Part shown: positions 1 to 64,000 of the stretch, one piece after another
Layout of the letters: each line of letters starts with the position of its first letter
Numbering within the stretch: position 1 is the stretch's first letter
From: Crossiella equi
GTDB lineage: Bacteria > Actinomycetota > Actinomycetes > Mycobacteriales > Pseudonocardiaceae
Assembly: GCF_017876755.1 (NCBI RefSeq)
Contig: NZ_JAGIOO010000001.1
Span: 7,487,786-7,551,785, forward strand
Reading direction: 5' to 3'
Length of the DNA: 64,000 nucleotides
Program-made: the position numbers and the translations under genes
Notes under the pieces: generated by a model
What the model was told of the DNA's origin: nothing
What the model saw: only the letters and a program-made list of their open reading frames with translations
The model's database searches: none

Positions 1-103
1 GGCGGTGGTGTGCCGCCCGGAAGTTCTTCCGCACCGGGTGTCGATCCCCGGGCCGCCCGTTCGTCGGGAGGGTGTCCAGCCCAGCCGAGACGGGAGACCT
101 GCC

Positions 104-442
104 GTGAAGTACCTGATGATGATCTGCGTGGACGAGACCGCCCCGCCCGGGGAGGGCTGCGGCAGCTGGGGCGCCGACCTGGCCGAACGTGGGGTGATCC
201 TGGGCGGCGGGATCCTCCAGCCCAGCAGCGACGCCACCACCGTGCGGCTCGGCGGGACCGGCGAGGTGCTGCTCTCCGACGGGCCCTTCGCCGAGACCAA
301 GGAGCAGGTGGCCGGGTTCGTGCTGCTGGAGTGCGCCGACCTGGACGAGGCCGTGGAGATCGCCCGCACGCACCCCGGCGTGGTCGAGGGCGGGGCCGCG
401 GAGATCCGTCCGCTGTGGGCGGGCGGCGTGGGGGCGCCCTGA
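104..442 (+). CDS. YCII/DGPF-domain protein
   Basis: Small cytosolic protein of 112 aa in the YCII-related (DGPF) family, a ferredoxin-like fold whose role is poorly defined. The family signature DGPFAETKE lies at residues 59-67, and the N-terminus begins with the typical KYLMMI strand. I chose the GTG at 104 because the family starts with this strand; a longer in-frame extension to position 5 has no family match. In actinomycetes DGPF genes usually sit directly beside ECF41/ECF42 sigma factor genes. No such gene follows here, so a partner may lie left of the window; an ECF42-type gene is found at 10.4 kb. Confidence 0.8.
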   Translation: MKYLMMICVDETAPPGEGCGSWGADLAERGVILGGGILQPSSDATTVRLGGTGEVLLSDGPFAETKEQVAGFVLLECADLDEAVEIARTHPGVVEGGAAEIRPLWAGGVGAP

Positions 443-472
443 TTGCCATGGCCGGGCGGGGGTTCATCCCGA

Positions 473-494
473 CTGACAGGGTAAGTCAGCTGAC
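473..494. promoter_or_regulatory. Overlapping inverted repeats before the MFS gene
   Basis: CTGAC (473-477) is followed by GTCAG (485-489), and GTCAGCTGAC (485-494) is itself a perfect palindrome ending six bases before the GTG at 500. The layout fits a repressor operator over the start of the MFS gene. No regulator gene is adjacent, so the binding protein is unknown. Confidence 0.35.
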
Positions 495-499
495 GTAGG

Positions 500-1867
500 G
501 TGGGCCGGGTGGCCATCCTGACCGAGGCGCCCGCGCGGCAGCGGACCGGGGTGCTGACCCTGGTCCTCGCGCTGACCGCGCTGGTGACCTCGTTCACCCA
601 TTCCCTGCTCGTGCCCGTCTTGCCTGGTTTGCCCGGCTTGCTGGGCGCCGAACCGTCCGCGGTCAGCTGGCTGGTCACCTCCACCGTCGTGGTGGGCGCG
701 GTGGCCAACCCGCTGCTGGGGCGACTGGCCGACCTCTTCGGCCGCAAGCAGGTGCTGCTGGCCGCCGTCGGGACCTTCCTCGGCGGCTCGCTGCTGTGCG
801 CGCTGACCACCGACCTCACGCTGTTGATCATCGGCCGGTCCGTGCAGGGCATCTCCACCGTGGCCATCCCGCTGGGCATCAGCCTGCTCGCCGGGCTCGT
901 CCCGCCAGAACGCCGTGCGGGCGGGATCGCCCTGGTCAGCGCCATGCTCGGCATCGGCGGCGCGGTCGCCATGCCCCTGGCCGGGGTGGTCGCGCAGCTG
1001 TGGGGCTTCCACGGGCTGTTCTGGGTGTGCTGCGCGACCGGCGTGCTCGCCCTGGCCGCCGTGTGGTGGCTGGTGCCCGCGCTGCCCACCACGGGGGAGC
1101 GGGCCCCGGTGGACGTGGTCGGCGCGCTCCTGCTCGTGGTGGCCCTCACCGCCGTGCTGCTGCCGCTCAGCCGCGGCGGCACCTGGGGCTGGACCTCGCC
1201 GCTGTCGCTGGGCCTGCTGCTCGGCGGCCTGGTGCTGCTGGTGGTGTTCGGCCTGGTCGCGCTGCGCCGCCGAGCGCCCATCGTGGACCTGCGGCTGGCC
1301 GCCCGCCGCCCGGTCCTGCTCACCAACCTCGCGGCCTTCCTCACCGGGTTCGCGCTGTTCGTGAACTTCCTCGGCACCGTCACCGAGTTCCAGACCCGCT
1401 ACGGCCTGTCCGTGGTCCTGGCCGGGCTCGGCATGCTGCCCGGCGGGCTGCTCATGGCCGGGCTGTCCCCGGTCGCCGCCCGGCTCATCCCGCGCGTCGG
1501 CGCCAAGCGCACCCTGCTGTACGGCTCGCTGGTGATCGTCGCCGGGTTCGCCGTGCACCAGCTCCTGCGCGGCTCCCTGTGGGGTGTGGTGACCGCCACC
1601 ACGGTCATCGCGGGCGGCATCGCCCTGTCCTACTCCGCGATGCCCACCCTGATCCTGGACGCCACCCCGCCGGAGCAGGCCGCCGCCGCCAACGGGCTCA
1701 ACGCGCTCGCCCGTACGCTGGGCAGCTCGGTGTCCTCGGCCGTGTTCGGTGCCCTGGCCGCCGCTGCGGGCGGACCCACGCTGTTCTTCCTGCTCGGCGC
1801 GCTGTCGGCGGTACTGGCTACCCTGGTCATCGCGATGCCGACGGGGTCCGGGCGCGACACATCCTGA
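500..1867 (+). CDS. MFS drug-efflux transporter
   Basis: Integral membrane protein of 455 aa with about 12-14 hydrophobic segments. The major facilitator loop 2-3 motif GRLADLFGRKQVLL is at about residues 74-87, and a VPLGISLLAG-type segment (here AIPLGISLLAG) lies near residue 125, typical of DHA2-like proton-driven drug exporters. The substrate cannot be told from sequence. The GTG at 500 gives the longest form; GTG 509 is an alternative. No clear ribosome site precedes it, and short inverted repeats overlap the start, which suggests repression. It is a single gene, followed by parE after about 95 bases. Confidence 0.85.
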   Translation: MGRVAILTEAPARQRTGVLTLVLALTALVTSFTHSLLVPVLPGLPGLLGAEPSAVSWLVTSTVVVGAVANPLLGRLADLFGRKQVLLAAVGTFLGGSLLCALTTDLTLLIIGRSVQGISTVAIPLGISLLAGLVPPERRAGGIALVSAMLGIGGAVAMPLAGVVAQLWGFHGLFWVCCATGVLALAAVWWLVPALPTTGERAPVDVVGALLLVVALTAVLLPLSRGGTWGWTSPLSLGLLLGGLVLLVVFGLVALRRRAPIVDLRLAARRPVLLTNLAAFLTGFALFVNFLGTVTEFQTRYGLSVVLAGLGMLPGGLLMAGLSPVAARLIPRVGAKRTLLYGSLVIVAGFAVHQLLRGSLWGVVTATTVIAGGIALSYSAMPTLILDATPPEQAAAANGLNALARTLGSSVSSAVFGALAAAAGGPTLFFLLGALSAVLATLVIAMPTGSGRDTS

Positions 1868-1911
1868 AAGCCACCATGGCTCTGTCAGTGCCCGGGTTTA
1901 GGCTCCAGTAC

Positions 1912-1933
1912 GGTGTCAAGCTGGCCTGACACC
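1912..1933. promoter_or_regulatory. Inverted repeat upstream of parE
   Basis: GGTGTCA (1912-1918) and TGACACC (1927-1933) form a perfect 7-bp inverted repeat with an 8-base spacer, 29 bases before the parE start. It could be an operator for parE or a weak terminator for the MFS gene ending at 1867; it has no T-tract. Confidence 0.35.
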
Positions 1934-1962
1934 TCGTGCCACGATCCGGGAGATGCGACCCT

Positions 1963-4014
1963 GTGACTGCTGAGACCCTTTACGGGGCCGACGACCTGAC
2001 CCACCTGGAGGGTCTGGAGGCCGTGCGCAAACGGCCCGGCATGTACATCGGGTCCACCGACAGCCGGGGCATCAACCACCTGTTCACCGAGGTGGTCGAC
2101 AACTCCACCGACGAGGGCATCGCCGGGCACGCCTCGCGGATCGTGGTCACCCTGCACGCCGACGGCAGCGTCCAGGTCGACGACGACGGGCGCGGCATCC
2201 CCACCGGGGTGCACGCCAAGTCCGGCCTGTCCGGTGTGGAGCTGGTGCTCACCCGCCTGCACGCGGGCGGCAAGTTCGGCGGCTCCGGCTACAAGACCTC
2301 CGGTGGCCTGCACGGCGTGGGCGCCTCCGCGGTCAACGCCCTGTCCCACCGCTTCGACGTCACCGTCAAGCGCGAGGGCAAGGTGCACCAGATGTCCTTC
2401 GCCCACGGCGTGCCCGGCGACTTCGACGGCCCCGGCCCCAAGGCGAAGTTCACCCGGCGCTCCGGGCTGGACGTCACCGGCAAGATGAAGCGCAACGAGT
2501 CCACCGGCACCTCCATCCGGTACTGGTACGACGCCCGCTACTTCGAGAACGGCGCCGCCCTGGACCGCGAGGCCGTGCGCTCGAAGCTGCGCAACACCGC
2601 CTTCCTCGTGCCCGGCGTCACCTACGTGCTGCGCGATGCCACCGAGGGCGCCATCACCGAGGAGACCTTCCACTTCCCCCACGGCCTGTCCGACATGGTG
2701 GAGTTCCTCACCCCGGCCGGTGACAAGCCGGTCTCCGGGATCATCCACGCCGACGGCGAGGGCACCTACACCGAGAACGCCGCCGACGAGAACGGGGTCA
2801 TGCGGTCCAAAGTGGAGCGCACCGCCCAGGTCGAGGTCGCGCTGCGCTGGGGCACCGGCTACGAGCGCACCGTCGAGTGCTTCACCAACACCATCCGCAA
2901 CATGCACGGCGGCACCCACCGAAGGGGTTTCGACCGCGCGGCGCTCAAGGCCCTGCAGGACGCGATCACCAAGACCCGGGGGCTGCTCAAGCCCAAGGAG
3001 GACCTGCCGCAGCTCGACGACGTGCTCGAGGGCATGACCGCGGTCATCCACGTGCGCATCCCCGAGCCGCAGTTCACCTCCCAGACCAAGGACGAGCTGT
3101 CCACCGCGGGCATCACCAAGGTCATCCAGAACATCGTCGAACGCCAGATCAAGGCCTGGGCCGAGGACAAGCGCAGCAAGGTCGAGGCCAAGATTGTGCT
3201 GCAGAAGGTCGTCGACGCCGCGCGCGTCCGGCTGACCCAGAAGCAGCAGAAGGACGCCGCTCGCCGCAAGACCGCGCTGGAGGGCGCGGCCATGCCCGCC
3301 AAGCTGGTCGACTGCCGCACCACCGGCGTGGCCCGCAGCGAGCTGTTCCTGGTCGAGGGCGACAGCGCCCTCGGCTCGGCCCGCATGGCCCGGGTCTCGG
3401 AGTACCAGGCGCTGCTGCCGTTGCGCGGCAAGATCCTCAACGTGCAGAAGGCCAGCCTGGCCGACACCCTGCGCAACGCCGAGATCTCCAGCATCGTCCA
3501 GGTGCTCGGCGCGGGCAGCGGCCGCACCTTCGACCTGGCCGCCATGCGCTACGGCCGGGTCATCTTGATGGCCGACGCCGACGTCGACGGCTCGCACATC
3601 CGCACGCTGCTCATCACGCTGTTCGCCAAGTACATGCGCCCGGTCATCGAGGACGGCAGGCTGTACGCGGCCATGCCGCCCCTGCACAAGATCACCACCA
3701 AGGGGCGCAACGGCGAGACCGTGTTCACCTTCACCCAGCGCGAGATGGAGACCACGGTCGCCAAGCTGGAGAAGGCGGGCAAGCAGGTCCTCACCCCGGT
3801 GCCGCGGTTCAAGGGCCTCGGCGAGATGGACGCCGACGAGCTGTGGGAGACCACGATGAACCCGGCCACCCGCTCGGTGCGCCGCATCACCCTCGACGAC
3901 GCCGAGGCCGCCGAAGCCGCCCTGGAGCTGTTGATGGGCGAGAAGGTCGAACCCCGCCGCAACTGGCTGGTCGACTCCGCCGCGCGGGTCGACCGGGCCG
4001 CGATCGACGCCTGA
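1963..4014 (+). CDS. parE: DNA topoisomerase IV subunit B (GyrB/ParE family)
   Basis: ATPase subunit of a type IIA topoisomerase, 683 aa. The GHKL ATPase domain has EVVDNSTDE (N47 is the Mg-ATP asparagine), DDDGRGIP (73-80) and the lid GGLHGVGASAVNAL (about 114-127). The central transducer is followed by a Toprim domain with ELFLVEGDSALGSA and DADVDGSHIRTLL. The C-terminus carries the usual KGLGEMDADELWETTMNP stretch. GTG 1963 is preceded by GGGAG (1948-1952) and places LYGADDL at the N-terminus as in homologues. parC follows 32 bases later, so the two subunits are an operon. I call it ParE rather than GyrB from the pairing with a ParC-like partner away from recF/dnaN; it could be a second gyrase-like pair. 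Confidence 0.9.
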   Translation: MTAETLYGADDLTHLEGLEAVRKRPGMYIGSTDSRGINHLFTEVVDNSTDEGIAGHASRIVVTLHADGSVQVDDDGRGIPTGVHAKSGLSGVELVLTRLHAGGKFGGSGYKTSGGLHGVGASAVNALSHRFDVTVKREGKVHQMSFAHGVPGDFDGPGPKAKFTRRSGLDVTGKMKRNESTGTSIRYWYDARYFENGAALDREAVRSKLRNTAFLVPGVTYVLRDATEGAITEETFHFPHGLSDMVEFLTPAGDKPVSGIIHADGEGTYTENAADENGVMRSKVERTAQVEVALRWGTGYERTVECFTNTIRNMHGGTHRRGFDRAALKALQDAITKTRGLLKPKEDLPQLDDVLEGMTAVIHVRIPEPQFTSQTKDELSTAGITKVIQNIVERQIKAWAEDKRSKVEAKIVLQKVVDAARVRLTQKQQKDAARRKTALEGAAMPAKLVDCRTTGVARSELFLVEGDSALGSARMARVSEYQALLPLRGKILNVQKASLADTLRNAEISSIVQVLGAGSGRTFDLAAMRYGRVILMADADVDGSHIRTLLITLFAKYMRPVIEDGRLYAAMPPLHKITTKGRNGETVFTFTQREMETTVAKLEKAGKQVLTPVPRFKGLGEMDADELWETTMNPATRSVRRITLDDAEAAEAALELLMGEKVEPRRNWLVDSAARVDRAAIDA

Positions 4015-4046
4015 GGCGCACGTTTTCCTAGGGAGCCACTGAAGTC

Positions 4047-6533
4047 ATGGCACGCCGCAAGGGCAGCACCACCAAGGTCGACCCGGCCGCCTTCGACCGG
4101 CCGGGCGCACAGGTCTTCGACAACTCGCTCAAGACCGAGATCGAGGACTCCTACCTCGAGTACGCCTACTCGGTCATCCACGCCCGGGCCCTGCCGGACG
4201 CGCGCGACGGCCTCAAGCCCGTGCACCGGCGCATCCTGTTCTCGATGAACGAGCAGGGCTACCGGCCCACGCACGCCTACGTGAAGTCCTCGCGCGTGGT
4301 CGGCGACACGATGGGCAAGTACCACCCGCACGGCGACACCGCGATCTACGACGCCATGGTCCGCATGGCCCAGGACTTCTCCCTCAACGCCCCGCTGGTC
4401 GACGGGCACGGCAACTTCGGCTCCCCCGACGACGGCCCCGCCGCCAGCCGGTACACCGAGGCCCGCATGTCGCCCGAGGCGATGCTGCTGGTCGGTGAGC
4501 TCGGCGAGGACACCGTCGACTTCCGGCCCAACTACGACGGGTCGCTGCAGGAACCGTCGGTGCTGCCCGCCGCGTTCCCGAACCTGCTGGTCAACGGGTC
4601 CTCCGGCATCGCGGTCGGCATGGCTACCAACATGATCCCGCACAACCTGCTCGAGGTCGTCGCGGCCGCGCGCTGGCTGATCAACCACCCCGAGGCCACC
4701 CTCGACAAGCTCATGGAGTTCGTGCCCGGCCCCGATCTGCCCACCGGCGGGCTGCTGCTCGGCCTGGACGAGGTCCGCAAGGCCTACGAGACCGGCCGCG
4801 GCGTGGTGCGCATGCGCGCCAAGTGCGAGACCGGGCCGCTGGAGGGCTCGCGCGGGCGGCAGGCCATCACGGTCACCGAGCTGCCCTACGGCGTCGGGCC
4901 GGAGAAGATCATCGAGAAGATCACCGACGAGGTGAACAAGTCCAAGCGGCTCACCGGCATCGCCGACGTCAAGGACCTCACCGACCGGGAGAACGGCACC
5001 CGCCTGGTCATCGAGTGCAAGGTCGGCGTCAACCCGCAGGCACTGCTGGCCGACCTGTACCGGCTCACCCCGCTCGAGCAGTCCTTCGGCATCAACAACC
5101 TCGTCCTCGTCGACGGGCAGCCGCGGACCCTGGGCCTGAAGGAGCTGCTGGAGGTGTTCCTGGCCCACCGCTACGAGGTGGTCACCCGGCGCACCGAGTT
5201 CCGCCGCCGCAAGCGGCAGGAGCGCCTGCACCTAGTCGAGGGCCTGCTCAAGGCGTTGCTGGACATCGACAAGGTCATCAAGCTCATCCGCGACAGCGAG
5301 AACGCGCAGGCCGCCAAGGACGGCCTGATGAAGCGGTTCAAGCTGTCGGAGATCCAGGCCGCCTACATCCTGGACACGCCGCTGCGGCGCCTCACCAAGT
5401 ACGACAAGATCGAGCTGGAGAACGAGCAGGACAAGCTCCAGAACGAGATCGCCGAGCTGTCCACGATCCTCGACGACGAGTCGGTGCTGAAGAAGGTCGT
5501 CTCCACCGAGCTGGCCAAGGTCGCCAAGGACGTCGGCGGCGAGCGCCGCACCGCCCTCATCGACGGTGACCTCAAGGAGGTCCTGGCCGCCTCCAAGCCC
5601 GCCGGGCCGCTGGAGGTCGCCGACGACCCGTGCCAGGTCATCCTGTCCGCCACCGGCCTGGTCGCGCGCACCGCCGCCGAGTCCGAGGAGTCCTCCGAGG
5701 CCCGGCGCCGCAACGGCCGCGCCAAGCACGACGCGGTCGCCGCCGTGGTCCACTCCACCGCGCGGGGCCAGGTCCTGTTGGTCACCACGCACGGCCGGGC
5801 GTTCAAGACCGATGTGCTGCCGCTGCCGGTGCTGCCCGAGGCCTCCGGCACGGTATCGCTGTCCGGTGGCATGGCCGCGGCCGAGCTGGTGCCCCTGGAC
5901 AAGGGCGAGAAGGTCATCGGCATCGCCCCGCTGGGCGAGCAGGGCGCGGGCTCCCCGGGCCTGGCCATCGGCACCAGGCAGGGCGTGGTCAAGGTGTGCG
6001 CCCCGGAGTGGCCGGTCCGCTCCGACGAGTTCGAGGTGATCACCCTCAAGGACGGCGACGAGGTCATCGGCGTCACCTGGCTCACCGACGGCAGCGAGAC
6101 CCTGGCCTTCGTCTCCAGCGACTCCTCCCTGCTGCGCTTCGCGGCCTCCCTGGTCCGGCCGCAGGGCCTCAAGGGCGGCGGCATGGCGGGCATCAACCTG
6201 GGCAAGGACGCCGAGGCGGTGTTCTTCGGCGCCATCCGCACCGACGACGACGAGCACGGCGAGCCCATGGTCGTCACCAGCACCGGCCAGAGCGTCAAGG
6301 TCACCCCGTTCGCCGAGTACCCGGCCAAGGGCCGCGCCACCGGCGGGGTCCGCTCCCAGCGCTTCCTCAAGGGCGAGACCCGCCTGGTGCTGGCCTGGAT
6401 CGGCTCCCGCCCGGCGGGCGCGGGCAAGAACGGCTCCGCGGTCGAGCTGCCCGAGGTCGACCCGCGCCGCGACGGCTCCGGCCACGCGCACCCGGGCCCG
6501 GACGTGGTGGGCCATCTGATCGAACGCGACTGA
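4047..6533 (+). CDS. parC: DNA topoisomerase IV subunit A (GyrA/ParC family)
   Basis: DNA breakage-reunion subunit, 828 aa. The quinolone-pocket region [20 protein letters not shown] begins at residue 90, with Thr98 and Asp102 at the two positions that most often determine fluoroquinolone sensitivity. The catalytic tyrosine is Y136 within [10 protein letters not shown]. The coiled-coil tower region (about 430-490) and six-bladed C-terminal DNA-wrapping domain follow. ATG 4047 has AGGGAG about 13 bases upstream. It forms a heterotetramer with the product of the preceding gene, relaxing and decatenating chromosomes. The C-terminal domain lacks an obvious gyrase GyrA-box, consistent with topoisomerase IV. 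Confidence 0.9.
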
Positions 6534-6541
6534 CCGCGGCA

Positions 6542-6569
6542 GGGCCCCGGGAGTTTCCGCCCGGGGCCC
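6542..6569 (+). terminator. parE-parC terminator hairpin
   Basis: GGGCCCCGGG (6542-6551) pairs perfectly with CCCGGGGCCC (6560-6569) around an 8-base loop, 9 bases after the parC stop. There is no U-tract, as is common in actinomycetes. Confidence 0.6.
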
Positions 6570-6573
6570 CCGC

Positions 6574-6605
6574 TTGATGCGATAGTTCAGTTCAAGCTGT
6601 ACTGT
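6574..6605 (+). promoter_or_regulatory. Promoter and CmtR-type operator
   Basis: TTGATG (6574-6579) and TGTACT (6598-6603, spacer 18) form a plausible promoter. CAGTTCA (6588-6594) and TGTACTG (6598-6604) are an inverted repeat with one mismatch and a 3-base spacer, overlapping the -10. This is where an ArsR-type repressor would bind to block its own operon; metal binding would release it. Confidence 0.5.
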
Positions 6606-6612
6606 TCCACGA

Positions 6613-6942
6613 GTGCTGAAGTGTGAGACGCGGGAGGACGCCCTGGCCCGGATCGGCCGCGCGCTGGCCGACCCGACCCGGTGCCGCATCCTGGTAGCCC
6701 TGCTGGACGGTGTCAGCTATCCCGCCCAGCTGGCCGAACGCCTCGGGTTGTCCCGCTCGAACGTCTCCAACCACCTGTCCTGCCTGCGCGGCTGCGGCCT
6801 GGTCGCGGCCACCTACGAGGGCCGCCAGGTCCGGTACGCCCTGGCCGACGAGCATCTGGCCCGCGCCCTGCGCGAGCTGGCCCGGGTGGTGCTCGCCGTG
6901 GACACCGCCCAGCCCTGCCTCGACCCGGAGGCGGTGTCATGA
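6613..6942 (+). CDS. cmtR: ArsR-family Cd/Pb sensor repressor, CmtR type
   Basis: Winged-helix metal-responsive repressor of 109 aa. It is very close to mycobacterial CmtR: the stretch NHLSCLRGCGLV is intact and all three CmtR metal ligands are present, Cys57, Cys61 and Cys102. Cys4 and Cys24 are extra; the Cys35 of CmtR is Ser here. GTG 6613 is in the right register (LKCETREDAL). The gene overlaps the next one by four bases (ATGA), so the two are translationally coupled. The family represses its operon and lets go on Cd(II) or Pb(II). The function is inferred from ligand conservation; the in vivo metal is not proven. Confidence 0.85.
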   Translation: MLKCETREDALARIGRALADPTRCRILVALLDGVSYPAQLAERLGLSRSNVSNHLSCLRGCGLVAATYEGRQVRYALADEHLARALRELARVVLAVDTAQPCLDPEAVS

Positions 6943-7574
6943 CCTGCGCCGACGGCTGCCGCGCCGCCCCGGCGGCACCGGAGGCGCGCCGGGCCGTGCT
7001 GGTGCGCCGGGTGCGGCTGCTGGTGGCCGCGACGATCACCTACAACGTGCTCGAGGCCGTGGTGGCCCTGACCGCGGGCACGATCGCCTCCTCCACCGCC
7101 CTGATCGGCTTCGGCCTGGACTCGGTGATCGAGGTCGCCTCCGCCGTGGCGGTGGCCTGGCAGTTCGCGGGCCGGGATCCCCAGGCCCGGGAACGGGCGG
7201 CGCTGCGGGTGATCGCGCTGTCCTTCTTCGCCCTGGCCGCCTACGTGGGCGTGGAGTCGGTGCGCGCCCTGCTCGGTGCCGAACCGGCCGGGCACTCCGC
7301 GGTGGGCATCGTGCTGGCCGCGGTGTCGCTGGCGGTGATGCCGTTCCTGTCGGCGGCACAACGCCGGGCGGGCCGCGAACTGGGCTCGGCCAGCGCGGTC
7401 GCCGACTCGAAGCAGACCCTGCTGTGCACCTACCTGTCCGCGGTCCTGCTGGCCGGTCTGCTGCTGAACTCGCTGCTCGGCTGGTGGTGGGCCGACCCGG
7501 TGGCCGCCCTGGTCATCGCCGCGGTCGCGGTGAAGGAGGGCCGGGAGGCCTGGCGCGGTGAGCACTGCTGCTGA
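6939..7574 (+). CDS. Short cation diffusion facilitator with Cys-rich ends
   Basis: Membrane metal/proton antiporter of 211 aa with about six hydrophobic segments and essentially no C-terminal cytosolic domain, shorter than usual CDF proteins (about 300 aa). Candidate metal ligands in membrane segments are D61/E65 (FGLDSVIE), D156 (VADSKQT, followed by C163) and D186 (WADPVAA). Both ends carry soft-metal ligands: Cys3 and Cys7 (MTCADGC) and His209-Cys210-Cys211 at the extreme C-terminus. ATG 6939 overlaps the stop of the CmtR-type gene. The pairing suggests export of Cd, Pb or Zn; in mycobacteria cmtR is instead paired with a P-type ATPase. Confidence 0.8.
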   Translation: MTCADGCRAAPAAPEARRAVLVRRVRLLVAATITYNVLEAVVALTAGTIASSTALIGFGLDSVIEVASAVAVAWQFAGRDPQARERAALRVIALSFFALAAYVGVESVRALLGAEPAGHSAVGIVLAAVSLAVMPFLSAAQRRAGRELGSASAVADSKQTLLCTYLSAVLLAGLLLNSLLGWWWADPVAALVIAAVAVKEGREAWRGEHCC

Positions 7575-7584
7575 CCGGGCCCGG

Positions 7585-8361
7585 TCAGCCCAGGTCGAGC
7601 CGGTCGGCGAGCCCGGCGGCGGTGAACGCGGCGACCACGTCCTCCCGGCCCTCGGTGAAGTGCGCCCAGCCGTCGCAGTGCACCGGCACCACCCGCCGCA
7701 GCCCCAGGATCCGGGCGGCCTCGGCGGCCTGGGCGCTGTCCAGGACCAAGGGCTCGCCGGTGAACAGCCCGGCGAACCGCGGCGCCCCGGCGAACAGCAC
7801 CCCGGTGTCCAGGGGCCCGAACCGCCCGGCGATCTCCCGGACGGCGTCCAGGGAGGCGTTGTCGCCGCTGACGTAGACCGAGGGCAGCCCGTCGCCGGTG
7901 AGCACGAACCCGGTCACCTGCCCGGTCACGGGCTCGACCTCCTCCCGGGGACCCGGGCCGTGGATCGCGGGTACCGCGGTCACGGTGACCGTGCCGCCGT
8001 CCGGGCGGTCCAGCCGCACCGGCTCCCAGTCCCGCAGCCCGCGTGCCCTGTCCCCGAGCCGCTGCCCGCCGCCGGGGGTGGTCAGGGTCAGCGGGACCTC
8101 CTCGAGCAGTGCCCGCCCGGCGCGGTCGAGGTTGTCCGGGTGCTCGTCGTGGGAGAGCAGCACGACATCCACCCGTCCCAGCTCGGCGGGCCGCACGGCC
8201 GGGGGCGTGAGCTTGACCAGCCCGGTCCCGGTGGCCCCGGAGTACTCCCCGGGCTCGTCGAAGGTGGGGTCGGTGAGGAAGCGCAGCCCGCCGTACTCGA
8301 GCAGGGCGGTGGGACCGCCGATCACGCGCACCACGACATCAACCACAGCGGAACTCCTCAC
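7585..8361 (-). CDS. MBL-fold metallo-hydrolase (UlaG-like)
   Basis: Cytosolic metallo-beta-lactamase-fold protein of up to 258 aa. The metal motif is an altered form, LLSHDEHPDNLD (69-79), with His71, His74 and Asp76. Later ligands are likely in AIHGPGP, VYVSGDNASLD and VPVHCDGWAHF. This pattern occurs in a subfamily of UlaG-like hydrolases of unknown substrate. The first codon may be the GTG at 8361 or an in-frame one slightly downstream. It is divergent from the CGNR regulator gene with a strong inverted repeat between them, so that regulator probably controls it. Confidence 0.75.
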   Translation of the reverse strand: MRSSAVVDVVVRVIGGPTALLEYGGLRFLTDPTFDEPGEYSGATGTGLVKLTPPAVRPAELGRVDVVLLSHDEHPDNLDRAGRALLEEVPLTLTTPGGGQRLGDRARGLRDWEPVRLDRPDGGTVTVTAVPAIHGPGPREEVEPVTGQVTGFVLTGDGLPSVYVSGDNASLDAVREIAGRFGPLDTGVLFAGAPRFAGLFTGEPLVLDSAQAAEAARILGLRRVVPVHCDGWAHFTEGREDVVAAFTAAGLADRLDLG

Positions 8362-8399
8362 GGATGGGGACTGGGCTGTCCGTGATGGGAAGCTAGTGT

Positions 8400-8435
8400 G
8401 TTCTCATGGATGAGCGCAAGGTTTAACATGAGAAC
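8400..8435. promoter_or_regulatory. Perfect 9-bp inverted repeat between divergent genes
   Basis: GTTCTCATG (8400-8408) and CATGAGAAC (8427-8435) are perfect inverted repeats separated by 18 bases. The right arm ends one base before the ATG at 8437. A TTTAAC/TAACAT -10-like stretch lies at 8422-8429. The arms flank the divergent promoter, a classic arrangement for an autoregulating dimeric regulator. Confidence 0.5.
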
Positions 8436-8436
8436 C

Positions 8437-9006
8437 ATGACGGAAGCCCCGCCCGCGGCGCCCGGTGCCGACCAGTACCCGGCCCTGGCCTTCGCCAACA
8501 CGACGGTGGCCCTGCCCGGTGGTGTCTTCCTGGACCTGCTGGGCACCCCGGCCACGGCCAAGCGCTGGCTGACCAGCGCGGACCTGGCCCCGCCGGAGCT
8601 GGACCTCCAGGAGATGTGCACGGCCCGGCTGCGCGCCCTCCGCGAGCACACCCGCGCCCTGCTCGCCGCCCGGGTCACCGGCCAGGCGCCCCTGCCCCCG
8701 GCACTGGCCGCGGTCAACGACGCCCTGTCCACGGCCCCGACCGCCGCCCTCCTGCACTGGGACCCCGCCACCGGCCCCCGCCGCGTCCGCCCCCACCCCA
8801 CCACCGAGGCCGTCGACCAAGCCCTGGCCCTGCTGGCGGCGAACACGGCCGACCTGCTGACGGGCCCGGACGCCGGCCGCCTCACCGCCTGCGACTCCCC
8901 GCCCTGCACCCGCTTCCTGCTGCGCCACGGGCGGCGCCAGTGGTGCTCCACCCGCTGCGGGGACCGGGTGCGCGCGGCACGGGCCTACCGGCGCAAGACG
9001 GGCTGA
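8437..9006 (+). CDS. CGNR zinc-finger / ABATE-domain regulator
   Basis: Protein of 189 aa with the ABATE-like N-terminal domain (starting near FANTTVALPGG) and a C-terminal zinc finger, CDSPPC then WCSTRCGDR with the C-x4-C-x(n)-C-x3-C pattern; the usual terminal CGNR is CGDR here. Family members are thought to be stress-related transcription regulators. The zinc finger is followed by a basic tail (RAARAYRRKTG) suited to nucleic-acid contact. ATG 8437 is preferred over ATG 8428 because the 8428 codon falls inside the right arm of the inverted repeat. The likely target is the divergent MBL hydrolase gene. Confidence 0.75.
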   Translation: MTEAPPAAPGADQYPALAFANTTVALPGGVFLDLLGTPATAKRWLTSADLAPPELDLQEMCTARLRALREHTRALLAARVTGQAPLPPALAAVNDALSTAPTAALLHWDPATGPRRVRPHPTTEAVDQALALLAANTADLLTGPDAGRLTACDSPPCTRFLLRHGRRQWCSTRCGDRVRAARAYRRKTG

Positions 9007-9141
9007 CGCACCGGGACGGCTGCCGGCCCGCCAGACGAAGCCGCGGGCGGACCGCGCCAGGGCCGTCCGCGGGCTCGGGCCGTGGGCAGGCAGGGGCGGG
9101 CGGGGCCGTGACTGGCCCGTGGGGGCCGGGCCCTCCCGTGG

Positions 9142-9960
9142 TCAGCGCTCGATGAGCCGCCTCAGCTCGTCCTCGGTGAGCCGCAGCCCCAGCTCCGGCA
9201 GCAGCGTCGCCAGCTCGGCGCGCGGCACCGGCCGGGTGTCGGTGCGGCCGTCGGCGTGCTCCACCGTCAGCTCCTCACCGACCAGGCGGCGGCTGAGGCC
9301 CTCCGCCAGGCGCATCACCACCAGCTGCTGGCTGAAGGGGGAGCGGGGGTGGGAGGAGACGTAGTGGTGGGCCACCGCGTAGTCGACGGGGTGCTGCTCC
9401 TGGTCGTCGAAACCGTGCAGGGTGCGCCAGCCACCGCTCTCCTGCTTCTGCAACAGCCACAGCGCACCGTCCCGGACGAGCCGGTGCGGCCAGCCCGCCT
9501 GGTCCACGACCTCGCCCTCGGCCAGCGGCATCGGCCGGTACATGCCCGCGCCGTAGCCGATGTCCACCAGGTACTCCCGGCCCTGCGCGGTCACGGTCAG
9601 CGTCATGTGCGTGCGCGGGCCCGGGCGGTCCGGTTCGATGCGGGACATCCGCCGCCGCACCGCGTAGCCCAGCTGTTCGGCGACCGCGGCGAACAGCAGC
9701 GCGTGCTCGTAGCAGTAGCCGCCCCGGCGGCGGGTGACCAGCTTGTCCGCGATGACGTCCAGGCCCACGCCCGGGTGCTGGTGCAGCAGCACGTCGATGT
9801 TCTCGAACGGGATCGCCCGGATGTGCGCCTCGTGCAGGGACCGCAGCGCGGCCGCGGTCGGTGCGGGCACGGCGGGGTGCCCGATGCGCGCCAGGTAGCC
9901 GGCCACGTCGACCGCGGTGATCGTCCACTCGTCGCTGGTGGTCTCGGGTGCAGTGCTCAT
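9142..9960 (-). CDS. nat: Arylamine N-acetyltransferase
   Basis: Acetyl-CoA-dependent transferase of arylamines and arylhydrazines, 272 aa, the usual length. The catalytic triad is complete: Cys83 in RRGGYCYE, His118 in RTHMTL and Asp133 in LVDIGYG. PFENIDV near residue 51 is a further family motif. The ATG at 9960 coincides with the expected transcription start of a MerR-type promoter, so the mRNA may be leaderless. It may serve in detoxification or in acylation of secondary metabolites; related NATs close ansamycin rings, but no ansamycin genes are near. It stands alone, divergent from the sigma factor gene. Confidence 0.9.
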
Positions 9961-9966
9961 GTCCCG

Positions 9967-9997
9967 AGCCTGCTGCCTCCAGTGCGCTGGAGGTCAA
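9967..9997 (-). promoter_or_regulatory. MerR-type promoter of the N-acetyltransferase gene
   Basis: On the minus strand, TTGACC (9992-9997) and CAGGCT (9967-9972) are 19 bases apart, the long spacer typical of MerR-activated promoters. The spacer holds the palindrome CCTCCAG-TGCG-CTGGAGG (9976-9993). The predicted transcription start falls on the ATG at 9960. No merR gene is adjacent. Confidence 0.65.
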
Positions 9998-10369
9998 GCC
10001 GACGTACGCCGCGGTGCGTGGCACAGCGAGCCCAGCACTCCGGGCTCGCGTTCGGGCCCCGCGGCCGCCGACGACGAGGAACGGCCCACCCGCGTGCTCA
10101 CCGCGCTGGGCGCAGTCCCGGCGGGCGAGGGCTGGTACCGCTGTCGACGCCGGTACACCCCCCGGGATGGGGCTCCGGGTGGCGTGGCCCGGTGGGGTGC
10201 ACGTCTCGTGCGGCATCGGCCGGGCGAAGCCGTGAAACCGAGGCAGTTCTTCGCCTGGTTCACCCGCGTCACGGCGTCGCCCGGCCATCGCCACCCGAGC
10301 GGTGCGCACCCCGGTCCCACCCGCGCCGCGCGCCGGACAGCCCGGCCGTTGTCGGGGATCGCCGCTACC
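9998..10369. other. Intergenic stretch without a gene
   Basis: About 370 bases between the NAT promoter and the sigma factor gene. The only clear structure is a hairpin, GCGAGCCC (10026-10033) with GGGCTCGC (10042-10049). Open frames run across it, but they have no family resemblance and overlap the regulatory region. Confidence 0.4.
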
Positions 10370-11668
10370 GTGACCACCGTGCGGGCAACCCGAACAGCAG
10401 TCGAAGCGGCGGTCGCCGACGCCTTCCACACCGAGTGGGGACAGGTGGTGGCCACGCTCATCCGCGTGACCGGCGACTGGGACCTCGCCGAGGAGTGCGC
10501 CCAGGACGCCTTCACCCAGGCCCTGGAGACCTGGCCGCGCGACGGCGTGCCCACCAGACCCGGCGCGTGGCTGACCACCACCGCCCGCAACCGGGCCACC
10601 GACCGGCTGCGCCGGGAAGCGGTGGGCCGGACCAAGCTGCGGCAGCTGGCCGCACAGGCACTGGTCGAGCCGCCACCGGCCGAGCCGTCAGCCGTCGAGC
10701 AGTCCGAGATCGACGAGGAGATCCGGGACGACCGGCTGCGCCTGGTGTTCACCTGCTGCCACCCGGCTCTGCCCCTGGACGGCAGGGTGGCCCTGACCCT
10801 GCGCACCCTGTGCGGGCTGACCACCACCGAGATCGCCCGCGCGTTCCTCGTACCCGAAGCCACCATGGCACAACGGCTCGTGCGCGCCAAACGCAAGATA
10901 CGCAACGCCGCCATCCCCTACCGCGTACCGCCCGCGCACCTGCTGCCGGAGCGCCTGACCGCGGTGCTCGGGGTGCTGTACCTGCTGTTCAACGAGGGCT
11001 ACTCGGCCACCGCGGGCGAGGACCTGGTGCGCGGCACGCTCTCCGCCGAGGCGATCCGGCTGGCCAGGGTCCTCTGTGGACTGATGCCGGGCGAGCCGGA
11101 GGCCGAGGGGCTGCTGGCGTTGCTGCTGTTGCAGGACGCCCGGCGGGAGGCCCGCGTGGACGGCCGCGGCGAACTGGTCCCGTTGGAGGAGCAGGACCGC
11201 GGCCGGTGGGACGCCGACCGGATCGCCGAGGGCACCGCGCTGCTGGAGACCGCGCTGCGCCGGGGCAGGCCCGGGGGGTACCAGCTCCAGGCGGCGATCG
11301 CGGCCTGCCACGCCACCGCCCCGGTCGCCGCCGACACCGACTGGCCACAGATCGCGGGCCTGTACGCGGAGCTGGTCCGGCGGGTGCCCTCGCCGGTGGT
11401 GCGCCTGAACCAGGCGGTGGCCGTGGCCATGGCGGAGGGTCCGGCGGCGGGCCTGGCCCTGGTGGAGGAGCTGGACCGCGCCGGCGGCCTGGCGGGCTAC
11501 CACCTGCTGCCCGCCACCCGCGCGGACCTGTTGCGCCGCCTGGGCAAGACGGCCGAGGCCGCTGCCGCCTACCGCGATGCCCTGGGGCTGGCGACGGTCC
11601 CGGCCGAACGGCGCTACCTGGAACGCCGCCTGGCCGCTCAGGAACCGGGGCCCGCCCAGGACGCGTAG
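10370..11668 (+). CDS. ECF42-type RNA polymerase sigma factor with TPR-like tail
   Basis: Sigma factor of about 432 aa. Region 2 ([18 protein letters not shown], then [19 protein letters not shown]) and region 4 ([33 protein letters not shown]) are followed by a long C-terminal extension with [11 protein letters not shown] and helical repeats ending in [15 protein letters not shown]. This layout defines the ECF42 (DUF6596) group, in which the tail replaces an anti-sigma factor and is needed for activity. GTG 10370 and GTG 10379 are both possible starts. ECF42 genes usually adjoin a DGPF gene; here one lies 10 kb away at 104-442. The 3' end overlaps the convergent pseudouridine synthase gene by 31 bases. 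Confidence 0.85.
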
Positions 11669-12576
11669 TCCGCCCAAGCCCGCAACGTCTGTCCACTGTG
11701 GAACTCGTGGGCCACCCCGGTGACCGGGTCGGTGAAGCGCAGCGTGCGGGCCAGCAGCTGGAGCGGCCGGGTGAAGTCGTCCAGGGGCCGGTCGGTGAGC
11801 ACCGGGTAGAAGTCGTCGCCCAGGATCGGGATGCCCAGCCCGCTCAGGTGCAGGCGCAGCTGGTGCGTGCGGCCGGTGACCGGGCGCAGCCGGTAGCGGC
11901 CCAGTCCGTCCCGGGTCGCGAGCAGCTCGACCTCGGTCTCGGCGTTGACCGGCCCGTCGACCTCCTGCGCGGTGATCACCCCGCGCTCCTTGACGATGCG
12001 GCTGCGCACCACCGCGGGCAGCGCCAGGTCCGGGTCGTGCGGGGCGATCGCCTCGTACTCCTTGCCGACCAGGCGGTCGCGGAACAGGGTCTGGTAACGG
12101 CCCCGGTCCTCGCGCCGGATGACGAACAGCACCAGCCCGGCGGTCACCCGGTCCAGCCGGTGCGCCGCGCTGAGCTCGGGCAGCCCGTGCTCCTGGCGCA
12201 GCTTCACCAGCGCGGTCTGCTGGATGTGCTTGCCGCGCGGGATGGTGGCCAGGAAGTGCGGCTTGTCGGCGACCAGGATCCGCTCGTCCCGGTAGACGAC
12301 CGTGATGGGGAAGGGCACCGGCTCCTCCACCGGCAGCTCCCGGTGGAACCACACCACGCCACCGGGCACGTACGGCGCGTCCAGGGCCAGCGGCCCGCCC
12401 AGGTCGGCGATGCGCCCCTCGGTGAACATGGCGTCGATGGTCTCCGCCGCCACCATCGGCAACCGCTCGGCCAGGTGTGCCCGCACCGTGGCCCACCCGC
12501 CGTCCTCGGGCAGCCGCATGCGGGCCGGGTCGAGGCCGAAGCGCTGCGGCAGCGGGGGAGGGGTCTTGCGTCGCAC
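11638..12576 (-). CDS. RluA-family pseudouridine synthase
   Basis: RNA-modifying enzyme of 312 aa that isomerises uridine to pseudouridine in rRNA or tRNA. The catalytic motif HRLD is at 139-142 (Asp142), within [31 protein letters not shown] is the second conserved block. The N-terminal 60 residues resemble a diverged S4-like RNA-binding region. Which RNA position it modifies cannot be told. The convergent overlap with the sigma factor gene means the two transcripts can form a short antisense pair. Confidence 0.88.
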
Positions 12577-12598
12577 CGGGCAAGCCTAGGCCCGGCCT

Positions 12599-12644
12599 CG
12601 TGGCGGCGGTGCTGGCACCCCGGGGTGCCAGCACCGCCGCCACG
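12599..12644 (-). terminator. Perfect 46-bp palindromic terminator
   Basis: Bases 12599-12621 are exactly complementary to 12622-12644, giving a 23-bp arm or, as a hairpin, a 21-bp stem with a CCGG loop. It lies 19 bases past the PPOX gene stop and before the pseudouridine synthase start. Its position fits a terminator for the leftward PPOX transcript, but the length and perfection are unusual. Confidence 0.6.
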
Positions 12645-12662
12645 GCGTCTCAGCTGGTCAGG

Positions 12663-13046
12663 TCAGTGCTCGATGATCTTGCGGGCACGCACGCGGACGA
12701 TGACGCGTTCCACCGAGTCGCTCTTCTCGGTCCACGGCTGGCCGGTGTAGCGCTGGGACAGCTCCTGGATGAGCGAGCCGTCCGGGTCCTCCTCGATGCT
12801 GGCCTCGCCGCGCAGCTCCACGGTCTGGTACTGGTTCTCCGGGTTGAACACGAGCACGCTCACGCGCGGGTCGCGCACCAGGTTGAGGTGCTTGCGGCGG
12901 CCCTTGACCGTGGAGAAGACCAGGTCGTCGCCGTCCAGCCGTCCCCAGACGACCGTGGCCTGCGGTCCGCCGTCGGGGTTGACGGTGGAGATGGTGAGGA
13001 AGTTGTTGCCGTCGAGCAGCGTGCGCGCCTTGTCGGACAGAGTCAT
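12663..13046 (-). CDS. PPOX-class F420-dependent oxidoreductase
   Basis: Small flavin/deazaflavin-binding split-barrel protein of 127 aa in the pyridoxamine-phosphate-oxidase-like superfamily. FLTISTVNPDGGPQATVVWG at 16-35 is the cofactor-binding strand pair, followed by VFSTVKGRRKHLNL, a phosphate-contact loop. In actinomycetes this subfamily mostly uses coenzyme F420, so the organism likely makes F420 (inference). The substrate is unknown. It is a single gene ended by the strong palindrome at 12599-12644. Confidence 0.8.
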   Translation of the reverse strand: MTLSDKARTLLDGNNFLTISTVNPDGGPQATVVWGRLDGDDLVFSTVKGRRKHLNLVRDPRVSVLVFNPENQYQTVELRGEASIEEDPDGSLIQELSQRYTGQPWTEKSDSVERVIVRVRARKIIEH

Positions 13047-13118
13047 GGGATGAATCTTGCTCGGTGCGCTGGCCAGCGGCCATCCAGGGGCGGTTCAAGG
13101 CTTATTTTTAGCCATGTA

Positions 13119-13145
13119 TTGACTTCGCGGTGTGGCGGTTATTAC
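13119..13145 (+). promoter_or_regulatory. Possible promoter of the lectin/beta-helix gene
   Basis: TTGACT (13119-13124) and TATTAC (13140-13145), spacer 15, sit in the only AT-rich island of this area (13099-13150). The spacing is short, so the call is tentative. Confidence 0.3.
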
Positions 13146-13196
13146 GTTCTGCCCGCCAACAAATTCACGCCGCCGCCACCCCTGCGTGACACCCCG

Positions 13197-13208
13197 GAAA
13201 CCGGTTTC
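13197..13208. promoter_or_regulatory. LacI-type operator-like palindrome
   Basis: GAAACCGGTTTC is a perfect 12-bp palindrome with a central CpG, the form bound by many LacI/GalR sugar repressors. It lies about 45 bases before the start of a secreted carbohydrate-active protein, between its promoter and ribosome site. Confidence 0.45.
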
Positions 13209-13253
13209 TAGCCCGTGGTGCCACGTCCCTGCACCGTGGCAGAGGAGTGCCCT

Positions 13254-15452
13254 GTGACGTTGAGACGGATGGCGACGGCGGCGGCAGCCGTGGCGGTCGC
13301 CGCAAGTTCGCTGACCCTGGTGGCGCCGTCGGCGGCCAACGCCGCGGTCACGCCGAACGCCTGGTACAAGATCGTCAGCAAGGCCAGCGGCAAGTGCGTG
13401 GACGCGCGCGGCGCGCTCACCGCCAACGGCACCGCGGTCCAGCAGTACACCTGCAACGACAGCGGCGCCCAGCAGTGGCAGTTCCAGGAGACCGGCGGCG
13501 GCTACTTCCGGCTGAACAACCGCAACGACCCCGCCCAGGTCGCCGACGTCGCGGAGAACTCCACCGCCGACGGCGGCGTGGTGCACCTGTGGACCTACGG
13601 CGGCGGCGCCAACCAGCAGTGGCAGCCGGTCGAGCAGGCCGACGGCTCCTACCGCCTGGTCAACCGCAACAGCGGCAAGTGCCTGGACCTCACCGAGGGC
13701 TCGCAGGCCGACCAGGTGCAGTTCCAGCAGTGGGCCTGCTTCGACGGCTCGCCCAACCAGTCGTTCAACCTGCAGCAGGTCGGCGGCAGCGACCCCGGCC
13801 CGGGCAACCCCGACTTCGGGCCCAACGTCCACGTCTTCGACCAGTCCACCCCCCAGAGCACCATCCAGAGCACGGTGAACTCGGTCTTCCAGCGGCAGGA
13901 GCGGGCCCAGTTCGGCGCCAACCGCTACGCCTTCCTGTTCAAGCCGGGCACCTACGACGTCGACGTCAACGTCGGGTACTACACGCAGGTCCTGGGCCTG
14001 GGCCGGATGCCCGGCGACACCCACATCCGGGGCGCGGTGCACGTGGAGGCCGACTGGTTCCAGGGCAACGCCACGCACAACTTCTGGCGGGCCGCGGAGA
14101 ACCTCGCGGTGACCCCGAACGGGGGCACCGACCGCTGGGCCGTCTCGCAGGCCGCCCCGTACCGGCGCATGCACGTGCGCGGCAACCTCCAGCTCGACGA
14201 CAACGGCTGGTCCTCCGGCGGTTTCATGGCCGACACTAAGGTCGACGGCCAGGTCCGCTCGGGCAGCCAGCAGCAGTGGCTCTCTCGCAACACCAACTGG
14301 GGCAGCTGGACCGGCTCCAACTGGAACATGGTCTTCGTCGGCGCGAACAACGCCCCGGCCGGTACCTTCCCGAACCCGCCGTACACCAAGGTCGACCAGA
14401 CCCCGCAGATCCGTGAGAAGCCGTTCCTGACGGTCAACGCCCAGGGCGGCTACGAGGTCTTCGTGCCCGCGCTGCGCAGCAACTCGCGCGGCACCACCTG
14501 GGAGTCCGGCAACCCGGCCGGGCAGGCCCTGCCGATCAGCTCCTTCTTCATCGCCAAGCCAGGCACCACCGCGGCGGCCATGAACCAGGCGCTGGCCGAG
14601 GGCAAGAACCTGCTGGTCACCCCGGGCATCTACCGGTTGGACCAGACGCTGCGCGTCACCCGCCCGGACACCGTGGTGCTGGGCCTGGGCCTGGCCACGC
14701 TGATGCCGAACAACGGGATCACCGCGCTGCAGGTGGCCGACGTGGACGGTGTGAAGGTCGCGGGCCTGCTCATCGACGCCAACACCACCAACTCCAACCT
14801 GCTGATGGAGGTCGGCCCGACCGGCTCCTCGGCCAGTCACGCCACCAACCCGACCTCGCTGCACGACGTGTTCATCCGCATCGGCGGCATGGTCGCGGGC
14901 AAGGCCACCACGAGCCTGGTGGTCAACAGCCGCAACGTCATCGGCGACCACCTGTGGCTGTGGCGCGGTGACCACGGTGAACCGCAGAGCACGATCGGGT
15001 GGAACGTGAACACCGCGGACCAGGGCCTGATCGTCAACGGTGACGACGTCACCATGTACGGCCTGTTCGTGGAGCACTACCAGAAGCACCAGACCATCTG
15101 GAACGGCCAGCGCGGCCGGACGTACTTCTACCAGAACGAGATGCCCTACGACCCGCCGAACCAGGCCGCGTGGATGAACGGCTCCACCCGGGGCTACGCC
15201 GCCTACAAGGTGGCCAACCACGTCACCAGCCACGAGGCCTGGGGCCTGGGCAGCTACTGCTTCTTCAACGTCGACCGCAGCGTCGTCGCCGAACGGGCCT
15301 TCGAGGTGCCGAACAACCCGGACGTCCGCTTCCACAACATGGTGACGGTCTCGCTGGGCGGCGGGTTCGGCACGATCAACCGGATCATCAACAACACCGG
15401 TGAACCGGCGAACGCGCAGAACAGCCACCGCACGTGGGTGAACTACCCGTAG
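13254..15452 (+). CDS. Secreted ricin-lectin / right-handed beta-helix protein
   Basis: Exported protein of 732 aa. A signal peptide (ending near ANAAVTPNA, about residue 31) is followed by a ricin B-type (CBM13) lectin domain with QQW-type repeats at about residues 35-165, a short Pro/Gly linker, then a large beta-helix domain of about 550 aa. The helix domain resembles actinobacterial beta-helix proteins related to GH55 exo-beta-1,3-glucanases (also often mislabelled adenylyl cyclase); the link to GH55 is my inference. AGAGGAG (13241-13247) selects GTG 13254. Likely a polysaccharide-degrading enzyme, possibly on beta-glucan. A LacI-type palindrome upstream suggests sugar control. Confidence 0.75.
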   Translation: MTLRRMATAAAAVAVAASSLTLVAPSAANAAVTPNAWYKIVSKASGKCVDARGALTANGTAVQQYTCNDSGAQQWQFQETGGGYFRLNNRNDPAQVADVAENSTADGGVVHLWTYGGGANQQWQPVEQADGSYRLVNRNSGKCLDLTEGSQADQVQFQQWACFDGSPNQSFNLQQVGGSDPGPGNPDFGPNVHVFDQSTPQSTIQSTVNSVFQRQERAQFGANRYAFLFKPGTYDVDVNVGYYTQVLGLGRMPGDTHIRGAVHVEADWFQGNATHNFWRAAENLAVTPNGGTDRWAVSQAAPYRRMHVRGNLQLDDNGWSSGGFMADTKVDGQVRSGSQQQWLSRNTNWGSWTGSNWNMVFVGANNAPAGTFPNPPYTKVDQTPQIREKPFLTVNAQGGYEVFVPALRSNSRGTTWESGNPAGQALPISSFFIAKPGTTAAAMNQALAEGKNLLVTPGIYRLDQTLRVTRPDTVVLGLGLATLMPNNGITALQVADVDGVKVAGLLIDANTTNSNLLMEVGPTGSSASHATNPTSLHDVFIRIGGMVAGKATTSLVVNSRNVIGDHLWLWRGDHGEPQSTIGWNVNTADQGLIVNGDDVTMYGLFVEHYQKHQTIWNGQRGRTYFYQNEMPYDPPNQAAWMNGSTRGYAAYKVANHVTSHEAWGLGSYCFFNVDRSVVAERAFEVPNNPDVRFHNMVTVSLGGGFGTINRIINNTGEPANAQNSHRTWVNYP

Positions 15453-15478
15453 CCCCTGGGTAGGCGGAATCACCCATC

Positions 15479-15514
15479 GGCCCAGGCCGCGCGACCACTC
15501 CCGCGGCCTGGGCC
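15479..15514 (+). terminator. Terminator of the lectin/beta-helix gene
   Basis: GGCCCAGGCCGCG (15479-15491) pairs with CGCGGCCTGGGCC (15502-15514), a perfect 13-bp stem with a 10-base loop, 27 bases after the stop. Confidence 0.65.
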
Positions 15515-15627
15515 CGTTCCCGTCCGGAGCCGGGCGCGCGGCTCAGCGTGCCTGTGCCGCTGCCGTGCCGCCTCGCCGGGCCCTGGTGTAGGCAAGCGCA
15601 TTCCCGCCCGCCAGCGGACAGCACGGC

Positions 15628-15657
15628 GGGCCGGTTCCCCGCCGTGGGGACCGGCCC
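15628..15657 (-). terminator. Terminator of the degenerate ATPase-fold gene
   Basis: GGGCCGGT-T-CCCC (15628-15640) pairs with GGGGACCGGCCC (15646-15657) with one bulged base, just past the leftward gene's stop at 15671. Confidence 0.5.
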
Positions 15658-15670
15658 GCGCGCGTGCGGC

Positions 15671-16174
15671 TCAGTACCCCGGCTGGGGGGCGCGGCCCAG
15701 GCCCATCAGCAGCCGCTCCATGATCTCGGGGTCGACCTCGTGCGGCTCGTCCTTGAGGCGCTCGGCCTCCGGGGAACGGCGGCGCTCCCGGCGCGGCAGC
15801 GGCACCGAGTCCGCGGTCACGCCGCCGGGCAGCGGGAGCTCGCACCAGAGCATGCGGCCCCGGGCCAGCTCGACCACGCCCAGGTTCGGGCCTTCCATGT
15901 CCGGGGTGGCGGCCGCGGGCCTGCCGTCGGCGACCTCGATCACCAGGCGGTCGCCGCTGACGCGCAGGCGCACGGTCAGCATGCCCGGCCGGTCCGGGTC
16001 CGCGCTCTCCACCACCGCCGCGACCAGCTGGCCCGCGGCCGTCGCGGCCTCGTCCAGCATCGGGCGCAGGCGCCACTCGCGCAGCGTGAACTGGGCGAAC
16101 AGGTCGGCACAGCCCACCGCGGTGGGGAGGGCCACGAGCTGGATGTCGTCGACCTGTGCAGTCTGTGGGGTCAC
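15671..16174 (-). CDS. Degenerate HATPase-fold (anti-sigma-like) protein
   Basis: Protein of 167 aa resembling RsbW/SpoIIAB-type ATP-binding proteins, which are common in actinomycetes. The helix after the first strand (LDEAATAAGQLVAAVVESA) occupies the place of the N-box but lacks the Mg-ATP Asn, and the G1 box appears as LVIEVADGRPAAA. ATP binding is therefore doubtful. The C-terminal 45 residues are charged and probably disordered. Likely a protein-binding relic of an anti-sigma factor or a light regulatory partner; no partner gene is adjacent. It is divergent from the small HTH gene. Confidence 0.55.
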   Translation of the reverse strand: MTPQTAQVDDIQLVALPTAVGCADLFAQFTLREWRLRPMLDEAATAAGQLVAAVVESADPDRPGMLTVRLRVSGDRLVIEVADGRPAAATPDMEGPNLGVVELARGRMLWCELPLPGGVTADSVPLPRRERRRSPEAERLKDEPHEVDPEIMERLLMGLGRAPQPGY

Positions 16175-16288
16175 CGGCTTCCTTCTTCCGCCATTTCGGG
16201 AGCCTGAGGTGTCACTCGAATGAGGGATCCTGCCACACGGTGTTACCTCAAGCCCAGTCCGCGTCTACTTCGTTGCCGGTTGTCAACC

Positions 16289-16301
16289 TAAGATGACCTG
16301 G
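16289..16301 (+). promoter_or_regulatory. Leaderless promoter of the small HTH gene
   Basis: TAAGAT (16289-16294) is followed after exactly six bases by the GTG at 16301, so the transcript would start on the start codon. There is no Shine-Dalgarno sequence, which supports leaderless translation. Confidence 0.55.
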
Positions 16302-16537
16302 TGGAGATGGACCGGATCGTCACGTTGACCCAGGCCCTCGAGGGTGATGACCCGATCGAGGGGCTGGCCGCCACGGCCGAGCTGCGCCGTGAGCTGGAAC
16401 GGCAGGAGGCCGTGCTGGTGCGCCGGGCCCGGGTGCGGGGCCGCACCTGGACCGACATCGCCGCCGTCCTCGGGGTGAGCAAGCAGGCCGTGCACAAGAA
16501 GCACGGCCGCGGCTCGCTGTTCGGCAAGCGCGACTAG
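16301..16537 (+). CDS. Small helix-turn-helix protein
   Basis: Protein of 78 aa. An amphipathic helix (LEGLAAT-like, here IEGLAATAELRRELERQEAVLVRRAR) is followed by a sigma-region-4-like HTH, TWTDIAAVLGVSKQAVHKKH. This type is widespread and conserved in actinomycetes and is presumed to bind DNA, but its targets are unknown. GTG 16301 follows a leaderless promoter. The stop overlaps the convergent DUF2203 gene by four bases. Confidence 0.7.
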   Translation: MEMDRIVTLTQALEGDDPIEGLAATAELRRELERQEAVLVRRARVRGRTWTDIAAVLGVSKQAVHKKHGRGSLFGKRD

Positions 16538-16905
16538 GTCGTGTCCGGCAGCCGCCGCCGTCCGGCGAAGCCCAGGTCGGCGCGGTGGTACCAGGACAGC
16601 TCGGTGTCGCCCTCCAGCCAGCACAGCAGCACCGGCACCTCGTCCAGCTCGGCCGGGAAGTCCACCAGCAGCGGCGCGAAGCCCTTCAGCTCCGCCCCGG
16701 TCTCCTGCACCCGGGTCATCAGCTCGTCCAGCCGGGCCTGCGCGGCCTTGAACTCCGGCAGCCCGCCCAGCGGGCTCGGCTCCCCGCCCGGCGCCACCGC
16801 CGCGGCCAGCTCGGCGGCGTCGGCCCGCAGCGCGACCAGCTCCCCCAACACCGGCAGCAGGCGGGTGAGCTCGTCCCTGGCCTCGCGCACCGTGAACAGT
16901 CCCAT
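16534..16905 (-). CDS. DUF2203 family protein
   Basis: Cytosolic protein of 123 aa that matches the DUF2203 pattern: the N-terminal FTVREARDELTRLLPVLGEL helix and the C-terminal EVPVLLCWLEGDTELSWYHR block. Predicted mostly helical with one acidic patch. The ATG at 16905 (MGLFTVREA) is the family start; longer in-frame extensions run into a promoter region. Function is unknown. Its promoter faces the ABC exporter promoter. Confidence 0.75.
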   Translation of the reverse strand: MGLFTVREARDELTRLLPVLGELVALRADAAELAAAVAPGGEPSPLGGLPEFKAAQARLDELMTRVQETGAELKGFAPLLVDFPAELDEVPVLLCWLEGDTELSWYHRADLGFAGRRRLPDTT

Positions 16906-16935
16906 GATCGCATTCTCGCACCCGCCCGGGGATGG

Positions 16936-16966
16936 TTGACCTCCAGTTAAGTGGAGATTTAACACT
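16936..16966 (+). promoter_or_regulatory. MerR-type promoter of the ABC exporter gene
   Basis: TTGACC (16936-16941) and AACACT (16961-16966) are 19 bases apart; TAACAC at spacer 18 is an alternative -10. The spacer holds ACCTCCA (16939-16945) and TGGAGAT (16952-16958), an inverted repeat with one mismatch. The left half, TTGACCTCCAG, is identical to that of the NAT promoter at 9967-9997. Confidence 0.6.
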
Positions 16967-17051
16967 TCTCCCCGACATCGTGACCGGTTCTGTCAGGGGT
17001 GTGCGGCACCATTCGGGACGCACCAGACCGGCCCAGGAACTGTGGGGAGCC

Positions 17052-18932
17052 ATGGACATCGACATGAACGCCTGGATGGCGCTGGAGAGCGCCATGCAGG
17101 ACAAGTCGGGGCGCACCGTCACCAAGGCGACGGTGCGCCGCATCGCGCGCTTCGCCCGGCCGCAGTACCGGGCGGTGGCGTGGCTGCTCGTGCTCAGCGC
17201 GCTGGCCGCCGTGCTCGCCGTGGCCACCCCGGTGCTGGCGGGCCGGGTGGTGGAGGCCATCGTCAACCGGGCGCCGGTCGACACCGTGCTCTGGCTGGCC
17301 GCGCTCATCGCGGGCATCGCCGTGGTCGAGGCCGGGCTGAGCCTGGCCGAGCGCTGGCAGTCCTCCCGCGTCGGCGAGGACCTCATCCTGCGGCTGCGCG
17401 AGGCGGTGTTCGCCCACGTCCAGCGCATGCCGGTGGCCTTCTTCACCCGCACCCGCACCGGTGCTCTGGTGAGCCGCCTCAACAACGACGTGATCGCCGC
17501 CCAGCGGGCCTTCTCCTCCACCCTGTCCGGGGTGGTCACCAACATCATCGCGCTGGCCCTGGCCGTGGTGGTCATGTTCAGCCTGTCCTGGCAGGTCACC
17601 TTGCTCGCGCTGATCCTGCTGCCGGTGTTCGTCATCCCGGCGCGCCGGGTCGGGCGGCGGCTGGCGGGCATGGAGCGCGAGGCGGCCAACCTCAACTCGG
17701 CCATGACCACGCAGATGACCGAGCGCTTCTCCGCCCCCGGCGCCACGCTGATCAAGCTGTTCGGGCGGCCCGCCGACGAGAACGCCGAGTTCGGCTCGCG
17801 GGCCCGCCGGGTGCGCGACATCGGCGTGCGCACCGCGGTCGCGCAGTGGGTCTTCATGGTCGCGCTCGGCCTGGTCTCCGCGCTGGCGCTGGCCCTGGTC
17901 TACGGCCTGGGCGGCTACTTCGCGCTCACCGGCACCCTCGAGGCGGGCACCGTGGTCACCCTCGCGCTGCTCATCACCCGCCTGTACTCCCCGCTCACCG
18001 CGCTGGCCGGGGCCCGGCTGGACGTGATGACCGCGCTGGTCAGCTTCGACCGGGTCTTCGAGGTGCTCGACCTCAAGCCGCTGATCGAGGAGAAGCCGGA
18101 CGCCCGCGCGGTGCCCGAGGGCCCGGTGTCGGTGGAGTTCGAGGACGTGCGCTTCAGCTACCCGGCCGCCGACAAGGTCTCCCTCGCCTCCCTGGAGGAG
18201 GTGGCCACTTTGGACAGCCGCGGCGGCGAGGAGGTGCTGCGCGGGGTGTCCTTCCGCGCCGAGCCCGGGCAGCTGGTCGCCCTGGTCGGTTCCTCCGGGG
18301 CGGGCAAGTCCACCCTGGCCTCGCTCACCCCGCGCCTCTACGACACCGACTCCGGCACGGTCCGGCTGGCCGGGGTCGACGTGCGCGACCTGTCCTTCGA
18401 CGCCATCCGCGACACCGTCGGCATGGTCACCCAGGACGGACACCTCTTCCACGAGACCATCGGCGCCAACCTGCGCCTGGCCCGTCCCGGCTCCACCGAC
18501 GAGGACCTGTGGGACGCGCTGCGCCGGGCCCGCCTCGACGACCTGGTCCGCTCGCTGCCCGACGGCCTGGACACCGTGGTCGGCGAACGCGGCTACCGCC
18601 TCTCCGGCGGCGAGCGGCAGCGGCTGACCATCGCCCGGCTGCTGCTGGCCCAGCCCCGGGTGGTCATCCTGGACGAGGCCACCGCGCACCTGGACTCCAG
18701 CTCGGAGGCCGCGGTGCAGGAGGCCCTGGTCGAGGCCCTCTCCGGGCGCACCTCGCTGGTCATCGCGCACCGGCTGTCCACCATCCGCGCCGCCGACCTC
18801 ATCCTGGTCGTGGAACAGGGGCAGGTCGTCGAACGCGGCACGCACGAGACGCTGCTCGCCGCGGGCGGGCGCTACGCCGAGCTGCACAACACCCAGTTCG
18901 CGGGCGGCAAGGAGCCGGTGGTCGCGAACTGA
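17052..18932 (+). CDS. ABC exporter, fused permease and ATPase
   Basis: Half-size type IV (B-family) ABC exporter of 626 aa that should work as a dimer. Six transmembrane helices lie in the first 330 residues, with RMPVAFFTRTRTGALVSRLNNDV as coupling region. The nucleotide-binding domain has Walker A GSSGAGKS (413-420), signature LSGGE (517-521), Walker B with D541/E542 (VILDEATAHLD) and the switch His in VIAHRLS. GGGGAG precedes ATG 17052. The substrate is unknown; drugs, peptides or lipids are typical. A MerR-type promoter suggests induction by a toxic compound. Confidence 0.88.
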   Translation: MDIDMNAWMALESAMQDKSGRTVTKATVRRIARFARPQYRAVAWLLVLSALAAVLAVATPVLAGRVVEAIVNRAPVDTVLWLAALIAGIAVVEAGLSLAERWQSSRVGEDLILRLREAVFAHVQRMPVAFFTRTRTGALVSRLNNDVIAAQRAFSSTLSGVVTNIIALALAVVVMFSLSWQVTLLALILLPVFVIPARRVGRRLAGMEREAANLNSAMTTQMTERFSAPGATLIKLFGRPADENAEFGSRARRVRDIGVRTAVAQWVFMVALGLVSALALALVYGLGGYFALTGTLEAGTVVTLALLITRLYSPLTALAGARLDVMTALVSFDRVFEVLDLKPLIEEKPDARAVPEGPVSVEFEDVRFSYPAADKVSLASLEEVATLDSRGGEEVLRGVSFRAEPGQLVALVGSSGAGKSTLASLTPRLYDTDSGTVRLAGVDVRDLSFDAIRDTVGMVTQDGHLFHETIGANLRLARPGSTDEDLWDALRRARLDDLVRSLPDGLDTVVGERGYRLSGGERQRLTIARLLLAQPRVVILDEATAHLDSSSEAAVQEALVEALSGRTSLVIAHRLSTIRAADLILVVEQGQVVERGTHETLLAAGGRYAELHNTQFAGGKEPVVAN

Positions 18933-18949
18933 CGGGGGAGCACCGGCCC

Positions 18950-18982
18950 GCCCCGCGGCGTCCACTTCGGACGGTGCGGGGC
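18950..18982 (+). terminator. Terminator of the ABC exporter gene
   Basis: GCCCCGC (18950-18956) pairs with GCGGGGC (18976-18982), with further GTCC/GGAC pairing inside the loop, 18 bases after the stop. Confidence 0.5.
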
Positions 18983-19014
18983 AGGCCGCCGCGTACCGCG
19001 CGCCGGTGCCTGGA

Positions 19015-19027
19015 TAAGCTCCGCCGG
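19015..19027 (+). promoter_or_regulatory. Leaderless promoter of the HAD gene
   Basis: TAAGCT (19015-19020) is followed after exactly six bases by GTG 19027, with no ribosome site. Same geometry as at 16289 and 53189. Confidence 0.5.
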
Positions 19028-19830
19028 TGGCGGGCAACACGAGCGGGCCTGCGGCCCCGGACCTCACCGCGGCGGCCTTCTTCGACGTGGACAACACCAT
19101 GATCATGGGCGCGTCGCTGTTCCACCTGGCCAGGGGACTGGTCGAGCGCAAGTTCCTCCGCTCCGCCGACCTGGCCGGGTTCGCCTGGAAGCAGGCCAAG
19201 TTCCGCGTCATGGGCCGGGAGGACCAGGGCGGCATCGACTCCAGCCGCGAGCAGCTGCTCTCCTTCGTCGCCGGGCGCCGGGTGGACGAGCTCACCGCGC
19301 TGTGCGAGGAGATCTTCGAGGACCGCATCTCCGGCCGGATCTGGCCCGGCACCAGGGCGCTGGCGCAGCTGCACCTGGAGGCGGGCCAGCGGGTCTGGCT
19401 GGTCACCGCCGCGCCGATGGAGCTGGCGCGGGTCATCGCCACCCGGCTCGGGCTCACCGGCGCGCTCGGCACCCGGGGCGAGCAGGTCGACGGCGTGTAC
19501 ACCGGCAGGCTGCTCGGCGAGCTGATGCACGGCAAGGCCAAGGCCTCCGCCATCCGCGAGCTGGCCGCGCACGAGGGCCTGGACCTGCGCCGCTGCACGG
19601 CCTACTCCGACTCCCTCAACGACCTGCCCATGCTCGCCACGGTCGGCACCGCGATCGCGATCAACCCCGACTCCGGTCTCCGCGACCTCGCGCGCACCCG
19701 CGGCTGGGAGGTCCGGGACTTCCGCACCGGCCGCAAGGCCGCCAAGATCGGTGTGCCCTCAGTGCTCGGCGCCGGGGCCGTCGCGGGCGCGATCGCCGCG
19801 GGCCTGGCCTACCGCCGCCGCTCCGACTGA
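19027..19830 (+). CDS. HAD-IB family phosphatase
   Basis: Phosphohydrolase of 267 aa in the SerB-like HAD-IB group. Motif I is FFDVDNT with Asp20 (nucleophile) and Asp22. Motif II is VTAAP, the lysine motif lies in HGKAKA, and motif III is [13 protein letters not shown]-terminal hydrophobic stretch ([17 protein letters not shown]) may anchor it to the membrane. Actinobacterial relatives are annotated as phosphoserine or lysophospholipid phosphatases; the substrate is not clear from sequence. The leaderless GTG fixes the start. Confidence 0.85.
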
Positions 19831-19970
19831 GCACCGGCCGGGTCCGGCTGGTCACCGGCTGAGTTCGTACAGGGCAACGGTTTTGTCCCGTGAGGGCCGG
19901 GGCACCCGGTAGGCACGCTTCGGCCGGACCGGTGCCCGAGCCGTGCCCCGAACACCCCGGGAGGACCCCC

Positions 19971-20270
19971 ATGTTGAGCCAGGGTGACCGCCGACGTCTG
20001 GACGAGATCGCCAGCCAGCTCGCCGCCGCCGACCCCACCTTCGTCGAAGGCCTGCGCGCCGGCCATCCGGCGGCGCCGTGCGACGACCGCCGATGGCCGC
20101 CGGTCCTCGCCGGGCTGGTCGCCTTCCTGATGTTCCTGGTGGCCCTGGCCGCCGTGTCCCTGCCCCTGATGCTCGCCTGCCTGGTCGGCATGACGTGGTC
20201 GGTGGTCAGCTACCGCGACCGGGTGCGCCGCGGCCACTGCTGGCGGACCCGCCCGCGCCTGCCCCGCTAG
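19971..20270 (+). CDS. DUF3040 membrane protein
   Basis: Small membrane protein of 99 aa. The N-terminal motif LSQGDRRRLDEIASQLAAADP is typical of DUF3040, followed by two transmembrane helices (about 44-78) and a basic tail. GGGAGGA (19959-19965) precedes ATG 19971. Function unknown. Its last 65 bases overlap the convergent WYL regulator gene. Confidence 0.75.
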   Translation: MLSQGDRRRLDEIASQLAAADPTFVEGLRAGHPAAPCDDRRWPPVLAGLVAFLMFLVALAAVSLPLMLACLVGMTWSVVSYRDRVRRGHCWRTRPRLPR

Positions 20271-21243
20271 CTCCCCCCGGCACCGCGCGGCGCAGCCGGT
20301 CGGCCACCGCCAGCAGGTGCTCGGCCAGCTCGGGCGCGTCCACCACCTCGAAGTCGATCCCCAGCATGCCCAGTCCCCAGGCCAGGCCCTGCATGTCCGA
20401 GCCGGTGACGTGCAGCAGGCAGCTGTCCCCGCTCTCCGGCTCCACCCGTCCCCAGGTCGCGAAACCCCGCTCCTGAGCCGTGTCCGCGTCGACCGGCAGC
20501 CGCACCGTCGAGCTGTACTGCCGCAGCCGGGACACGCCTTCGGAGACGAAGCTCGCCGGGTCCGCCGTGGGCAGCTGCCTCGGGGTGAACCGCGGCCCGG
20601 TCGGGGTCCTGGTGCGCATGCGGTCCACGCGGAAGGTGCGCCAGTCGCGGCGGGCGGTGTCCCAGGCCACCAGGTACCAGCGGCGGCCCCAGGTGACCAG
20701 GTGGTGCGGCTCGACCTCGCGCAGGCTGTCGGTGCCGTCGTGGCCGCGGTAGTCGAAGCGCAGGCGTTCGGTGTCGCGGCAGGCGGCCGCGATCGTGGTC
20801 AGCGTGTCCGAGGAGATCGTCGGCATCGGCCGCAGCGGCACGGTCGCGATCTGCAGCGCCGCCACCCGCCGCCGCAGCCGGGAGGGCAGCACCTGCTCCA
20901 GCTTCACCAGCGCCCGCAACGAGGCCTCGCCGATGCCCTCGATGCTCTCGTTGGTCGCGGTGCGCAGGCCGATCGCCACCGCCACCGCCTCCTCGTCGTC
21001 CAGCAGCAGCGGCGGCAGGTCGGCCCCCGAGCCCAGCCGGTAGCCGCCCGCGGCGCCCTTGAGCGACTCGATCGGGTACTCCAGATCGCGCAGCTTCTCG
21101 ATGTCGCGCCGCACCGTGCGGCCGGTGACGCCGAGGCGGTCCGCCAGTTCGCCGCCCGACCACTCGCGGCGCATCTGCAACAGCGTCAGCAGCCGCAGCA
21201 GCCGGGCCGAGGTCTCCTTCACCGCCACAGTCTGCCGCGTCAC
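20206..21243 (-). CDS. WYL-domain transcription regulator
   Basis: DNA-binding regulator of up to 345 aa: an N-terminal DeoR-type winged HTH (LLRLLTLLQMRREWSGGELADRL and VTGRTVRRDIEKLRDL), a WYL domain with RRWYLVAWDTAR at about residues 187-198, and a WCX-type C-terminal region. WYL proteins respond to ligands, often nucleotides. The start sits about 100 bases from the divergent 4Fe-4S reductase gene, so it likely controls that operon. Confidence 0.82.
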   Translation of the reverse strand: MTRQTVAVKETSARLLRLLTLLQMRREWSGGELADRLGVTGRTVRRDIEKLRDLEYPIESLKGAAGGYRLGSGADLPPLLLDDEEAVAVAIGLRTATNESIEGIGEASLRALVKLEQVLPSRLRRRVAALQIATVPLRPMPTISSDTLTTIAAACRDTERLRFDYRGHDGTDSLREVEPHHLVTWGRRWYLVAWDTARRDWRTFRVDRMRTRTPTGPRFTPRQLPTADPASFVSEGVSRLRQYSSTVRLPVDADTAQERGFATWGRVEPESGDSCLLHVTGSDMQGLAWGLGMLGIDFEVVDAPELAEHLLAVADRLRRAVPGGASGAGAGGSASSGRGAPGRGS

Positions 21244-21282
21244 CCCGACAGCCGGGTTCGAGCCCCGCTGACCTGATGAGTC

Positions 21283-21326
21283 TTGATTCCCAACTCACTC
21301 TCTGCCAGGGTGGGTTGGAAAATCAA
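21283..21326. promoter_or_regulatory. Inverted repeat in the WYL/reductase divergent promoter
   Basis: TTGATTCCCAAC (21283-21294) is mirrored by GTTGGAAAATCAA (21314-21326) with one inserted base. It lies between the WYL gene and the reductase gene and is the best operator candidate for the WYL protein. Confidence 0.4.
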
Positions 21327-21344
21327 TCTCAGTCGGGAGATCCC

Positions 21345-22409
21345 ATGGCGAAGCTGCCGCCCAGGCTCGCGGAGCACCCGTCCGTCCGCGCGGTGCTCGA
21401 CCGGCGCGCGAGCGAGGCGCCGAAACCCCAGGTGATCGACGCCGAGTGGCTGCGGAAGCTGTGCCTGGAGGCGGGCGCGGACGACGTCGGCTTCGTCTCC
21501 CTGGACCACCCCGACCTGGCCAGTGAGCGCGAGCCGGTGCTGAACGCGCTGCCCGGCACCCGCAGCCTGGTCTCCCTGGTGGGCCGGATGAACCGGGAGA
21601 ACGTGCGCTCGCCCGCGCGCAGCGTGGCCAACCAGGAGTTCCACCGCGGCGCCGAGGTGCTCAACGAGGTCGCGCACCGCGTCGTGCGTGCCCTGGAGGA
21701 CACCGGGCACCGCGCGCTGAACCCGGCCGTGGCCTTCCCGATGGAGATGGACAGGTACCCGGGCCGCATCTGGGTGGTCGCGCACAAGCCGGTCGCGGTC
21801 GCCGCCGGGATGGGCGCGATGGGCATCCACCGCAACGTCATCCACCCGCGCTTCGGCAACTTCATCCTGCTCGGCACCCTGCTCCTGGACGCCGAGATCA
21901 GCGAGTACGGCACCGCCCTGGACTACAACCCCTGCCTGGAGTGCAAGCTGTGCGTGGCCGCCTGCCCGGTCGGCGCGATCGCCAAGGACGGCGCCTTCGA
22001 CTGGGCGGCCTGCGCCACGCACAACTACCGCGAGTTCATGGGCGGCTTCGAGGACTGGGTCGGCACCGTGGTGGAGAGCGGGGACACCGACGCCTACCGC
22101 GAGCGCGTCACCGCCAGCGAGAGCGCTTCCATGTGGCAGAGCCTGGCCTTCAAACCCAACTACAAGGCGGCCTACTGCCTGGCCGTTTGCCCGGCAGGGG
22201 AGGATGTACTCGAGCCCTACCTCTCCAACCGCAAGGACTTCATGGACACCGTCCTGAAACCGCTGCAGGAGAAGGTGGAGACGCTCTACGTGGTGCCCGG
22301 CTCGCCGGCCGGGGACCACGCCCGACGCCGGTTCCCGCACAAGCCGGTCAAGGAGGTCCGCAACGGTCTCCCTGGCACCCGGCCGCGGCAGGAGGAGAAG
22401 GACGGTTGA
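21345..22409 (+). CDS. 4Fe-4S double-cluster reductase-like protein
   Basis: Protein of 354 aa resembling epoxyqueuosine reductase QueG and corrinoid/4Fe-4S reductive dehalogenase C-terminal regions. The first cluster motif is CLECKLCVAACPVG; the second uses YCLAVCPAGE with further Cys before it (WAACATHNY). The N-terminal half is the cobalamin-binding-like domain. The usual QueG HEAT tail is absent. GGGAGA precedes ATG 21345. The stop overlaps the KAS II start (TGATG), so the two are translationally coupled. Likely a redox enzyme on a product of the neighbouring synthase; this is inference. Confidence 0.7.
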   Translation: MAKLPPRLAEHPSVRAVLDRRASEAPKPQVIDAEWLRKLCLEAGADDVGFVSLDHPDLASEREPVLNALPGTRSLVSLVGRMNRENVRSPARSVANQEFHRGAEVLNEVAHRVVRALEDTGHRALNPAVAFPMEMDRYPGRIWVVAHKPVAVAAGMGAMGIHRNVIHPRFGNFILLGTLLLDAEISEYGTALDYNPCLECKLCVAACPVGAIAKDGAFDWAACATHNYREFMGGFEDWVGTVVESGDTDAYRERVTASESASMWQSLAFKPNYKAAYCLAVCPAGEDVLEPYLSNRKDFMDTVLKPLQEKVETLYVVPGSPAGDHARRRFPHKPVKEVRNGLPGTRPRQEEKDG

Positions 22410-23629
22410 TGACCGAGGTTGTGATCACCGGGCTCGGCACGGTGAGCCCGCTGGGCGCCACGACGGCCGACACCTGGGCCGGGCTGCTGGCCGGGCGGTC
22501 CGGGGTCCAGGTGCTGACCGACGACTGGGCGCGGGAGCTGCCCGCCCGGCTGGCCGCCCGGATGGTGGTCGACCCGGCCACCCTGCTCGACCGGGTGCAG
22601 GCCCGCCGCATCGACCGCTCGACCCAGGCCGCCCTGGTCGCCGCCCGCGAGGCCTGGACCGACGCGGGCTTGGAGAAGGGCGCGGTCGACCCGAACCGGG
22701 TCGCCGTGGTCCTGGGCACCGGCATCGGCGGTGTCGGCACCCTCCTGGACAACTACCAGGCCCTCACCGACCGCGGCTACCGCCGGGTGTCCCCGCGCAT
22801 GGTCCAGATGATCATGCCGAACAGCGCGGCGGCCACGGTCAGCATCGACCTGGACGCCCGCGCGGGCGCGATCTGCCCGACCAGCGCGTGCGCCACCGGC
22901 GCCGAGGCCCTGGCCCACGCCCTGGACCTGATCCGCCTGGGCCGCGCGGACGTGGTCATCACCGGCGGCACCGAGGCCTGCGTCCGCTCGGTCACCATGG
23001 CCGGTTTCGCCCAGGCCCAGGCGATGTCCACGCGCAACGACGAACCCGAACGCGCCTCCCGCCCCTACGACAAGGGCCGCGACGGCTTCGTCCTGGGCGA
23101 GGGCGCGGCGGTCCTGGTCATCGAACGCGCCGACGTGGCCAAGGCCCGGGGCCGCACCCCCTACGCCACCTTCGCGGGAGCGGCGATCACCTCCGACGCC
23201 TACGACATGGTGGGCCTGCACCCGGAGGGCGACGGCCAGATCCGCGCGATGACCACGGCCCTCCGCGAGGCCGACCTGACCGCGGCCGACATCAAGCACG
23301 TCAACGCCCACGCCACCGCCACCCCGGGCGGCGACATGATCGAGGCCAAGGCCATCCACGACGTCTTCGGCGACACCGCCCTGGTCTCGGCCACCAAATC
23401 CATGACGGGCCACCTCCTGGGCGCGGCCGGTGCCCTGGAAGCGGTCGCCACCGTCCTGGCGGTCCACCACGACATCGCCCCACCCACCCTGAACCTGGAA
23501 GACCCCGAGGACACCCTCCGCATCCAGGTCACCCGCGGGGAACCGGTCAAACTCCCCATCAACGCGGCCCTGTCCAACTCCTTCGGCTTCGGCGGCCACA
23601 ACACGGCCCTGGTCTTCCGCAAGCCCTGA
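22409..23629 (+). CDS. fabF: 3-oxoacyl-ACP synthase II (KAS II/FabF)
   Basis: Condensing enzyme of 406 aa with a complete Cys-His-His set: Cys161 in PTSACATGAEA, His301 in VNAHATATPGGD and His335 in SATKSMTGHLLGAAGAL, plus Lys330. It extends acyl chains with malonyl-ACP. No ACP or ketoreductase gene is adjacent; instead it is coupled to an iron-sulfur reductase gene, which suggests a special pathway rather than bulk fatty-acid synthesis. The GGVGT-like helix and gatekeeper loop (SFGFGGHNTALVF at the end) are intact. Confidence 0.88.
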   Translation: MTEVVITGLGTVSPLGATTADTWAGLLAGRSGVQVLTDDWARELPARLAARMVVDPATLLDRVQARRIDRSTQAALVAAREAWTDAGLEKGAVDPNRVAVVLGTGIGGVGTLLDNYQALTDRGYRRVSPRMVQMIMPNSAAATVSIDLDARAGAICPTSACATGAEALAHALDLIRLGRADVVITGGTEACVRSVTMAGFAQAQAMSTRNDEPERASRPYDKGRDGFVLGEGAAVLVIERADVAKARGRTPYATFAGAAITSDAYDMVGLHPEGDGQIRAMTTALREADLTAADIKHVNAHATATPGGDMIEAKAIHDVFGDTALVSATKSMTGHLLGAAGALEAVATVLAVHHDIAPPTLNLEDPEDTLRIQVTRGEPVKLPINAALSNSFGFGGHNTALVFRKP

Positions 23630-23641
23630 GCTGAGCCCCGC

Positions 23642-23689
23642 GCCCGGTCAGCCGGTCCCGTGCACCGCACAGGAACTGCCTGACCGGGC
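23642..23689 (+). terminator. Terminator after fabF
   Basis: GCCCGGTCAG (23642-23651) pairs perfectly with CTGACCGGGC (23680-23689) around a 28-base loop, 12 bases after the fabF stop. Confidence 0.45.
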
Positions 23690-23754
23690 TCGGGTCCGCC
23701 ACCCGAGACGAACGCCCACCCGGCATGCCGGAGGCTGCCCCGTGATCCCGGCCG

Positions 23755-24210
23755 TCAGGCCTCGACCCGGCCCGCGACCGTCCACTCCGGACTGGCGAAC
23801 CGGGCGGTGAGCTCACCCGACCCGGGCTCCTGCCCACAGGCCTTGCACACCATCACGGTCTCCAGATCGGCCCCACAGTTGTGCTCGAACACCACGGGTG
23901 GCGCGTCCTTGAGGTGGCGGTCCCCCCACTGCCGCAGGGCGTGCAACACGCTCCGCAGCTCCCGTCCGGCCTCGGTGGCGTGGTACTCGAAACGCGGCGG
24001 CCGCTCGCTGTACCGCACCCGCTCCAGCACCCCGGCCTCGACGAGCTTCTTCAACCGGGCCGCGAGGATGTCCCGGGGTGCCCCGATGTTGCGGACCATG
24101 CCGTCGAAGCGATGCACTCCGTAGAACACCTCACGAAGCACCAACAGCGAGTACTTCTCACCCACCACCGTGAGCGCGGCGGCGATGGAACACGGTCGCG
24201 GCGAACTCAT
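23755..24210 (-). CDS. HxlR-family winged-helix regulator
   Basis: Regulator of 151 aa with the HxlR core: CSIAAALTVVGEKYSLLVLREVFYGVHRFDGM, then APRDILAARLKKLVEAGVL and the wing VRYSERPPRFEYHAT. The C-terminal extension carries CGADLETVMVCKACGQ, a three- or four-Cys cluster that may bind zinc, as in the HxlR subset with a thiol tail. HxlR proteins sense aldehydes or redox stress and usually sit opposite their target. Here the upstream side is a 1.1-kb gene-free stretch, so the target is not apparent. Confidence 0.8.
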   Translation of the reverse strand: MSSPRPCSIAAALTVVGEKYSLLVLREVFYGVHRFDGMVRNIGAPRDILAARLKKLVEAGVLERVRYSERPPRFEYHATEAGRELRSVLHALRQWGDRHLKDAPPVVFEHNCGADLETVMVCKACGQEPGSGELTARFASPEWTVAGRVEA

Positions 24211-25325
24211 GCCACCACGGTAGACGAGTCCGTTTGATTACCCAATCTTTTCGAGCCAACAACTCGGGACACGAACACCCAGCACCCGGGCCTCGCGCTT
24301 GCCCACCAGGAGTACGGCGGAATGGCAAGCGCCGGCAACGCCTGTCCACGGTGGTGGGGATCCGGGGTGGACGGTCCAACACCGGTGCCCTCCTCCCGAC
24401 GAACGGCTCCGGTGGGAGGAGGAAACAACTGGCCACGGCTGGATGGTCGGCAACAGCTTCGTGGTGCCAACCGGGCACGTGTCGAAGTAATGGTCGGGAG
24501 ACTGACGCCCGGGTGGCAGACCCACGTACATCCTGGCCGCAGGAACCGGCCAGTGGCATGGCCCGGGTCGCAAGCCGGATGGCAGGCCAGGGAGACCACT
24601 GCCCCGCAGCTGCGGGCAGTCCAGTGGGAAACGACCGTCGGAGCCTGAGCGGACACAGTCGCCTGTGGTGCTTGCGGGCTCTCGTGCGTGTTGTCCGCCG
24701 TGGGCGCGATCCCGTCGACTGTCTGCCTCGGTTGCGCGGCTGACGTTTCCGGATGTGGGCGCCCACATCCGGAAACGTCGTGCCGGGCAGACCCCTCCAT
24801 GGCGGGGCGGCCTGGTCGGCGCCCGGCTGTCGTGCTCCAGCGGCAAGACCATGCCGTGGGGTACGACTGCCCGGCCTCGCCGTGCGGGCCGGGTGCTGGC
24901 ATCGGCTACCGGCGTCCGGTGTCAGTGCCTGGTTGCCGTACGGCACTGGCCGCGCGGGGCCCGGTGCGCCAGGGACGGGCCGCGGGTGGCCAGATGGAGG
25001 TCGGGCTTGCCGGTGCCAGGCGCGGGTACAGGCAAGCGGGGCGGACGGTTGCCGGGGGGCCTCACCCGTGGACTGAGCGGGTGAAGTCCCTGGTGCCGCC
25101 TGTCCGGGGTGGGGCCGGGCGGGCGGGCTGGCTGGGCGTGTCGTCACAGCGCCGCCGGCGCTGGTCGTGTGAGTTCGGCCGGGCCGCTGGCGGCACAGCC
25201 GCCCGGTGGGAGGGCGTTGTGGCGGCGTCACCCGCGACCGAACTGGTCATGACCTTCGCGAACGGGGCTTTGGCGACACGACCCGGGGCGTGGGTCTGGG
25301 GCCCAGCCGGGTGGTGCGGGTCAGG
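24211..25325. other. 1.1-kb gene-free stretch with palindromes
   Basis: No reading frame here shows a family motif, signal or credible start on either strand, although several long open frames exist by base composition alone. It contains a perfect 38-bp palindrome (24742-24779), a shorter one, CCGCAGCTGCGG (24604-24615), and CCACTG/CAGTGG arms around it (24596-24627). It may be a decayed gene, a spacer or a source of structured RNA. Confidence 0.5.
24742..24779. repeat. Perfect 38-bp palindrome
   Basis: Bases 24742-24760 are the exact reverse complement of 24761-24779; the centre reads GGGCGCCC. No flanking gene ends here, so it is not an obvious terminator. It could be a REP-like unit or the site of a DNA-binding protein. 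I found no second copy in this window. Confidence 0.6.
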
Positions 25326-26531
25326 TCATGCGGCCTCCGGGTGGGTCTCGTAGGTGCGGCGGGTGGGCGAGGTCCAGGTGAAGTGGCCACCCGGGTGTTG
25401 TTCCACGCGCCAGGGCCAGGCTTCGGACTGCTTGAGGCGGTGGTGGTGACGGCAGAGCGGACCCAGGTTGTCGGGACTGGTGGGGCCTCCGTTCTCGAAG
25501 GGGATGGTGTGGTCGAGGTCGGTGGACGGGGCCTTGCGGCGGCAACCGGGGAAGGTGCGGCGCGGGTTGCGCGCCTTGACCAGCTCGGTCATCCACACCG
25601 GCGGCTTGTAGCGCCGAGCGTCGTAGCCGACCACCGTGCCCTCGGGGCCGGTGAGCAGTCGCTTGATGTTGGCGTCCATGGCGAGCTCGCGTGCCATGGC
25701 GGCGGTGACCGGACCGTAGCCCTGGAGCTCGGCGGGTTCGCTGTCCTCGCCCAGCAGGGCGGTGAGCGGCACGGTCACCCGGATCTCGGTGTGCACCGCG
25801 CCGCCGTTCGCCTTGCCGGACAACAGGTCCAGGGCGACGTCGGTGCGTTTCTGGTCGAGCGTGCGGTCCCGGTCCTTGACGGTGCGAGCCAGCTTGTCGA
25901 CGTAGGCGAAGGCGCCCTGTGCCTGGGCGGCGGGAGCCTTCACGGACAGCACGGCCATGCCGTCGTCCTCCTCCCGCAGCGACAGCTGACGGGTCTCCGC
26001 GGCTTTCTCCTCTCTGTCCCGGGCGGCCACCGGGTCGGCCCGGATGACCACGCGGCGCAGCGCCGCCCGGAGGCTGCCGACCGTGCGGGCACCCGCGTCC
26101 GGCAGCCCCCGCTGCTCCACCGCCGAGGCTTGCGCGTCGGTGAGCGTGGTGACCGCCTCGGCGACGGCCTTGGCCTTCGGGTAGTCGATGCGTCCGGCGG
26201 CCAGGGCGGCCGCCGTGCGGGGCAGGCGGCGGAGAGCGAGCGCGGTGGCCAGTCGGAGCGAGGCCGCCCGCGGGCTCCAGGCCAGGGCTGCGGCGATCTC
26301 GTCGTGGACGAACTCGTGGGTTCCGTACTTCTCGTGGGTGCGGTGCTCGACGAACCGGGCCAGGGCCTGCATCTCCACTGACTCCACAAAAGCCTTCAGC
26401 CGCTGGCAGTCCCGCAGGCGGTCCAGGGTCGCACTGGCGTCCAAAGTGGACACATCGCGGCGGAGGGCGTGCAGGGTGTGTTCCGGGGACTGGGTTTTCG
26501 GCGCGTCGAGCACGGTGAGCTGCTCGGGCAT
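25326..26531 (-). CDS. DUF222 / HNH endonuclease (13E12-repeat family)
   Basis: Protein of 401 aa with an N-terminal DUF222 region (VHDEIAAALAWSPRAASLRLATALALRRLPRT) and a C-terminal HNH nuclease motif, TDLDHTIPFENGG then LGPLCRHHHRLK. It belongs to the multi-copy 13E12/REP13E12 family abundant in mycobacteria and other actinomycetes, often linked to mobile insertion. The HNH residues are intact, so a nuclease role is possible. It is divergent from the PAC2 gene. Confidence 0.85.
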   Translation of the reverse strand: MPEQLTVLDAPKTQSPEHTLHALRRDVSTLDASATLDRLRDCQRLKAFVESVEMQALARFVEHRTHEKYGTHEFVHDEIAAALAWSPRAASLRLATALALRRLPRTAAALAAGRIDYPKAKAVAEAVTTLTDAQASAVEQRGLPDAGARTVGSLRAALRRVVIRADPVAARDREEKAAETRQLSLREEDDGMAVLSVKAPAAQAQGAFAYVDKLARTVKDRDRTLDQKRTDVALDLLSGKANGGAVHTEIRVTVPLTALLGEDSEPAELQGYGPVTAAMARELAMDANIKRLLTGPEGTVVGYDARRYKPPVWMTELVKARNPRRTFPGCRRKAPSTDLDHTIPFENGGPTSPDNLGPLCRHHHRLKQSEAWPWRVEQHPGGHFTWTSPTRRTYETHPEAA

Positions 26532-26844
26532 GGGGCGAACCTAGCGCGGGGAGGGACGGGGAAAGGGGTGATTTCACCGTGGGCGGAAAATCTGGCCGGT
26601 TGGCAAGGGAATTTTCTTGTGTGACAACGAAAAGCCTTGCCCAGTGCGGCGGGTGTTCGATCCAGTCTCGTGGGTCGCGAGCTCCGGGGCGAGGTGGTGG
26701 CGGAGAGGGAGTGGTCGCGTGGTTGCCATGGGTGTCATATAACTCTTTTTGCATCTTCGAGGTCAAATCGAGAAGCCGGGAATGGTGTCACTCCTTCGGG
26801 CGTTGTTCAGGGCAGCGCAGGAAAGCCGAGTTGTGGAGGTAGTG
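26532..26844. promoter_or_regulatory. Divergent promoter region of HNH and PAC2 genes
   Basis: The stretch is AT-richer than its surroundings. TATAAC (26738-26743, in GTCATATAAC) is the best -10 for the rightward PAC2 gene, but no good -35 is at the right distance. GGAGGT (26835-26840) is the PAC2 ribosome site. No further gene is seen. Confidence 0.4.
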
Positions 26845-27768
26845 GTGGCGGTGGAGCCGGAGAACCTGTACGAGGTGGACTCCGACGTCCCTGACCTGAC
26901 CGGAGCGGTACTGCTGCACCACTTCGACGGGTTCATGGACGCGGGGGCGGCGGGCCGGGTGCTGGCGGAGCACCTGCTGGAGACCTACGAGCACCGCGTC
27001 ATCGCGAGGTTCGACGTGGACGGGCTGATCGACTACCGCTCGCGGCGCCCGCTGATGACCTATGAGACGGACCGCTGGGCCGATTTTGCCGCTCCCGAGC
27101 TCGTGGTGTATCTGTTGCATGACGGCATCGGCAACCCGTTCCTCCTGCTCAGCGGACCTGAGCCGGATCTGAGGTGGGAAGCGTTCACCGCGGCGGTGCG
27201 CGATCTGGTCGAACGGTGGGGCGTTCGGCTGACCGTGGGCTTCCACGGCATCCCGATGGGCGTGCCGCACACCCGGCCGCTGGGCGTCGTGGCGCACGCC
27301 ACGCGGCCGGAGCTGATCTCCGAGCACCAGCCGTTCTTCAACCGCGTGCAGGTGCCCGGCAACGTCAGCGCACTGCTTGAGCTTCGCCTGGGCGAGGCGG
27401 GGCACGACGCCGTGGGCTTCGCGGCCCAGGTGCCGCACTACCTGGCACAGTCGACCTACCCGACGGTCGCCATGACGCTGCTGGACCACGTGGTCCGCAC
27501 GACCGGGCTGGTGCTCCCGGCCGACTCGCTGCGCGAGACCGCGCGGCGGGCCGACGCCGAGGTGCAGCGGCAGATGCGGCAGTCGGAGGAGATCGCGCAG
27601 GTGGTGGGTGCGCTGGAGCGGCAGTACGACGCCTTCGCGGAGGCGGCGGGCAAGGAGAGCCTCCTGCTGGAGACGGCCGAGGACATGCCGAGCGCCGACG
27701 AGCTCGGTGCCGAGGTGGAGCGGTTCCTCGCGGAGCAGCAGGGCTTCAACGACCCCAGGGACAACTGA
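26845..27768 (+). CDS. PAC2-family protein (proteasome assembly chaperone-like)
   Basis: Protein of about 307 aa in the PAC2 family. VLLHHFDGFMDAGAAGRV near residue 26 and VGFHGIPMGVPHTRP in the middle are family blocks. The C-terminal 50 residues form a helical acidic tail. Bacterial members form oligomers in proteasome-bearing actinomycetes and are thought to bind small molecules or assist complexes; function is unproven. The start is one of GTG 26845 or GTG 26851, given GGAGGT at 26835-26840. Confidence 0.78.
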   Translation: MAVEPENLYEVDSDVPDLTGAVLLHHFDGFMDAGAAGRVLAEHLLETYEHRVIARFDVDGLIDYRSRRPLMTYETDRWADFAAPELVVYLLHDGIGNPFLLLSGPEPDLRWEAFTAAVRDLVERWGVRLTVGFHGIPMGVPHTRPLGVVAHATRPELISEHQPFFNRVQVPGNVSALLELRLGEAGHDAVGFAAQVPHYLAQSTYPTVAMTLLDHVVRTTGLVLPADSLRETARRADAEVQRQMRQSEEIAQVVGALERQYDAFAEAAGKESLLLETAEDMPSADELGAEVERFLAEQQGFNDPRDN

Positions 27769-27780
27769 GCGCGCGGGACC

Positions 27781-27812
27781 AACGGCCGCTCGGGTGGACC
27801 CGGGCGGCCGTT
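27781..27812 (+). terminator. Terminator of the PAC2 gene
   Basis: AACGGCCGC (27781-27789) pairs with GCGGCCGTT (27804-27812), 12 bases past the stop, with GGT/ACC pairing possible inside. Confidence 0.6.
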
Positions 27813-28223
27813 GCCGTGCCCGGAGGCGGGCACGGACGTGGGCTGGGGTGGACGTGCGCCCGCGGGGCTGATGGCGGGCGTTGGCGCTGGTCGCGGCCGC
27901 TGGCAGGTCGGTGATGGGCGCTGGTGTGGCCAGTGGTGGGCGCGGGCAGGACAGCGGAAGCGCCGGTGGGCGCGGGGTGGGCGTCGGCGCGTCATCGGTG
28001 GGCTTGGCGTGCCTGGTAGCGGGCACTGGTGGGGCATCGGTGGGGCTTGCTCGCCTGGCGGCGGGCGCCGGCGGTGTCGGTGGGTCGCTGGCTGCCTGGT
28101 CCTGAGCGCTGAAGGTGCTGGTGGCGGGCCGCCGCTGGGGTGCCGGGGGCTGTCCGTGGTGTGCGGTTGGTGGTGCTTGCCCGGGCCGGGCCCGCCCCGG
28201 GTGGCCGCGGGGCGGGGCCGGGG
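27813..28223. other. G-rich intergenic stretch
   Basis: About 410 bases with a strong G over C bias on the plus strand and many GGTGGG/TGGG runs. Open frames are long only because of composition. The G-runs could form G-quadruplexes in the plus strand. No gene is supported. Confidence 0.4.
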
Positions 28224-29231
28224 TCAGGAGGCCGTGTAGGAGGCGATGGCCGGGTTGCGCCAGTCGCTCGAGACGATGGTGGCGCCCTTCTCGGACAGCT
28301 GGCGGACGCGGGCCTGCGCGTCGGGGACGGGTGGGTTCACGCCGTCGATGGCCGGGGCGACGCGGTGGGCGTCGGTCATCACCACCAGGTAGTGGCCGTT
28401 GAGGTAGGTGCCTGGGAAGCCCGCGTAGGTGCTGGCGTCGCCGTCGAAGGCCACGAACCAGGGGGCGCGGTCGCCGCCTCGGTCGCCGGTGCGCGGGTCG
28501 GACTGGCTGGCGCCGTTGATCGCCGGGAAGGCCGTGGTGGTGGAGAGGGTGCCCGCGGTGTTGGCGGTGATCAGGCGGTCGGCGTACTCGAGGTCGGTGT
28601 GGTAGCGGTCGAAGGGGTTGGCGGCCTCGAAGGTGCCGCGTTCGACCAGGAGCAGGAACTTGCCCGTCAGGGCTGAGCGGGTGGGCCAGGCGCCTGCTCT
28701 TGCCGCCGCGTCGAGGGTGGGGTGGGCGCCTTTGAGCTGGGCCGGGCCGAAGATGTTGGCCGCGCCCAGGTTGTCCGCCACCAGGCGGTCGAACTCGGTC
28801 GGGCCGAAGCCGCCGCGGCCGTCGAAGCCGTTCTTGAACTCCAGTTTCAGGACGATCGGCGGATGGTTCGGGTTGCGGTCGTGCCACAGGCGGATGTTGC
28901 GCAGGCAGGTGGCCAGGTTCTGGTCGCGGGCGCCGGTGCGCAGCTGCTCGTAGGTGGTGGCCGCCGCGCAGTTGTTGCCGCGGCCCGGGTCGTGGCTGAC
29001 CAGGAAGTCCCGGGTGAAGAGGAAGTTGGTCCAGATGTCCAGTTCCAGCATGCCCGCGCCCGTGTCCAGGGCGTCGGCGAGGTAGGGGAAGGTGGACTGG
29101 ACGTAGGCGTTGTGGATGCCGACCGCGGTGGTGCCGGTCGGGGTGGGTGCCGCGGCCGCCGGGAGAGCGGGGGCCAGGGCGAGCAGGCCCGCGCCCAGGA
29201 CGGTGGCCACACGTGCGAAGAGGCGGTGCAT
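28224..29231 (-). CDS. Secreted PI-PLC X-domain protein
   Basis: Exported protein of 335 aa with a signal peptide ending near PAAAAPT (about residue 28). The fold matches phosphatidylinositol-specific phospholipase C: two candidate catalytic His, His40 in GIHNAYV and His80 in VSHDPGRG, with acid residues in LELDIW (63-65) and KLEFKNGF. The C-terminus VSSDWRNPAIASYTAS is also typical. It would cleave a phosphoinositide or related phosphodiester outside the cell. GAGGAG precedes ATG 29231. The nearest upstream transcription unit (P450/ferredoxin) is closed by a terminator. Confidence 0.75.
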   Translation of the reverse strand: MHRLFARVATVLGAGLLALAPALPAAAAPTPTGTTAVGIHNAYVQSTFPYLADALDTGAGMLELDIWTNFLFTRDFLVSHDPGRGNNCAAATTYEQLRTGARDQNLATCLRNIRLWHDRNPNHPPIVLKLEFKNGFDGRGGFGPTEFDRLVADNLGAANIFGPAQLKGAHPTLDAAARAGAWPTRSALTGKFLLLVERGTFEAANPFDRYHTDLEYADRLITANTAGTLSTTTAFPAINGASQSDPRTGDRGGDRAPWFVAFDGDASTYAGFPGTYLNGHYLVVMTDAHRVAPAIDGVNPPVPDAQARVRQLSEKGATIVSSDWRNPAIASYTAS

Positions 29232-29638
29232 CGTGGCGTTCTCCTCTGGAGGATCCCGTGGCGGCGGGTGAGGAGACCGTAGTCGGGCCGGGTGTGCGGG
29301 GGATGTCCGCTGGATGGCTGGCAGGTGGGCGGGCCCGGCTGCGAACGGCCAGGCGGGGTGGCGGAGGACAGCCCACGGCCGGGAGAAGACCGCTCGGGGC
29401 GGGGGACCCCGGCCGCACGGGGCGCTGAAGGGCGGCGCGGTGCCGGGGAAGAACGGCGCGGAGACCGGGAAGGCGGTTGGGAAGCCGTCAGTCCGGTGAA
29501 ATGTCCACCGAACCGTCACGGAGACGGTTCGGTGCATTACCGGCTAGGCGCTGAATGGGTGTTCCTCGGTTCAGCTGTTCATTCATGTGAATTCCGTGGG
29601 AGTGTCCCCAACCATTCACGGCGCCAGGTCAAGTGGAA
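29232..29638. other. Intergenic stretch upstream of the PI-PLC gene
   Basis: About 400 bases with no gene. The notable structure is a perfect 12-bp hairpin, CACCGAACCGTC (29506-29517) and GACGGTTCGGTG (29523-29534), with a 5-base loop. It lies upstream of the leftward PI-PLC gene and could be an operator or leader structure. Confidence 0.4.
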
Positions 29639-29676
29639 CCGGCCGGTGCGCGGAATCCGGGCCGCGCACCGGCCGG
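29639..29676 (-). terminator. Terminator of the P450/ferredoxin operon
   Basis: CCGGCCGGTGCGCGG (29639-29653) pairs perfectly with CCGCGCACCGGCCGG (29662-29676), a 15-bp stem with an 8-base loop, 18 bases past the ferredoxin stop in the leftward direction. Confidence 0.65.
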
Positions 29677-29694
29677 GGCTGTTCAGGCCGGGCG

Positions 29695-29889
29695 TCAGCT
29701 CCGCAGGCGGATGGCCAGGGCCGGGCAGAGGACCTCGGCCTCCTTGGTGGCCTCGTGCAGGTCGGCCGGGGGCTCTTCCTGGAGGAGGATGACCACGCCG
29801 TCCTCCTCACGCTGGTCGAAGACGTCCGGGGCGGCCAGTACGCACTGGCCGGCGCCCACGCAGGCCTCTTCGTCGACAGTCACACGCAT
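29695..29889 (-). CDS. 3Fe-4S ferredoxin, P450 partner
   Basis: Ferredoxin of 64 aa with Cys10, Cys16 and Cys55 and an Ala/Gly where a fourth Cys would be (CVGAGQC), the pattern of [3Fe-4S] ferredoxins that feed electrons to actinobacterial P450s. It lies 53 bases downstream of the P450 gene on the same strand and shares its terminator, so it is the P450's redox partner. Confidence 0.9.
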   Translation of the reverse strand: MRVTVDEEACVGAGQCVLAAPDVFDQREEDGVVILLQEEPPADLHEATKEAEVLCPALAIRLRS

Positions 29890-29942
29890 TGATCACTCCT
29901 GTTGTGCGGTGGTGGGGCGTTGGCGGGCGCCGCCGGACCTGG

Positions 29943-31160
29943 TCAGCTGTCCCAGGTGACCGGCAGGGCCCGCACGCCGTACACGAGGGCGTCGTGCTTG
30001 AACTCGATGTTCTCGAACGGTACGGCCAGGCGCAGCGTCGGGATGCGCGTGAACAGGCGGGAGAAGACCTCCTGCAGCTCAACGCGGGCCAGCTGCTGGC
30101 CCAGGCACTGGTGGGCGCCGTAGCCGAAGGTGAGGTGCGCCGTGGCGTTTCGGCTGAAGTCGATGGAGTCCGGGTCGGCGAAGACGGTCTCCTGCCGGTT
30201 GCCCGAGCCCAGCGCCGCGATCACGAACTCGCCCGCCTTGAACACCTTGTCACCCAGCGGCAAGTCCTCGGTCACCCGGCGGAACACGCCGAACTGCACG
30301 ACCGAGAGGTAGCGCAGCATCTCCTCCACCGCGGCGGGCGCGATCGAGGGGTCCTGGCGCAGCTCGGCCAGGCGCTCCGGGTGCTGGAGCAGGGCCGCGG
30401 TGCTCAGCGCGATCATGTTCGCGGTGGTCTCGTGCCCGGCGATCAGCAACGACACCCCGAGCGTGACCAGCTCCTCGATGGTCAGCGGCCGCTCGGTGGC
30501 GTTCGCGCGCAGGATGAGGCGGCCGAGCAGGTCGTCCTCGGTGGGGTTGGCCAGCTTGCCCATGACCAGCTGCGCCATGTAGCCGTTGACCTCGTTGGAG
30601 GCCGCCTGCCGCTCCTCCGGGGCCACGCCGACGCGCAGCAGCACCGCGGTGACGGCCTGGAAGGTCTCCCGGTCGTCGTAGGGCACGCCCAGCAGCTCGC
30701 AGATCACCAGCGACGGGATGGGCAGCGCGAAGTCGTGGTAGAGGTCGGCCTTGTCGTTCTTGAGCAGGGCGTCGATGTGGGTCTCGACCAGGTCGGCCAC
30801 GTAGGGACGCATCGCCTGCATCCGCTTGACCGTGAACTCCGGGGTCAGCAGGCGGCGCAGCCGGGCGTGCTCCGGGCCGTCGTGGTGCAGGATCGAGCCC
30901 GGGGCCAGCGGCATGTCCAGGTCGGCGGTGGCGTCGGCGTGGTTGGACGGCGACGCGGCGCGCGAGGCCAGGCGCGGGTCGGCCAGCACGCTGCGCACGT
31001 CCTCGTACCGGGAGACCAGCCACGCGTCCACGCCGACCGGGCAGCTCACCTTGTCCACCGGCTTCTCGCGCAGTTGGCGGTATTCCGCGGCCGGGTCGAA
31101 GGGGCACCCTTCCGGCCGGGTGGTCGGGAACGCGGTGGTGGCGCTGGTGGTCTCGGTCAT
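29943..31160 (-). CDS. Cytochrome P450, CYP105-like
   Basis: Soluble haem monooxygenase of 405 aa. Haem-ligand loop FGYGAHQCLG with Cys352; I-helix AGHETT (241-246) with the acid-alcohol pair; ExxR as E280/R283. The closing stretch FKHDALVYGVRALPVTW is typical of CYP105. I start it at ATG 31160 (MTETTSATT), preceded by GAGAGGA; a longer frame to 31229 runs into the operator. CYP105 enzymes hydroxylate macrolides, steroids and xenobiotics; the substrate is unknown. It is co-transcribed with the ferredoxin and divergent from a TetR gene. Confidence 0.9.
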   Translation of the reverse strand: MTETTSATTAFPTTRPEGCPFDPAAEYRQLREKPVDKVSCPVGVDAWLVSRYEDVRSVLADPRLASRAASPSNHADATADLDMPLAPGSILHHDGPEHARLRRLLTPEFTVKRMQAMRPYVADLVETHIDALLKNDKADLYHDFALPIPSLVICELLGVPYDDRETFQAVTAVLLRVGVAPEERQAASNEVNGYMAQLVMGKLANPTEDDLLGRLILRANATERPLTIEELVTLGVSLLIAGHETTANMIALSTAALLQHPERLAELRQDPSIAPAAVEEMLRYLSVVQFGVFRRVTEDLPLGDKVFKAGEFVIAALGSGNRQETVFADPDSIDFSRNATAHLTFGYGAHQCLGQQLARVELQEVFSRLFTRIPTLRLAVPFENIEFKHDALVYGVRALPVTWDS

Positions 31161-31221
31161 GACCGGCGAGTCCTCTCGTGGTGGCACACGACGTTCGGGG
31201 GGTTGCGGCGACGGCGAGAAA

Positions 31222-31264
31222 AGTGGCATCTACTGCCATCTTGCAACAACTGCCACTATGCCAC
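31222..31264. promoter_or_regulatory. Multi-site TetR operator between P450 and regulator genes
   Basis: AGTGGCA (31222-31228) mirrors TGCCACT (31251-31257), and GTGGCAT (31223-31229) mirrors ATGCCAC (31258-31264). Two extra ACTGCCA/ACTGCCAC copies fall between, around a central TTGCAA (31241-31246). Four half-sites in about 43 bases suggest cooperative binding of two repressor dimers controlling both directions. Confidence 0.55.
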
Positions 31265-31340
31265 GTGTGTCGGTCCGGCCGCACGGGTGGTTGATCCTGT
31301 TAGCCTCCGGACGAAGAGGGGCTGGTCAGGAGGTGTGCCG

Positions 31341-31946
31341 ATGGGCTTGCGCGAGCTGAAGATGCAGCGGACCCGGCTGCTCATCGCCGACAAGGCCCTG
31401 GAGCTGTTCGCGGCACAGGGCTTCGAGGCGACCACGATCGAGCAGGTCGCGGCCGCCGCCGAGGTCGGCACGCGCACGCTGTACCGCTACTTCCCGACCA
31501 AGGAGTCGCTGATCGCGGGCTTCGTCGAGGAGCACCTCACCGGCTCCCTGGAGGTCATGCGCGACCAGTCGCCGGACACACCGCTGCCCGAGGCCCTGCA
31601 GGCCGTGCTGGGCAGGCTGATGTCGGTGGTCGCCGAGGACTCCGACCGGGTGCTGGCCGTCTACGCGCTGGCCCGCCGCACCGACTCGGTGCAGGCCCGG
31701 CTGGCCGACCAGACCTGGCGCTGGCGCAATGAACTGGCCGAGGAACTGGCCAAACGGGTCGGCGGGCCGTCCGCGACCATGGTCGCCGCCCTGTGTGCGG
31801 AGACCACGATGGGCTTGTTCGAGGTCGTGCTGCGGAGGTGGGTCGACAGTGGCGGCGAGGCCGACCTGTGGGCCATCGCCAATGAGGCCCTGGACCTGCT
31901 GCACACCGGCGCGGTGCCGCTGCCCGCCCGTCGGCGGGGGTGCTGA
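31341..31946 (+). CDS. TetR-family regulator
   Basis: Repressor of 201 aa. The N-terminal HTH is ALELFAAQGFEATTIEQVAAAAEVGTRTLYRYF-type (about residues 18-52), followed by an all-helical ligand domain. AGGAGGT (31328-31334) selects ATG 31341. It is divergent from the P450 gene with an array of operator half-sites between, so it likely represses the P450/ferredoxin pair and itself. A second TetR gene follows at once. Confidence 0.88.
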   Translation: MGLRELKMQRTRLLIADKALELFAAQGFEATTIEQVAAAAEVGTRTLYRYFPTKESLIAGFVEEHLTGSLEVMRDQSPDTPLPEALQAVLGRLMSVVAEDSDRVLAVYALARRTDSVQARLADQTWRWRNELAEELAKRVGGPSATMVAALCAETTMGLFEVVLRRWVDSGGEADLWAIANEALDLLHTGAVPLPARRRGC

Positions 31947-31951
31947 GCGAC

Positions 31952-32587
31952 ATGTCCCGCCCGGGGCACTCCGCCGCGCCGCGCCGCGCCCGCAACCCGT
32001 GGGGCCAGGGCGAACGGCTGCGCCAGGAGATCATCGCGGCCACCGAGCGGTTGCTGGGCGCGCAGGACAGCGACGACCAGCTGACCATCCGGGGCGTGGC
32101 GCGCGCCGCGGGCATCGCCCCGGCCAGCATCTACCCGCACTTCGCCGACCTCACCGAGCTGGTCGGCGCGCTCATGCACGACCAGCTGTGCCGCATGGTC
32201 GCGGTGATGACGGCGGGCCGCGACGGGGTCTGCGAGTCCGACCCGCGCGGACGGCTGCGCGGCATGCTCAACGCCTATGTGGACTTCGCCACGGGCAACC
32301 CCGCGCACCAGCGGCTGCTGCTGACCTTCCCCAAGGGGGTGGGCACCTCGTGGAATGACGTCGACACCATGGGCCCGGCAGCCGAGATCGGGCAGTTGCT
32401 GCTGACCTCGCTGCAAGCCTGTGAGCAGGCCGGGCACCGGCTGCGTGTCCCGGCGGAGACCGCGGGGGAGGTCGTCATGGTCGCCACGTTCGGCCGGGTG
32501 GTGCTCCGGCAGGCAAGCCGCGGTGGCGACGGGGGCATCGCGATCCCCGAGCTCGTGGACGTGCTGCTGTCTCTCGTGTTTGACTAG
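31952..32587 (+). CDS. TetR-family regulator
   Basis: Protein of 211 aa. A basic N-terminal arm (RRARNPWGQGERLRQEI) leads into an HTH, LTIRGVARAAGIAPASIYPHFADLTELV. The ligand domain resembles the WHG/TetR_C-13-like type. Either ATG 31952 (5-base gap from the previous stop) or GTG 31940 (overlapping it) can start it; I prefer ATG. It is co-transcribed with the preceding TetR gene, so it may be part of the same P450 response, or control genes elsewhere. Confidence 0.8.
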   Translation: MSRPGHSAAPRRARNPWGQGERLRQEIIAATERLLGAQDSDDQLTIRGVARAAGIAPASIYPHFADLTELVGALMHDQLCRMVAVMTAGRDGVCESDPRGRLRGMLNAYVDFATGNPAHQRLLLTFPKGVGTSWNDVDTMGPAAEIGQLLLTSLQACEQAGHRLRVPAETAGEVVMVATFGRVVLRQASRGGDGGIAIPELVDVLLSLVFD

Positions 32588-32653
32588 ACGGAACGGCCGT
32601 GGGCTCGGGGGTGAGACCCATCACAACCAAGTGCGCGGCTGGTGGCCCGGTCC

Positions 32654-32878
32654 TAGCATCGGCGCCGCTGGTTACCGAACAAGCGTTCGCCAACAGGGGT
32701 CCGAAGATGCTCCCCGGTCGGGCGGAACGGTGGGGTTCCCAGGGCGGGCAGCATCGCTCTTTTCCACCGGCTCCGCCGGTCCGTGGTTGAGGAGGGAGGG
32801 CCTCCGGAGGTCGATGTGGAGTTTCGCCACACCCATCGGCTACACCCGCCCGGAGGCCCTCTCGGCACCCTTTTCTTT
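32654..32878 (+). ncRNA. Candidate structured RNA
   Basis: TAGCAT (32654-32659) is a good -10; the transcript would begin near 32666. It would contain a run of hairpins: CGAAC/GTTCG (32676-32689), GATGCT/AGCATC (32706-32711 with 32749-32754), ACCGGC/GCCGGT (32766-32780), and a nested structure whose outer 14-bp stem pairs 32794-32807 with 32850-32863 and whose inner stem is CGATGTGG with CCACA/CATCG. TTTTCTTT (32871-32878) follows, one of the few true T-tracts in this window. It may be a stand-alone small RNA, a riboswitch-like leader or a complex terminator of the TetR gene. No known RNA family is recognised. Confidence 0.4.
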
Positions 32879-32968
32879 CACATATCTGAAAGTCTTGTCG
32901 TGGGCTGAAACTTGCCTTAATGTGACGGCACCCCGCCAACCTGGTTAAGCGCTCGCGATAGGACATTC

Positions 32969-32990
32969 ACCGACCCCTGCAAACGTCGGT
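32969..32990. promoter_or_regulatory. Inverted repeat before the secreted jelly-roll gene
   Basis: ACCGAC (32969-32974) and GTCGGT (32985-32990), spacer 10, lie 40 bases before the start at 33031. Possible operator. GGAGG at 33021-33025 is the ribosome site. Confidence 0.3.
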
Positions 32991-33030
32991 ATTCGTCCTT
33001 CCCTGTGGCGCCGCGTTTGTGGAGGTTGGA

Positions 33031-33630
33031 ATGCCGAGAAATCACCGTGTCCTCGCCGGAATGGCGTTGCTGGCCGGTCTGGTCGTGACCGCGCCCGCCG
33101 CGCAGGCCCAGGTCGAGGGCGGTGGCTGGACGTCCTACTCACCCGGTTTCACCGAGCAGGAGCGAGGCTGTGGCCAGATCAACGGTCTGACCTTCACCCT
33201 GACCTGTTCGACCGCCAGCGGTGACCAGCGCGCCGAACGGAGGTACAACACGCACGGCGGTGGCACCTACCAGTTCGAGGGCTCGTTCCGGGTCCAGAGC
33301 ATGGGGGGCACCCGGATCAGCCTGAAGCAGACGTTCAACGAGTCCGCGGCCGGTCCGTTCTTCATGCTCGCGGTGGAACGCGGTGGCCGCCTCTACGCCG
33401 TGCACGGTGGCGCCACCGTCGGCAGCGAGGGCACCACCGGCGCGACGGTGCGCGTGAACACCGTGCACCAGGTCGGCAGCCAGCACCGCACCTACATCAA
33501 CGGCTCACTGCGGCACAGCTACAGCAGCCCGAGCGGGTCCTTCTACGACAAGTTCGGCGCCTACCGCACCAGCAGCGGCCAGGGCCCGGCGACCGTCGTG
33601 TGGAGCGGCGTTCGCTTCTGGCGCAAGTGA
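33031..33630 (+). CDS. Secreted jelly-roll protein, possibly a polysaccharide lyase
   Basis: Exported protein of 199 aa with a signal peptide ending at AAQAQ (about residue 27). The mature part is predicted beta-rich; the end FYDKFGAYRTSSGQGPATVV resembles the closing strands of concanavalin-like alginate/glucuronan lyases. Two Cys (CGQ and TLTCS) may form a disulfide. I cannot assign the substrate or name catalytic residues, so the enzyme role is inference. GGAGG (33021-33025) selects ATG 33031. Confidence 0.6.
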   Translation: MPRNHRVLAGMALLAGLVVTAPAAQAQVEGGGWTSYSPGFTEQERGCGQINGLTFTLTCSTASGDQRAERRYNTHGGGTYQFEGSFRVQSMGGTRISLKQTFNESAAGPFFMLAVERGGRLYAVHGGATVGSEGTTGATVRVNTVHQVGSQHRTYINGSLRHSYSSPSGSFYDKFGAYRTSSGQGPATVVWSGVRFWRK

Positions 33631-33660
33631 TCCCCGCGTGATCATCCAGCGCTGACCAGG

Positions 33661-33707
33661 CGTGGACGTCCCGGTTCTCCTGCTGCTCCTCCGCCGGGAC
33701 GTCCACG
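33661..33707 (+). terminator. Terminator between the two exported-protein genes
   Basis: CGTGGACGTCCCGG (33661-33674) pairs perfectly with CCGGGACGTCCACG (33694-33707), a 14-bp stem with a 19-base loop, 30 bases after the stop. Confidence 0.65.
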
Positions 33708-33737
33708 TGCCCTTCCCCCTCCCCGCGAGGTCCTGCC

Positions 33738-34454
33738 GTGAAGAAGCTCTTCGCCGCCGGTGCGGTCCTGCTCGCCGTGTCCGCCTGCACCTCCGCCCCC
33801 GTCCCTGCCGAACCGGCCCTGTCCGCGCACCTGGACACCCCGCTGGACGTCACGGTGCGCTGGTCCACCGCCGGTCCCGCGCCGGACGGCCGCGTGCTGG
33901 AGTACGCGCACGACCCCAACGGCGAGTGGACCGTGCTGAAGTTCCTCGCCCCGGAGGACAACACCTTCAAGCACGACTCCCTCATCCCGGAGACGCGGTT
34001 CTACTACCGGGTGCGCCCGTACTTCGGGCGGCCCTCCGCCGAGGTCACCGTGACCATGCCCGAGCCGAAACCGGGGGAGAAGCCGGACGAGGACCCGCAC
34101 GAGTGGGCCGTCCCGCAGACCCTGCCCGGTGGGCCCGCGGCCACGCGGTCCTTGCGCGCCGACGCCGCCGCGGCCGCGCCGACCGACTTCACGGGCGTGC
34201 CGATGACCTCGCAGGGCATCCGGTTCACGTGGACGGACAACGCGGGCGACGAGCAGCACCACGCCATCGAGGTGCGGTCCAGGACCGGGCAGCCGTGGCA
34301 CACCGCGGCGTTGCTGGACGCGAATGTGAACTCGTTCGGGGTGGAGACCTTGCCGGAGGAGCGTGCCGCGACCTACCGGGTGCGGGCCTTCTACTACGGC
34401 GAGGCGTCCACTGTGGTCACCGTGCTCACCGGGAAGGAACCCAAGGGCGGCTGA
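33738..34454 (+). CDS. Fibronectin type III-like lipoprotein
   Basis: Predicted lipoprotein of 238 aa: signal peptide with lipobox-like VSAC (Cys17). Two Fn3-like beta-sandwich repeats follow (about 30-112 and 145-230), each with a Y/F-R-V-R-A/P-F/Y-Y strand (FYYRVRPYFG and YRVRAFYYGE), joined by a Pro/Glu-rich linker. It is likely a surface adhesion or spacer protein. GAGG precedes the GTG at 33738. No enzyme domain is present. Confidence 0.65.
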   Translation: MKKLFAAGAVLLAVSACTSAPVPAEPALSAHLDTPLDVTVRWSTAGPAPDGRVLEYAHDPNGEWTVLKFLAPEDNTFKHDSLIPETRFYYRVRPYFGRPSAEVTVTMPEPKPGEKPDEDPHEWAVPQTLPGGPAATRSLRADAAAAAPTDFTGVPMTSQGIRFTWTDNAGDEQHHAIEVRSRTGQPWHTAALLDANVNSFGVETLPEERAATYRVRAFYYGEASTVVTVLTGKEPKGG

Positions 34455-34467
34455 CCCGACTGCTCGG

Positions 34468-35121
34468 TCAGCAGCGAGCCAGTGCCCGGCGGCAGGCCTG
34501 GTCGGCGGCCCTCGTCGTCTCCGGCAGCCGGTAGCGCGGGCTCAGCGCCAGCGTGTGCTCGCAGGCGCGCGCCAGCGACACCCGGTGCCCCACCGAGACG
34601 TAGACCGGCTTGACCCCCTGCTGCGTGCGCAGCACCCGGCCCACCACCTCGGCGCCGTCCACCAGGTCGGTCGTGGCGCCCCGGTGTGCGGCCGGGTCCT
34701 CGGCCGTGCCCACCAGCCGGGTCTTGCCCACCCCGAAGACCGGCAGCCCGGTGAGCACGCCCAGGTGGCACGCCAGCCCGAAGCGGCGCGGGTGGGCCAG
34801 TCCGTGGCCGTCCACCACCAGCAGGTCCGGGGGTGTGGCCAGGCGTTCCAGGGCGGTCAGCAGGGTGGGGAGCTCGCGGAAGGCGAACAGGCCCGGGACG
34901 TAGGGGAAGACCGGGGTGCCGGTCGCGGTGGACTCGGCGAGGACCTCGTGGGTGGTGTAGTCCAGCAGGACCACCGCGGCGGCCAGGGTGCGCTCGTCCT
35001 TGGCGTAGGCCACGTCCAGGCCCGCCACCGTGCGCGGGGCCGCCGGGCCCGGGCCGGTCAGGTCGGCCTGGGGGCGGAGGCGGTCCTGGATCGCCAGGGC
35101 CTCCGCCGGGGTCAGCTCCAC
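34468..35121 (-). CDS. nfi: Endonuclease V
   Basis: DNA (and RNA) repair nuclease of 217 aa that cuts one nucleotide past deaminated adenine (inosine). Catalytic acids match the family spacing: Asp36 (VAGLDVAY), Glu83 (FAFRELP), Asp104 (VVDGHGLAHPRR) and Lys133 (GVGKTRL). GTG 35121 overlaps the end of the preceding membrane-protein gene by 10 bases, so translation is coupled. The 3' end faces the Fn3 lipoprotein gene with a 13-base gap. Confidence 0.92.
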   Translation of the reverse strand: MELTPAEALAIQDRLRPQADLTGPGPAAPRTVAGLDVAYAKDERTLAAAVVLLDYTTHEVLAESTATGTPVFPYVPGLFAFRELPTLLTALERLATPPDLLVVDGHGLAHPRRFGLACHLGVLTGLPVFGVGKTRLVGTAEDPAAHRGATTDLVDGAEVVGRVLRTQQGVKPVYVSVGHRVSLARACEHTLALSPRYRLPETTRAADQACRRALARC

Positions 35122-35672
35122 ATCTGGGCCTTCAGCTCCCAGCCGTCGCCCTTGGGGCCGATCGCGGTGACCAGGCCGATGCGGTCGTTGTCGGTGCGCA
35201 CGCAGATCCGGCGGTCCCTGGCCACCCGGACCTCGTGCACGGACTCGGCGTCCAGCTTGTCCTCGCACTGCTGCCGGGTGGGCAAGCCCGGTTCGGTCCA
35301 CTCCACCACGCGCTTGGAGCTGACGCCGTAGCCGGAGAAGGTGTTCTTGCCCTCGGTCAGCTTGAAGTCGACGACGCCGATGCCGCTGAACGGTCCGCGC
35401 TTCGGCTTCTCCTCGTCCAGGTCCACGCCGTTGTAGCCGAAGTCCAGCACGAACGCGTACGGGGTGGGCGGTTGTGCCGGGCTGTTCGCGGCGGTGCTGC
35501 CCACGGGCGCGCTGGTCGGCGCCGCGGAGGCCTGGGCGCCGGGGTCGGTCTGCTGGCTCGCGGGCGGCTCGGCGTCTTTCAGCAAGCCGAACACGTCCGT
35601 GGCGGCGGAGATGATCGCGGCGACCACCCCGACGACGGACAGCAGGGCGACGAGGCGGCTGTTCGGAGACAT
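35112..35672 (-). CDS. Single-pass membrane protein, function unknown
   Basis: Protein of 186 aa: a short N-terminus, one transmembrane helix (LVALLSVVGVVAAIISAA, about 7-24), a Pro/Ala/Ser/Thr-rich linker (35-70) and an outer domain of about 110 aa with two Cys (QQCEDK and RRICVR). No family is recognised. ATG 35672 is preferred over upstream codons because the helix then sits near the N-terminus as expected. It is coupled to the endonuclease V gene, though a functional link is not obvious. Confidence 0.6.
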   Translation of the reverse strand: MSPNSRLVALLSVVGVVAAIISAATDVFGLLKDAEPPASQQTDPGAQASAAPTSAPVGSTAANSPAQPPTPYAFVLDFGYNGVDLDEEKPKRGPFSGIGVVDFKLTEGKNTFSGYGVSSKRVVEWTEPGLPTRQQCEDKLDAESVHEVRVARDRRICVRTDNDRIGLVTAIGPKGDGWELKAQMWS

Positions 35673-35724
35673 CGCGGGCGATTTTCGCACGGTGCGGTGC
35701 TCCGGGGAGGTGGAATCGACACGC

Positions 35725-35762
35725 TGCAAGAGTCTGCAAGAAATGTTCGCATCTTGCGCAAG
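35725..35762. promoter_or_regulatory. LacI-type operator region of the sugar regulator
   Basis: CTTGCGCAAG (35753-35762) is a perfect palindrome with a central CpG, 19 bases before the regulator start. Two direct TGCAAG copies (35725-35730 and 35735-35740) lie upstream. The core TTGCGCAA recurs in front of the GH87 gene (42438-42445). Confidence 0.55.
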
Positions 35763-35781
35763 TTTGCGTCATCATTGCCGC

Positions 35782-36792
35782 ATGACTCGACGACTCGCCG
35801 AGGTGGCGCGCAAGGTCGGGGTGAGTGAGGCGACGGTCAGCCGGGTGCTCAACGGCAAACCCGGTGTCTCGGAGTCCACCCGCAACGCCGTGCTCACCGC
35901 CCTCGACGTGCTCGGCTACGAGCGCCCGACCCAGCTGCGCGGGGAACGCGCCCGGCTGGTCGGGCTCGTGCTGCCCGAGCTGCAGAACCCGATCTTCCCC
36001 GCGTTCGCCGAGATCATGGGCAACGCGCTGGCGCAACAGGGCTTCACCCCCGTGCTGTGCACCCGCACCGCCGGGGGTGTCAGCGAGGCCGACTACGTCG
36101 AGCTGCTGCTGGCCCAGCACGTCTCCGGGGTGCTCTTCGCCGGGGGCTCCTACGCCCAGGCCGACGCCTCGCACGAGCACTACCGGCGCCTGGTCGAGCG
36201 GCAGCTGCCGACCGTGCTGGTCAACGCCGGTATCGACGAGCTCGGCTTTCCCCGCGTCTCCTGCGACGACGCGGTGGCCGCCGAGCAGGCCCTGACCCAC
36301 CTGCTCTCCCTCGGGCACACCAAGGTCGGCATGGTGCTCGGCCCGCCCGACCACCTGCCGTCCCGGCGCAAGCTCGCCGCCTTCACCGCCTCGGCGACGA
36401 AGGCCGGGCTGGAGGTGCCCGCCGAGTGGGTCGGGCACGCCATGTTCTCCCTGGAGGGCGGGCAGGCCGCGGCCGCGCGGCTGATCGAGCGCGGCGTCAC
36501 CGGCATCGTCTGCGCCTCCGATCCCCTGGCCCTGGGCACCGTCCGCGCGGTGCGCCGCAAGGGCATGGCCGTGCCCGCCGACGTCTCGGTCATCGGCTAC
36601 GACGACTCCGCGTTCATGAACTGCACCGACCCGCCCCTGACCACCATCCGCCAGCCCATCGAGGCCATGGGCCGGGCCGCGGTGGACCTGCTCGCCGCCC
36701 AGATCAACGGCGCCGAGGTCGCCTCCGAGGAGCTGCTGTTCGAGCCGGAGCTCGTGGTGCGGGGGTCCACCGCACCCGCTCCAGAGAAGTGA
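35782..36792 (+). CDS. LacI-family sugar repressor
   Basis: Repressor of 336 aa. The HTH and hinge are RLAEVARKVGVSEATVSRVL and NGKPGVSESTR, followed by a periplasmic-binding-like sensor domain (LVGLVLPELQNPIFPAF to the end). It directly precedes a carbohydrate ABC importer and alpha-glucosidase on the same strand, so it most likely represses them until an alpha-glucoside binds. A palindromic site just upstream suggests autoregulation. Confidence 0.88.
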   Translation: MTRRLAEVARKVGVSEATVSRVLNGKPGVSESTRNAVLTALDVLGYERPTQLRGERARLVGLVLPELQNPIFPAFAEIMGNALAQQGFTPVLCTRTAGGVSEADYVELLLAQHVSGVLFAGGSYAQADASHEHYRRLVERQLPTVLVNAGIDELGFPRVSCDDAVAAEQALTHLLSLGHTKVGMVLGPPDHLPSRRKLAAFTASATKAGLEVPAEWVGHAMFSLEGGQAAAARLIERGVTGIVCASDPLALGTVRAVRRKGMAVPADVSVIGYDDSAFMNCTDPPLTTIRQPIEAMGRAAVDLLAAQINGAEVASEELLFEPELVVRGSTAPAPEK

Positions 36793-36854
36793 GCCGCACT
36801 CACCCAGGTTCATAACGAGATTTCGTCAACTTCTTGCTGAATCTCATCGGGATA

Positions 36855-36884
36855 TTGCGCTCCGGTGGGCCGGGCTCCTATCGT
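36855..36884 (+). promoter_or_regulatory. Promoter of the sugar importer operon
   Basis: TTGCGC (36855-36860) and TATCGT (36879-36884) are 18 bases apart. The -35 and next bases read TTGCGCTC, half of the TTGCGCAA operator core, so repressor binding here could block RNA polymerase. Confidence 0.5.
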
Positions 36885-36939
36885 GAGCCGCGCCACAGGT
36901 CCCGCCGGAGTGACCCCCCATCGAGAAGAGGCACGAGTG

Positions 36940-38301
36940 ATGACCAGACCTCGTACCCGCAGCACCCTCGGGCTCCTGCTCGTCGCCGGACTCGGCCTCG
37001 CCCTGGCCGGGTGCGGTGGCGACGCGGCGCCCCGGGCAGGCGGCAAGGTCAAGATCTCCATCAACGGCCAGCCGCCCGGCACCCAGGCCTTCGAGCGGAA
37101 GATCTTCGACGAGGACGTCGCCGCGTTCGAGGCGGCCAACCCGGGCATCGACATCGAGCCGCACGAAGGCTTCATGGACCCGAAGACCTTCTCCGCCAAG
37201 CTGTCCGGCGGCCAGCTCGAGGACGTCTTCTACGTCTACTTCACCGACCCGGCGCAGATCATCGCGCGCCGCCAGGCCGCGGACATCACCGACCACCTCA
37301 AGGACGTGCCGCTGGCCGGTGAGCTGAACCCGCAGCTCACCGCGGTGTTCAAGAACGCCCAGGGCCGCCAGTTCGGCCTGCCCACCGCCAACTACTCGAT
37401 GGGCCTGCTCTACAACCGCACGCTGTTCACCAAGGCGGGCCTGGACCCGGACAAGCCTCCGGCCACCTGGTCCGAGGTGCGCGAGGCGGCCAAGAAGATC
37501 AGCGCGCTGGGCGGCGGCACCGTCGGCTTCGGCGAGCTGAGCAAGAACAACCAGGGCGGCTGGCACCTGACCAGCTGGCTGAACTCCATGGGCGCCAACG
37601 TCGCGCGCAAGGACGGCGAGACCTGGAAGGCCGACTTCAACAACGACAAGGGCAAGGCCGCCTTGCAGGCGCTGCGCGACATGCGCTGGACCGACGACTC
37701 CATGGGCAGCAAGCAGCTGCTGGAGATCCCGGACCTGCAGCAGCTGATGGGCGCGGGCCAGCTCGGCATGTACATCGCCGCCCCGGACAACGTGCCCACG
37801 CTGGTCAACCAGTTCAAGGGCAAGTACGAGGACTACGGCCTGGCCCCGATGCCGGGCGGGCAGGGCACGCTGATCGGCGGCGAGGGCTACATGTTCAACC
37901 CCAAGGCCTCCCCGGAGAAGATCAAGGCGGGTCTGACCTGGCTGCGCTGGAAGTACCTCGACCCGACGCGCACCGAGGCCAACCTCAAGCGCTACGCCGA
38001 GCAGAAGCAGCCCATCGGCCTGCCGGTGCCCCCGGCCGCGGACGTCTGGGTCGGCCCGGTCCGCGAGCAGCAGGAGAAGTTCAAGGCCGCCAACGCGACG
38101 ATTCCAGTGGGCAACTACCAGCCCTACATCAACGCCGCCCCCAGTCTCAAGGGCAACCTGGAGCCGCCGAACGCCCAGCAGGTCTACGCCGCGCTGGACA
38201 CGGTGATGCAGGGCGTGCTGACCAACAAGGACGCCAACCTCGACCAGCTGCTGGCCGACGCGGAGTCGAAGGTCAACGGTGTTCTTGCACAGGTCCGGTG
38301 A
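36940..38301 (+). CDS. ABC transporter sugar-binding lipoprotein
   Basis: Extracytoplasmic solute-binding lipoprotein of 453 aa (family 1, MalE/AglE-like). Lipobox LALAGC with Cys25 as the lipid site. The mature protein has the cluster-B features GQPPGTQAFERKIF, DPAQIIARRQAADIT and YSMGLLYNRTLF. AGAGG lies just upstream of ATG 36940. It would capture an oligosaccharide, probably an alpha-glucoside given its neighbours, and deliver it to the two permeases that follow. Confidence 0.88.
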   Translation: MTRPRTRSTLGLLLVAGLGLALAGCGGDAAPRAGGKVKISINGQPPGTQAFERKIFDEDVAAFEAANPGIDIEPHEGFMDPKTFSAKLSGGQLEDVFYVYFTDPAQIIARRQAADITDHLKDVPLAGELNPQLTAVFKNAQGRQFGLPTANYSMGLLYNRTLFTKAGLDPDKPPATWSEVREAAKKISALGGGTVGFGELSKNNQGGWHLTSWLNSMGANVARKDGETWKADFNNDKGKAALQALRDMRWTDDSMGSKQLLEIPDLQQLMGAGQLGMYIAAPDNVPTLVNQFKGKYEDYGLAPMPGGQGTLIGGEGYMFNPKASPEKIKAGLTWLRWKYLDPTRTEANLKRYAEQKQPIGLPVPPAADVWVGPVREQQEKFKAANATIPVGNYQPYINAAPSLKGNLEPPNAQQVYAALDTVMQGVLTNKDANLDQLLADAESKVNGVLAQVR

Positions 38302-38302
38302 C

Positions 38303-39202
38303 GTGGCGCGCGCGGCGGCCCCGGCCCCGAGCCGGTTCCGCCGCGCGCTCTCCGAGCACCTCACCGCGTACGGGCTGCTCGCCGGGGCGCTCGTGGTCTT
38401 CGCGCTGTTCTCCTGGTGGCCCATCGTGCGGGGCGTGCTGCTGAGCTTCCAGCAGGTCGACTTCGTCAACGCCCCCACCTGGGTCGGTCTCGAGAACTTC
38501 GAGCGCCTGTTCGCCGACCCGCTCTTCGGCGTGGCCTGGCGCAACACCCTGCTGTTCACCGGGCTCGCGCTCGTGCTCGGCTTCGCGGTGCCGTTCCTGA
38601 CCGCTGTGGTGCTCAACGAGCTGCGGCACGCGCGCTCGTTCTTCCGCGTCGCGGTGTACCTGCCGGTGATGCTGCCGCCAGTGGTGACCGCGCTGCTGTG
38701 GAAGTGGTTCTACAACCCCGGTCCCGGCCTGTTCAACGAGGCGCTGCGCGCGGCCGGGCTGCCCGAGCTGGCCTGGCTGGACTCCTCGGCGACCTCGATG
38801 CTGTCGCTGGTGCTGGTGTCCACCTGGGCCAACATGGGCGCCACCACGCTGATCTACCTGGCCGCGCTGCAGACCATCCCGGGCGAGCTGTACGAGGCCG
38901 CCGAGCTGGACGGGGCCACGCTGTGGCAGCGGCTGCGGCACGTGACCATCCCGCAGACCCGGTTCGTGCTGCTCGTGCTGCTGCTGTTGCAGGTGGTGGC
39001 CACCATGCAGGTCTTCACCGAACCATACGTGATGACCGGCGGCGGCCCCGAGGACAGCACCGTCACCGTGCTGCTGCTGCTCTACCGCTACGCCTTCGTC
39101 TACAACGACTTCGGCACGGCCAGCGCGCTGAGCCTGCTGCTGTTCGTGGTGCTCGGCATCTTCTCCGGCGCGTACGCGCGGCTGACCAGGACCAGGAGCT
39201 GA
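38303..39202 (+). CDS. Sugar ABC transporter permease (MalF-like)
   Basis: Inner-membrane permease of about 299 aa with six helices. The EAA loop, which contacts the ATPase, reads YEAAELDGATLWQRLRHVTIP. GTG 38303 starts one base after the binding-protein stop; an alternative GTG at 38279 overlaps it. Together with the next gene it forms the channel. No dedicated ATPase gene lies here, so a shared MsiK-type ATPase encoded elsewhere is expected, as in other actinomycetes. Confidence 0.88.
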   Translation: MARAAAPAPSRFRRALSEHLTAYGLLAGALVVFALFSWWPIVRGVLLSFQQVDFVNAPTWVGLENFERLFADPLFGVAWRNTLLFTGLALVLGFAVPFLTAVVLNELRHARSFFRVAVYLPVMLPPVVTALLWKWFYNPGPGLFNEALRAAGLPELAWLDSSATSMLSLVLVSTWANMGATTLIYLAALQTIPGELYEAAELDGATLWQRLRHVTIPQTRFVLLVLLLLQVVATMQVFTEPYVMTGGGPEDSTVTVLLLLYRYAFVYNDFGTASALSLLLFVVLGIFSGAYARLTRTRS

Positions 39203-39203
39203 C

Positions 39204-40079
39204 ATGTCCACGCGCACCCTGGTCTCCCCGGCCGCACTGCGGTCCAGGCGGGGCAAGGCCGTCTACTGGCTGGTGTTCACCCTGGTGTTCCTGGCCTTCG
39301 TGCTCGCGTTCGTCTTCCCGCTGTACTGGGCGGTGACCGGCGCGATGAAGTCCCCGGTGGAGCTGGCCCGCACGCCGCCCTCGCTGGTGCCGGAGACCTG
39401 GTACCCGGAGACGTTCGTGCAGGCCTGGGAGCAGCTGGACCTCGGCCGGTACTTCCTCAACACGGTCGTGGTGGCCGGGGGCGCGCTCGCGGTGCAGCTG
39501 CTGGTGTGCGTGCCCGCCGCGTTCGCGCTGTCCAAGCTGCGGCCCGTGCTGGGCAACGTGGTGCTCGGGCTGATGCTCGTCACGCTGATGCTGCCCGCCT
39601 CCGCGCTGCTCGTGCCCACGTACATGACCGTGGTGGACGTGCCGCTGATCGGGGTGAACCTGCTGAACAACCCCGCCGCGATCTGGCTGCCCGCCGCCGC
39701 GAACGCCTTCAACGTCTACCTGCTCAAGCGGTTCTTCGACGAGATCCCCAACGAGCTGCTGGAGGCCGCGCGCATGGACGGGGCCGGGCCGGTGCGCGTG
39801 CTGTGGAGCATCGTGCTGCCGATCTCCCGGCCCATCCTGGCCGTGGTGTCCATCCTGGCGCTCGTGGCGGCCTGGAAGGACTTCATCTGGCCGCTGCTGG
39901 TCTTCTCCGACACCGGCGCGCAGACGCTGAGCGTCATGCTCGAACGCGTCCGGGAGAACACACCTCTCAACGTGCTCAACGCGGGACTGGTGCTCGCCAG
40001 CCTCCCGATGGTCGTGCTGTTCCTGATCTTCCAACGCCAGATCCTGGCCGGTCTCACCGCCGGCAGCCTCAAGGGCTAA
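39204..40079 (+). CDS. Sugar ABC transporter permease (MalG-like)
   Basis: Second permease, 291 aa, six helices. EAA loop: LLEAARMDGAGPVRVLWSIVLP. ATG 39204 begins one base after the previous stop. It pairs with the upstream MalF-like subunit. Both EAA loops are intact, so docking of a shared ATPase is possible. Confidence 0.9.
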   Translation: MSTRTLVSPAALRSRRGKAVYWLVFTLVFLAFVLAFVFPLYWAVTGAMKSPVELARTPPSLVPETWYPETFVQAWEQLDLGRYFLNTVVVAGGALAVQLLVCVPAAFALSKLRPVLGNVVLGLMLVTLMLPASALLVPTYMTVVDVPLIGVNLLNNPAAIWLPAAANAFNVYLLKRFFDEIPNELLEAARMDGAGPVRVLWSIVLPISRPILAVVSILALVAAWKDFIWPLLVFSDTGAQTLSVMLERVRENTPLNVLNAGLVLASLPMVVLFLIFQRQILAGLTAGSLKG

Positions 40080-40102
40080 GCCCGTACCTGGAAGGCGGCA
40101 AC

Positions 40103-41755
40103 GTGATCTCCTCCGAGCGCACCTCTGTCTCTCCGTCCACTGTGGATGATCCGGCGCGGACGTCCTGGTGGCGCGGTGCGGCGATCTACCAGGTCTACCT
40201 GCGCAGCTTCGCCGACAGCGACGGGGACGGCATCGGCGACCTGCGCGGCGCGCTGGCGCGGCTGCCCTACCTGGCCGAGCTGGGCGTCGACGCGATCTGG
40301 TTCTGCCCCTGGTACCCCTCGCCGATGGCCGACGGCGGCTACGACGTCTCCGACTACCGCGGCATCGAGCCGGTGTTCGGCACGCTCGCCGACGCGGAGG
40401 AGTTCATCACGCAGGCGCACCGGCTGGGCATCCGCATCATCATCGACATCGTGCCCAACCACTGCTCCTCGCTCCACCCGTGGTTCCAGGAGGCACTCGC
40501 GGCGCCGCCCGGTTCACCCGCCCGGGCGAAGTTCTGGTTCGCCGAGGGCCGGGGCGCGGACGGTGCCGAACCGCCGAATGACTGGCAGTCCAGGTTCGGC
40601 GGGCCCGCGTGGACCCGCGTCCCGGACGGCCAGTGGTACCTGCACCTGTACGCACCCGAGCAGCCCGACTTGAACTGGACCAACCCGGAGGTGCACGCTG
40701 AGTTCGAGGACGTGCTGCGGTTCTGGTTCGACCGCGGGGTGGACGGCTTCCGCATCGACGTCGCCGACGGGCTGGTGAAGGCGGACGGGCTGCCGGACAC
40801 CCACGGGGCCACCGAACGGCTGCCGTACTCCGATGTGGACGGTGTGCACGAGATCTACCGCGTGTGGCGGCGGATCGCGCAGGAGTACGGCGAGGACCGC
40901 ATCTTCGTGGGCGAGATGTGGCTGCCGGACCCGGTGCGCTTCGCGCGGTACCTGCGGCCGGACGAGCTCCACTCGGCCTTCAACTTCGACTTCCTGTCCT
41001 GCCCGTGGGAAGCCGGGGCGCTGAAGTCCGTCATCCAGTCCACAGTGGACAACCACGCGCCGGTGGGGGCGCCGCCCACCTGGGTGCTGTCCAACCACGA
41101 CGTCACCCGCCACGTCACCCGGTACGGCCGCGCGGGCGACACCGGCTTCACCTTCGCCGACCGCCGCCACGGCACGCCGGTCGACCGTGCCCTGGGCACG
41201 CGCCGGGCCAGGGCGGCGGCGTTGCTGACACTGTCCCTGCCGGGCGGGGTGTACGTGTACCAGGGCGAGGAACTGGGCCTGTGGGAGATCGAGGACATCC
41301 CGGACGAGCTGCGCCAGGACCCGGTCTTCCCGCGCACCCGGGGCGCCGACCCGGGCCGCGACGGCTGCCGCGTCCCGCTGCCCTGGTCCGGCACCGCGGC
41401 CCCGTTCGGCTTCGGCCCGACCGGCTCGACCCCGTGGCTGCCCCAGCCCGCGGAGTGGACCGCCTACACAGCCGACTCGCAGAAGGACGACCCGTCCTCG
41501 ATGCACACCCTCTACCGCGAGGCCCTCCACCTGCGCCGAGGCCTGCCCGCCCTGGGCGACGGCCCGATGCGCTGGCTGGACCTGGGGGCCGAGGTCGTGG
41601 CGTACCACCGGCCGCCGGGCTTCACGTTCGTGCTGAACCTGTCGGGGGCCCCGGTGCCGTTGCCCGCGCACGAGCGGGTGTTGCTGGCCAGTGGCGAGGT
41701 GGTGGACGGCGAGCTGCCGCCGGACACCGCGGTGTGGCTCGCGACGGAGAGCTGA
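40103..41755 (+). CDS. GH13 alpha-glucosidase
   Basis: Cytosolic alpha-glucosidase/oligo-glucosidase of 550 aa in GH13. Catalytic triad: Asp219 (GFRIDVADG), Glu271 (FVGEMWLP) and Asp333 (LSNHDVTRH). WWRGAAIYQVYLRSFADSDGDGIGDLRG-type start and WFCPWYPSPMADGGYDVSDY are typical of the actinobacterial AglA/oligo-1,6-glucosidase group. No signal peptide. GGAAGG (40091-40096) selects GTG 40103, 24 bases after the permease stop, so it is in the same operon. It would hydrolyse imported alpha-linked oligosaccharides to glucose. Confidence 0.9.
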   Translation: MISSERTSVSPSTVDDPARTSWWRGAAIYQVYLRSFADSDGDGIGDLRGALARLPYLAELGVDAIWFCPWYPSPMADGGYDVSDYRGIEPVFGTLADAEEFITQAHRLGIRIIIDIVPNHCSSLHPWFQEALAAPPGSPARAKFWFAEGRGADGAEPPNDWQSRFGGPAWTRVPDGQWYLHLYAPEQPDLNWTNPEVHAEFEDVLRFWFDRGVDGFRIDVADGLVKADGLPDTHGATERLPYSDVDGVHEIYRVWRRIAQEYGEDRIFVGEMWLPDPVRFARYLRPDELHSAFNFDFLSCPWEAGALKSVIQSTVDNHAPVGAPPTWVLSNHDVTRHVTRYGRAGDTGFTFADRRHGTPVDRALGTRRARAAALLTLSLPGGVYVYQGEELGLWEIEDIPDELRQDPVFPRTRGADPGRDGCRVPLPWSGTAAPFGFGPTGSTPWLPQPAEWTAYTADSQKDDPSSMHTLYREALHLRRGLPALGDGPMRWLDLGAEVVAYHRPPGFTFVLNLSGAPVPLPAHERVLLASGEVVDGELPPDTAVWLATES

Positions 41756-41760
41756 CCCAT

Positions 41761-41801
41761 CCCGCCCGGGACGCGTGCGCCGGGCTCGCGTCCCGGGCGG
41801 G
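41761..41801. terminator. Bidirectional terminator
   Basis: CCCGCCCGGGACGCG (41761-41775) pairs perfectly with CGCGTCCCGGGCGGG (41787-41801), a 15-bp stem with an 11-base loop between the convergent alpha-glucosidase and Cys-rich-protein genes. Confidence 0.7.
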
Positions 41802-41806
41802 GGTTG

Positions 41807-42307
41807 TCAGCCTGCGATGGCGATGACCATCAGGTCCGGGTTCATGGTGCGTTCGACTTCCAGGTGGACCGCGCACCAGCGGCGGTTCTCGCCCGTGGTG
41901 GGGTGGGTCACCAGGGCTGTGGCCGGGGTTGGGCAGTGGCGGCGCCAGCCTTCGCCTCGCCAGGGGCAGGTGTCGCGGCGGCCGGTGCAGCGGTGGCCCT
42001 GGCCTCGGAAGGCTCGGCGGACCAGGGGGTCGTGGACCGGGCAGATCGCCGACTGGGACTCGCAGATGCGGGGGTCGTGGGCCAGTGCCGCGTCGCGGTC
42101 CCGGTCCGCTTGGTAGCGGAGTGCTGTGCGGACTTGGCGTTCGTCCGGAAGCAAGAGGTGCACGTCTGTTCTTGCCACTCCGTGGGCGACCAGCAGTTCG
42201 CTGATGCGCCACAGCACGTCCCTGGCCGGGTCGTGGCGGCCGCTGCCCGCCGTCACCGGGAACGGGGTCCAGACCGGCACCGGGTGGTAGTGCTCGACGT
42301 GGTCCAT
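41807..42307 (-). CDS. Cys/His-rich protein of unknown function
   Basis: Protein of 166 aa from ATG 42307; longer frames cross operator-like repeats. I recognise no family. The N-terminal half is helical with VLWRISELLVAHGVARTDVHLL; the C-terminal half has six Cys and several His (RICES, AICPVH, RCTG, TCPW, HCPT, WCAVH), a pattern suggesting one or two zinc sites. It is divergent from the secreted GH87 gene, with four half-sites of a likely sugar-repressor operator between, so the two may be co-regulated. Confidence 0.5.
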   Translation of the reverse strand: MDHVEHYHPVPVWTPFPVTAGSGRHDPARDVLWRISELLVAHGVARTDVHLLLPDERQVRTALRYQADRDRDAALAHDPRICESQSAICPVHDPLVRRAFRGQGHRCTGRRDTCPWRGEGWRRHCPTPATALVTHPTTGENRRWCAVHLEVERTMNPDLMVIAIAG

Positions 42308-42354
42308 GCCAGGGGTTACGGGCGCCGGGGCGGGGTGGTTCAGGTCGGTTGTGT

Positions 42355-42445
42355 GCAAGCCGCTTGCGTTCGGGGCGGCAAGGGGCTTGCGGTCAGGTAC
42401 CGGTGGATAGGGCTCGGCAACCTCAACTGTGCAAGTTTTGCGCAA
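42355..42445. promoter_or_regulatory. Operator cluster upstream of the GH87 gene
   Basis: GCAAG-CCG-CTTGC (42355-42367) and GCAAG-GGG-CTTGC (42378-42390) are two palindromes 23 bases apart, and TTGCGCAA (42438-42445) is identical to the core at 35754-35761 before the LacI gene. CTTGCG half-sites recur at 42363 and 42386. This ties the secreted glucanase to the sugar-import regulator. Confidence 0.5.
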
Positions 42446-42561
42446 TTCCGTTGAAGTATTGCGGTCATCTGGTCGAAACATCTACCTTGCTCGGCACGCA
42501 CCGGTCCACCGGGATCGCCGCCGCCAACGGCCTGACCGAGATCAACATCGAGGTGCGCCCT

Positions 42562-44805
42562 GTGAGTACGTCTTCCCCGTCCGCCTGGGGGCGGTTCGTT
42601 CCACCGCTTGCGCTAGTGGCCTCGGCCGTCTGTGCCGCCGGGTCCGTTCTGGTCGTCGGGGCGGCCGGGGCCGGGTCCGCCGCCGCGGCGGTCGCCGAGA
42701 TTCCCGCTGGGTACGGGGCTTCCGTGCCGTTCACCACCTACGAAGCCGAGGCCGCCGCCACCAATGGTGGGGCTGTCGGGCCCGACCACACGCAGGGGAC
42801 CGTCGCCTCGGAGGCTTCCGGGCGGCGGGCCGTGCGGCTCCAGGCCGGGCAGTACGTCGAGTTCACGCTCGCGCGGGCCGCCAATGCCGTGGTCGTCTCG
42901 CACAACCTCGGCTCACGCGGGCAGAGCGGCACGCTGTCGGTCTACGTCAACGGCGCCAAGCTGCCCGGCAAGCTCGCCCTGACCTCGCGCTTCAGCTACC
43001 TCGACACGCCCTGGATCCCCGGGGCCCGCACGCACCAGCTGTTCAACCACGCCCGGCTGCTGCTCGGCCGCCAGGTGGGCGCCGGGGACAAGATGCGGCT
43101 GCAGGTCGACGGCGGGGACATCCCGGCCGTGGTCGACCTCGCCGACTTCGAGCAGGTCGCCGGGCCCGCCGGGCAGGCCGCCAACTCGGTGTCGATCACC
43201 TCGACCGGGGCCGACCCCAGCGGCGGCGGGGACTCCACCGCGGCCATCAACCGGGCCATCGCCGAGGCGCGCGGGTCCGGGCGGTCGGTGTGGATCCCCA
43301 GCGGGGACTTCCGGATCACCGGGAAGCTGGAGATCGACGGGGTCACCGTGCGCGGGGCCGGGCCGTGGCACGCCACGCTGCGCGGCACCCACATGATGGA
43401 CAACGGCAGCACCGGCGGGGCCGTGCAGCTGCGGGACTTCGCGCTGCTCGGCGAGGTCGCCGAACGTGTGGACGACCGGCCGGACAACTTCGTCAACGGC
43501 AGCCTCGGCAACGGCAGCGTGGTGTCCAACGTCTGGATCCAGAACCAGAAGGTCGGGCTCTGGCTGGTCGGGCCGAACAACAACAACCTGACCATCGAGA
43601 ACAGCCGCTTCCTCGACCTCAAGGCCGACGGGCTCAACTTCAACGGCACCGTGACGAACTCCGTGGTGCGGAACAACTTCCTGCGCAACACCGGGGACGA
43701 CGCGCTGGCCATGTGGTCGATCCACTCGGCCAACCGGGGCAACACGTTCACCGGCAACACCATCGTGCAGCCCAACCTGGCCAACGGCATCGCGATCTAC
43801 GGCGGCGTCGACACCACGGTCAGCCGCAACGCCGTCGTGGACACCAACGCGCTGGGCAGCGGCATCGCCATCTCCAACCAGGAGTTCATCCCGGGCAAGA
43901 ACTTCACGCCGCTGGGCGGGACGATCGCCGTGCGGGACAACGTGTTGCTGCGCACCGGGGCCATGAACCCCAACTGGAACCACCCGATGAGCGCGCTGCG
44001 CATCGACGCCTACGACCACCCGGTCGAGGGCGGGGTGCGGGTCGATTTGACGGGGAACCAGTTCCTGGACAATCCTTGGAGTGCGATCCAGACCGTGAGC
44101 GGTGGCGGGAAGGGTCTGCCGGTCAGCAGCGTCTACGTCGACGGTGCCACCGTGCGCGGGGCGCGCACCGTGGTGGTGCAGGCCGAGACGCGTGGTGGGC
44201 TGCACGCGAGCAATGTCAACGCCAGCGGGGTGGGCCGCGCCGGTGTCTACAACTGCCCCTACCCGGACGGCAGCTTCACGCTGCACGCCGGTGCGGGCAA
44301 CAACGGCTGGCAGAACAACCTGTGGCAGGGCTGCGCCTGGCCCGAGCCAGGCAACGGCGGTGACCCGACCACGCCGCCGCCGGGTGGTGCCAACCTGGCC
44401 CTGGGCAGGCCGGTGACCACCAGCGGGCACGTGTACGACCTCGCCGGTGCCCGTGCGGTCGACGGCAACGCCGACACCTACTGGGAGAGCGTCAACCACG
44501 CCTTCCCGCAGGAGATCACCGTCGACCTGGGGGAGACCCGGCAGGTCGGGCGGGTGCAGCTCGCGCTGCCGCCGCGGCAGGCGTGGGGCGCGCGCACGCA
44601 GACCGCGGTGATCCTGGGCAGTGTCAACGGTTCCGGCTACAGCGAGCTGGTGGGCTCGCGCGTTTACACCCTCGACCCGGCTTCGGGCAACACCGCGGAG
44701 GTCGGGTTCGGGGTCACCGGGGTGCGGTACCTGAGGGTGCGCGTCACCGGCAACACCGGTTGGCCTGCGGCACAACTGGGTGAGCTGAGGGTGTTCGGCG
44801 CCTGA
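42562..44805 (+). CDS. Secreted GH87-type alpha-1,3-glucanase / mycodextranase
   Basis: Exported enzyme of 747 aa: a long signal peptide (about 1-45), a CBM35/6-like beta-sandwich (about 55-210), a right-handed beta-helix catalytic domain (about 215-600), a Gly/Pro/Thr linker and a C-terminal F5/8-type (discoidin) binding module (about 613-747). Asp356 (KADGLNF), Asp379 and Asp380 (NTGDDALAM) are spaced +23/+24, exactly as I recall for the catalytic Asp triad of characterised GH87 enzymes. It would cut alpha-1,3 links of fungal alpha-glucan, mutan or nigeran. GAGG before GTG 42562 sets the start; GTG 42553 is possible. Confidence 0.72.
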   Translation: MSTSSPSAWGRFVPPLALVASAVCAAGSVLVVGAAGAGSAAAAVAEIPAGYGASVPFTTYEAEAAATNGGAVGPDHTQGTVASEASGRRAVRLQAGQYVEFTLARAANAVVVSHNLGSRGQSGTLSVYVNGAKLPGKLALTSRFSYLDTPWIPGARTHQLFNHARLLLGRQVGAGDKMRLQVDGGDIPAVVDLADFEQVAGPAGQAANSVSITSTGADPSGGGDSTAAINRAIAEARGSGRSVWIPSGDFRITGKLEIDGVTVRGAGPWHATLRGTHMMDNGSTGGAVQLRDFALLGEVAERVDDRPDNFVNGSLGNGSVVSNVWIQNQKVGLWLVGPNNNNLTIENSRFLDLKADGLNFNGTVTNSVVRNNFLRNTGDDALAMWSIHSANRGNTFTGNTIVQPNLANGIAIYGGVDTTVSRNAVVDTNALGSGIAISNQEFIPGKNFTPLGGTIAVRDNVLLRTGAMNPNWNHPMSALRIDAYDHPVEGGVRVDLTGNQFLDNPWSAIQTVSGGGKGLPVSSVYVDGATVRGARTVVVQAETRGGLHASNVNASGVGRAGVYNCPYPDGSFTLHAGAGNNGWQNNLWQGCAWPEPGNGGDPTTPPPGGANLALGRPVTTSGHVYDLAGARAVDGNADTYWESVNHAFPQEITVDLGETRQVGRVQLALPPRQAWGARTQTAVILGSVNGSGYSELVGSRVYTLDPASGNTAEVGFGVTGVRYLRVRVTGNTGWPAAQLGELRVFGA

Positions 44806-44941
44806 AGGGGGCTGACCTGAATCGGCCACCTCTGGTTCGACTCCTTGACCACGAAAGGAACGCCGGGTCAGGCTGAGCCCGCACTGGACTCCGCCGCCAC
44901 CCCCTGCTGTGCGCATTTCCTTCCGCCACAAGGAGAACCAG

Positions 44942-46072
44942 ATGCCACGTCGATCAAGGCTGGGCGCTGCCCTGCTGCTGAGCTGTACGGTCGCCGCCGC
45001 GCTCGCCCCGGCCGCGGCGGCCGAACCCGAGCTGTCCCCAGGACTGCTGCCCGCCATGCGGCAGGACCTGGGGCTCAGCGAAGCCCAGGCCCGGGTCCTG
45101 CTGCGGCAGGAAACCGCGGCCAGCCGAGCCGTGCCAGCCGCCCAGGCCGCGGCCGGCGCGGACTTCGGCGGCACCTGGTTCGACCCCGCGCGCGGCAAGC
45201 TCGTCGTCGCGGTCACCGGCGAGGCCACCGAGGCCGCGGTGCGGGCCACCGGGGCCGAGACCGTGCGGGTCACGCACTCCTCGGCCACCCTGGACCGGGC
45301 CAAGGACGCCATCGACGCCCTGGCCACCGCCGAGAAGGCACCGGCCGAGGTCGCCAGCTGGCACGTCGACCCCAAGGCGAACTCGGTCGTGGTCAACGTG
45401 GTCGAGGGCGGCGACAGTCCCGCGTTGCGGGCGTTCCTGGCCAAGGCACGGACCACCGGACCGGTCAGCGTGCGCACCGAGGGCGTGCGCAGGCCCCAGA
45501 CCTTCGCCGCGGGCACCGTCGGTGGCGACCCGTACTACACCGGGAACGTGCGCTGCTCCATCGGGTTCTCCGTGCACGGCGGGTTCGTCACCGCGGGTCA
45601 CTGCGGAGGCGGCGGCGCGGCCGCGTACGGCTGGGACCGGTCGTTCATGGGCAACTTCGCCGGATCCTCCTTCCCGGGCAACGACTACGCGTTCGTACGC
45701 ACCGGCGGCGGCTGGTGGACGGTGCCGGTCGTGCTGGGCTGGGGCGCGGTCAGCGACGTGCTGGTGCGCGGCTCCTGGCAGGCCCCGGTCGGCACCTCGG
45801 TGTGCCGCTCCGGCTCCACCACGCGCTGGCACTGCGGGCACGTCCAGTCCCACAACGAGACCATCAACTACGCCCAGGGCGCGGTGCACCAGATGAGCGG
45901 CACCAGCGTGTGCGCCGAGGGCGGTGACTCCGGCGGCTCCTTCGTCACCGGCGACCAGGCCCAGGGCGTCACCTCGGGTGGTTACGGCGACTGCCGCGGC
46001 GGCGGGCGCACGTGGTTCCAGCCGGTCAACGAGATCCTGTCGGTGTACGGGCTGACCCTGCACACCGCCTAG
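44942..46072 (+). CDS. Secreted S1-family serine protease with pro-region
   Basis: Preproprotein of 376 aa: signal peptide (to about residue 27), a pro-region of about 160 aa with two alpha-lytic-type folding repeats, and a chymotrypsin-like domain. Catalytic triad: His220 (VTAGHCG), Asp248 (GNDYAFV) and Ser330 (GGDSGGS). Cys pairs fit streptogrisin-type disulfides. AAGGAGAA precedes ATG 44942. An IS481-type element is inserted directly at the stop codon; the target duplication restores TAG, so the protein is unchanged but the original downstream region is displaced by about 1.1 kb. Confidence 0.88.
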   Translation: MPRRSRLGAALLLSCTVAAALAPAAAAEPELSPGLLPAMRQDLGLSEAQARVLLRQETAASRAVPAAQAAAGADFGGTWFDPARGKLVVAVTGEATEAAVRATGAETVRVTHSSATLDRAKDAIDALATAEKAPAEVASWHVDPKANSVVVNVVEGGDSPALRAFLAKARTTGPVSVRTEGVRRPQTFAAGTVGGDPYYTGNVRCSIGFSVHGGFVTAGHCGGGGAAAYGWDRSFMGNFAGSSFPGNDYAFVRTGGGWWTVPVVLGWGAVSDVLVRGSWQAPVGTSVCRSGSTTRWHCGHVQSHNETINYAQGAVHQMSGTSVCAEGGDSGGSFVTGDQAQGVTSGGYGDCRGGGRTWFQPVNEILSVYGLTLHTA

Positions 46073-46073
46073 C
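46068..46073. repeat. Target-site duplication, left copy
   Basis: CCTAGC, repeated at 47157-47162 on the other side of the element. It includes the protease stop codon TAG (46070-46072). Confidence 0.75.
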
Positions 46074-47156
46074 TGTACTGACTCGTGACGTTGTTGAGAC
46101 TCACCCGGCCAGGACGCTGATCGGTGGGTGGCCTGCCAGGGCTGAGTGGGCGCGTTGGGTGTTGTAGCGATCCACCCAGCCCGGCAGTGCCGCCACCCGC
46201 TCGTCGTTGGAGGTCCAGGCCCTCGCGTAGGCGAACTCGGTCTGCAACGTCCGGTTGAACCGCTCGGCCTTGCCGTTGGTCCAGGGACACCCCGGTTTGA
46301 TGAAGCGCCGCCGGATCCCCAGGGCGGTGCAGACCGCCTGCCAGTCCCGGTCCACTCGGTAGGCCTTGGCGTTGTCGGTCAGCACCCGCAACACGGTCAC
46401 CCCGTGTTCCCGGAACCAGCAAGCGGCCCTGTGCAGGAAACCCGCGCAGGTCAGACCCTTCTCATCCGGCAACGCCTCGACATAGGCCAGGCGGGAACGG
46501 TCATCGACAGCCACGTGCAGGTAGTCCCAGCCATTGCCCCGGCCACGGACGGCCTCGCTGCGACCGTGCACGCGCCAGCCACCACCATCAGGGATCCGGC
46601 CGAGCTTCTTGACATCGACATGCAGCAGGTCACCGGGGTGCGGGCGCTGGTAGCGGATCCCGGTGTGGCGGCGGCGCACCGGCAGCCCGGTGACGGCGTC
46701 CAGGTGGGCGAGTGCGGGCACGTGGTGTCGGCGCAGGATCCGGCCGACGGTGGCCGCGGCCAGCCCGAGCAGTCCGGCCAGGTGCACCGCGCCCCGGCGG
46801 TGCTCGGTCCGGGCGGCCAGAACCGCCGTCTCGAGCTCGGCGGGGGTGCGGGTGGGGCTGGTGTGGGGGCGGGAGGAGCGGTCGGCCAGGCCCGCTTCAC
46901 CCTCGGTGCGGTAGCGGTGGATCCATTTGTGCACGGTGGTGCGGGAGATGCCGAGTTGTTCGGCGATGCGGGCCGGTGGCCACCCGGCCTGGTAGCGGGT
47001 GTTGATGAGCTGGCGTGCGTGGATGGTGGTGCGGGCGTTACGGTGCATGTGAGGACCTTCTGGTGCGCGGTGGTTGCGTAGAGAACATCCACTTCGCCTG
47101 AAGGTCCTCCCTGCTTTCAAGGCGACACGCCCGCAACAACGTCATGAGTTACTACA
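46074..47156. mobile_element. IS481-family insertion sequence
   Basis: A complete 1083-bp element. The ends are 23-bp imperfect inverted repeats with three mismatches: the left end reads TGTACTGACTC then gTGACGTTGTTG, and the right end, on the opposite strand, TGTAGTAACTC then aTGACGTTGTTG. It is flanked by a 6-bp direct repeat, CCTAGC. It carries one intact transposase gene on the minus strand. Intact ends, repeat and gene point to a recent and possibly active insertion. Confidence 0.85.
46101..47048 (-). CDS. IS481-family transposase
   Basis: Transposase of 315 aa. An N-terminal HTH (GWPPARIAEQLGISRTTVHKWIHRY) is followed by a second HTH-like region and a DDE/rve integrase core: HVDVKKLGRIPDGGG carries the first Asp, VLTDNAKAYR the second, and WTNGKAERFNRTLQTE the Glu. 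YNTQRAHSALAGHPP closes it. ATG 47048 is the family start. All three catalytic acids are present and the frame is unbroken. Confidence 0.92.
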   Translation of the reverse strand: MHRNARTTIHARQLINTRYQAGWPPARIAEQLGISRTTVHKWIHRYRTEGEAGLADRSSRPHTSPTRTPAELETAVLAARTEHRRGAVHLAGLLGLAAATVGRILRRHHVPALAHLDAVTGLPVRRRHTGIRYQRPHPGDLLHVDVKKLGRIPDGGGWRVHGRSEAVRGRGNGWDYLHVAVDDRSRLAYVEALPDEKGLTCAGFLHRAACWFREHGVTVLRVLTDNAKAYRVDRDWQAVCTALGIRRRFIKPGCPWTNGKAERFNRTLQTEFAYARAWTSNDERVAALPGWVDRYNTQRAHSALAGHPPISVLAG

Positions 47157-47162
47157 CCTAGC
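47157..47162. repeat. Target-site duplication, right copy
   Basis: CCTAGC, matching 46068-46073 across the IS element. Confidence 0.75.
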
Positions 47163-47239
47163 GCGGCCGGAACCCGCCACCCACCGCACACATCCGGGTA
47201 CTGAACGTCTTGACTTTCCCCGTTCGCCTGGATCACCGT

Positions 47240-47273
47240 AGGGGGTGCGTGTGAGCGCTCTCACGCACCCCCT
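47240..47273. promoter_or_regulatory. 34-bp near-perfect palindrome, operator of the GH64 gene
   Basis: Sixteen of seventeen base pairs match. The centre, GTGTGAGCGCTCTCAC (47249-47264), has the GAGCGCTC core seen in CebR/LacI-type operators (consensus core AGCGCT). TTGACT (47210-47215) is a likely -35, which would put the palindrome over the transcription start. Confidence 0.5.
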
Positions 47274-47368
47274 GCACGGCCCTGTAACCCGAGACCATAG
47301 GAGCTTTTCCAGGTCGCACCCGCCGGTGGCATGGAGAAACAAAGCTTCCTCAATGTGGAGGAACCTCG

Positions 47369-48559
47369 ATGATCTCTCGTCGCCTCTTCCTCGGCGCCAC
47401 GGCGACGGCGCTGGCCACCCCTGCCCTCGGCCAGCTCACCGCCGGTTCGGCGCTCGCCGCGACGCCGCAGAGATTCACCCTGAACCTCGTGAACAACTCC
47501 GGTTCCGGCACGGCCTACGCCTACGTGGTGGGTCTGTCGGACAACCGGCCGCTGTTCGTCCGCCGGGACGGCAGCTCCTACTACCCGCCGAGCCCGGGTG
47601 CGCCGGTCACGCCGCTGGGCGAGGACCCGTCGATCCCGCTGGGCGGTCCCGGTTCGACCACCTCGGTGCAGATCCCACGCATGTACGGGGCGCGGATCTA
47701 CGTGGTCACCGACAGCAAGATGAGCTTCTTCGTCAACCCGGGCCCGCACGTGGTGCACCCGAGCTTCGTCAACCCCGCTGACGCGAACATCAACAAGAAC
47801 TGGACGTTCGCGGAGTTCACGTTCAACGAGGCGGAGCTGTTCGCCAACATCAGCTACGTGGACTTCGTGGGCGCGCCGCTGGGCCTGTCGCTGCGGTCGC
47901 TGTCCGGCCGCACGGAGACCGTGCCCGGCCTGCCCGCCGGAGCCCTGGACGGGGTGTGCTCGGCGTTGCAGGCCCAGGCCAGCAAGGAGGGCTCGGCCTG
48001 GAACCAGCTGATCCAGAAGGGTCCGGACGGCCGGAACCTGCGGGCGATGAGCGCGCACTACAAGGCGGGCTCGTTCTCCAACTACCTGGCCGGGTACATC
48101 GACCAGTGCTGGTCGAAGTACCAGGGCACCGACCTGGTCGTGGACACGCAGGCGGGCTTCGGCCGGTTGACCGGACGGGTCAGCGGCGGGGTGCTGCGCT
48201 TCAACAACGGCGAGACCTTCGCCAAGCCCTCCACCGCGGACGTGCTCAGCTGCGACTCCGGGCCGTTCAGCCTGGCCGGGGCGAGCGAGGTGCGCAAGGC
48301 GATCATCCCGCGCCTGGCCGCCGCGCTGAACCGGACCACGCTGCTGTCCAACCCCAACCAGCCGCACGGCGAGGTGGCGGGCAACTTCTACAAGAACGCG
48401 GCCACCAACCACTACGCGCGCATCGTGCACGAGCGGCTGCCGGACAACCGGGGCTACGCCTTCCCCTACGACGACGTCTCGCCCGGACCGGACTACAGCG
48501 GTGCCGTGCGCTCGGGCGACCCGGGCACGCTCACCGTGGACGTCAAGCGCCTACGGTGA
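47369..48559 (+). CDS. Secreted GH64 beta-1,3-glucanase
   Basis: Exported thaumatin-fold glucanase of 396 aa. The N-terminus MISRRLFLGATATALATPAL has a twin-Arg followed by a hydrophobic core, so export is probably by Tat. Catalytic residues Glu149 (WTFAEF) and Asp165 (SYVDFVG) are 16 apart, the same spacing as Glu154/Asp170 of the Streptomyces matensis laminaripentaose-producing enzyme (from memory). It would release laminaripentaose from beta-1,3-glucan of fungal walls. GGAGGAA (47357-47363) precedes ATG 47369. The 3' end overlaps the convergent GntR gene by nine bases. Confidence 0.88.
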   Translation: MISRRLFLGATATALATPALGQLTAGSALAATPQRFTLNLVNNSGSGTAYAYVVGLSDNRPLFVRRDGSSYYPPSPGAPVTPLGEDPSIPLGGPGSTTSVQIPRMYGARIYVVTDSKMSFFVNPGPHVVHPSFVNPADANINKNWTFAEFTFNEAELFANISYVDFVGAPLGLSLRSLSGRTETVPGLPAGALDGVCSALQAQASKEGSAWNQLIQKGPDGRNLRAMSAHYKAGSFSNYLAGYIDQCWSKYQGTDLVVDTQAGFGRLTGRVSGGVLRFNNGETFAKPSTADVLSCDSGPFSLAGASEVRKAIIPRLAAALNRTTLLSNPNQPHGEVAGNFYKNAATNHYARIVHERLPDNRGYAFPYDDVSPGPDYSGAVRSGDPGTLTVDVKRLR

Positions 48560-49264
48560 CTCGCCCGGGGTGAACGTCAGCCGCGAGACGATGCGGTAGC
48601 GGTCGCCCCGGTAGACCGAGTGCGTGTACTCCACGCGGCGGCCCCCGGTGTCGGTGGTCAGGCGCTCGAACAGCAGCGCCGGGGACAGCGGGGGCACGCC
48701 GAGGAGCGCGGACTCGGTCGCGTCGGTGACGGTGGGTTCAATGGTCTGGTCGGCCTGGGACACGTGGATGTCCCGGTCGGCCAGCACCGCGTAGAAGCCG
48801 CGCGCCTCGAAGTCCCGTGTGGACAGTCCGGGGGCGAGCGCGGCCGGGATGTGCAGGTGCTCCAACGCGATCGGCTCGCCGTCGGCCAGACGCAGCCGCA
48901 GCACGTAGGTGACCTCGGTGCCGGGGGACAGGCCGAGCTTGCGGCCCAGGCGTGCGCCCGCGGGAATCGTGGACAGCTCCAGCACCTTGCTGCCCCAGCG
49001 ACCGCCCGCGCGCGGTGCGCCCACCGGGCCGTCGCCGACCAGCTCCTGCGTGACCTTGGCCTTGGCCACGAACATGCCGCGACCGTGCTCGCGCACCAGG
49101 AGCCCGGTGTGCACGAGCTCGTCCACGGCGGCGCGCAGCGTGGGGCGGGAGACGTCCAGGCGGGCGCAGAGGGTGCGCTCGGACGGGATCGCGGTGCCCG
49201 GCGGCAGGGTCTCGACCAGCTCCAGCAGGTGGTCGCGCACGCGCTGGCGCTTGAGCGCCGTCAT
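48551..49264 (-). CDS. GntR-family regulator, HutC/DasR type
   Basis: Regulator of 237 aa. The winged HTH (LPPGTAIPSERTLCARLDVSRPTLRAAVDELV) is followed by a UTRA-like sensor domain (ARLGRKLGLSPGTEVTYVLRLRLADGEPIALEHLHIP). The sensor resembles DasR/NagR, which bind amino-sugar phosphates, though the ligand here is unknown. ATG 49264 lies 13 bases from a DasR-like palindrome, so the gene is probably self-controlled. It is divergent from a secreted glucanase gene, its likely target. Confidence 0.85.
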   Translation of the reverse strand: MTALKRQRVRDHLLELVETLPPGTAIPSERTLCARLDVSRPTLRAAVDELVHTGLLVREHGRGMFVAKAKVTQELVGDGPVGAPRAGGRWGSKVLELSTIPAGARLGRKLGLSPGTEVTYVLRLRLADGEPIALEHLHIPAALAPGLSTRDFEARGFYAVLADRDIHVSQADQTIEPTVTDATESALLGVPPLSPALLFERLTTDTGGRRVEYTHSVYRGDRYRIVSRLTFTPGESP

Positions 49265-49276
49265 GCCACTCCCTTC

Positions 49277-49292
49277 ACTGGTATTGACCAGT
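49277..49292. promoter_or_regulatory. DasR-like operator
   Basis: ACTGGTATTGACCAGT has perfect 6-bp arms around ATTG and matches the form of the DasR responsive element (ACTGGTCTAGACCAGT). It overlaps the start region of the GntR gene. Confidence 0.6.
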
Positions 49293-49337
49293 TGAGCAGG
49301 TCTCGCAAGCGATTGTCCAGTAACTGTCACGTTGTTG

Positions 49338-49385
49338 ACCGGTACCGGGCACTGTGCGAGGTTCGGACGGACCTTACCAATTGGT
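49338..49385. promoter_or_regulatory. Related GntR-type sites before the GH16 gene
   Basis: ACCGGT (49338-49343) and ACCAATTGGT (49376-49385) share the ACC/GGT half-sites of the DasR-like site at 49277. The second ends 17 bases before the glucanase start. They suggest control of the glucanase by the divergent regulator. Confidence 0.45.
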
Positions 49386-49402
49386 CAAATCCAGGAGGGT
49401 CC

Positions 49403-50266
49403 ATGCGCAGACCACTCGTCCTCGTGTTGACCGGTGCGGCGGTGCTCGCCCTGAGCACCCCGGTGACGGCGGTGGCCGCCGGGCCGGAACTGTTCGACGA
49501 CTTCGGCTACACCGGGCACACCGATGCCCGGCTGGGCCAGCGCGGCTGGCAGGTGCGGGGCGGGGGTGGTGGCCCGGGGGTGGGCTCGTGGGATCCGAGT
49601 CTGGTGAGCTTCCCCGTGGTGGACGGGCAGAAGGTCATGCGGCTGGGCGCGGTGACCAACGGGACGCCGGGCGGGACGCGGCAGTCGCAGGTCAACACCG
49701 GCCGCAAGTTCCACGAGGGCACGTACGCGGCGCGGGTGCGCTTCTCCGACACCCCGGTCTACGGACCGGATGGCGACCAGGCGGTGCAGACCTTCTACAC
49801 GATCACCCCGCTGCGCTACGACCGCGACCCGGACTACGGCGAGCAGGACTTCGAGTACCTGCCCAACGGCGGCTGGGGCGAGACCGGCCCGACGATGCTG
49901 CTGACCTCGTGGGAGACCTACCAGCCGGACCCGTGGTGGGCGGACAACGCCTCGAACCAGGTGCGCCGCTCGCACGCCGGGTGGCGGGAGCTGGTGCTGC
50001 AGGTCAGCGGTGGGCGGATGCGGTACTTCATCGACGGCGCGCTGGTCGCCGACCACGGGGACCGGTTCTACCCGGAGACGCCGCAGCTGATCAACTTCAA
50101 CCAATGGTTCATCGCGGTGGGCGGGGCCGCGGGGGCGGAGCGGCGGTACGAGCAGCACAACGACTGGGTGTACTTCGCGAAGGGGGAGGTCGTCTCGCCC
50201 GCGGAGGTGCGGTCGCGGGTGAACGGGTTCCGGGGGCGCGGGGTGGAGTTCGTGGACTCGGTCTAG
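49403..50266 (+). CDS. Secreted GH16-type glucanase
   Basis: Exported protein of 287 aa with a signal peptide ending near AVAAG (about residue 26). The jelly-roll carries EQDFE at 147-151, the GH16 pattern E-x-D-x-E with Glu147 as nucleophile, Asp149 assisting and Glu151 as acid/base. Flanking aromatic residues (FEYLPNGGWGE, WETYQPDPWW) line a likely sugar cleft. It could cut beta-1,3(4)-glucan. AGGAGGG (49393-49399) selects ATG 49403. No extra binding module is present. Confidence 0.75.
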   Translation: MRRPLVLVLTGAAVLALSTPVTAVAAGPELFDDFGYTGHTDARLGQRGWQVRGGGGGPGVGSWDPSLVSFPVVDGQKVMRLGAVTNGTPGGTRQSQVNTGRKFHEGTYAARVRFSDTPVYGPDGDQAVQTFYTITPLRYDRDPDYGEQDFEYLPNGGWGETGPTMLLTSWETYQPDPWWADNASNQVRRSHAGWRELVLQVSGGRMRYFIDGALVADHGDRFYPETPQLINFNQWFIAVGGAAGAERRYEQHNDWVYFAKGEVVSPAEVRSRVNGFRGRGVEFVDSV

Positions 50267-50276
50267 CTTCGGGACC

Positions 50277-50606
50277 ATGACCGAGGAACCGACTGAGGTG
50301 CCCTGGCCGCACTACGTGGTGGCGCCGATCGCGCAGCTGGCCTGCGAGTGGTCGGAGATCACCGAGCGGACCGAGATCGTGTTCGGGAACCACTTCGACG
50401 GGTTGGACGACTGCCGCGCCGCGGTGGTCCGGCTGCCCTCCGGTGTCGAGGTCGTGTTGTTGCGCCACCGTGGCAACCCGACACCGGGGGTGCAGCTGCA
50501 CGGGGACAACCACCGGGACTTCGAGGCACAGATCCAGGAGGTGCTGGGGTTGTTCGGGGAACCGGTGCCGGAGGTGACCTGGCGGGGCGAACCGCTGCCG
50601 TGGTGA
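50277..50606 (+). CDS. Hypothetical protein
   Basis: Cytosolic protein of 109 aa, starting 10 bases after the GH16-type stop. No family recognised. It is predicted alpha/beta with one Cys in LACEWSE and one in DDCRAAVV. It may be co-transcribed with the glucanase gene. Confidence 0.5.
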   Translation: MTEEPTEVPWPHYVVAPIAQLACEWSEITERTEIVFGNHFDGLDDCRAAVVRLPSGVEVVLLRHRGNPTPGVQLHGDNHRDFEAQIQEVLGLFGEPVPEVTWRGEPLPW

Positions 50607-50811
50607 CCGGCTTGCGTGGGGACCCGGTTCGGCGGGCTGTCGGACCGGGTTGCGGGTGCCGGGTGGCCGGGCCGGGCCGGTGTGGCGCGGTGCGCGTGGC
50701 GATGGTTGCCGGGGCGGGGCGCGGTGGGCGTGCCGTGTCCGGTTGTGGGGCGCTGGGACCACTGCCCGGTCCCGGCGCCCCGCCTGGGGGCTGACCCGTC
50801 CACCGCCCGGG

Positions 50812-50937
50812 TCAGCTCGCCGTGGCCCTGGTGCGGCGGGGGCGGGCGGTGACCGTGGCCCGGCCGACCATGTTGGCGATCTCCGCTCTGGAGGAGACGT
50901 CGAGTTTGGTGAAGATGCGGCCCAGGTCGACTTCGAC
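50812..50937 (-). pseudogene. LuxR-family regulator, 3' fragment
   Basis: The last 41 codons and stop of a LuxR-type HTH: EVDLGRIFTKLDVSSRAEIA is the recognition helix and following helix. No upstream part exists; the next bases on that side belong to an NRPS fragment on the opposite strand. The junction lies within about 50923-50941, where the same bases can be read in both genes, a sign of microhomology joining. Confidence 0.65.
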
Positions 50938-51556
50938 CTCCAGCTGTGGGACGGCGGCTCCTGCTACGAGGGCTTCATCGAGTACAGCGCCGACCTGTTC
51001 GACCTGGCCACCATCGAGCGGATGTGGGCGCAGTTCACCGGCCTGCTCACCGCCGCCGAGGTCGACACCATCGTCGGCGACTGGAACGACACCGGCGCCG
51101 AGCTGCCGGAGGTGTGCCTGCACCAGCTGTTCGAGCGGCACGCCGCGACCCGGCCGGACGCCGAGGCGGTGCGCCACCGGGACGGCGTGATCACCTACGG
51201 CGAGCTCAACACGCGGGCCGACCGGATCGCGGCCGTCCTGCGCGCGCTCGGCGTCGGCCCGGACTCGCTGGTGGGCGCCTGCTTCGGGCCCCGCCCCGCC
51301 CGCGTGGCCGCCTTCCTCGGCATCCTCAAGTCCGGTGGCGCCCAGCTGCCCCTGGACCCCGAGTACCCCGCCGACCGGCTCGCGTTCATGCTCGACGACG
51401 CCCGGCCCGCCGTGGTGCCGGAGCCCTCGGCCGTCACCCCGGCCAACCTGGCCTACGTCATCTACACCTCCGGCTCCACCGGCCGCCCCAAGGGCATCTC
51501 CGTGGTGCACCGGGGCGTGGTCAACAACATCCTCGACCTCAACCGCGTCGGCCGGG
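50926..51556 (+). pseudogene. NRPS condensation-adenylation fragment
   Basis: Frame 1 encodes the last part of a condensation domain (VDFDLQLWDGGSCYEGFIEY, SADLFDLATIERMW), the linker, and the first part of an adenylation domain: LHQLFERHAATRPDAEAV, LPLDPEYPADRLAFMLDDAR and A3 core YVIYTSGSTGRPKG. About 25 residues are missing before A3, and everything after HRGVVNNILDLN is gone. There is no start codon context. It joins a serine hydroxymethyltransferase fragment in another frame at about 51556. A clear remnant of a nonribosomal peptide cluster. Confidence 0.8.
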
Positions 51557-52225
51557 GGCCACCTGACCCACGGGTCGGCGGTCTCCTTCTCCGGCCGCGA
51601 CTTCCGCTCGGTCTCCTACGGCGTCAACGCCCAGGGCCTGCTGGACCACACCGAGAGCGAGCGCCTGGCCCGCGAGCACCGCCCGAAGCTCATCATCCGC
51701 GGTGCCAGCGCCTACCCCCGGGCCATCGACTTCGCGCGCTTCCGCGAGATCGCAGACGGCGTGGGCGCCTACCTGCTGGCCGACATCTCCCACATCGCGG
51801 GCCTGGCCACCCGCATCCGCGACACCGCCCGCGCCCTGGCCGCGGAGCTCGCGGCCCGGGGCTGGCCGATCGTCACCGGTGGCACCGACAACCACATGGT
51901 GCTCACCGACGTGGGCGCGCGTGGCCTGACCGGCGCCATCGCCGAGCAGGCACTGGAAGCCTGCGGCATCATCGTCAACCGCAACAAGATCCACAACGAC
52001 GGCCGCCCGGCGCGCATCGCCGGGGGCATCCGCTTCGGCACCAACATCCTGGCCCTGCGCGGCATGGACGAGGCGGCCATCGCCGAGTGCGCCGACATCG
52101 TCGACCGGGTCTGGAGTGGCTTGACCCCATTGGGTGACAAGGACTTCGTGCTGCCGGAGGACCTCCGGAGCTCGGCCCGCGCCGCGGTGGGCACGCTCTG
52201 CTGGCGGTTCCCCCTCCCGGCCTGA
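51554..52225 (+). pseudogene. glyA: Serine hydroxymethyltransferase remnant
   Basis: Frame 2 encodes GlyA-like sequence from GHLTHGSAVSFSGRDF onward: RPKLIIRGASAYPRAIDFAR, ADISHIAGLAT, GGTDNHMVLTDV and GIRFGTNILALRG are conserved blocks. The N-terminal third is absent. An internal deletion near 51808 joins HIAGLA directly to the later helix RIRDTARALAAEL, removing the block with the PLP-binding lysine. It cannot be an active transferase. The stop at 52225 is intact. Confidence 0.82.
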
Positions 52226-52375
52226 CCGGGGGTGGTGTTCGAGTGTCCACAGTGCCCGTCAACTGTGGACACTCGACTGTTCGACCGCAGTTTCCCGCGC
52301 TTGCCCGGCCGAAGATCGACAGTGCTGCTAGCCTGCCCGGGGCAATGGCTTTGATACGAATGGAGCACATCCGCA

Positions 52376-52696
52376 ATGCCGATCAAGCGCGCCGCGGCCT
52401 CCCTGTTCACCACCGGTGTCCTGGTGGCCGCCAGCACCCTTGCGCTGGCCTCCCCGGCCGTCGCGGCGGCCCAGGGCTGTGGCTGGCAGGGTGACGGCAC
52501 CCAGAACTACAACCACTGCGGCAGCAGCAACGTGATGCTGAGGGTCGAGCACGTCTTCGGCGCCGACGACCACTTCTGCACGCGCCCGGGCATGGTCAAC
52601 ATCAACGCGGGCAACTCGCCGTACAACACCTGGCGCACCACCTTCGCCGTCTACGAGGGCGGGCCCGTCAACTGCGCCTACGGCTGGTACCGCTGA
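52376..52696 (+). CDS. Small secreted protein, DUF6355-like
   Basis: Exported protein of 106 aa: signal peptide to about residue 31 (AVAAA), then a mature part of 75 aa with four Cys (GCGW, NHCGS, FCTRPG, NCAYGW) likely forming two disulfides. It resembles the DUF6355 group found near natural-product genes. Role unknown. ATG 52376 is preferred over earlier ATG codons because of the signal-peptide length. Confidence 0.6.
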   Translation: MPIKRAAASLFTTGVLVAASTLALASPAVAAAQGCGWQGDGTQNYNHCGSSNVMLRVEHVFGADDHFCTRPGMVNINAGNSPYNTWRTTFAVYEGGPVNCAYGWYR

Positions 52697-52714
52697 GACG
52701 TACCCCCAGCACGA

Positions 52715-52750
52715 CGAAGCCGCCCGGGGCACTCGCTCCGGGCGGCTTCG
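52715..52750. terminator. Bidirectional terminator
   Basis: CGAAGCCGCCCGG (52715-52727) pairs perfectly with CCGGGCGGCTTCG (52738-52750), a 13-bp stem with a 10-base loop between convergent genes. Confidence 0.75.
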
Positions 52751-52763
52751 GTGTCTCCGGGGG

Positions 52764-53177
52764 TCAGTCCTGCTCAGCGGCCTTGGCGGCCTCGCGTTCG
52801 GCGGCGCTGCGCTCCACGCAGAACTCGTTGCCCGCGGGGTCGGCCAGCACCACCCAGCCCTTGCCGTCCTCGGTGCGCCGGTCGTCGACCAGGCTCGCCC
52901 CGGCCGCCAGCAGCCGCTCGACCTCGGCCTCCCGGGGCAGGTCGGGCTGGAGATCCAGGTGCACGCGGTTGCGCACGTCCGGCTTGGCGTCCGGGACCCG
53001 GATGAACAGCAGGGTCGGGCCCTGTCCGGCCGGGGGCTCCAGGCCCACCTCGTCGTCGCCCGGCTTGTCCTCCGGGTGCACCGGGTGGCCCAGCACCTGG
53101 CTCCAGAACAGGGCCAGGTCGTAGGGCTCGTGCGGGGCGCCGCAGTTCACCGTGACGTGACGGACGACGGACTTCAC
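52764..53177 (-). CDS. VOC-family (glyoxalase-like) protein
   Basis: Protein of 137 aa with one vicinal-oxygen-chelate repeat pair: RHVTVNC at the N-terminus, NRVHLDLQP in the middle and LADPAGNEFCV near the end, which carry the candidate metal ligands. Substrate unknown; members act in detoxification or resistance. GGGAG precedes GTG 53177. It is divergent from the ACT-domain gene with only 23 bases between them. Confidence 0.75.
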   Translation of the reverse strand: MKSVVRHVTVNCGAPHEPYDLALFWSQVLGHPVHPEDKPGDDEVGLEPPAGQGPTLLFIRVPDAKPDVRNRVHLDLQPDLPREAEVERLLAAGASLVDDRRTEDGKGWVVLADPAGNEFCVERSAAEREAAKAAEQD

Positions 53178-53188
53178 GCGCTCTCCCT

Positions 53189-53201
53189 TATGCTGCGCCC
53201 G
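53189..53201 (+). promoter_or_regulatory. Leaderless promoter of the ACT-domain gene
   Basis: TATGCT (53189-53194) is followed by exactly six bases and GTG 53201, the same geometry as at 16289 and 19015. Confidence 0.55.
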
Positions 53202-53560
53202 TGACGCAGCGGTTGCGGTTTCTGGCGCGGCGGTTCCAGGTAGACCACCGCCCGGCGGTGAGTGTGCCACCGCCGGGCGAGGAATGGTTGTCGATCGTCC
53301 GGGCGCCCGAGGGGCTGACCGTGGTGCGGGCGGCCGGGCCGGGCGAGGACCAGGCCTGGGTCGCGCTGTACAGCGGGGACACCGCGCACGACCTGGACGT
53401 GCCCGGCATGCTCGCCGCCCTGCTGGTGCCCCTGCGCGATGCCGGGGTGTCGGTCTTCGTCTCCTCGACCTTCCACGCCGACGTGGTGCTCGTCCCCGAG
53501 GACCGGCGCGCGGACGCCGTCACGGCCTTGCGCGCCGCCGGTCACGAGGTCACCGAGTAG
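53201..53560 (+). CDS. ACT-domain protein
   Basis: Protein of 119 aa in the ACT-7 (aspartokinase-like/CASTOR-like) group: WLSIVRAPEGLTVVRAAG and GMLAALLVPLRDAGVSVFVSSTFHADVVLVPEDR are the two halves. It likely senses an amino acid but has no enzyme domain. The leaderless GTG fixes the start. Confidence 0.7.
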   Translation: MTQRLRFLARRFQVDHRPAVSVPPPGEEWLSIVRAPEGLTVVRAAGPGEDQAWVALYSGDTAHDLDVPGMLAALLVPLRDAGVSVFVSSTFHADVVLVPEDRRADAVTALRAAGHEVTE

Positions 53561-53564
53561 CGGT

Positions 53565-54509
53565 TCAGGGCACCGCGCGGCCGTGCCCGCCGAACTGGCG
53601 ACCGGCCGAGCGGCGCAGGTCCGCGGTGATGTTGATGCGGCGCAGCCAGCGGTCGGTGCCGTCGTAGCGGGCGGTGAACGGACGCCGCCCGTGCACCGCC
53701 CGCTTGTTGTGCTCGTCGGCGGCCAGGCCGGTGCCGAACTCGTTGGGGCGGGCCAGGCCCTCGCTGAAGAGCTGCCGCAGCAGCGGGTCGTCACTGGCCC
53801 GCAGGTCCCGCCCGTACCCGGCGCAGTTGACCACGTGGTCCACCACGAGCTGCTCCCCGGCCACGGTCGCGACCAGCCCGCCGCGCCGGGACACCGCGTG
53901 CAGCCGCACGCTCGGGTCGGCGGCCAGACTGCCCGCCACGTCGGCCATGGTCAGCCCGGTGCCCACCAGCAGCACCCGCGAGCCGGGCGGCACGGCGCCC
54001 AGGCGCCAGGGGTCGGCGGTGTAGCGGGAGTCCCCGGCCAGGCCCGCGAGGCAGCCGGGGGTGGCGGTCTGGACCGAGTTGCCCATGGCCAGCGCCACGG
54101 CGTCGGCGGGCAGGGCGCGGCCGTCGGCGAGGTGGACCCGGAAGCGGGTGTCCGCCTCCCCGCCGGGCCGCACCGCCAGCACCTGCCCGTGCACCTCGCC
54201 GATCTCCCCGGGCGCCTCCGCCAGGGTCTGCGCCAGGTAGCGCCCGAACTCCGCCCGCGGCGGGAACTCCCCCGCCTGGGCGGGCCGGGTGCGCCGCACC
54301 CAGCGCAGCAGGTGCTCCGGGTCCTCCGGGAACGCGCTCACCCGCCCGATCGGCGTGTTCACCAGGTGCGCGGGATCGTCGGTCCCGTACGCGATGCCCC
54401 GTCCCACCGGGCGCGTGCCCACCAGCGTCACCCGCCGCGCGCCCGTGTGCGCGAGGTGGATGGCCGCCAACGCGCCACTCGCCCCGGCCCCGGCCGCCAC
54501 GATCCGCAT
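53565..54509 (-). CDS. FAD/NAD(P)-binding oxidoreductase, probably internally deleted
   Basis: Protein of 314 aa with an N-terminal dinucleotide fold (VAAGAGASGALAA, G7-x-G9-x-x-G12) and a second one (LLVGTGLTMADVA). Relatives in the FAD-NAD(P)-binding (HydN/YdhS-like) group are around 450-500 aa; here LHAVSRRGGL passes straight to VVDHVVNCAGYGRD, with the stretch of about 100 or more residues usually between them absent, and the last 60 residues do not resemble the usual C-terminus. The frame is open, so a stable product is possible, but activity is doubtful. ATG 54509. Confidence 0.6.
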   Translation of the reverse strand: MRIVAAGAGASGALAAIHLAHTGARRVTLVGTRPVGRGIAYGTDDPAHLVNTPIGRVSAFPEDPEHLLRWVRRTRPAQAGEFPPRAEFGRYLAQTLAEAPGEIGEVHGQVLAVRPGGEADTRFRVHLADGRALPADAVALAMGNSVQTATPGCLAGLAGDSRYTADPWRLGAVPPGSRVLLVGTGLTMADVAGSLAADPSVRLHAVSRRGGLVATVAGEQLVVDHVVNCAGYGRDLRASDDPLLRQLFSEGLARPNEFGTGLAADEHNKRAVHGRRPFTARYDGTDRWLRRINITADLRRSAGRQFGGHGRAVP

Positions 54510-55212
54510 CTGTCCTCCTGAAACCGGTCGTCTCCCGGATGATCCCAGTCCCTGAGCGGTACTGGCGGGTTCAGGTCATGACAGGTACCGGCCTGGCAAC
54601 AACTCCCCGGGGAGCGCTCTCGCGATGAGTTTCCACCCCAGAAAAAGAACACGAAGAACGCTCACGTTCTTTTGGCAATTGACGTGGGAAGGACCCATAA
54701 GTGATTCCCGTCGATGCGTGACAGCGGTCACGCTCGGGGGCCTTCCCGCGTGATACATGCCCGTTCGGGCACCGGCGCTCACGCGGGTGAGTGCCCGGTC
54801 CTGGCTGGCCGCGACCGCCAAGCGGGCGACACCGGGCATGATCGACACGGCCCGCCACGACACGGTGACCCCCGGTGAGGTAAGTTACGGGCCGGAAAAA
54901 GCCCAGGTGGAGGAGTTGGTGGCGGAGTTGGCGGAAGAGTCCGGTCAAATGCATCTAGGCCCTGGCTGGTGATCACTGGTAAGGTGCCGCGTTCTTGCGG
55001 AAATTGCGCATTTGTTGGGACTGGTAACGAAGCCAGCGACCGTGTTAATCTCCCCGCGCTTGGGCGGGAGAACTCCTCGGTATGGAAGGTGTCGTATTCA
55101 ACCAGGAACTCGTTACCGTCCCCTCCGGTCCTACTTCCCCGGTGGATAGACTCGGCGTGGTGAATTGCCGCCGTGGTTTCCCGGGGTGGTCATTCCCAGT
55201 CAGTGGAGCGTC
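54510..55212. promoter_or_regulatory. Long regulatory region upstream of the Cvn operon
   Basis: About 700 bases, AT-richer than the surroundings. AAAAGAAC (54643-54650) and GTTCTTTT (54666-54673) form a perfect hairpin; TTGACG (54679-54684) may be a -35. A possible 71-aa frame at 54757-54972 lacks a ribosome site and family match. The region probably holds the operon promoter and leader. Confidence 0.4.
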
Positions 55213-58041
55213 GTGAGCTCGGAAGAAAGCCAGAAGAGCCACCGGTCGATCAGGACACGGCTGACCGGCGCCGTCCTGATCCCCAGTGTGGCCCTGCTCG
55301 TCATGTGGGTCGGTGGCTCGTCGTACCTCATCTTCGACGGCTACTACCTGCGCGAGGTCGCCGCTGGTGTGCGCGCGGTGTCCATCCCCGCCGTCAACGC
55401 CCTGGCCTCGGCGCAGAAGGAACGCCAGCTGGGCATGGTCCACCTCAGCAAGCCCGGCAACCAGGGCACCACGGAGCTGCGCCTGGTGCAGCAGCAGACC
55501 GATGAGGCCCTCAGCGTCATGAAGGCCGCCCTGCCCCCGGTGGTGGCCAACGCCCCCAGCGAGGTCGTCGACCGCATCAACCAGCTCAACGTGCAGCTCG
55601 ACGAGCTGCCCCGCATTCGCACCCGCATCGAGACCGGCGGCATCGACAAGGCCCAGGTCTACGGCTTCTACAACAGCCTGCTGAACTCCGCGGCCCAGCT
55701 GTTCGACACCCAGGCCCGGATCGTGCCCGACGTGACCTCGCTGCAGGGCGGTATCGGCGCCACCGCGATCTTCCGCGCCGCCGACCGCATGTCCCGGTCC
55801 GGCTCGGTGATGGCGGGCGCGATCAGCACCAACAGCCTGCCCGCCGCCGACCACCTCGAGTTCAGCAACCTGGTCAGCGCCTACCACGCCGAGCTCGAGA
55901 GCACGATGCCGTTCGCGCGCCAGCCGGTGCAGGACGCCTACCGGCGACTGCGCGACTCCGACGCGTGGAAGCGCCTCGTCGAGGTGGAGAACGCCCTCGT
56001 CGGCAACGGCCCGTGGGTGGCGCGCACCGGCAACGGCCGCGGCAGCCTCGGCGCGGTCGGCATCAGCGAGGACGAGTGGCAGCGGCTGACCGCCTCGGTC
56101 GCCGACGACCTGGCCAAGCTGACCGTCCAGCAGGCCGACCTGGTCTCCAGCAGAGCGCTGGAGGACGGCTCGGACTCCCTCGTCGGCGCGCTGGTCGGCT
56201 CGCTGATCGCCCTGGTGCTGGCCGTGCTGGCGATCCTGGTGGCGCTCAAGGTCTCCCGCAAGCTCGTCGACCGCGCCCTGGTGGTGCGCCTGGAGTCGCT
56301 GCAGCGCGACGCCCTGGAGCTCGCGCACGAGCGCCTGCCCGCCATCGTGCGCCGCCTGCGCGCCGGTGAGGCGGTGGACGTCAAGTCCGAGGTGCCCGAC
56401 CTGGACTACGGCCGGGACGAGATTGGGCAGGTGGCCCGCGCGTTCAACGCCGCGCAGCTGACCGCCGTGGCCGCCGCGGTGCAGGAAGCCCAGGCCCGCG
56501 AGGGCATCAACAACGTGTTCTTGGGCATCGCGCACCGCAACCAGGCCCTCGTGCACCGCCAGCTGAAGATCCTCGACCGCATGGAGCGGCACGAGGAGGA
56601 CCCCGAGCAGATCGAGGGCCTGTTCCAGCTGGACCACCTCGCCACCCGTGCCCGCCGCAACGCGGAGAACCTCATCATCCTCGGCGGCGAGCAGCCCGGC
56701 CGCCGCTGGCGCAAGCCCATCCGCCTGGTCGACGTGCTGCGCGCGGCCATCTCCGAGACCGAGCACTACGCCCGCGTGCGCCTGCAGCGCATCCCGGACG
56801 CCGCCGTGATCGGCTCGGCCGTGGCCGACACCATCCACCTCGTCGCCGAGCTGGTCGACAACGCCACCTCCTTCTCCCCGCCGCGCTCGCAGGTGCAGGT
56901 GCACGGCTCCATCGCGGCCAAGGGGGTCGTGGTCGAGGTCGAGGACCACGGCCTGGGCATGAGCGAGGAGGACCGGGAGCGCGCCAACGCGATGCTGGCC
57001 GACCCGCCCGAGTTCGACGCGATGGCGCTCAAGGGCGACTCCCGCCTGGGCCTGTTCGTGGTGGCGCGCCTGGCCATCCGGCTCGGCGTGCGGGTGGAGC
57101 TGCGCGACTCGCCCTACGGCGGTACCCGCGCGGTCATCCTGGTGCCCAACGAGATCCTGGCCTCCGACGTGCGCACGCAGCTCTCCGACGAGACGCTGCG
57201 CGAGCTGACCAAGCGCGAGCGCGCGGTGAGCTCGGGAAAGCCCGTGCGCACGCCACTCGGCCCGGTGCAGGTCCCCGGCCAGCGCGAGGACGACCCGGAG
57301 GACGACCCGGCGGACGATGCCGAGGGCGGGCCTGACCGCGACCTGCACAGCTTCTGGGCGGACCCGCTGAGCAACGAGGACGAGTCCCCGGGCCGTCCGA
57401 TCAACCTGCTCGGCGGCGCGACCTTCGACTCGATCCAGGAGGAGCGGCCGGAGCACCGCGGGCAGGACCGCTTCGAGCACGAGGACCACCCGTCCCCGCG
57501 CCCGGCCGCGCCCGTGCCCGCACCGCCCACCGAGCCGCCGCCGGTGGAGCGCACCATCCCGCCGCGCCCGTCCCCGCACCGCCCGGCCGCGCCGCCGGAA
57601 CGCCCGGAGGAGCTCACCGACCCGCCGCACAACCGCCCGCAGGCACCGGCCCAGCCCGGCGCCCAGCAGCCTGGCCCGCGCCAGCCGGGGGCCCGGCAGC
57701 CCGGTCAGCGGCAGCCCGGTGCGCAGCAGCCGAACCCGGACGCGGGCCTGCCGCTGGAGCAGACCGGCCCCGGCGCGCTGCTCACGCACGAGCCGCTGCT
57801 CACCCACGCCGCCCCCACCAGCGAGCCCCCGCCGGGGGAGCGCCCGGCGCTGCCGGTCCGCCGGCCGCAGCAGAACCTGGCCCCGCAGCTGCTGGACTCG
57901 GGCGGCGAGGCCGAGGCGGCCGCGGACGAGCAGCCCCCGGCCACCGACGGCCGCTCCGCCGAACAGGTCCGCGACACCATGTCGGCCTTCCAGCGGGGTA
58001 CCCGGGAGGGCCGGGAGGCCGACCCGTTCCCGGAACGATGA
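55213..58041 (+). CDS. cvnA: Cvn-type sensor with NIT and ATPase domains
   Basis: Membrane sensor of 942 aa, the first gene of a conservon. One transmembrane helix near residues 19-42, an outer nitrate/nitrite-sensing-type helical domain (to about 310), a second helix (LVGALVGSLIALVLAVLAIL), HAMP, and a GHKL ATPase domain with N550 (ELVDNATSFSPP) and G1 box DHGLGM (578-583). The usual phospho-acceptor His is not apparent. The last 240 residues are Pro/Gln-rich with QPG repeats, so disordered. GTG 55213 has GGAG upstream. Confidence 0.85.
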   Translation: MSSEESQKSHRSIRTRLTGAVLIPSVALLVMWVGGSSYLIFDGYYLREVAAGVRAVSIPAVNALASAQKERQLGMVHLSKPGNQGTTELRLVQQQTDEALSVMKAALPPVVANAPSEVVDRINQLNVQLDELPRIRTRIETGGIDKAQVYGFYNSLLNSAAQLFDTQARIVPDVTSLQGGIGATAIFRAADRMSRSGSVMAGAISTNSLPAADHLEFSNLVSAYHAELESTMPFARQPVQDAYRRLRDSDAWKRLVEVENALVGNGPWVARTGNGRGSLGAVGISEDEWQRLTASVADDLAKLTVQQADLVSSRALEDGSDSLVGALVGSLIALVLAVLAILVALKVSRKLVDRALVVRLESLQRDALELAHERLPAIVRRLRAGEAVDVKSEVPDLDYGRDEIGQVARAFNAAQLTAVAAAVQEAQAREGINNVFLGIAHRNQALVHRQLKILDRMERHEEDPEQIEGLFQLDHLATRARRNAENLIILGGEQPGRRWRKPIRLVDVLRAAISETEHYARVRLQRIPDAAVIGSAVADTIHLVAELVDNATSFSPPRSQVQVHGSIAAKGVVVEVEDHGLGMSEEDRERANAMLADPPEFDAMALKGDSRLGLFVVARLAIRLGVRVELRDSPYGGTRAVILVPNEILASDVRTQLSDETLRELTKRERAVSSGKPVRTPLGPVQVPGQREDDPEDDPADDAEGGPDRDLHSFWADPLSNEDESPGRPINLLGGATFDSIQEERPEHRGQDRFEHEDHPSPRPAAPVPAPPTEPPPVERTIPPRPSPHRPAAPPERPEELTDPPHNRPQAPAQPGAQQPGPRQPGARQPGQRQPGAQQPNPDAGLPLEQTGPGALLTHEPLLTHAAPTSEPPPGERPALPVRRPQQNLAPQLLDSGGEAEAAADEQPPATDGRSAEQVRDTMSAFQRGTREGREADPFPER

Positions 58042-58102
58042 CCAGCCCGGCCACCACCGGGGACGACACGACCACGGCGACGAACGAAGAAGGTCTGCCC
58101 AG

Positions 58103-58528
58103 ATGAGCGAGAAGGCTTCCCGGAACCCCGACCTGAACTGGCTGCTCGACGAGCTGGTGCAACGGACGGTCGGCGTGCGGCACGCGGTGGTGCTCTCCGC
58201 CGACGGGCTGCTCATCGGCCGGTCGGAGGGTCTGTCCAAGGACGACTCCGAGCACCTGTCCGCGATGGCGTCGGCCTTCCAGAGCCTGGCCCGGGGCACC
58301 GGCCGCCACTTCGGCGGCGGTGCCGTGCGCCAGACCATCGTGGAGATGGAGCACGCGTACCTGTTCGTCACCGCCGCGGGCCGCGGTGCCTGCCTCGCTC
58401 TGCTGGCCGAGGAGAACGCCGACGTCGGCATGATCGCGTACGAGATGAACCTTCTGGTCAAGCAGGTGGGCGTCTACCTTTCCTCCGCGCCGCGCGAGGC
58501 AGCCGCCCCCGGACTTCCGAGGAGCTGA
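58103..58528 (+). CDS. cvnB: Roadblock/LC7 protein, Cvn component
   Basis: Protein of 141 aa with one roadblock fold: LNWLLDELVQRTVGVRHAVVLSADGLL and the closing YEMNLLVKQVGVYL. In Cvn systems it interacts with the small GTPase, acting like MglB as a regulator of nucleotide state. It lies 61 bases after the sensor gene and 4 bases before the DUF742 gene. Confidence 0.9.
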   Translation: MSEKASRNPDLNWLLDELVQRTVGVRHAVVLSADGLLIGRSEGLSKDDSEHLSAMASAFQSLARGTGRHFGGGAVRQTIVEMEHAYLFVTAAGRGACLALLAEENADVGMIAYEMNLLVKQVGVYLSSAPREAAAPGLPRS

Positions 58529-58532
58529 TCGG

Positions 58533-58904
58533 ATGCCGTTCGACGAGGAATCGCACTGGTTCGACGAGGCGGCCGGACCGCTGGTGCGCCCGTACGCGAT
58601 GACCAGGGGACGCACCCGGCCCGGCAACACCGAGCTGGACCTGGCCACCCAGATCGTCAGCGTGCTCACCGACAACGACCTGCAGACGCTGACCCCGGAG
58701 CAGTTCTCGATCATCGACCTGTGCCGGCAGCCGCTGTCGGTCGCCGAGGTCGCCGCGTACATCGATGTGCCGCTCATCGTGGTCAAGGTCCTGGTCAGCG
58801 ACCTGATCGAACGCGGCGACGTGGTCACCCGCTACGCCGGGGGGCTGGAACGTCCGAGTAGGAACCTATTGGAGGCGGTGCTCGATGGTGTCCGCAGGAT
58901 CTGA
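58533..58904 (+). CDS. cvnC: DUF742 protein, Cvn component
   Basis: Protein of 123 aa matching DUF742: VRPYAMTRGRTRPGNTELDL followed by a winged-helix-like part, PLSVAEVAAYIDVPLIVVKVLVSDLIERGDV. AGGAG (58520-58524) precedes the ATG. It ends inside the GTPase gene (20-base overlap). It is a fixed partner in conservons; its role is not settled. Confidence 0.9.
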   Translation: MPFDEESHWFDEAAGPLVRPYAMTRGRTRPGNTELDLATQIVSVLTDNDLQTLTPEQFSIIDLCRQPLSVAEVAAYIDVPLIVVKVLVSDLIERGDVVTRYAGGLERPSRNLLEAVLDGVRRI

Positions 58905-59508
58905 GCAGCAGACCGAGCTGGTGATCCCCACCTCGGTCAAGGTCCTGGTGGCAGGCGGTTTCGGCGCGGGGAAGACCACCCTGGTCGGCTCGGTCAGCGA
59001 GATCCCCCCGCTGAGCACCGAGGAGCTGCTCACCGAGGCGGGCGAGGACGTCGACGACCTCAAGGGCGTCGAGGGCAAGACCACCACCACGGTGGCGCTG
59101 GACTTCGGGCGCATTTCCATCAGTGCGGAAATCGTGCTCTACCTGTTCGGCACCCCGGGGCAGAACCGTTTCTGGTTCATGTGGGACGAATTGGCCAATG
59201 GTGCGATCGGCGCCATCGTGCTCGTGGACACGCGGCGGCTGGACAGTTCTTTCCCGTCCGTGGACTTCTTCGAGCGGCGCAAAATCCCGTTCGTCGTCGC
59301 GGTGAACTGCTTCGAGGGTTCGCACCGCTACGAGCCCGACGAGGTGCGGGCCGCGCTGGTGCTCAACCCCGACGTGCCGGTGCTCATGTGTGACGCGCGG
59401 GAGCGGGAGTCGAGCAAGAAGGCGCTCGTCACGCTCGTGGAACACGTGCTGAGCAGGCTGCCCGAGCAGAGCAGCGACCAGCCGGAACTCGTCCACCCCG
59501 GTAACTGA
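58885..59508 (+). CDS. cvnD: Small GTPase, Cvn component
   Basis: Ras-like GTPase of 207 aa. P-loop GGFGAGKTT (24-32), switch region with EGKTTTTVALDFG, G3-like FGTPGQNRF, and a base-specificity motif reduced to VAVNCFEG in place of NKxD. GGAGG (58871-58875) precedes ATG 58885. With the sensor, roadblock and DUF742 proteins it forms a G-protein-like signal unit. The P450 that often closes conservons is not present here. Confidence 0.9.
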   Translation: MVSAGSEQQTELVIPTSVKVLVAGGFGAGKTTLVGSVSEIPPLSTEELLTEAGEDVDDLKGVEGKTTTTVALDFGRISISAEIVLYLFGTPGQNRFWFMWDELANGAIGAIVLVDTRRLDSSFPSVDFFERRKIPFVVAVNCFEGSHRYEPDEVRAALVLNPDVPVLMCDARERESSKKALVTLVEHVLSRLPEQSSDQPELVHPGN

Positions 59509-59702
59509 ACGTGATCGTGTGATGTCAAACGTGTGCACGAACGGCGGGCGCGCTGGGTCCGCCGGGCGTGCCCGCTGCATCTGACGATTGCATTCCGTAA
59601 CTTGCAACCGGGTGTCATGGTCACCTTGAGAGCGGTGTCGCCGCGTTCCGCACTCGGCTAAGTTGATCAGCCGTCGGCGGAACGACGATGATGCGGAGTC
59701 AG
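59509..59702. promoter_or_regulatory. Promoter region of the prenyltransferase operon
   Basis: About 195 bases. TTGCA (59588-59592) and TGCAA (59603-59607) are inverted around an AT-rich spacer, and GGCTAAGTT near 59656-59664 could be a -10. GGAG at 59695-59698 serves the next start. A weak GC hairpin at about 59543-59576 may end the Cvn operon. Confidence 0.35.
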
Positions 59703-60806
59703 ATGAGCATGGCTGCGGTCTCGCTGGCGGATGACATTTCCTTTCGCACGGGCGAACTCTGTCAGGCAGTCGGTTTCACCCAACGCGTTGCCGAATACGC
59801 GGACCTCGTACGGGAAATTCTCGGACCGGGTGGGAACAGGCCGTTGAGTGCGGGTCCGGTGTTCCCGTCGGACGTCGCCGACGACCACACGCCGGTCGAG
59901 TTCTCCCTCGCCGTCGATCATCAGGGGCGCCCTGCCGTGCGCCTGCTGATGGAATCGATTGCCGAGGACGCCTCCGTGGAGGCAAACGTTTGGACTGCCC
60001 GGGAGATGTTGCCCCGGCTGGCGCGACGTTACGGCTTTGGTCTGGACCAGTTCAACGCCGTGGCCGATCTCTTCCTGCCTGAGGACGGCCAGTACCACGG
60101 CCGGTTCGGCTTCTGGTGGTCGGTGGTGCTGCGGCCGGGCCTGCCACCGGCGTTCAAGGTCTACTTCAACCCAGAGTCCCGGGGCCGCCTGGCCGCGCCC
60201 GGCCTGGTCGCCCGGGGCCTGGACCGGCTGGGCTTCGGCGGCGGCTACGGCGCGCTGGCCCGCCGCACGGTGCGCCCGGGCGAGGCGCACGACCGCTACT
60301 CCTTCTTCTCCCTGGACCTGCACACCCGCTCCGACCCCCGGGTGAAGGTCTACGTCTCCCACCACGAGGCCGACCTCGCGCACGTGCTGCGCGCCTCGAC
60401 CGCGGCCCGCGACGTGCCGGAGGACCAGCTGCGCGAGTTCTGCGCGGTGGCGGGCGGCTCACTGGGCCGCTTCCGGCACCGCCCGCTGGTCTCCAGCCTG
60501 TCCTTCCTGGCCGGGGACACCCACCGGGCCAGCGGCTACTCCGTCTACCTGCCGGTGCGCGACTACGTCGAGGACGACGAGATCGCGCTGGCCCGCGCGC
60601 ACACCCTGCTGGCCCGGCACGGCCTGGACCGCACCCTGCTCGACCGCGCGCTGGCCGCGGTGGCGCGGCGCCCGCTCGGCGACGGGGTCGGCCTGATCCC
60701 GCACCTGTCCCTGCGCACCGGGCGGCCCCGCTCCGGGCTCACCGTCTACCTGTCCGTCGAGGCGTTCGCGGTCACCCCGCCGCGGCCGGAGGTCCTCGCC
60801 TCGTAA
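59703..60806 (+). CDS. DMATS-type aromatic (indole) prenyltransferase
   Basis: Cytosolic prenyltransferase of about 367 aa with the ABBA/PT-barrel DMATS pattern: PVEFSLAVDHQGRPAVRLL, FKVYFNPESRG, RYSFFSLDLHTRSDPRVKVY and a closing SGLTVYLSVEAFAV. Bacterial members such as IptA/SCO7467-type enzymes attach dimethylallyl to the indole ring of tryptophan. ATG 59703 has GGAG four bases upstream; ATG 59688 is possible. The tryptophanase gene follows after 38 bases, which supports tryptophan or indole as substrate. Confidence 0.85.
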   Translation: MSMAAVSLADDISFRTGELCQAVGFTQRVAEYADLVREILGPGGNRPLSAGPVFPSDVADDHTPVEFSLAVDHQGRPAVRLLMESIAEDASVEANVWTAREMLPRLARRYGFGLDQFNAVADLFLPEDGQYHGRFGFWWSVVLRPGLPPAFKVYFNPESRGRLAAPGLVARGLDRLGFGGGYGALARRTVRPGEAHDRYSFFSLDLHTRSDPRVKVYVSHHEADLAHVLRASTAARDVPEDQLREFCAVAGGSLGRFRHRPLVSSLSFLAGDTHRASGYSVYLPVRDYVEDDEIALARAHTLLARHGLDRTLLDRALAAVARRPLGDGVGLIPHLSLRTGRPRSGLTVYLSVEAFAVTPPRPEVLAS

Positions 60807-60844
60807 GCCCCGCAGCCCCGCACCCAGCAGAACGGAAACCCCGC

Positions 60845-62212
60845 ATGCCCCTGATGGAGCCGTACCGGATCAAGGTCGTCGAGCCGATCCCGATCACCAC
60901 CCCCGAGCAGCGCGAGGCCGCGCTGGTCGAGGCCGGGTACAACCAGTTCAACCTGCCCGCCGATGTGGTCACCATCGACCTGCTCAGCGACTCCGGTACC
61001 GGCGCCCTCTCCAGCGCGCAACAGGCCGCGGGCATGCTCGGCGACGAGTCCTACGCCGGGGCGCGCTCCTTCTACCGCTTCCGCGAGGTCGCCGGGGAGC
61101 TGACCGGGTACGAGCACCTGTGGCCGGTGCACCAGGGCCGGGCGGCCGAGCGGATCCTGTTCACCGCGCTGCTCAAGCCCGGCCAGGTCTCGATCAGCAA
61201 CACCCACTTCGACACCACCCGCGCCAACGTGGAGCTGCTGGGCTGCACGGCGGTCGACCTGCCGTGTGCCGAGGCCAGGGACCTCGACGAGCCCTCGCCG
61301 TTCAAGGGCAATATCGACCTGGCCGGCCTGGAGCGCGCGCTCACCGACGGCACGCCGGTCGGCATCGTGCTGATGACCGTGACCAACAACGGCGGCGGCG
61401 GGCAGCCGGTGGCCATGGCCAACATCGAGGCCGCGGCCGCGCTGTGCCGGGCGCACGGGGTGCCCTTCTTCCTGGACGCCGCCCGGTTCGCCGAGAACGC
61501 CTGGCTGGTCGTGCGGCGGGAACCGGGGTACGCGGACAAGACACCCGCCGAGGTGGCGCGCGCGGCCTTCGACCTGGCCGACGGGTGCGTGGCCAGCCTG
61601 AAGAAGGACGGCATCGTCAACATCGGCGGCCTGCTCGGGGTGCGCGACCCGGAGCTGGCCCAGCGGTGCGAGCTGCTGCTGATCGCCACCGAGGGCTTCC
61701 GCACCTACGGCGGCCTGGCCGGGCGCGACCTCGACATGCTGGCCCAAGGCCTGCGCGAGGTGGTGGAACCGGACTACCTGCGCTCGCGCGCCGAGCAGTC
61801 GCGGTACCTGGGCGAGCTCGCGGTGGCGGCCGGGGTGTCGATCGTGCAGCCCGCCGGGATCCACGCCGTCTACCTCAACGCCGGGCGGCTGCTCACCCAC
61901 CTGCCGCCCTCCTCCTTCCCCGGGCACGCGCTGGCGCTGGAGCTCTACCGGCGCGGCGGCATCCGGGCGGCGGAGCTGGGCTCGCTCTACCTCGGCACCT
62001 TCGACGAGTCCGGCGAGCTGGTCTCCGGCCCGCCGCACGAGCTGGTGCGCCTGGCCATCCCGCGCCGCGTGTACACCCAGAGCCACCTGGAGTACGTGGG
62101 CGAGGTCCTCGGCGAGATCGCCAAGGACCCCGAGCGCGTGCCGGGCTACCGGCTCACGCACAACCCGCCGCTGCTGCGGCACTTCAACTGCCGGCTGGCC
62201 CCCCGCGCGTGA
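60845..62212 (+). CDS. tnaA: Tryptophanase (PLP beta-eliminating lyase)
   Basis: PLP enzyme of 455 aa splitting tryptophan into indole, pyruvate and ammonia. The PLP lysine is Lys254 in VASLKKDGIVNIGG; FLDAARFAENAW contains the Asp that holds the cofactor ring; YNQFNLPADVV and THFDTTRANVE are further tryptophanase blocks. Tyrosine phenol-lyase is the close alternative. In the same operon as an indole prenyltransferase, it likely converts prenyltryptophan to prenylindole, as in the iptA-type system of Streptomyces. Confidence 0.88.
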   Translation: MPLMEPYRIKVVEPIPITTPEQREAALVEAGYNQFNLPADVVTIDLLSDSGTGALSSAQQAAGMLGDESYAGARSFYRFREVAGELTGYEHLWPVHQGRAAERILFTALLKPGQVSISNTHFDTTRANVELLGCTAVDLPCAEARDLDEPSPFKGNIDLAGLERALTDGTPVGIVLMTVTNNGGGGQPVAMANIEAAAALCRAHGVPFFLDAARFAENAWLVVRREPGYADKTPAEVARAAFDLADGCVASLKKDGIVNIGGLLGVRDPELAQRCELLLIATEGFRTYGGLAGRDLDMLAQGLREVVEPDYLRSRAEQSRYLGELAVAAGVSIVQPAGIHAVYLNAGRLLTHLPPSSFPGHALALELYRRGGIRAAELGSLYLGTFDESGELVSGPPHELVRLAIPRRVYTQSHLEYVGEVLGEIAKDPERVPGYRLTHNPPLLRHFNCRLAPRA

Positions 62213-62911
62213 GCCAGTCGCCGACCACGCGGTCCAGCACGTCCAGCGGCAGCGCGCCGTGGGCCAGGACCACGTCGTGGAAGGCCCGGATGTCGAAGCC
62301 CGCGCCGGGCACCCGTTCGGCGCGGGCCCGGATCCGCCGCACCTCCAGCCGTCCGACCAGGTAGGACAGCGCCTGGCCGGGCTGCTCGACGTACCGGTCG
62401 GTCCCGGACTGGATCTCCACCTCGGTCATCGCGGTGCGCGCCCGCGGGAAGGCCACCACGCGCTCGCGAGCCCCCCACGGTGCCGCTCGGCGGCGTCGTC
62501 CAGGAACGAGGGCACGGCGGCCACCCGCTTGAGAAAAGCCTCCTGCGCCTCCACCGACGAGGGCGTGGAGGCGGGCAACCGTTGCAGCACAACAACAACT
62601 GGCGAGGACCCGAGATCGAGCATGGTGTGCCCGACCGCCTGGCTCTCCACGCGGGTGACCACGGCCTCGGCCTGCTGCACGACGACATCCCGGGTCACCG
62701 GCTCGATACCGGAATCCCCCGGGGGAAAGACTAGTGTTTTTGCCAGCCGGGCAACCTCAGCCGCCTCGGCCCCCAACGAGGCCTGCCCAGCGGCGGACAC
62801 CTCAGGCAGCCGCCCGGCAAACTCCGGCAGTCCGTCGAGTAGATCGTTGAGCGGATCCTCGGTGGCCAACACGCGCACCAACCGCCCCGCCAGGTCCCCC
62901 ACCACGGTCAT
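62184..62911 (-). pseudogene. DUF885 protein, internally deleted and frameshifted
   Basis: Two halves of a DUF885 protein remain. The N-terminal part from ATG 62911 ends near AAERHRGGLA (about 62470). The C-terminal part, in a different frame, has TDRYVEQPGQALSYLVGRLE and FDIRAFHDVVLAHGALPLDVLDRVV. About 250-300 central residues are gone, and the frame shifts at the join (about 62440-62480). DUF885 proteins are normally about 550 aa. The 3' end overlaps the tryptophanase stop. Confidence 0.75.
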
Positions 62912-63220
62912 GTGCCAAGTGTGCCGGACTCACCACCCGAGCCGGCAAAAAAGGAGCGACGAGAACCCCCGCCGCCCCGATCCCACCAGACCCCCGAGGG
63001 CCTCAGTGCGTCCCGGAGTTCCCGGTGTCCAGGATCTGGTCCTTGTTCGGATTCATAGGGTGGCCTCCCCGACTCAGTAACGCATTCTTCCGTGGGATCG
63101 CTTTCACTCCCACGGGTGTTAGCTCTGTCAGAAAACTACCCTCCGAAAGTCTCGATCTGACCTGTCCTCACCCCATCGGGCGGCTGGGTTGCCCGAAAGT
63201 CACCACCCACGCTGGACGCC
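62912..63220. other. Intergenic stretch with a possible peptide gene
   Basis: About 310 bases. It holds a 17-codon frame on the minus strand (63003-63056) with a strong ribosome site, and an 8-bp inverted repeat, CCGTGGGA (63090-63097) and TCCCACGG (63108-63115), upstream of it. Nothing else is supported. Confidence 0.4.
63003..63056 (-). CDS. Possible 17-aa peptide gene
   Basis: ATG 63056 to TGA 63003 encodes MNPNKDQILDTGNSGTH. GGGGAGG (63064-63070) is seven bases upstream, one of the best ribosome sites in the window, and an inverted repeat lies further upstream as a possible operator. The peptide could be a signalling peptide, a RiPP precursor or a leader peptide; no modifying enzyme is adjacent. 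Chance is a real alternative for so short a frame. Confidence 0.3.
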   Translation of the reverse strand: MNPNKDQILDTGNSGTH

Positions 63221-63610
63221 ATGGGGAGGAACACACCACAGCCCGAAGCCGGGCAGCCCACCAGGAAACCAACCCGCACCACCGGGCCGCGCACCGCGGC
63301 CCAGCTCGAACTGGTCGCCCGGTCCCTGGCCACTGACCAGCCCCTGCCACCCAACCGGCAACCCGACCACCCGGACCCGCGCCTGGTCCTGGAATGCCCC
63401 TACGGCTGCGGCGTCACCGCCCGAGGCCTGCTGCCCGACACCCTCGCCGAGGTCATGGGCGTACACGTCTACCTGTGGCACCAGTGGCGGTTCACCGCCG
63501 ATGCCCGGGGCTCCGGCGCGGAGCGGTTCGAGCCGCGCTCCGGCGCGGTGGACCGGGTCGACCTGCCCGCGCCCCGCCCGGCGATCTTCGACCTGACCGC
63601 CACAACCTGA
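63221..63610 (+). CDS. Hypothetical protein
   Basis: Protein of 129 aa; no family recognised. The first 50 residues are Pro/Thr/Arg-rich; the rest has LECPYGCGVTARGLLPDTLAEVMGVH with a CPYGC pair that might bind a metal. ATG 63221 has no clear ribosome site. Codon use fits the genome, so it is probably real but is uncharacterised. Confidence 0.45.
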   Translation: MGRNTPQPEAGQPTRKPTRTTGPRTAAQLELVARSLATDQPLPPNRQPDHPDPRLVLECPYGCGVTARGLLPDTLAEVMGVHVYLWHQWRFTADARGSGAERFEPRSGAVDRVDLPAPRPAIFDLTATT

Positions 63611-63750
63611 CCAGAGACCCCCGCCCAAGCCTCTCCAGAGGATCCCGCCAGGTGGGTCAAGGTGGGTGCACCACCGGGTGGTTCCGGCGGTTGTCCGCGC
63701 GCCCCGTCGGTACCGTCCTGGCCAGGCCCAGTTCGGCGAATGGGGAGCAC

Positions 63751-64000
63751 ATGACCACGGGAACCGCCACGGACGCCACGGACCTGCGGATCGAGGTGCG
63801 GCACGAGGAGGGGGCCGGCACCCGGCTCATCCGCGAGATGTTCCTCGAGCTGGACGAGCCGCAGCCCGAGCTGGAGGACGAGGACCGCGGGGTGCTCGGG
63901 GCCGTGGTGGCGCGGCGCGGGGAGCGACTGGTCGGGTGGGCCGAGCTGTTGTGGCCCGACGCGCCCGAGACCGACGCGATCCTGCAGTGGGTGCTCGTGG
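63751..64000 (+). CDS. Possible GNAT-type acetyltransferase, partial
   Basis: The first 83 codons of a gene that runs off the window. GGGGAG precedes ATG 63751. The visible part, RLIREMFLELDEPQPELEDEDRG-like and VLGAVVARRGERLVGWAELLW, could be the first strands and helix of a GNAT fold, but the acetyl-CoA loop is beyond the end. The assignment is tentative. Confidence 0.35.
   Translation, partial: MTTGTATDATDLRIEVRHEEGAGTRLIREMFLELDEPQPELEDEDRGVLGAVVARRGERLVGWAELLWPDAPETDAILQWVLV

Follow-up and report, generated by a model that had tools for sequence, protein, structure and literature searches.

A probable alpha-1,3-glucan utilisation locus of MalR type in Crossiella equi and its relatives in the class Actinomycetes

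The soil bacterium Crossiella equi very likely possesses a gene set with which alpha-1,3-glucan is cut outside the cell and the pieces are imported and digested under one dedicated repressor, and this set recurs in many relatives. The six genes span 35782-44805 of the window, the 64,000-nt stretch of the C. equi chromosome that was analysed (Table 1). With a probability of roughly 0.85 they represent an actinobacterial locus of MalR type for the utilisation of alpha-1,3-glucan, be it mutan, nigeran or the alpha-glucan of fungal walls. This reading, put forward in the first-pass annotation, gained backing from the GH87 profile, synteny, a shared promoter repeat and the co-occurrence of the LacI regulator, the sugar-binding lipoprotein (SBP) and GH87. 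Computation established the gene content, the GH87 membership by sequence with its triad, the synteny, the repeat common to the promoters and the co-occurrence in genomes of the class. In our reading, a system of MalR type has been turned towards alpha-1,3-glucan and is widespread among the Actinomycetes.

Without substrate, LacI would sit on a 21-bp TTGC repeat and repress its own, the importer and the GH87 promoters. GH87 secreted at a basal level would convert alpha-1,3-glucan into short nigero-oligosaccharides, which the lipoprotein and the two permeases would take up, powered by an ATPase encoded elsewhere. GH13 would split the imported nigero-oligosaccharides, releasing glucose; one of these sugars, the presumed inducer, would free LacI from the DNA. 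The polymer is a fungal wall component and occurs in dental plaque (PMC12394665 and passages of PMC11475409), and information on its enzymatic degradation is called limited in passages of the latter. From the locus data come a predicted regulator and a precisely defined candidate for its operator, together with an importer and an intracellular enzyme for alpha-1,3-glucan. The regular presence of LacI and SBP with GH87 in Streptomyces (below) offers a marker by which feeders on alpha-1,3-glucan may be recognised, and the system (lacI-SBP-permF-permG-GH13, called the block) gives an example of a maltose-type module turned to a different linkage.

Table 1: Genes and operator candidates of the C. 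equi locus, with positions counted in the window
Feature	Position	Strand	Matches and remarks
lacI	35782..36792	+	Pfam LacI 1.4e-14, Peripla_BP_3 9.1e-37; MalR-type, presumed repressor
Sugar-binding lipoprotein (SBP) of ABC importer	36940..38301	+	Pfam SBP_bac_1 1.5e-27; lipobox-like LAGC in N-terminus
Permease 1 (permF), MalF/UgpA-like	38279..39202	+	Pfam BPD_transp_1 2.6e-18; NCBIfam GlcT, UgpA, MalF below cut-off
Permease 2 (permG), MalG/UgpE-like	39204..40079	+	Pfam BPD_transp_1 5.1e-18; NCBIfam UgpE, MalG below cut-off
GH13 alpha-glucosidase, presumed cytosolic	40103..41755	+	Pfam Alpha-amylase 1.4e-97; PDB 8yif/8yie
GH87 enzyme, GTG start at 42562	42562..44805	+	Pfam CatAgl_D1/D2; PDB 7c7d, 5zru, 6k0m; Asp triad
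Operator candidate, lacI promoter	35754..35778	+	TTGC-N17-TTGC direct repeat; also contains TTGCGCAA palindrome
Operator candidate, importer promoter	36834..36858	+	TTGC-N17-TTGC
Operator candidate, GH87 promoter	42438..42462	+	TTGC-N17-TTGC; TTGCGCAA conserved here too
Two CTTGCAG boxes 10 bp apart, upstream of lacI	35724..35740	-	MalR half-site

The GH87 enzyme and its neighbours

Profile comparison, earlier set as the test of the GH87 assignment, left the family standing. Both Pfam domains were matched, CatAgl_D1 with 2.7e-30 (105.9 bits against a cut-off of 27, profile positions 2-159 of 159) and CatAgl_D2 with 4e-24 (85.6 bits against a cut-off of 27, positions 6-257 of 389). The last third of the CatAgl_D2 profile was unmatched; the alignment to PDB 7c7d, the alpha-1,3-glucanase of Streptomyces thermodiastaticus and the closest solved relative, covers residues 16-599 with an E value of 2.1e-200. 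Further PDB matches were 5zru (E 2.9e-48) and 6k0m. Counted from the GTG start, Asp356, Asp379 and Asp380 line up in the alignment to 5zru (Agl-KA), and the +0/+23/+24 spacing given in the first-pass annotation proved exact and identical to that of the Agl-KA triad. Judged on sequence, the enzyme is a member of GH87 carrying this triad, and hydrolysis of alpha-1,3-glucan is predicted. The domain order comprises a signal peptide-like start, which was judged by eye and points to secretion, the galactose-binding-like D1, the beta-helix D2 and a C-terminal F5/8 type C (discoidin) domain. Of the two flanking modules proposed before, the discoidin domain was confirmed, whereas the supposed "CBM-like" N-terminal module is CatAgl_D1 and thus part of the GH87 catalytic unit.

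Passages of PMC11475409 describe the enzyme of S. thermodiastaticus HF3-3 (7c7d), which corresponds to the catalytic unit of the window enzyme (residues 16-599); the match does not extend to the C-terminal discoidin domain. Agl-KA (5zru) from Bacillus circulans, for which mutants identified three essential Asp residues (Asp1067/1090/1091), shares the galactose-binding-like and beta-helix unit as well as the triad spacing (passages of PMC6814745) but is distant by its E value.

The GH13 enzyme had its best PDB matches among alpha-glucosidases (8yif, 9.6e-155; 8yie, 1.7e-152) and is closest to general alpha-glucosidases; the source paper of 8yif was not found among the literature matches listed. 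Asp219, Glu271 and Asp333 were located in the sequence as the candidate catalytic set of the family. No sign of an alpha-1,3 preference was found in the GH13 sequence, and its linkage specificity in the proposed path is presumed.

The importer parts are of the MalEFG kind, with a binding lipoprotein and two permeases, and would probably transport nigero-oligosaccharides. An ATPase gene is absent from the operon, and there is no room for one between 36940 and 41755. The claim that a regulator, a complete importer, GH13 and a secreted enzyme lie together therefore holds for the six genes and their places but not for the completeness of the importer. MsiK is a shared ATPase encoded elsewhere. It is named together with importers in abstracts, and the importer of the locus would be served in trans by such an ATPase. 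For the regulator, both the LacI helix-turn-helix and the sugar-binding core were matched in Pfam, and no NCBIfam equivalog cut-off was reached (best RbsR, 200.4 against 382 bits).

GH87 includes mycodextranases, so that membership in the family does not fix the exact polymer. A Streptomyces mycodextranase, which we take to be a GH87 enzyme, enters into the possible but rather doubtful alternative of broad alpha-glucan scavenging, in which a GH87 of mycodextranase or mixed-linkage specificity would feed alpha-1,3 and alpha-1,4 oligosaccharides to a promiscuous importer and GH13. It is named together with a Streptomyces mutanase in passages of PMC11475409, and the general alpha-glucosidase match of GH13 and the discoidin domain, which by PDB comparison resembles those of glucanase/chitosanases, are in line with this alternative, but the closest solved GH87 is an alpha-1,3-glucanase. 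Broad scavenging overlaps with the preferred reading of alpha-1,3-glucan utilisation.

Association of the block with GH87 and relation to described systems

Of 37 GH87 loci, 12 have the complete block together with GH87; in one more, cut off by a contig end, permG, GH13 and GH87 are visible. For 80 named LacI loci, the surrounding sequence retrieved contained a GH87 match of at least half of the query in 29 cases. Among 345 genomes of the class, 57 contain close LacI relatives (E <= 1e-130, 65-100% identity). When a hit of the D1 profile PF22815 is counted as GH87, 44 genomes have both LacI and GH87, 13 LacI only and one GH87 only. Where both are present, GH87 lies at most 12 kb from LacI in 34 of the 44.

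Of 150 Streptomyces genomes, 85 contain both LacI and GH87, 61 neither, and two each LacI only or GH87 only. In these genomes phi was 0.95 for LacI/GH87 and 0.96 for SBP/GH87; the control, GH87 with GH64 and not with a starch-use gene, gave phi = 0.43, which is itself above zero (p 1.5e-07). Of the 87 Streptomyces genomes with GH87 in this sample, 85 contain LacI and 85 contain SBP, so that induction is testable in ordinary laboratory strains of the genus. Among 200 Pseudonocardiaceae genomes, SBP and GH87 coincide in 53, with SBP only in three and GH87 only in four; these counts and the promoter counts below are not independent because genomes and promoters share ancestry. Synteny, co-occurrence and the shared repeat together argue for a system dedicated to the substrate of GH87.

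That the genes are adjacent by chance and functionally unlinked is extremely improbable. This explanation has in its favour that block and GH87 lie apart in many relatives and that the palindrome TTGCGCAA alone is not significant in the window. Among the 19 LacI loci without nearby GH87 that were compared, including the second LacI/GH13 pair of Crossiella discussed below, no family beyond the block was common to more than three. Against chance stand synteny across genera and families, co-occurrence and the conserved repeat, so that the comparative data already disfavour it.

Lachnoclostridium phytofermentans is a Firmicute. A cluster proposed in this organism groups a GH87 endo-enzyme, an ABC transporter and LacI regulation with intracellular nigero-oligosaccharide enzymes, the GH65 nigerose phosphorylase Cphy1874 and the GH31_u1 enzyme Cphy_1877 (passages of PMC9061262, which contain no operator or regulon analysis). 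The Crossiella locus falls outside this cluster type, as GH87, LacI and importer are present but GH13 replaces GH65/GH31_u1; it may work in a similar way. The remark that such systems are little described overlooks the proposed Lachnoclostridium system. The GH87/LacI/ABC kind of cluster is already proposed there, and the Crossiella set is a new variant. No actinobacterial GH87/LacI system was described in the titles and abstract beginnings among the literature matches listed, a scope that leaves out most subscription papers.

In Streptomyces and Actinoplanes, MalR-type systems (malR-malEFG; AcrC, AmlR) likewise place a regulator of the LacI family next to malEFG or to a maltase gene, and their CTTGCAG half-sites form direct repeats or inverted ones (passages of PMC5526262 and PMC6828939); two such boxes also precede the window lacI. 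The Crossiella type differs in its commonest arrangement, TTGC-N17-TTGC, in the associated secreted enzyme, GH87, and in a presence that tracks GH87.

A 21-bp direct repeat in the promoters

TTGC-N17-TTGC, a direct repeat with a 21-bp period and a TTGC core, is common to all three promoters of the locus. Four matches were observed in the 64 kb, the fourth at 41660 inside GH13, against 0.69 expected, and none of 100 shuffles reached at least four. The repeat was found upstream of lacI in 74 of 104 cases, of SBP in 45 of 69 and of unlinked GH87 in 12 of 26 (a group that includes the contig-end locus L055, whose short contig shows GH13 and permG), compared with 45 of 4000 random stretches. Upstream of the other genes of the block it was absent or nearly so (permF 0/75, permG 0/73, gh13 1/85). 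GH87 genes next to the block carry it in only 8 of 47 cases; the 14 unlinked GH87 genes without it include the two other GH87 genes of the C. equi genome. Rows with less than 200 upstream bases or with the last 120 bases duplicating another row were dropped, as were LacI below 65% and SBP below 39% identity. Other TTGC spacings are common upstream of lacI (n = 104; 20 in 63, 11 in 56, 32 in 51 and 9 in 47), which indicates an array at lacI, not a single repeat.

LacI is the presumed binder of the 21-bp repeat and would act as a repressor. We somewhat favour the further view that one conserved MalR-type repressor, acting through this repeat, is the standard control of Actinomycete GH87 in a dedicated regulon, with unlinked GH87 held in trans, and that it arose when a maltose system became specialised in sensing the alpha-1,3-glucan of fungi or streptococci.

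The repeat of the lacI promoter is kept in four other Crossiella loci aligned, and that of the importer promoter in five aligned Crossiella loci and in other families too. TTGCGCAA had been proposed as the shared operator before lacI and GH87. It is indeed present at both (35754 and 42438), but two copies in 64 kb, with 0.49 expected, are reached in 10 of 100 shuffles, and at lacI the position reads TTGCGCTC in the four other aligned Crossiella loci. The palindrome was therefore rejected in favour of the direct repeat; in the GH87 promoter the alignment of four loci, window included, shows it conserved throughout.

An earlier statistic, TTGCG pairs within 30 bp, included LacI paralogues of about 50% identity and was superseded by the 21-bp repeat. 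It gave 100/116 for lacI, 35/72 for SBP, 8/48 for GH87 near the block and 10/25 for GH87 away from it, with 115/4000 in random stretches and 15/990 upstream of other predicted ORFs. The window SBP promoter lacks such a pair because its first half-site is TTGCT.

LacI paralogues and the maltose alternative

The block could also be an ordinary maltose/maltodextrin operon (malR-malEFG-maltase), with GH87 a mere neighbour or an added member of the maltose regulon. We consider this improbable, despite a gene content like that of Streptomyces MalR systems, an alpha-glucosidase-like GH13 and the two boxes upstream of lacI, which match the MalR half-site in passages of PMC5526262. CTTGCAG matches the window four times, twice upstream of lacI, with 6.74 expected and hence not above chance, and no box was found upstream of the window SBP or GH87. 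Against a maltose operon, the block tracks GH87, and unlinked GH87 genes have the repeat too. In addition, LacI paralogues of about 50% identity adjoin another GH13 in six of seven loci and coexist with block-type LacI and SBP in five genomes (G030, G088, G142, G158 and G171), and the repeat was found in none of the 16 upstream regions of these paralogues and of the GH13 genes in their loci (L217-L223).

In the Crossiella genome itself, LacI matches to 1e-50 numbered only three (100, 54 and 43% identity). The 54% identical LacI clusters with the block LacI in the tree and not with the ~50% paralogues, and a separate MalR of the ~50% clade was not found among these matches, a point for the maltose operon. 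Even as an alpha-1,3-glucan system, the window locus could therefore also serve maltose. The block LacI form one side of a branch with a support of only 48/82, which is too weak to establish a single origin firmly.

The second LacI/GH13 pair in Crossiella (L237, G000:C1:8333038) was considered as the canonical mal locus and rejected, as its LacI, on a long branch, and likewise its GH13 fall beside the block. Upstream of its GH13 lie the 21-bp repeat and two copies of TTGCGCAA; from this and the tree placement, L237 looks like a diverged duplicate of the block. In the GH13 tree, L237 and three Virgisporangium/Cellulomonas GH13s beside block-type LacI fall with the block; all four rows carried the label 'p', given in error to the latter three by a rule that demanded a recognisable binding protein.

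Gene content of the locus and the GH87 enzyme

The window, part of a 9.44-Mb genome on one contig, carries what is well supported as a real alpha-1,3-glucan utilisation locus. As the first-pass annotation had described, genes for a LacI-family regulator, a sugar importer, a GH13 enzyme and a GH87 enzyme are grouped; all lie on one strand. The GH13 enzyme resembles general alpha-glucosidases, which speaks against the alpha-1,3-glucan reading. The annotation's further statement that the importer is complete within the locus was refuted, as the operon leaves no space for an ATP-binding gene. A Pfam search with the ORF separating GH13 from GH87 (E ≤ 0.001) yielded no match.

Coordinates of the features in the window
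Feature	Position	Strand	Remarks
Alpha-1,3-glucan locus	35782-44805	+	LacI-family regulator, binding lipoprotein, two ABC permeases, GH13, then GH87
ORF separating GH13 from GH87	41807-42481	-	64-66% identity to sister Crossiella copies
Alpha-lytic-type protease	44945-46072		after GH87
IS481-like transposase	46101-47120	-	rve, HTH, LZ_Tnp_IS481; between protease and GH64
GH64 beta-1,3-glucanase	47369-48559		after GH87
GntR/UTRA regulator	48551-49330		after GH87

The proposed GH87-type identity held in the profile check: the enzyme matched the full length of Pfam CatAgl_D1 and roughly two thirds of CatAgl_D2, and the closest solved structure was 7c7d (E 2.1e-200, residues 16-599), a mutanase of Streptomyces thermodiastaticus (PMC11475409), followed by 5zru and 6k0m. 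As far as its sequence goes, the enzyme thus belongs to GH87. Asp356, Asp379 and Asp380, previously suggested as the catalytic triad, indeed aligned with Asp1067, Asp1090 and Asp1091 of Agl-KA from Bacillus circulans (5zru), for which exchange of these residues for alanine is reported to leave zero activity at 30 min and 0.09-3.12% at 18 h (PMC6814745). Concerning the flanking modules, the discoidin module was recovered as a C-terminal F5/8 type C domain (Pfam), but the supposed N-terminal CBM-like module belongs to the catalytic unit. Judged by its hydrophobic N-terminus, the enzyme is predicted to be secreted.

Gene order and co-occurrence in relatives

The regulator, binding protein (SBP), both permeases (permF, permG), GH13 and GH87 were found together in 12 of the 37 fetched GH87 loci, and a thirteenth locus, truncated by a contig end, showed permG, GH13 and GH87. 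In the stretches fetched for 80 named LacI loci, a GH87 match spanning half or more of the query was present in 29 cases (Crossiella, Umezawaea, Lentzea, Amycolatopsis, Streptomyces, Kitasatospora, Planotetraspora, Microbispora); other loci have the five-gene block with GH87 not nearby. In some Streptomyces, for example S. griseus, the fetched stretch contains the window-type LacI but not the block. Many block-adjoining GH87 genes directly follow a GH13 gene in the same orientation and could be co-transcribed with it. In six loci (L038, L039, L040, L046, L053, L054), two subtypes of GH87 gene, at 51-54% and 42-46% identity to the window enzyme, stand in tandem next to one block. Crossiella sp. 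SN42 kept the block, but all that matched the neighbouring GH87 was a 126-residue C-terminal piece.

To score co-occurrence, GH87 was sought with the D1 profile PF22815 (class and Streptomyces samples) or, in the family sample, with the GH87 protein of the window (E ≤ 1e-50), and LacI in the class sample was counted at E ≤ 1e-130; paired searches were taken to cover identical genomes, based on agreement of the displayed handles. Among 345 genomes of the class, 57 had LacI and 45 had GH87 (44 had the two together, 13 LacI without GH87, and one, G481, GH87 without LacI), and in 34 of the 44 genomes having both, a GH87 lies at most 12 kb from a LacI match. Within 150 Streptomyces genomes, LacI and GH87 each occurred in 87 (both 85, each alone 2, neither 61) and SBP in 86 (with GH87 85, alone 1, GH87 alone 2). 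This within-genus association is the strongest part of the co-occurrence evidence; all these statistics ignore kinship, the genomes having common ancestry. A GH64 control, present in 127 of the 150, gave weaker, non-zero associations with LacI (phi 0.39, p 3e-06) and GH87 (phi 0.43, p 1.5e-07). For 200 genomes of the window's family the counts were SBP 56 and GH87 57 (both 53, SBP alone 3, GH87 alone 4). The clearest exceptions are four genomes of one genus (L056, L057, L058, L061) with GH87 proteins 56-57% identical to the window's, in which no LacI or binding protein was found at the thresholds used; two of these GH87 genes have a TGA within the match.

Candidate operator and regulator type

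The palindromic core TTGCGCAA, put forward earlier as shared operator, was rejected: among five aligned Crossiella loci the lacI palindrome occurs only in the window, and the aligned promoters conserve TTGC half-sites instead. When spacings between TTGC pairs were tallied in upstream regions by promoter class, 21 was most frequent in every class (lacI, SBP, GH87); at lacI, 20, 11, 32 and 9 were also frequent. This 21-bp direct repeat, TTGC-N17-TTGC, preceded lacI in 74/104, SBP in 45/69, GH87 of block-free loci in 12/26 (11 genomes) and block-adjoining GH87 in 8/47 cases, compared with permF 0/75, permG 0/73, GH13 1/85 and random stretches 45/4000, related promoters in these counts not being independent. 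Against the proposed regulation, it was absent upstream of both other GH87 genes of the window genome and of 12 more of the 26 unlinked ones. On both strands of the window it occurs four times, at the lacI, SBP and GH87 promoters and once inside GH13 (expected 0.69; at least four in 0/100 shuffles).

The MalR half-site is given as CTTGCAG (PMC5526262). Since two copies lie upstream of the window lacI and none upstream of SBP or GH87, we term the regulator MalR-type. LacI paralogues of about 50% identity adjoin another GH13 in six of seven loci, coexist with the block in five genomes (G030, G088, G142, G158, G171), lack the 21-bp repeat in all 16 upstream regions and form a separate branch of the tree, the deciding node being weakly supported. 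No LacI of this clade was found in the window genome; the block may therefore handle maltose there as well. A second LacI/GH13 pair of this genome (G000:C1:8323000-8342500; LacI 54%, GH13 62% with one TAG inside the match) has long branches, and upstream of its GH13 lie the 21-bp repeat and TTGCGCAA in two copies; it is perhaps a diverged duplicate, possibly under the same regulator.

Proposed pathway, precedents and neighbourhood

In the proposed pathway, LacI would keep the importer operon and GH87 repressed, along with its own gene. Extracellular GH87 would release nigero-oligosaccharides for uptake by the importer, powered by an ATPase encoded elsewhere; GH13 would cleave them to glucose, and an oligosaccharide would release LacI. 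LacI binding to the 21-bp repeat and every step from transport on are what we infer. MsiK is a shared ATPase. Abstracts mention it alongside Streptomyces importers.

The first-pass annotation called such a dedicated system little described. As an idea it is not new, because a Lachnoclostridium phytofermentans cluster has been proposed to serve nigerose use (PMC9061262); like the window it combines GH87, LacI and an ABC importer, but with GH65 and GH31 in place of GH13. In the literature collection searched, this was the only paper to contain both terms, GH87 and LacI. Streptomyces growth on mutan is reported with an enzyme table including GH87 (PMC11475409), and a term search of its main text found neither LacI nor 'ABC transporter'. 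What stands is that our literature searches did not find in print the actinobacterial version, with GH13, MalR-type regulator, 21-bp repeat and near-constant GH87 partnership.

The protease, GH64 and GntR/UTRA genes are conserved next to GH87 in other Crossiella (L034-L036) and possibly form a fungal-wall lysis island with it. As protease and GH64 are directly adjacent in these relatives, the IS481-like transposase looks like an insertion in the window strain.
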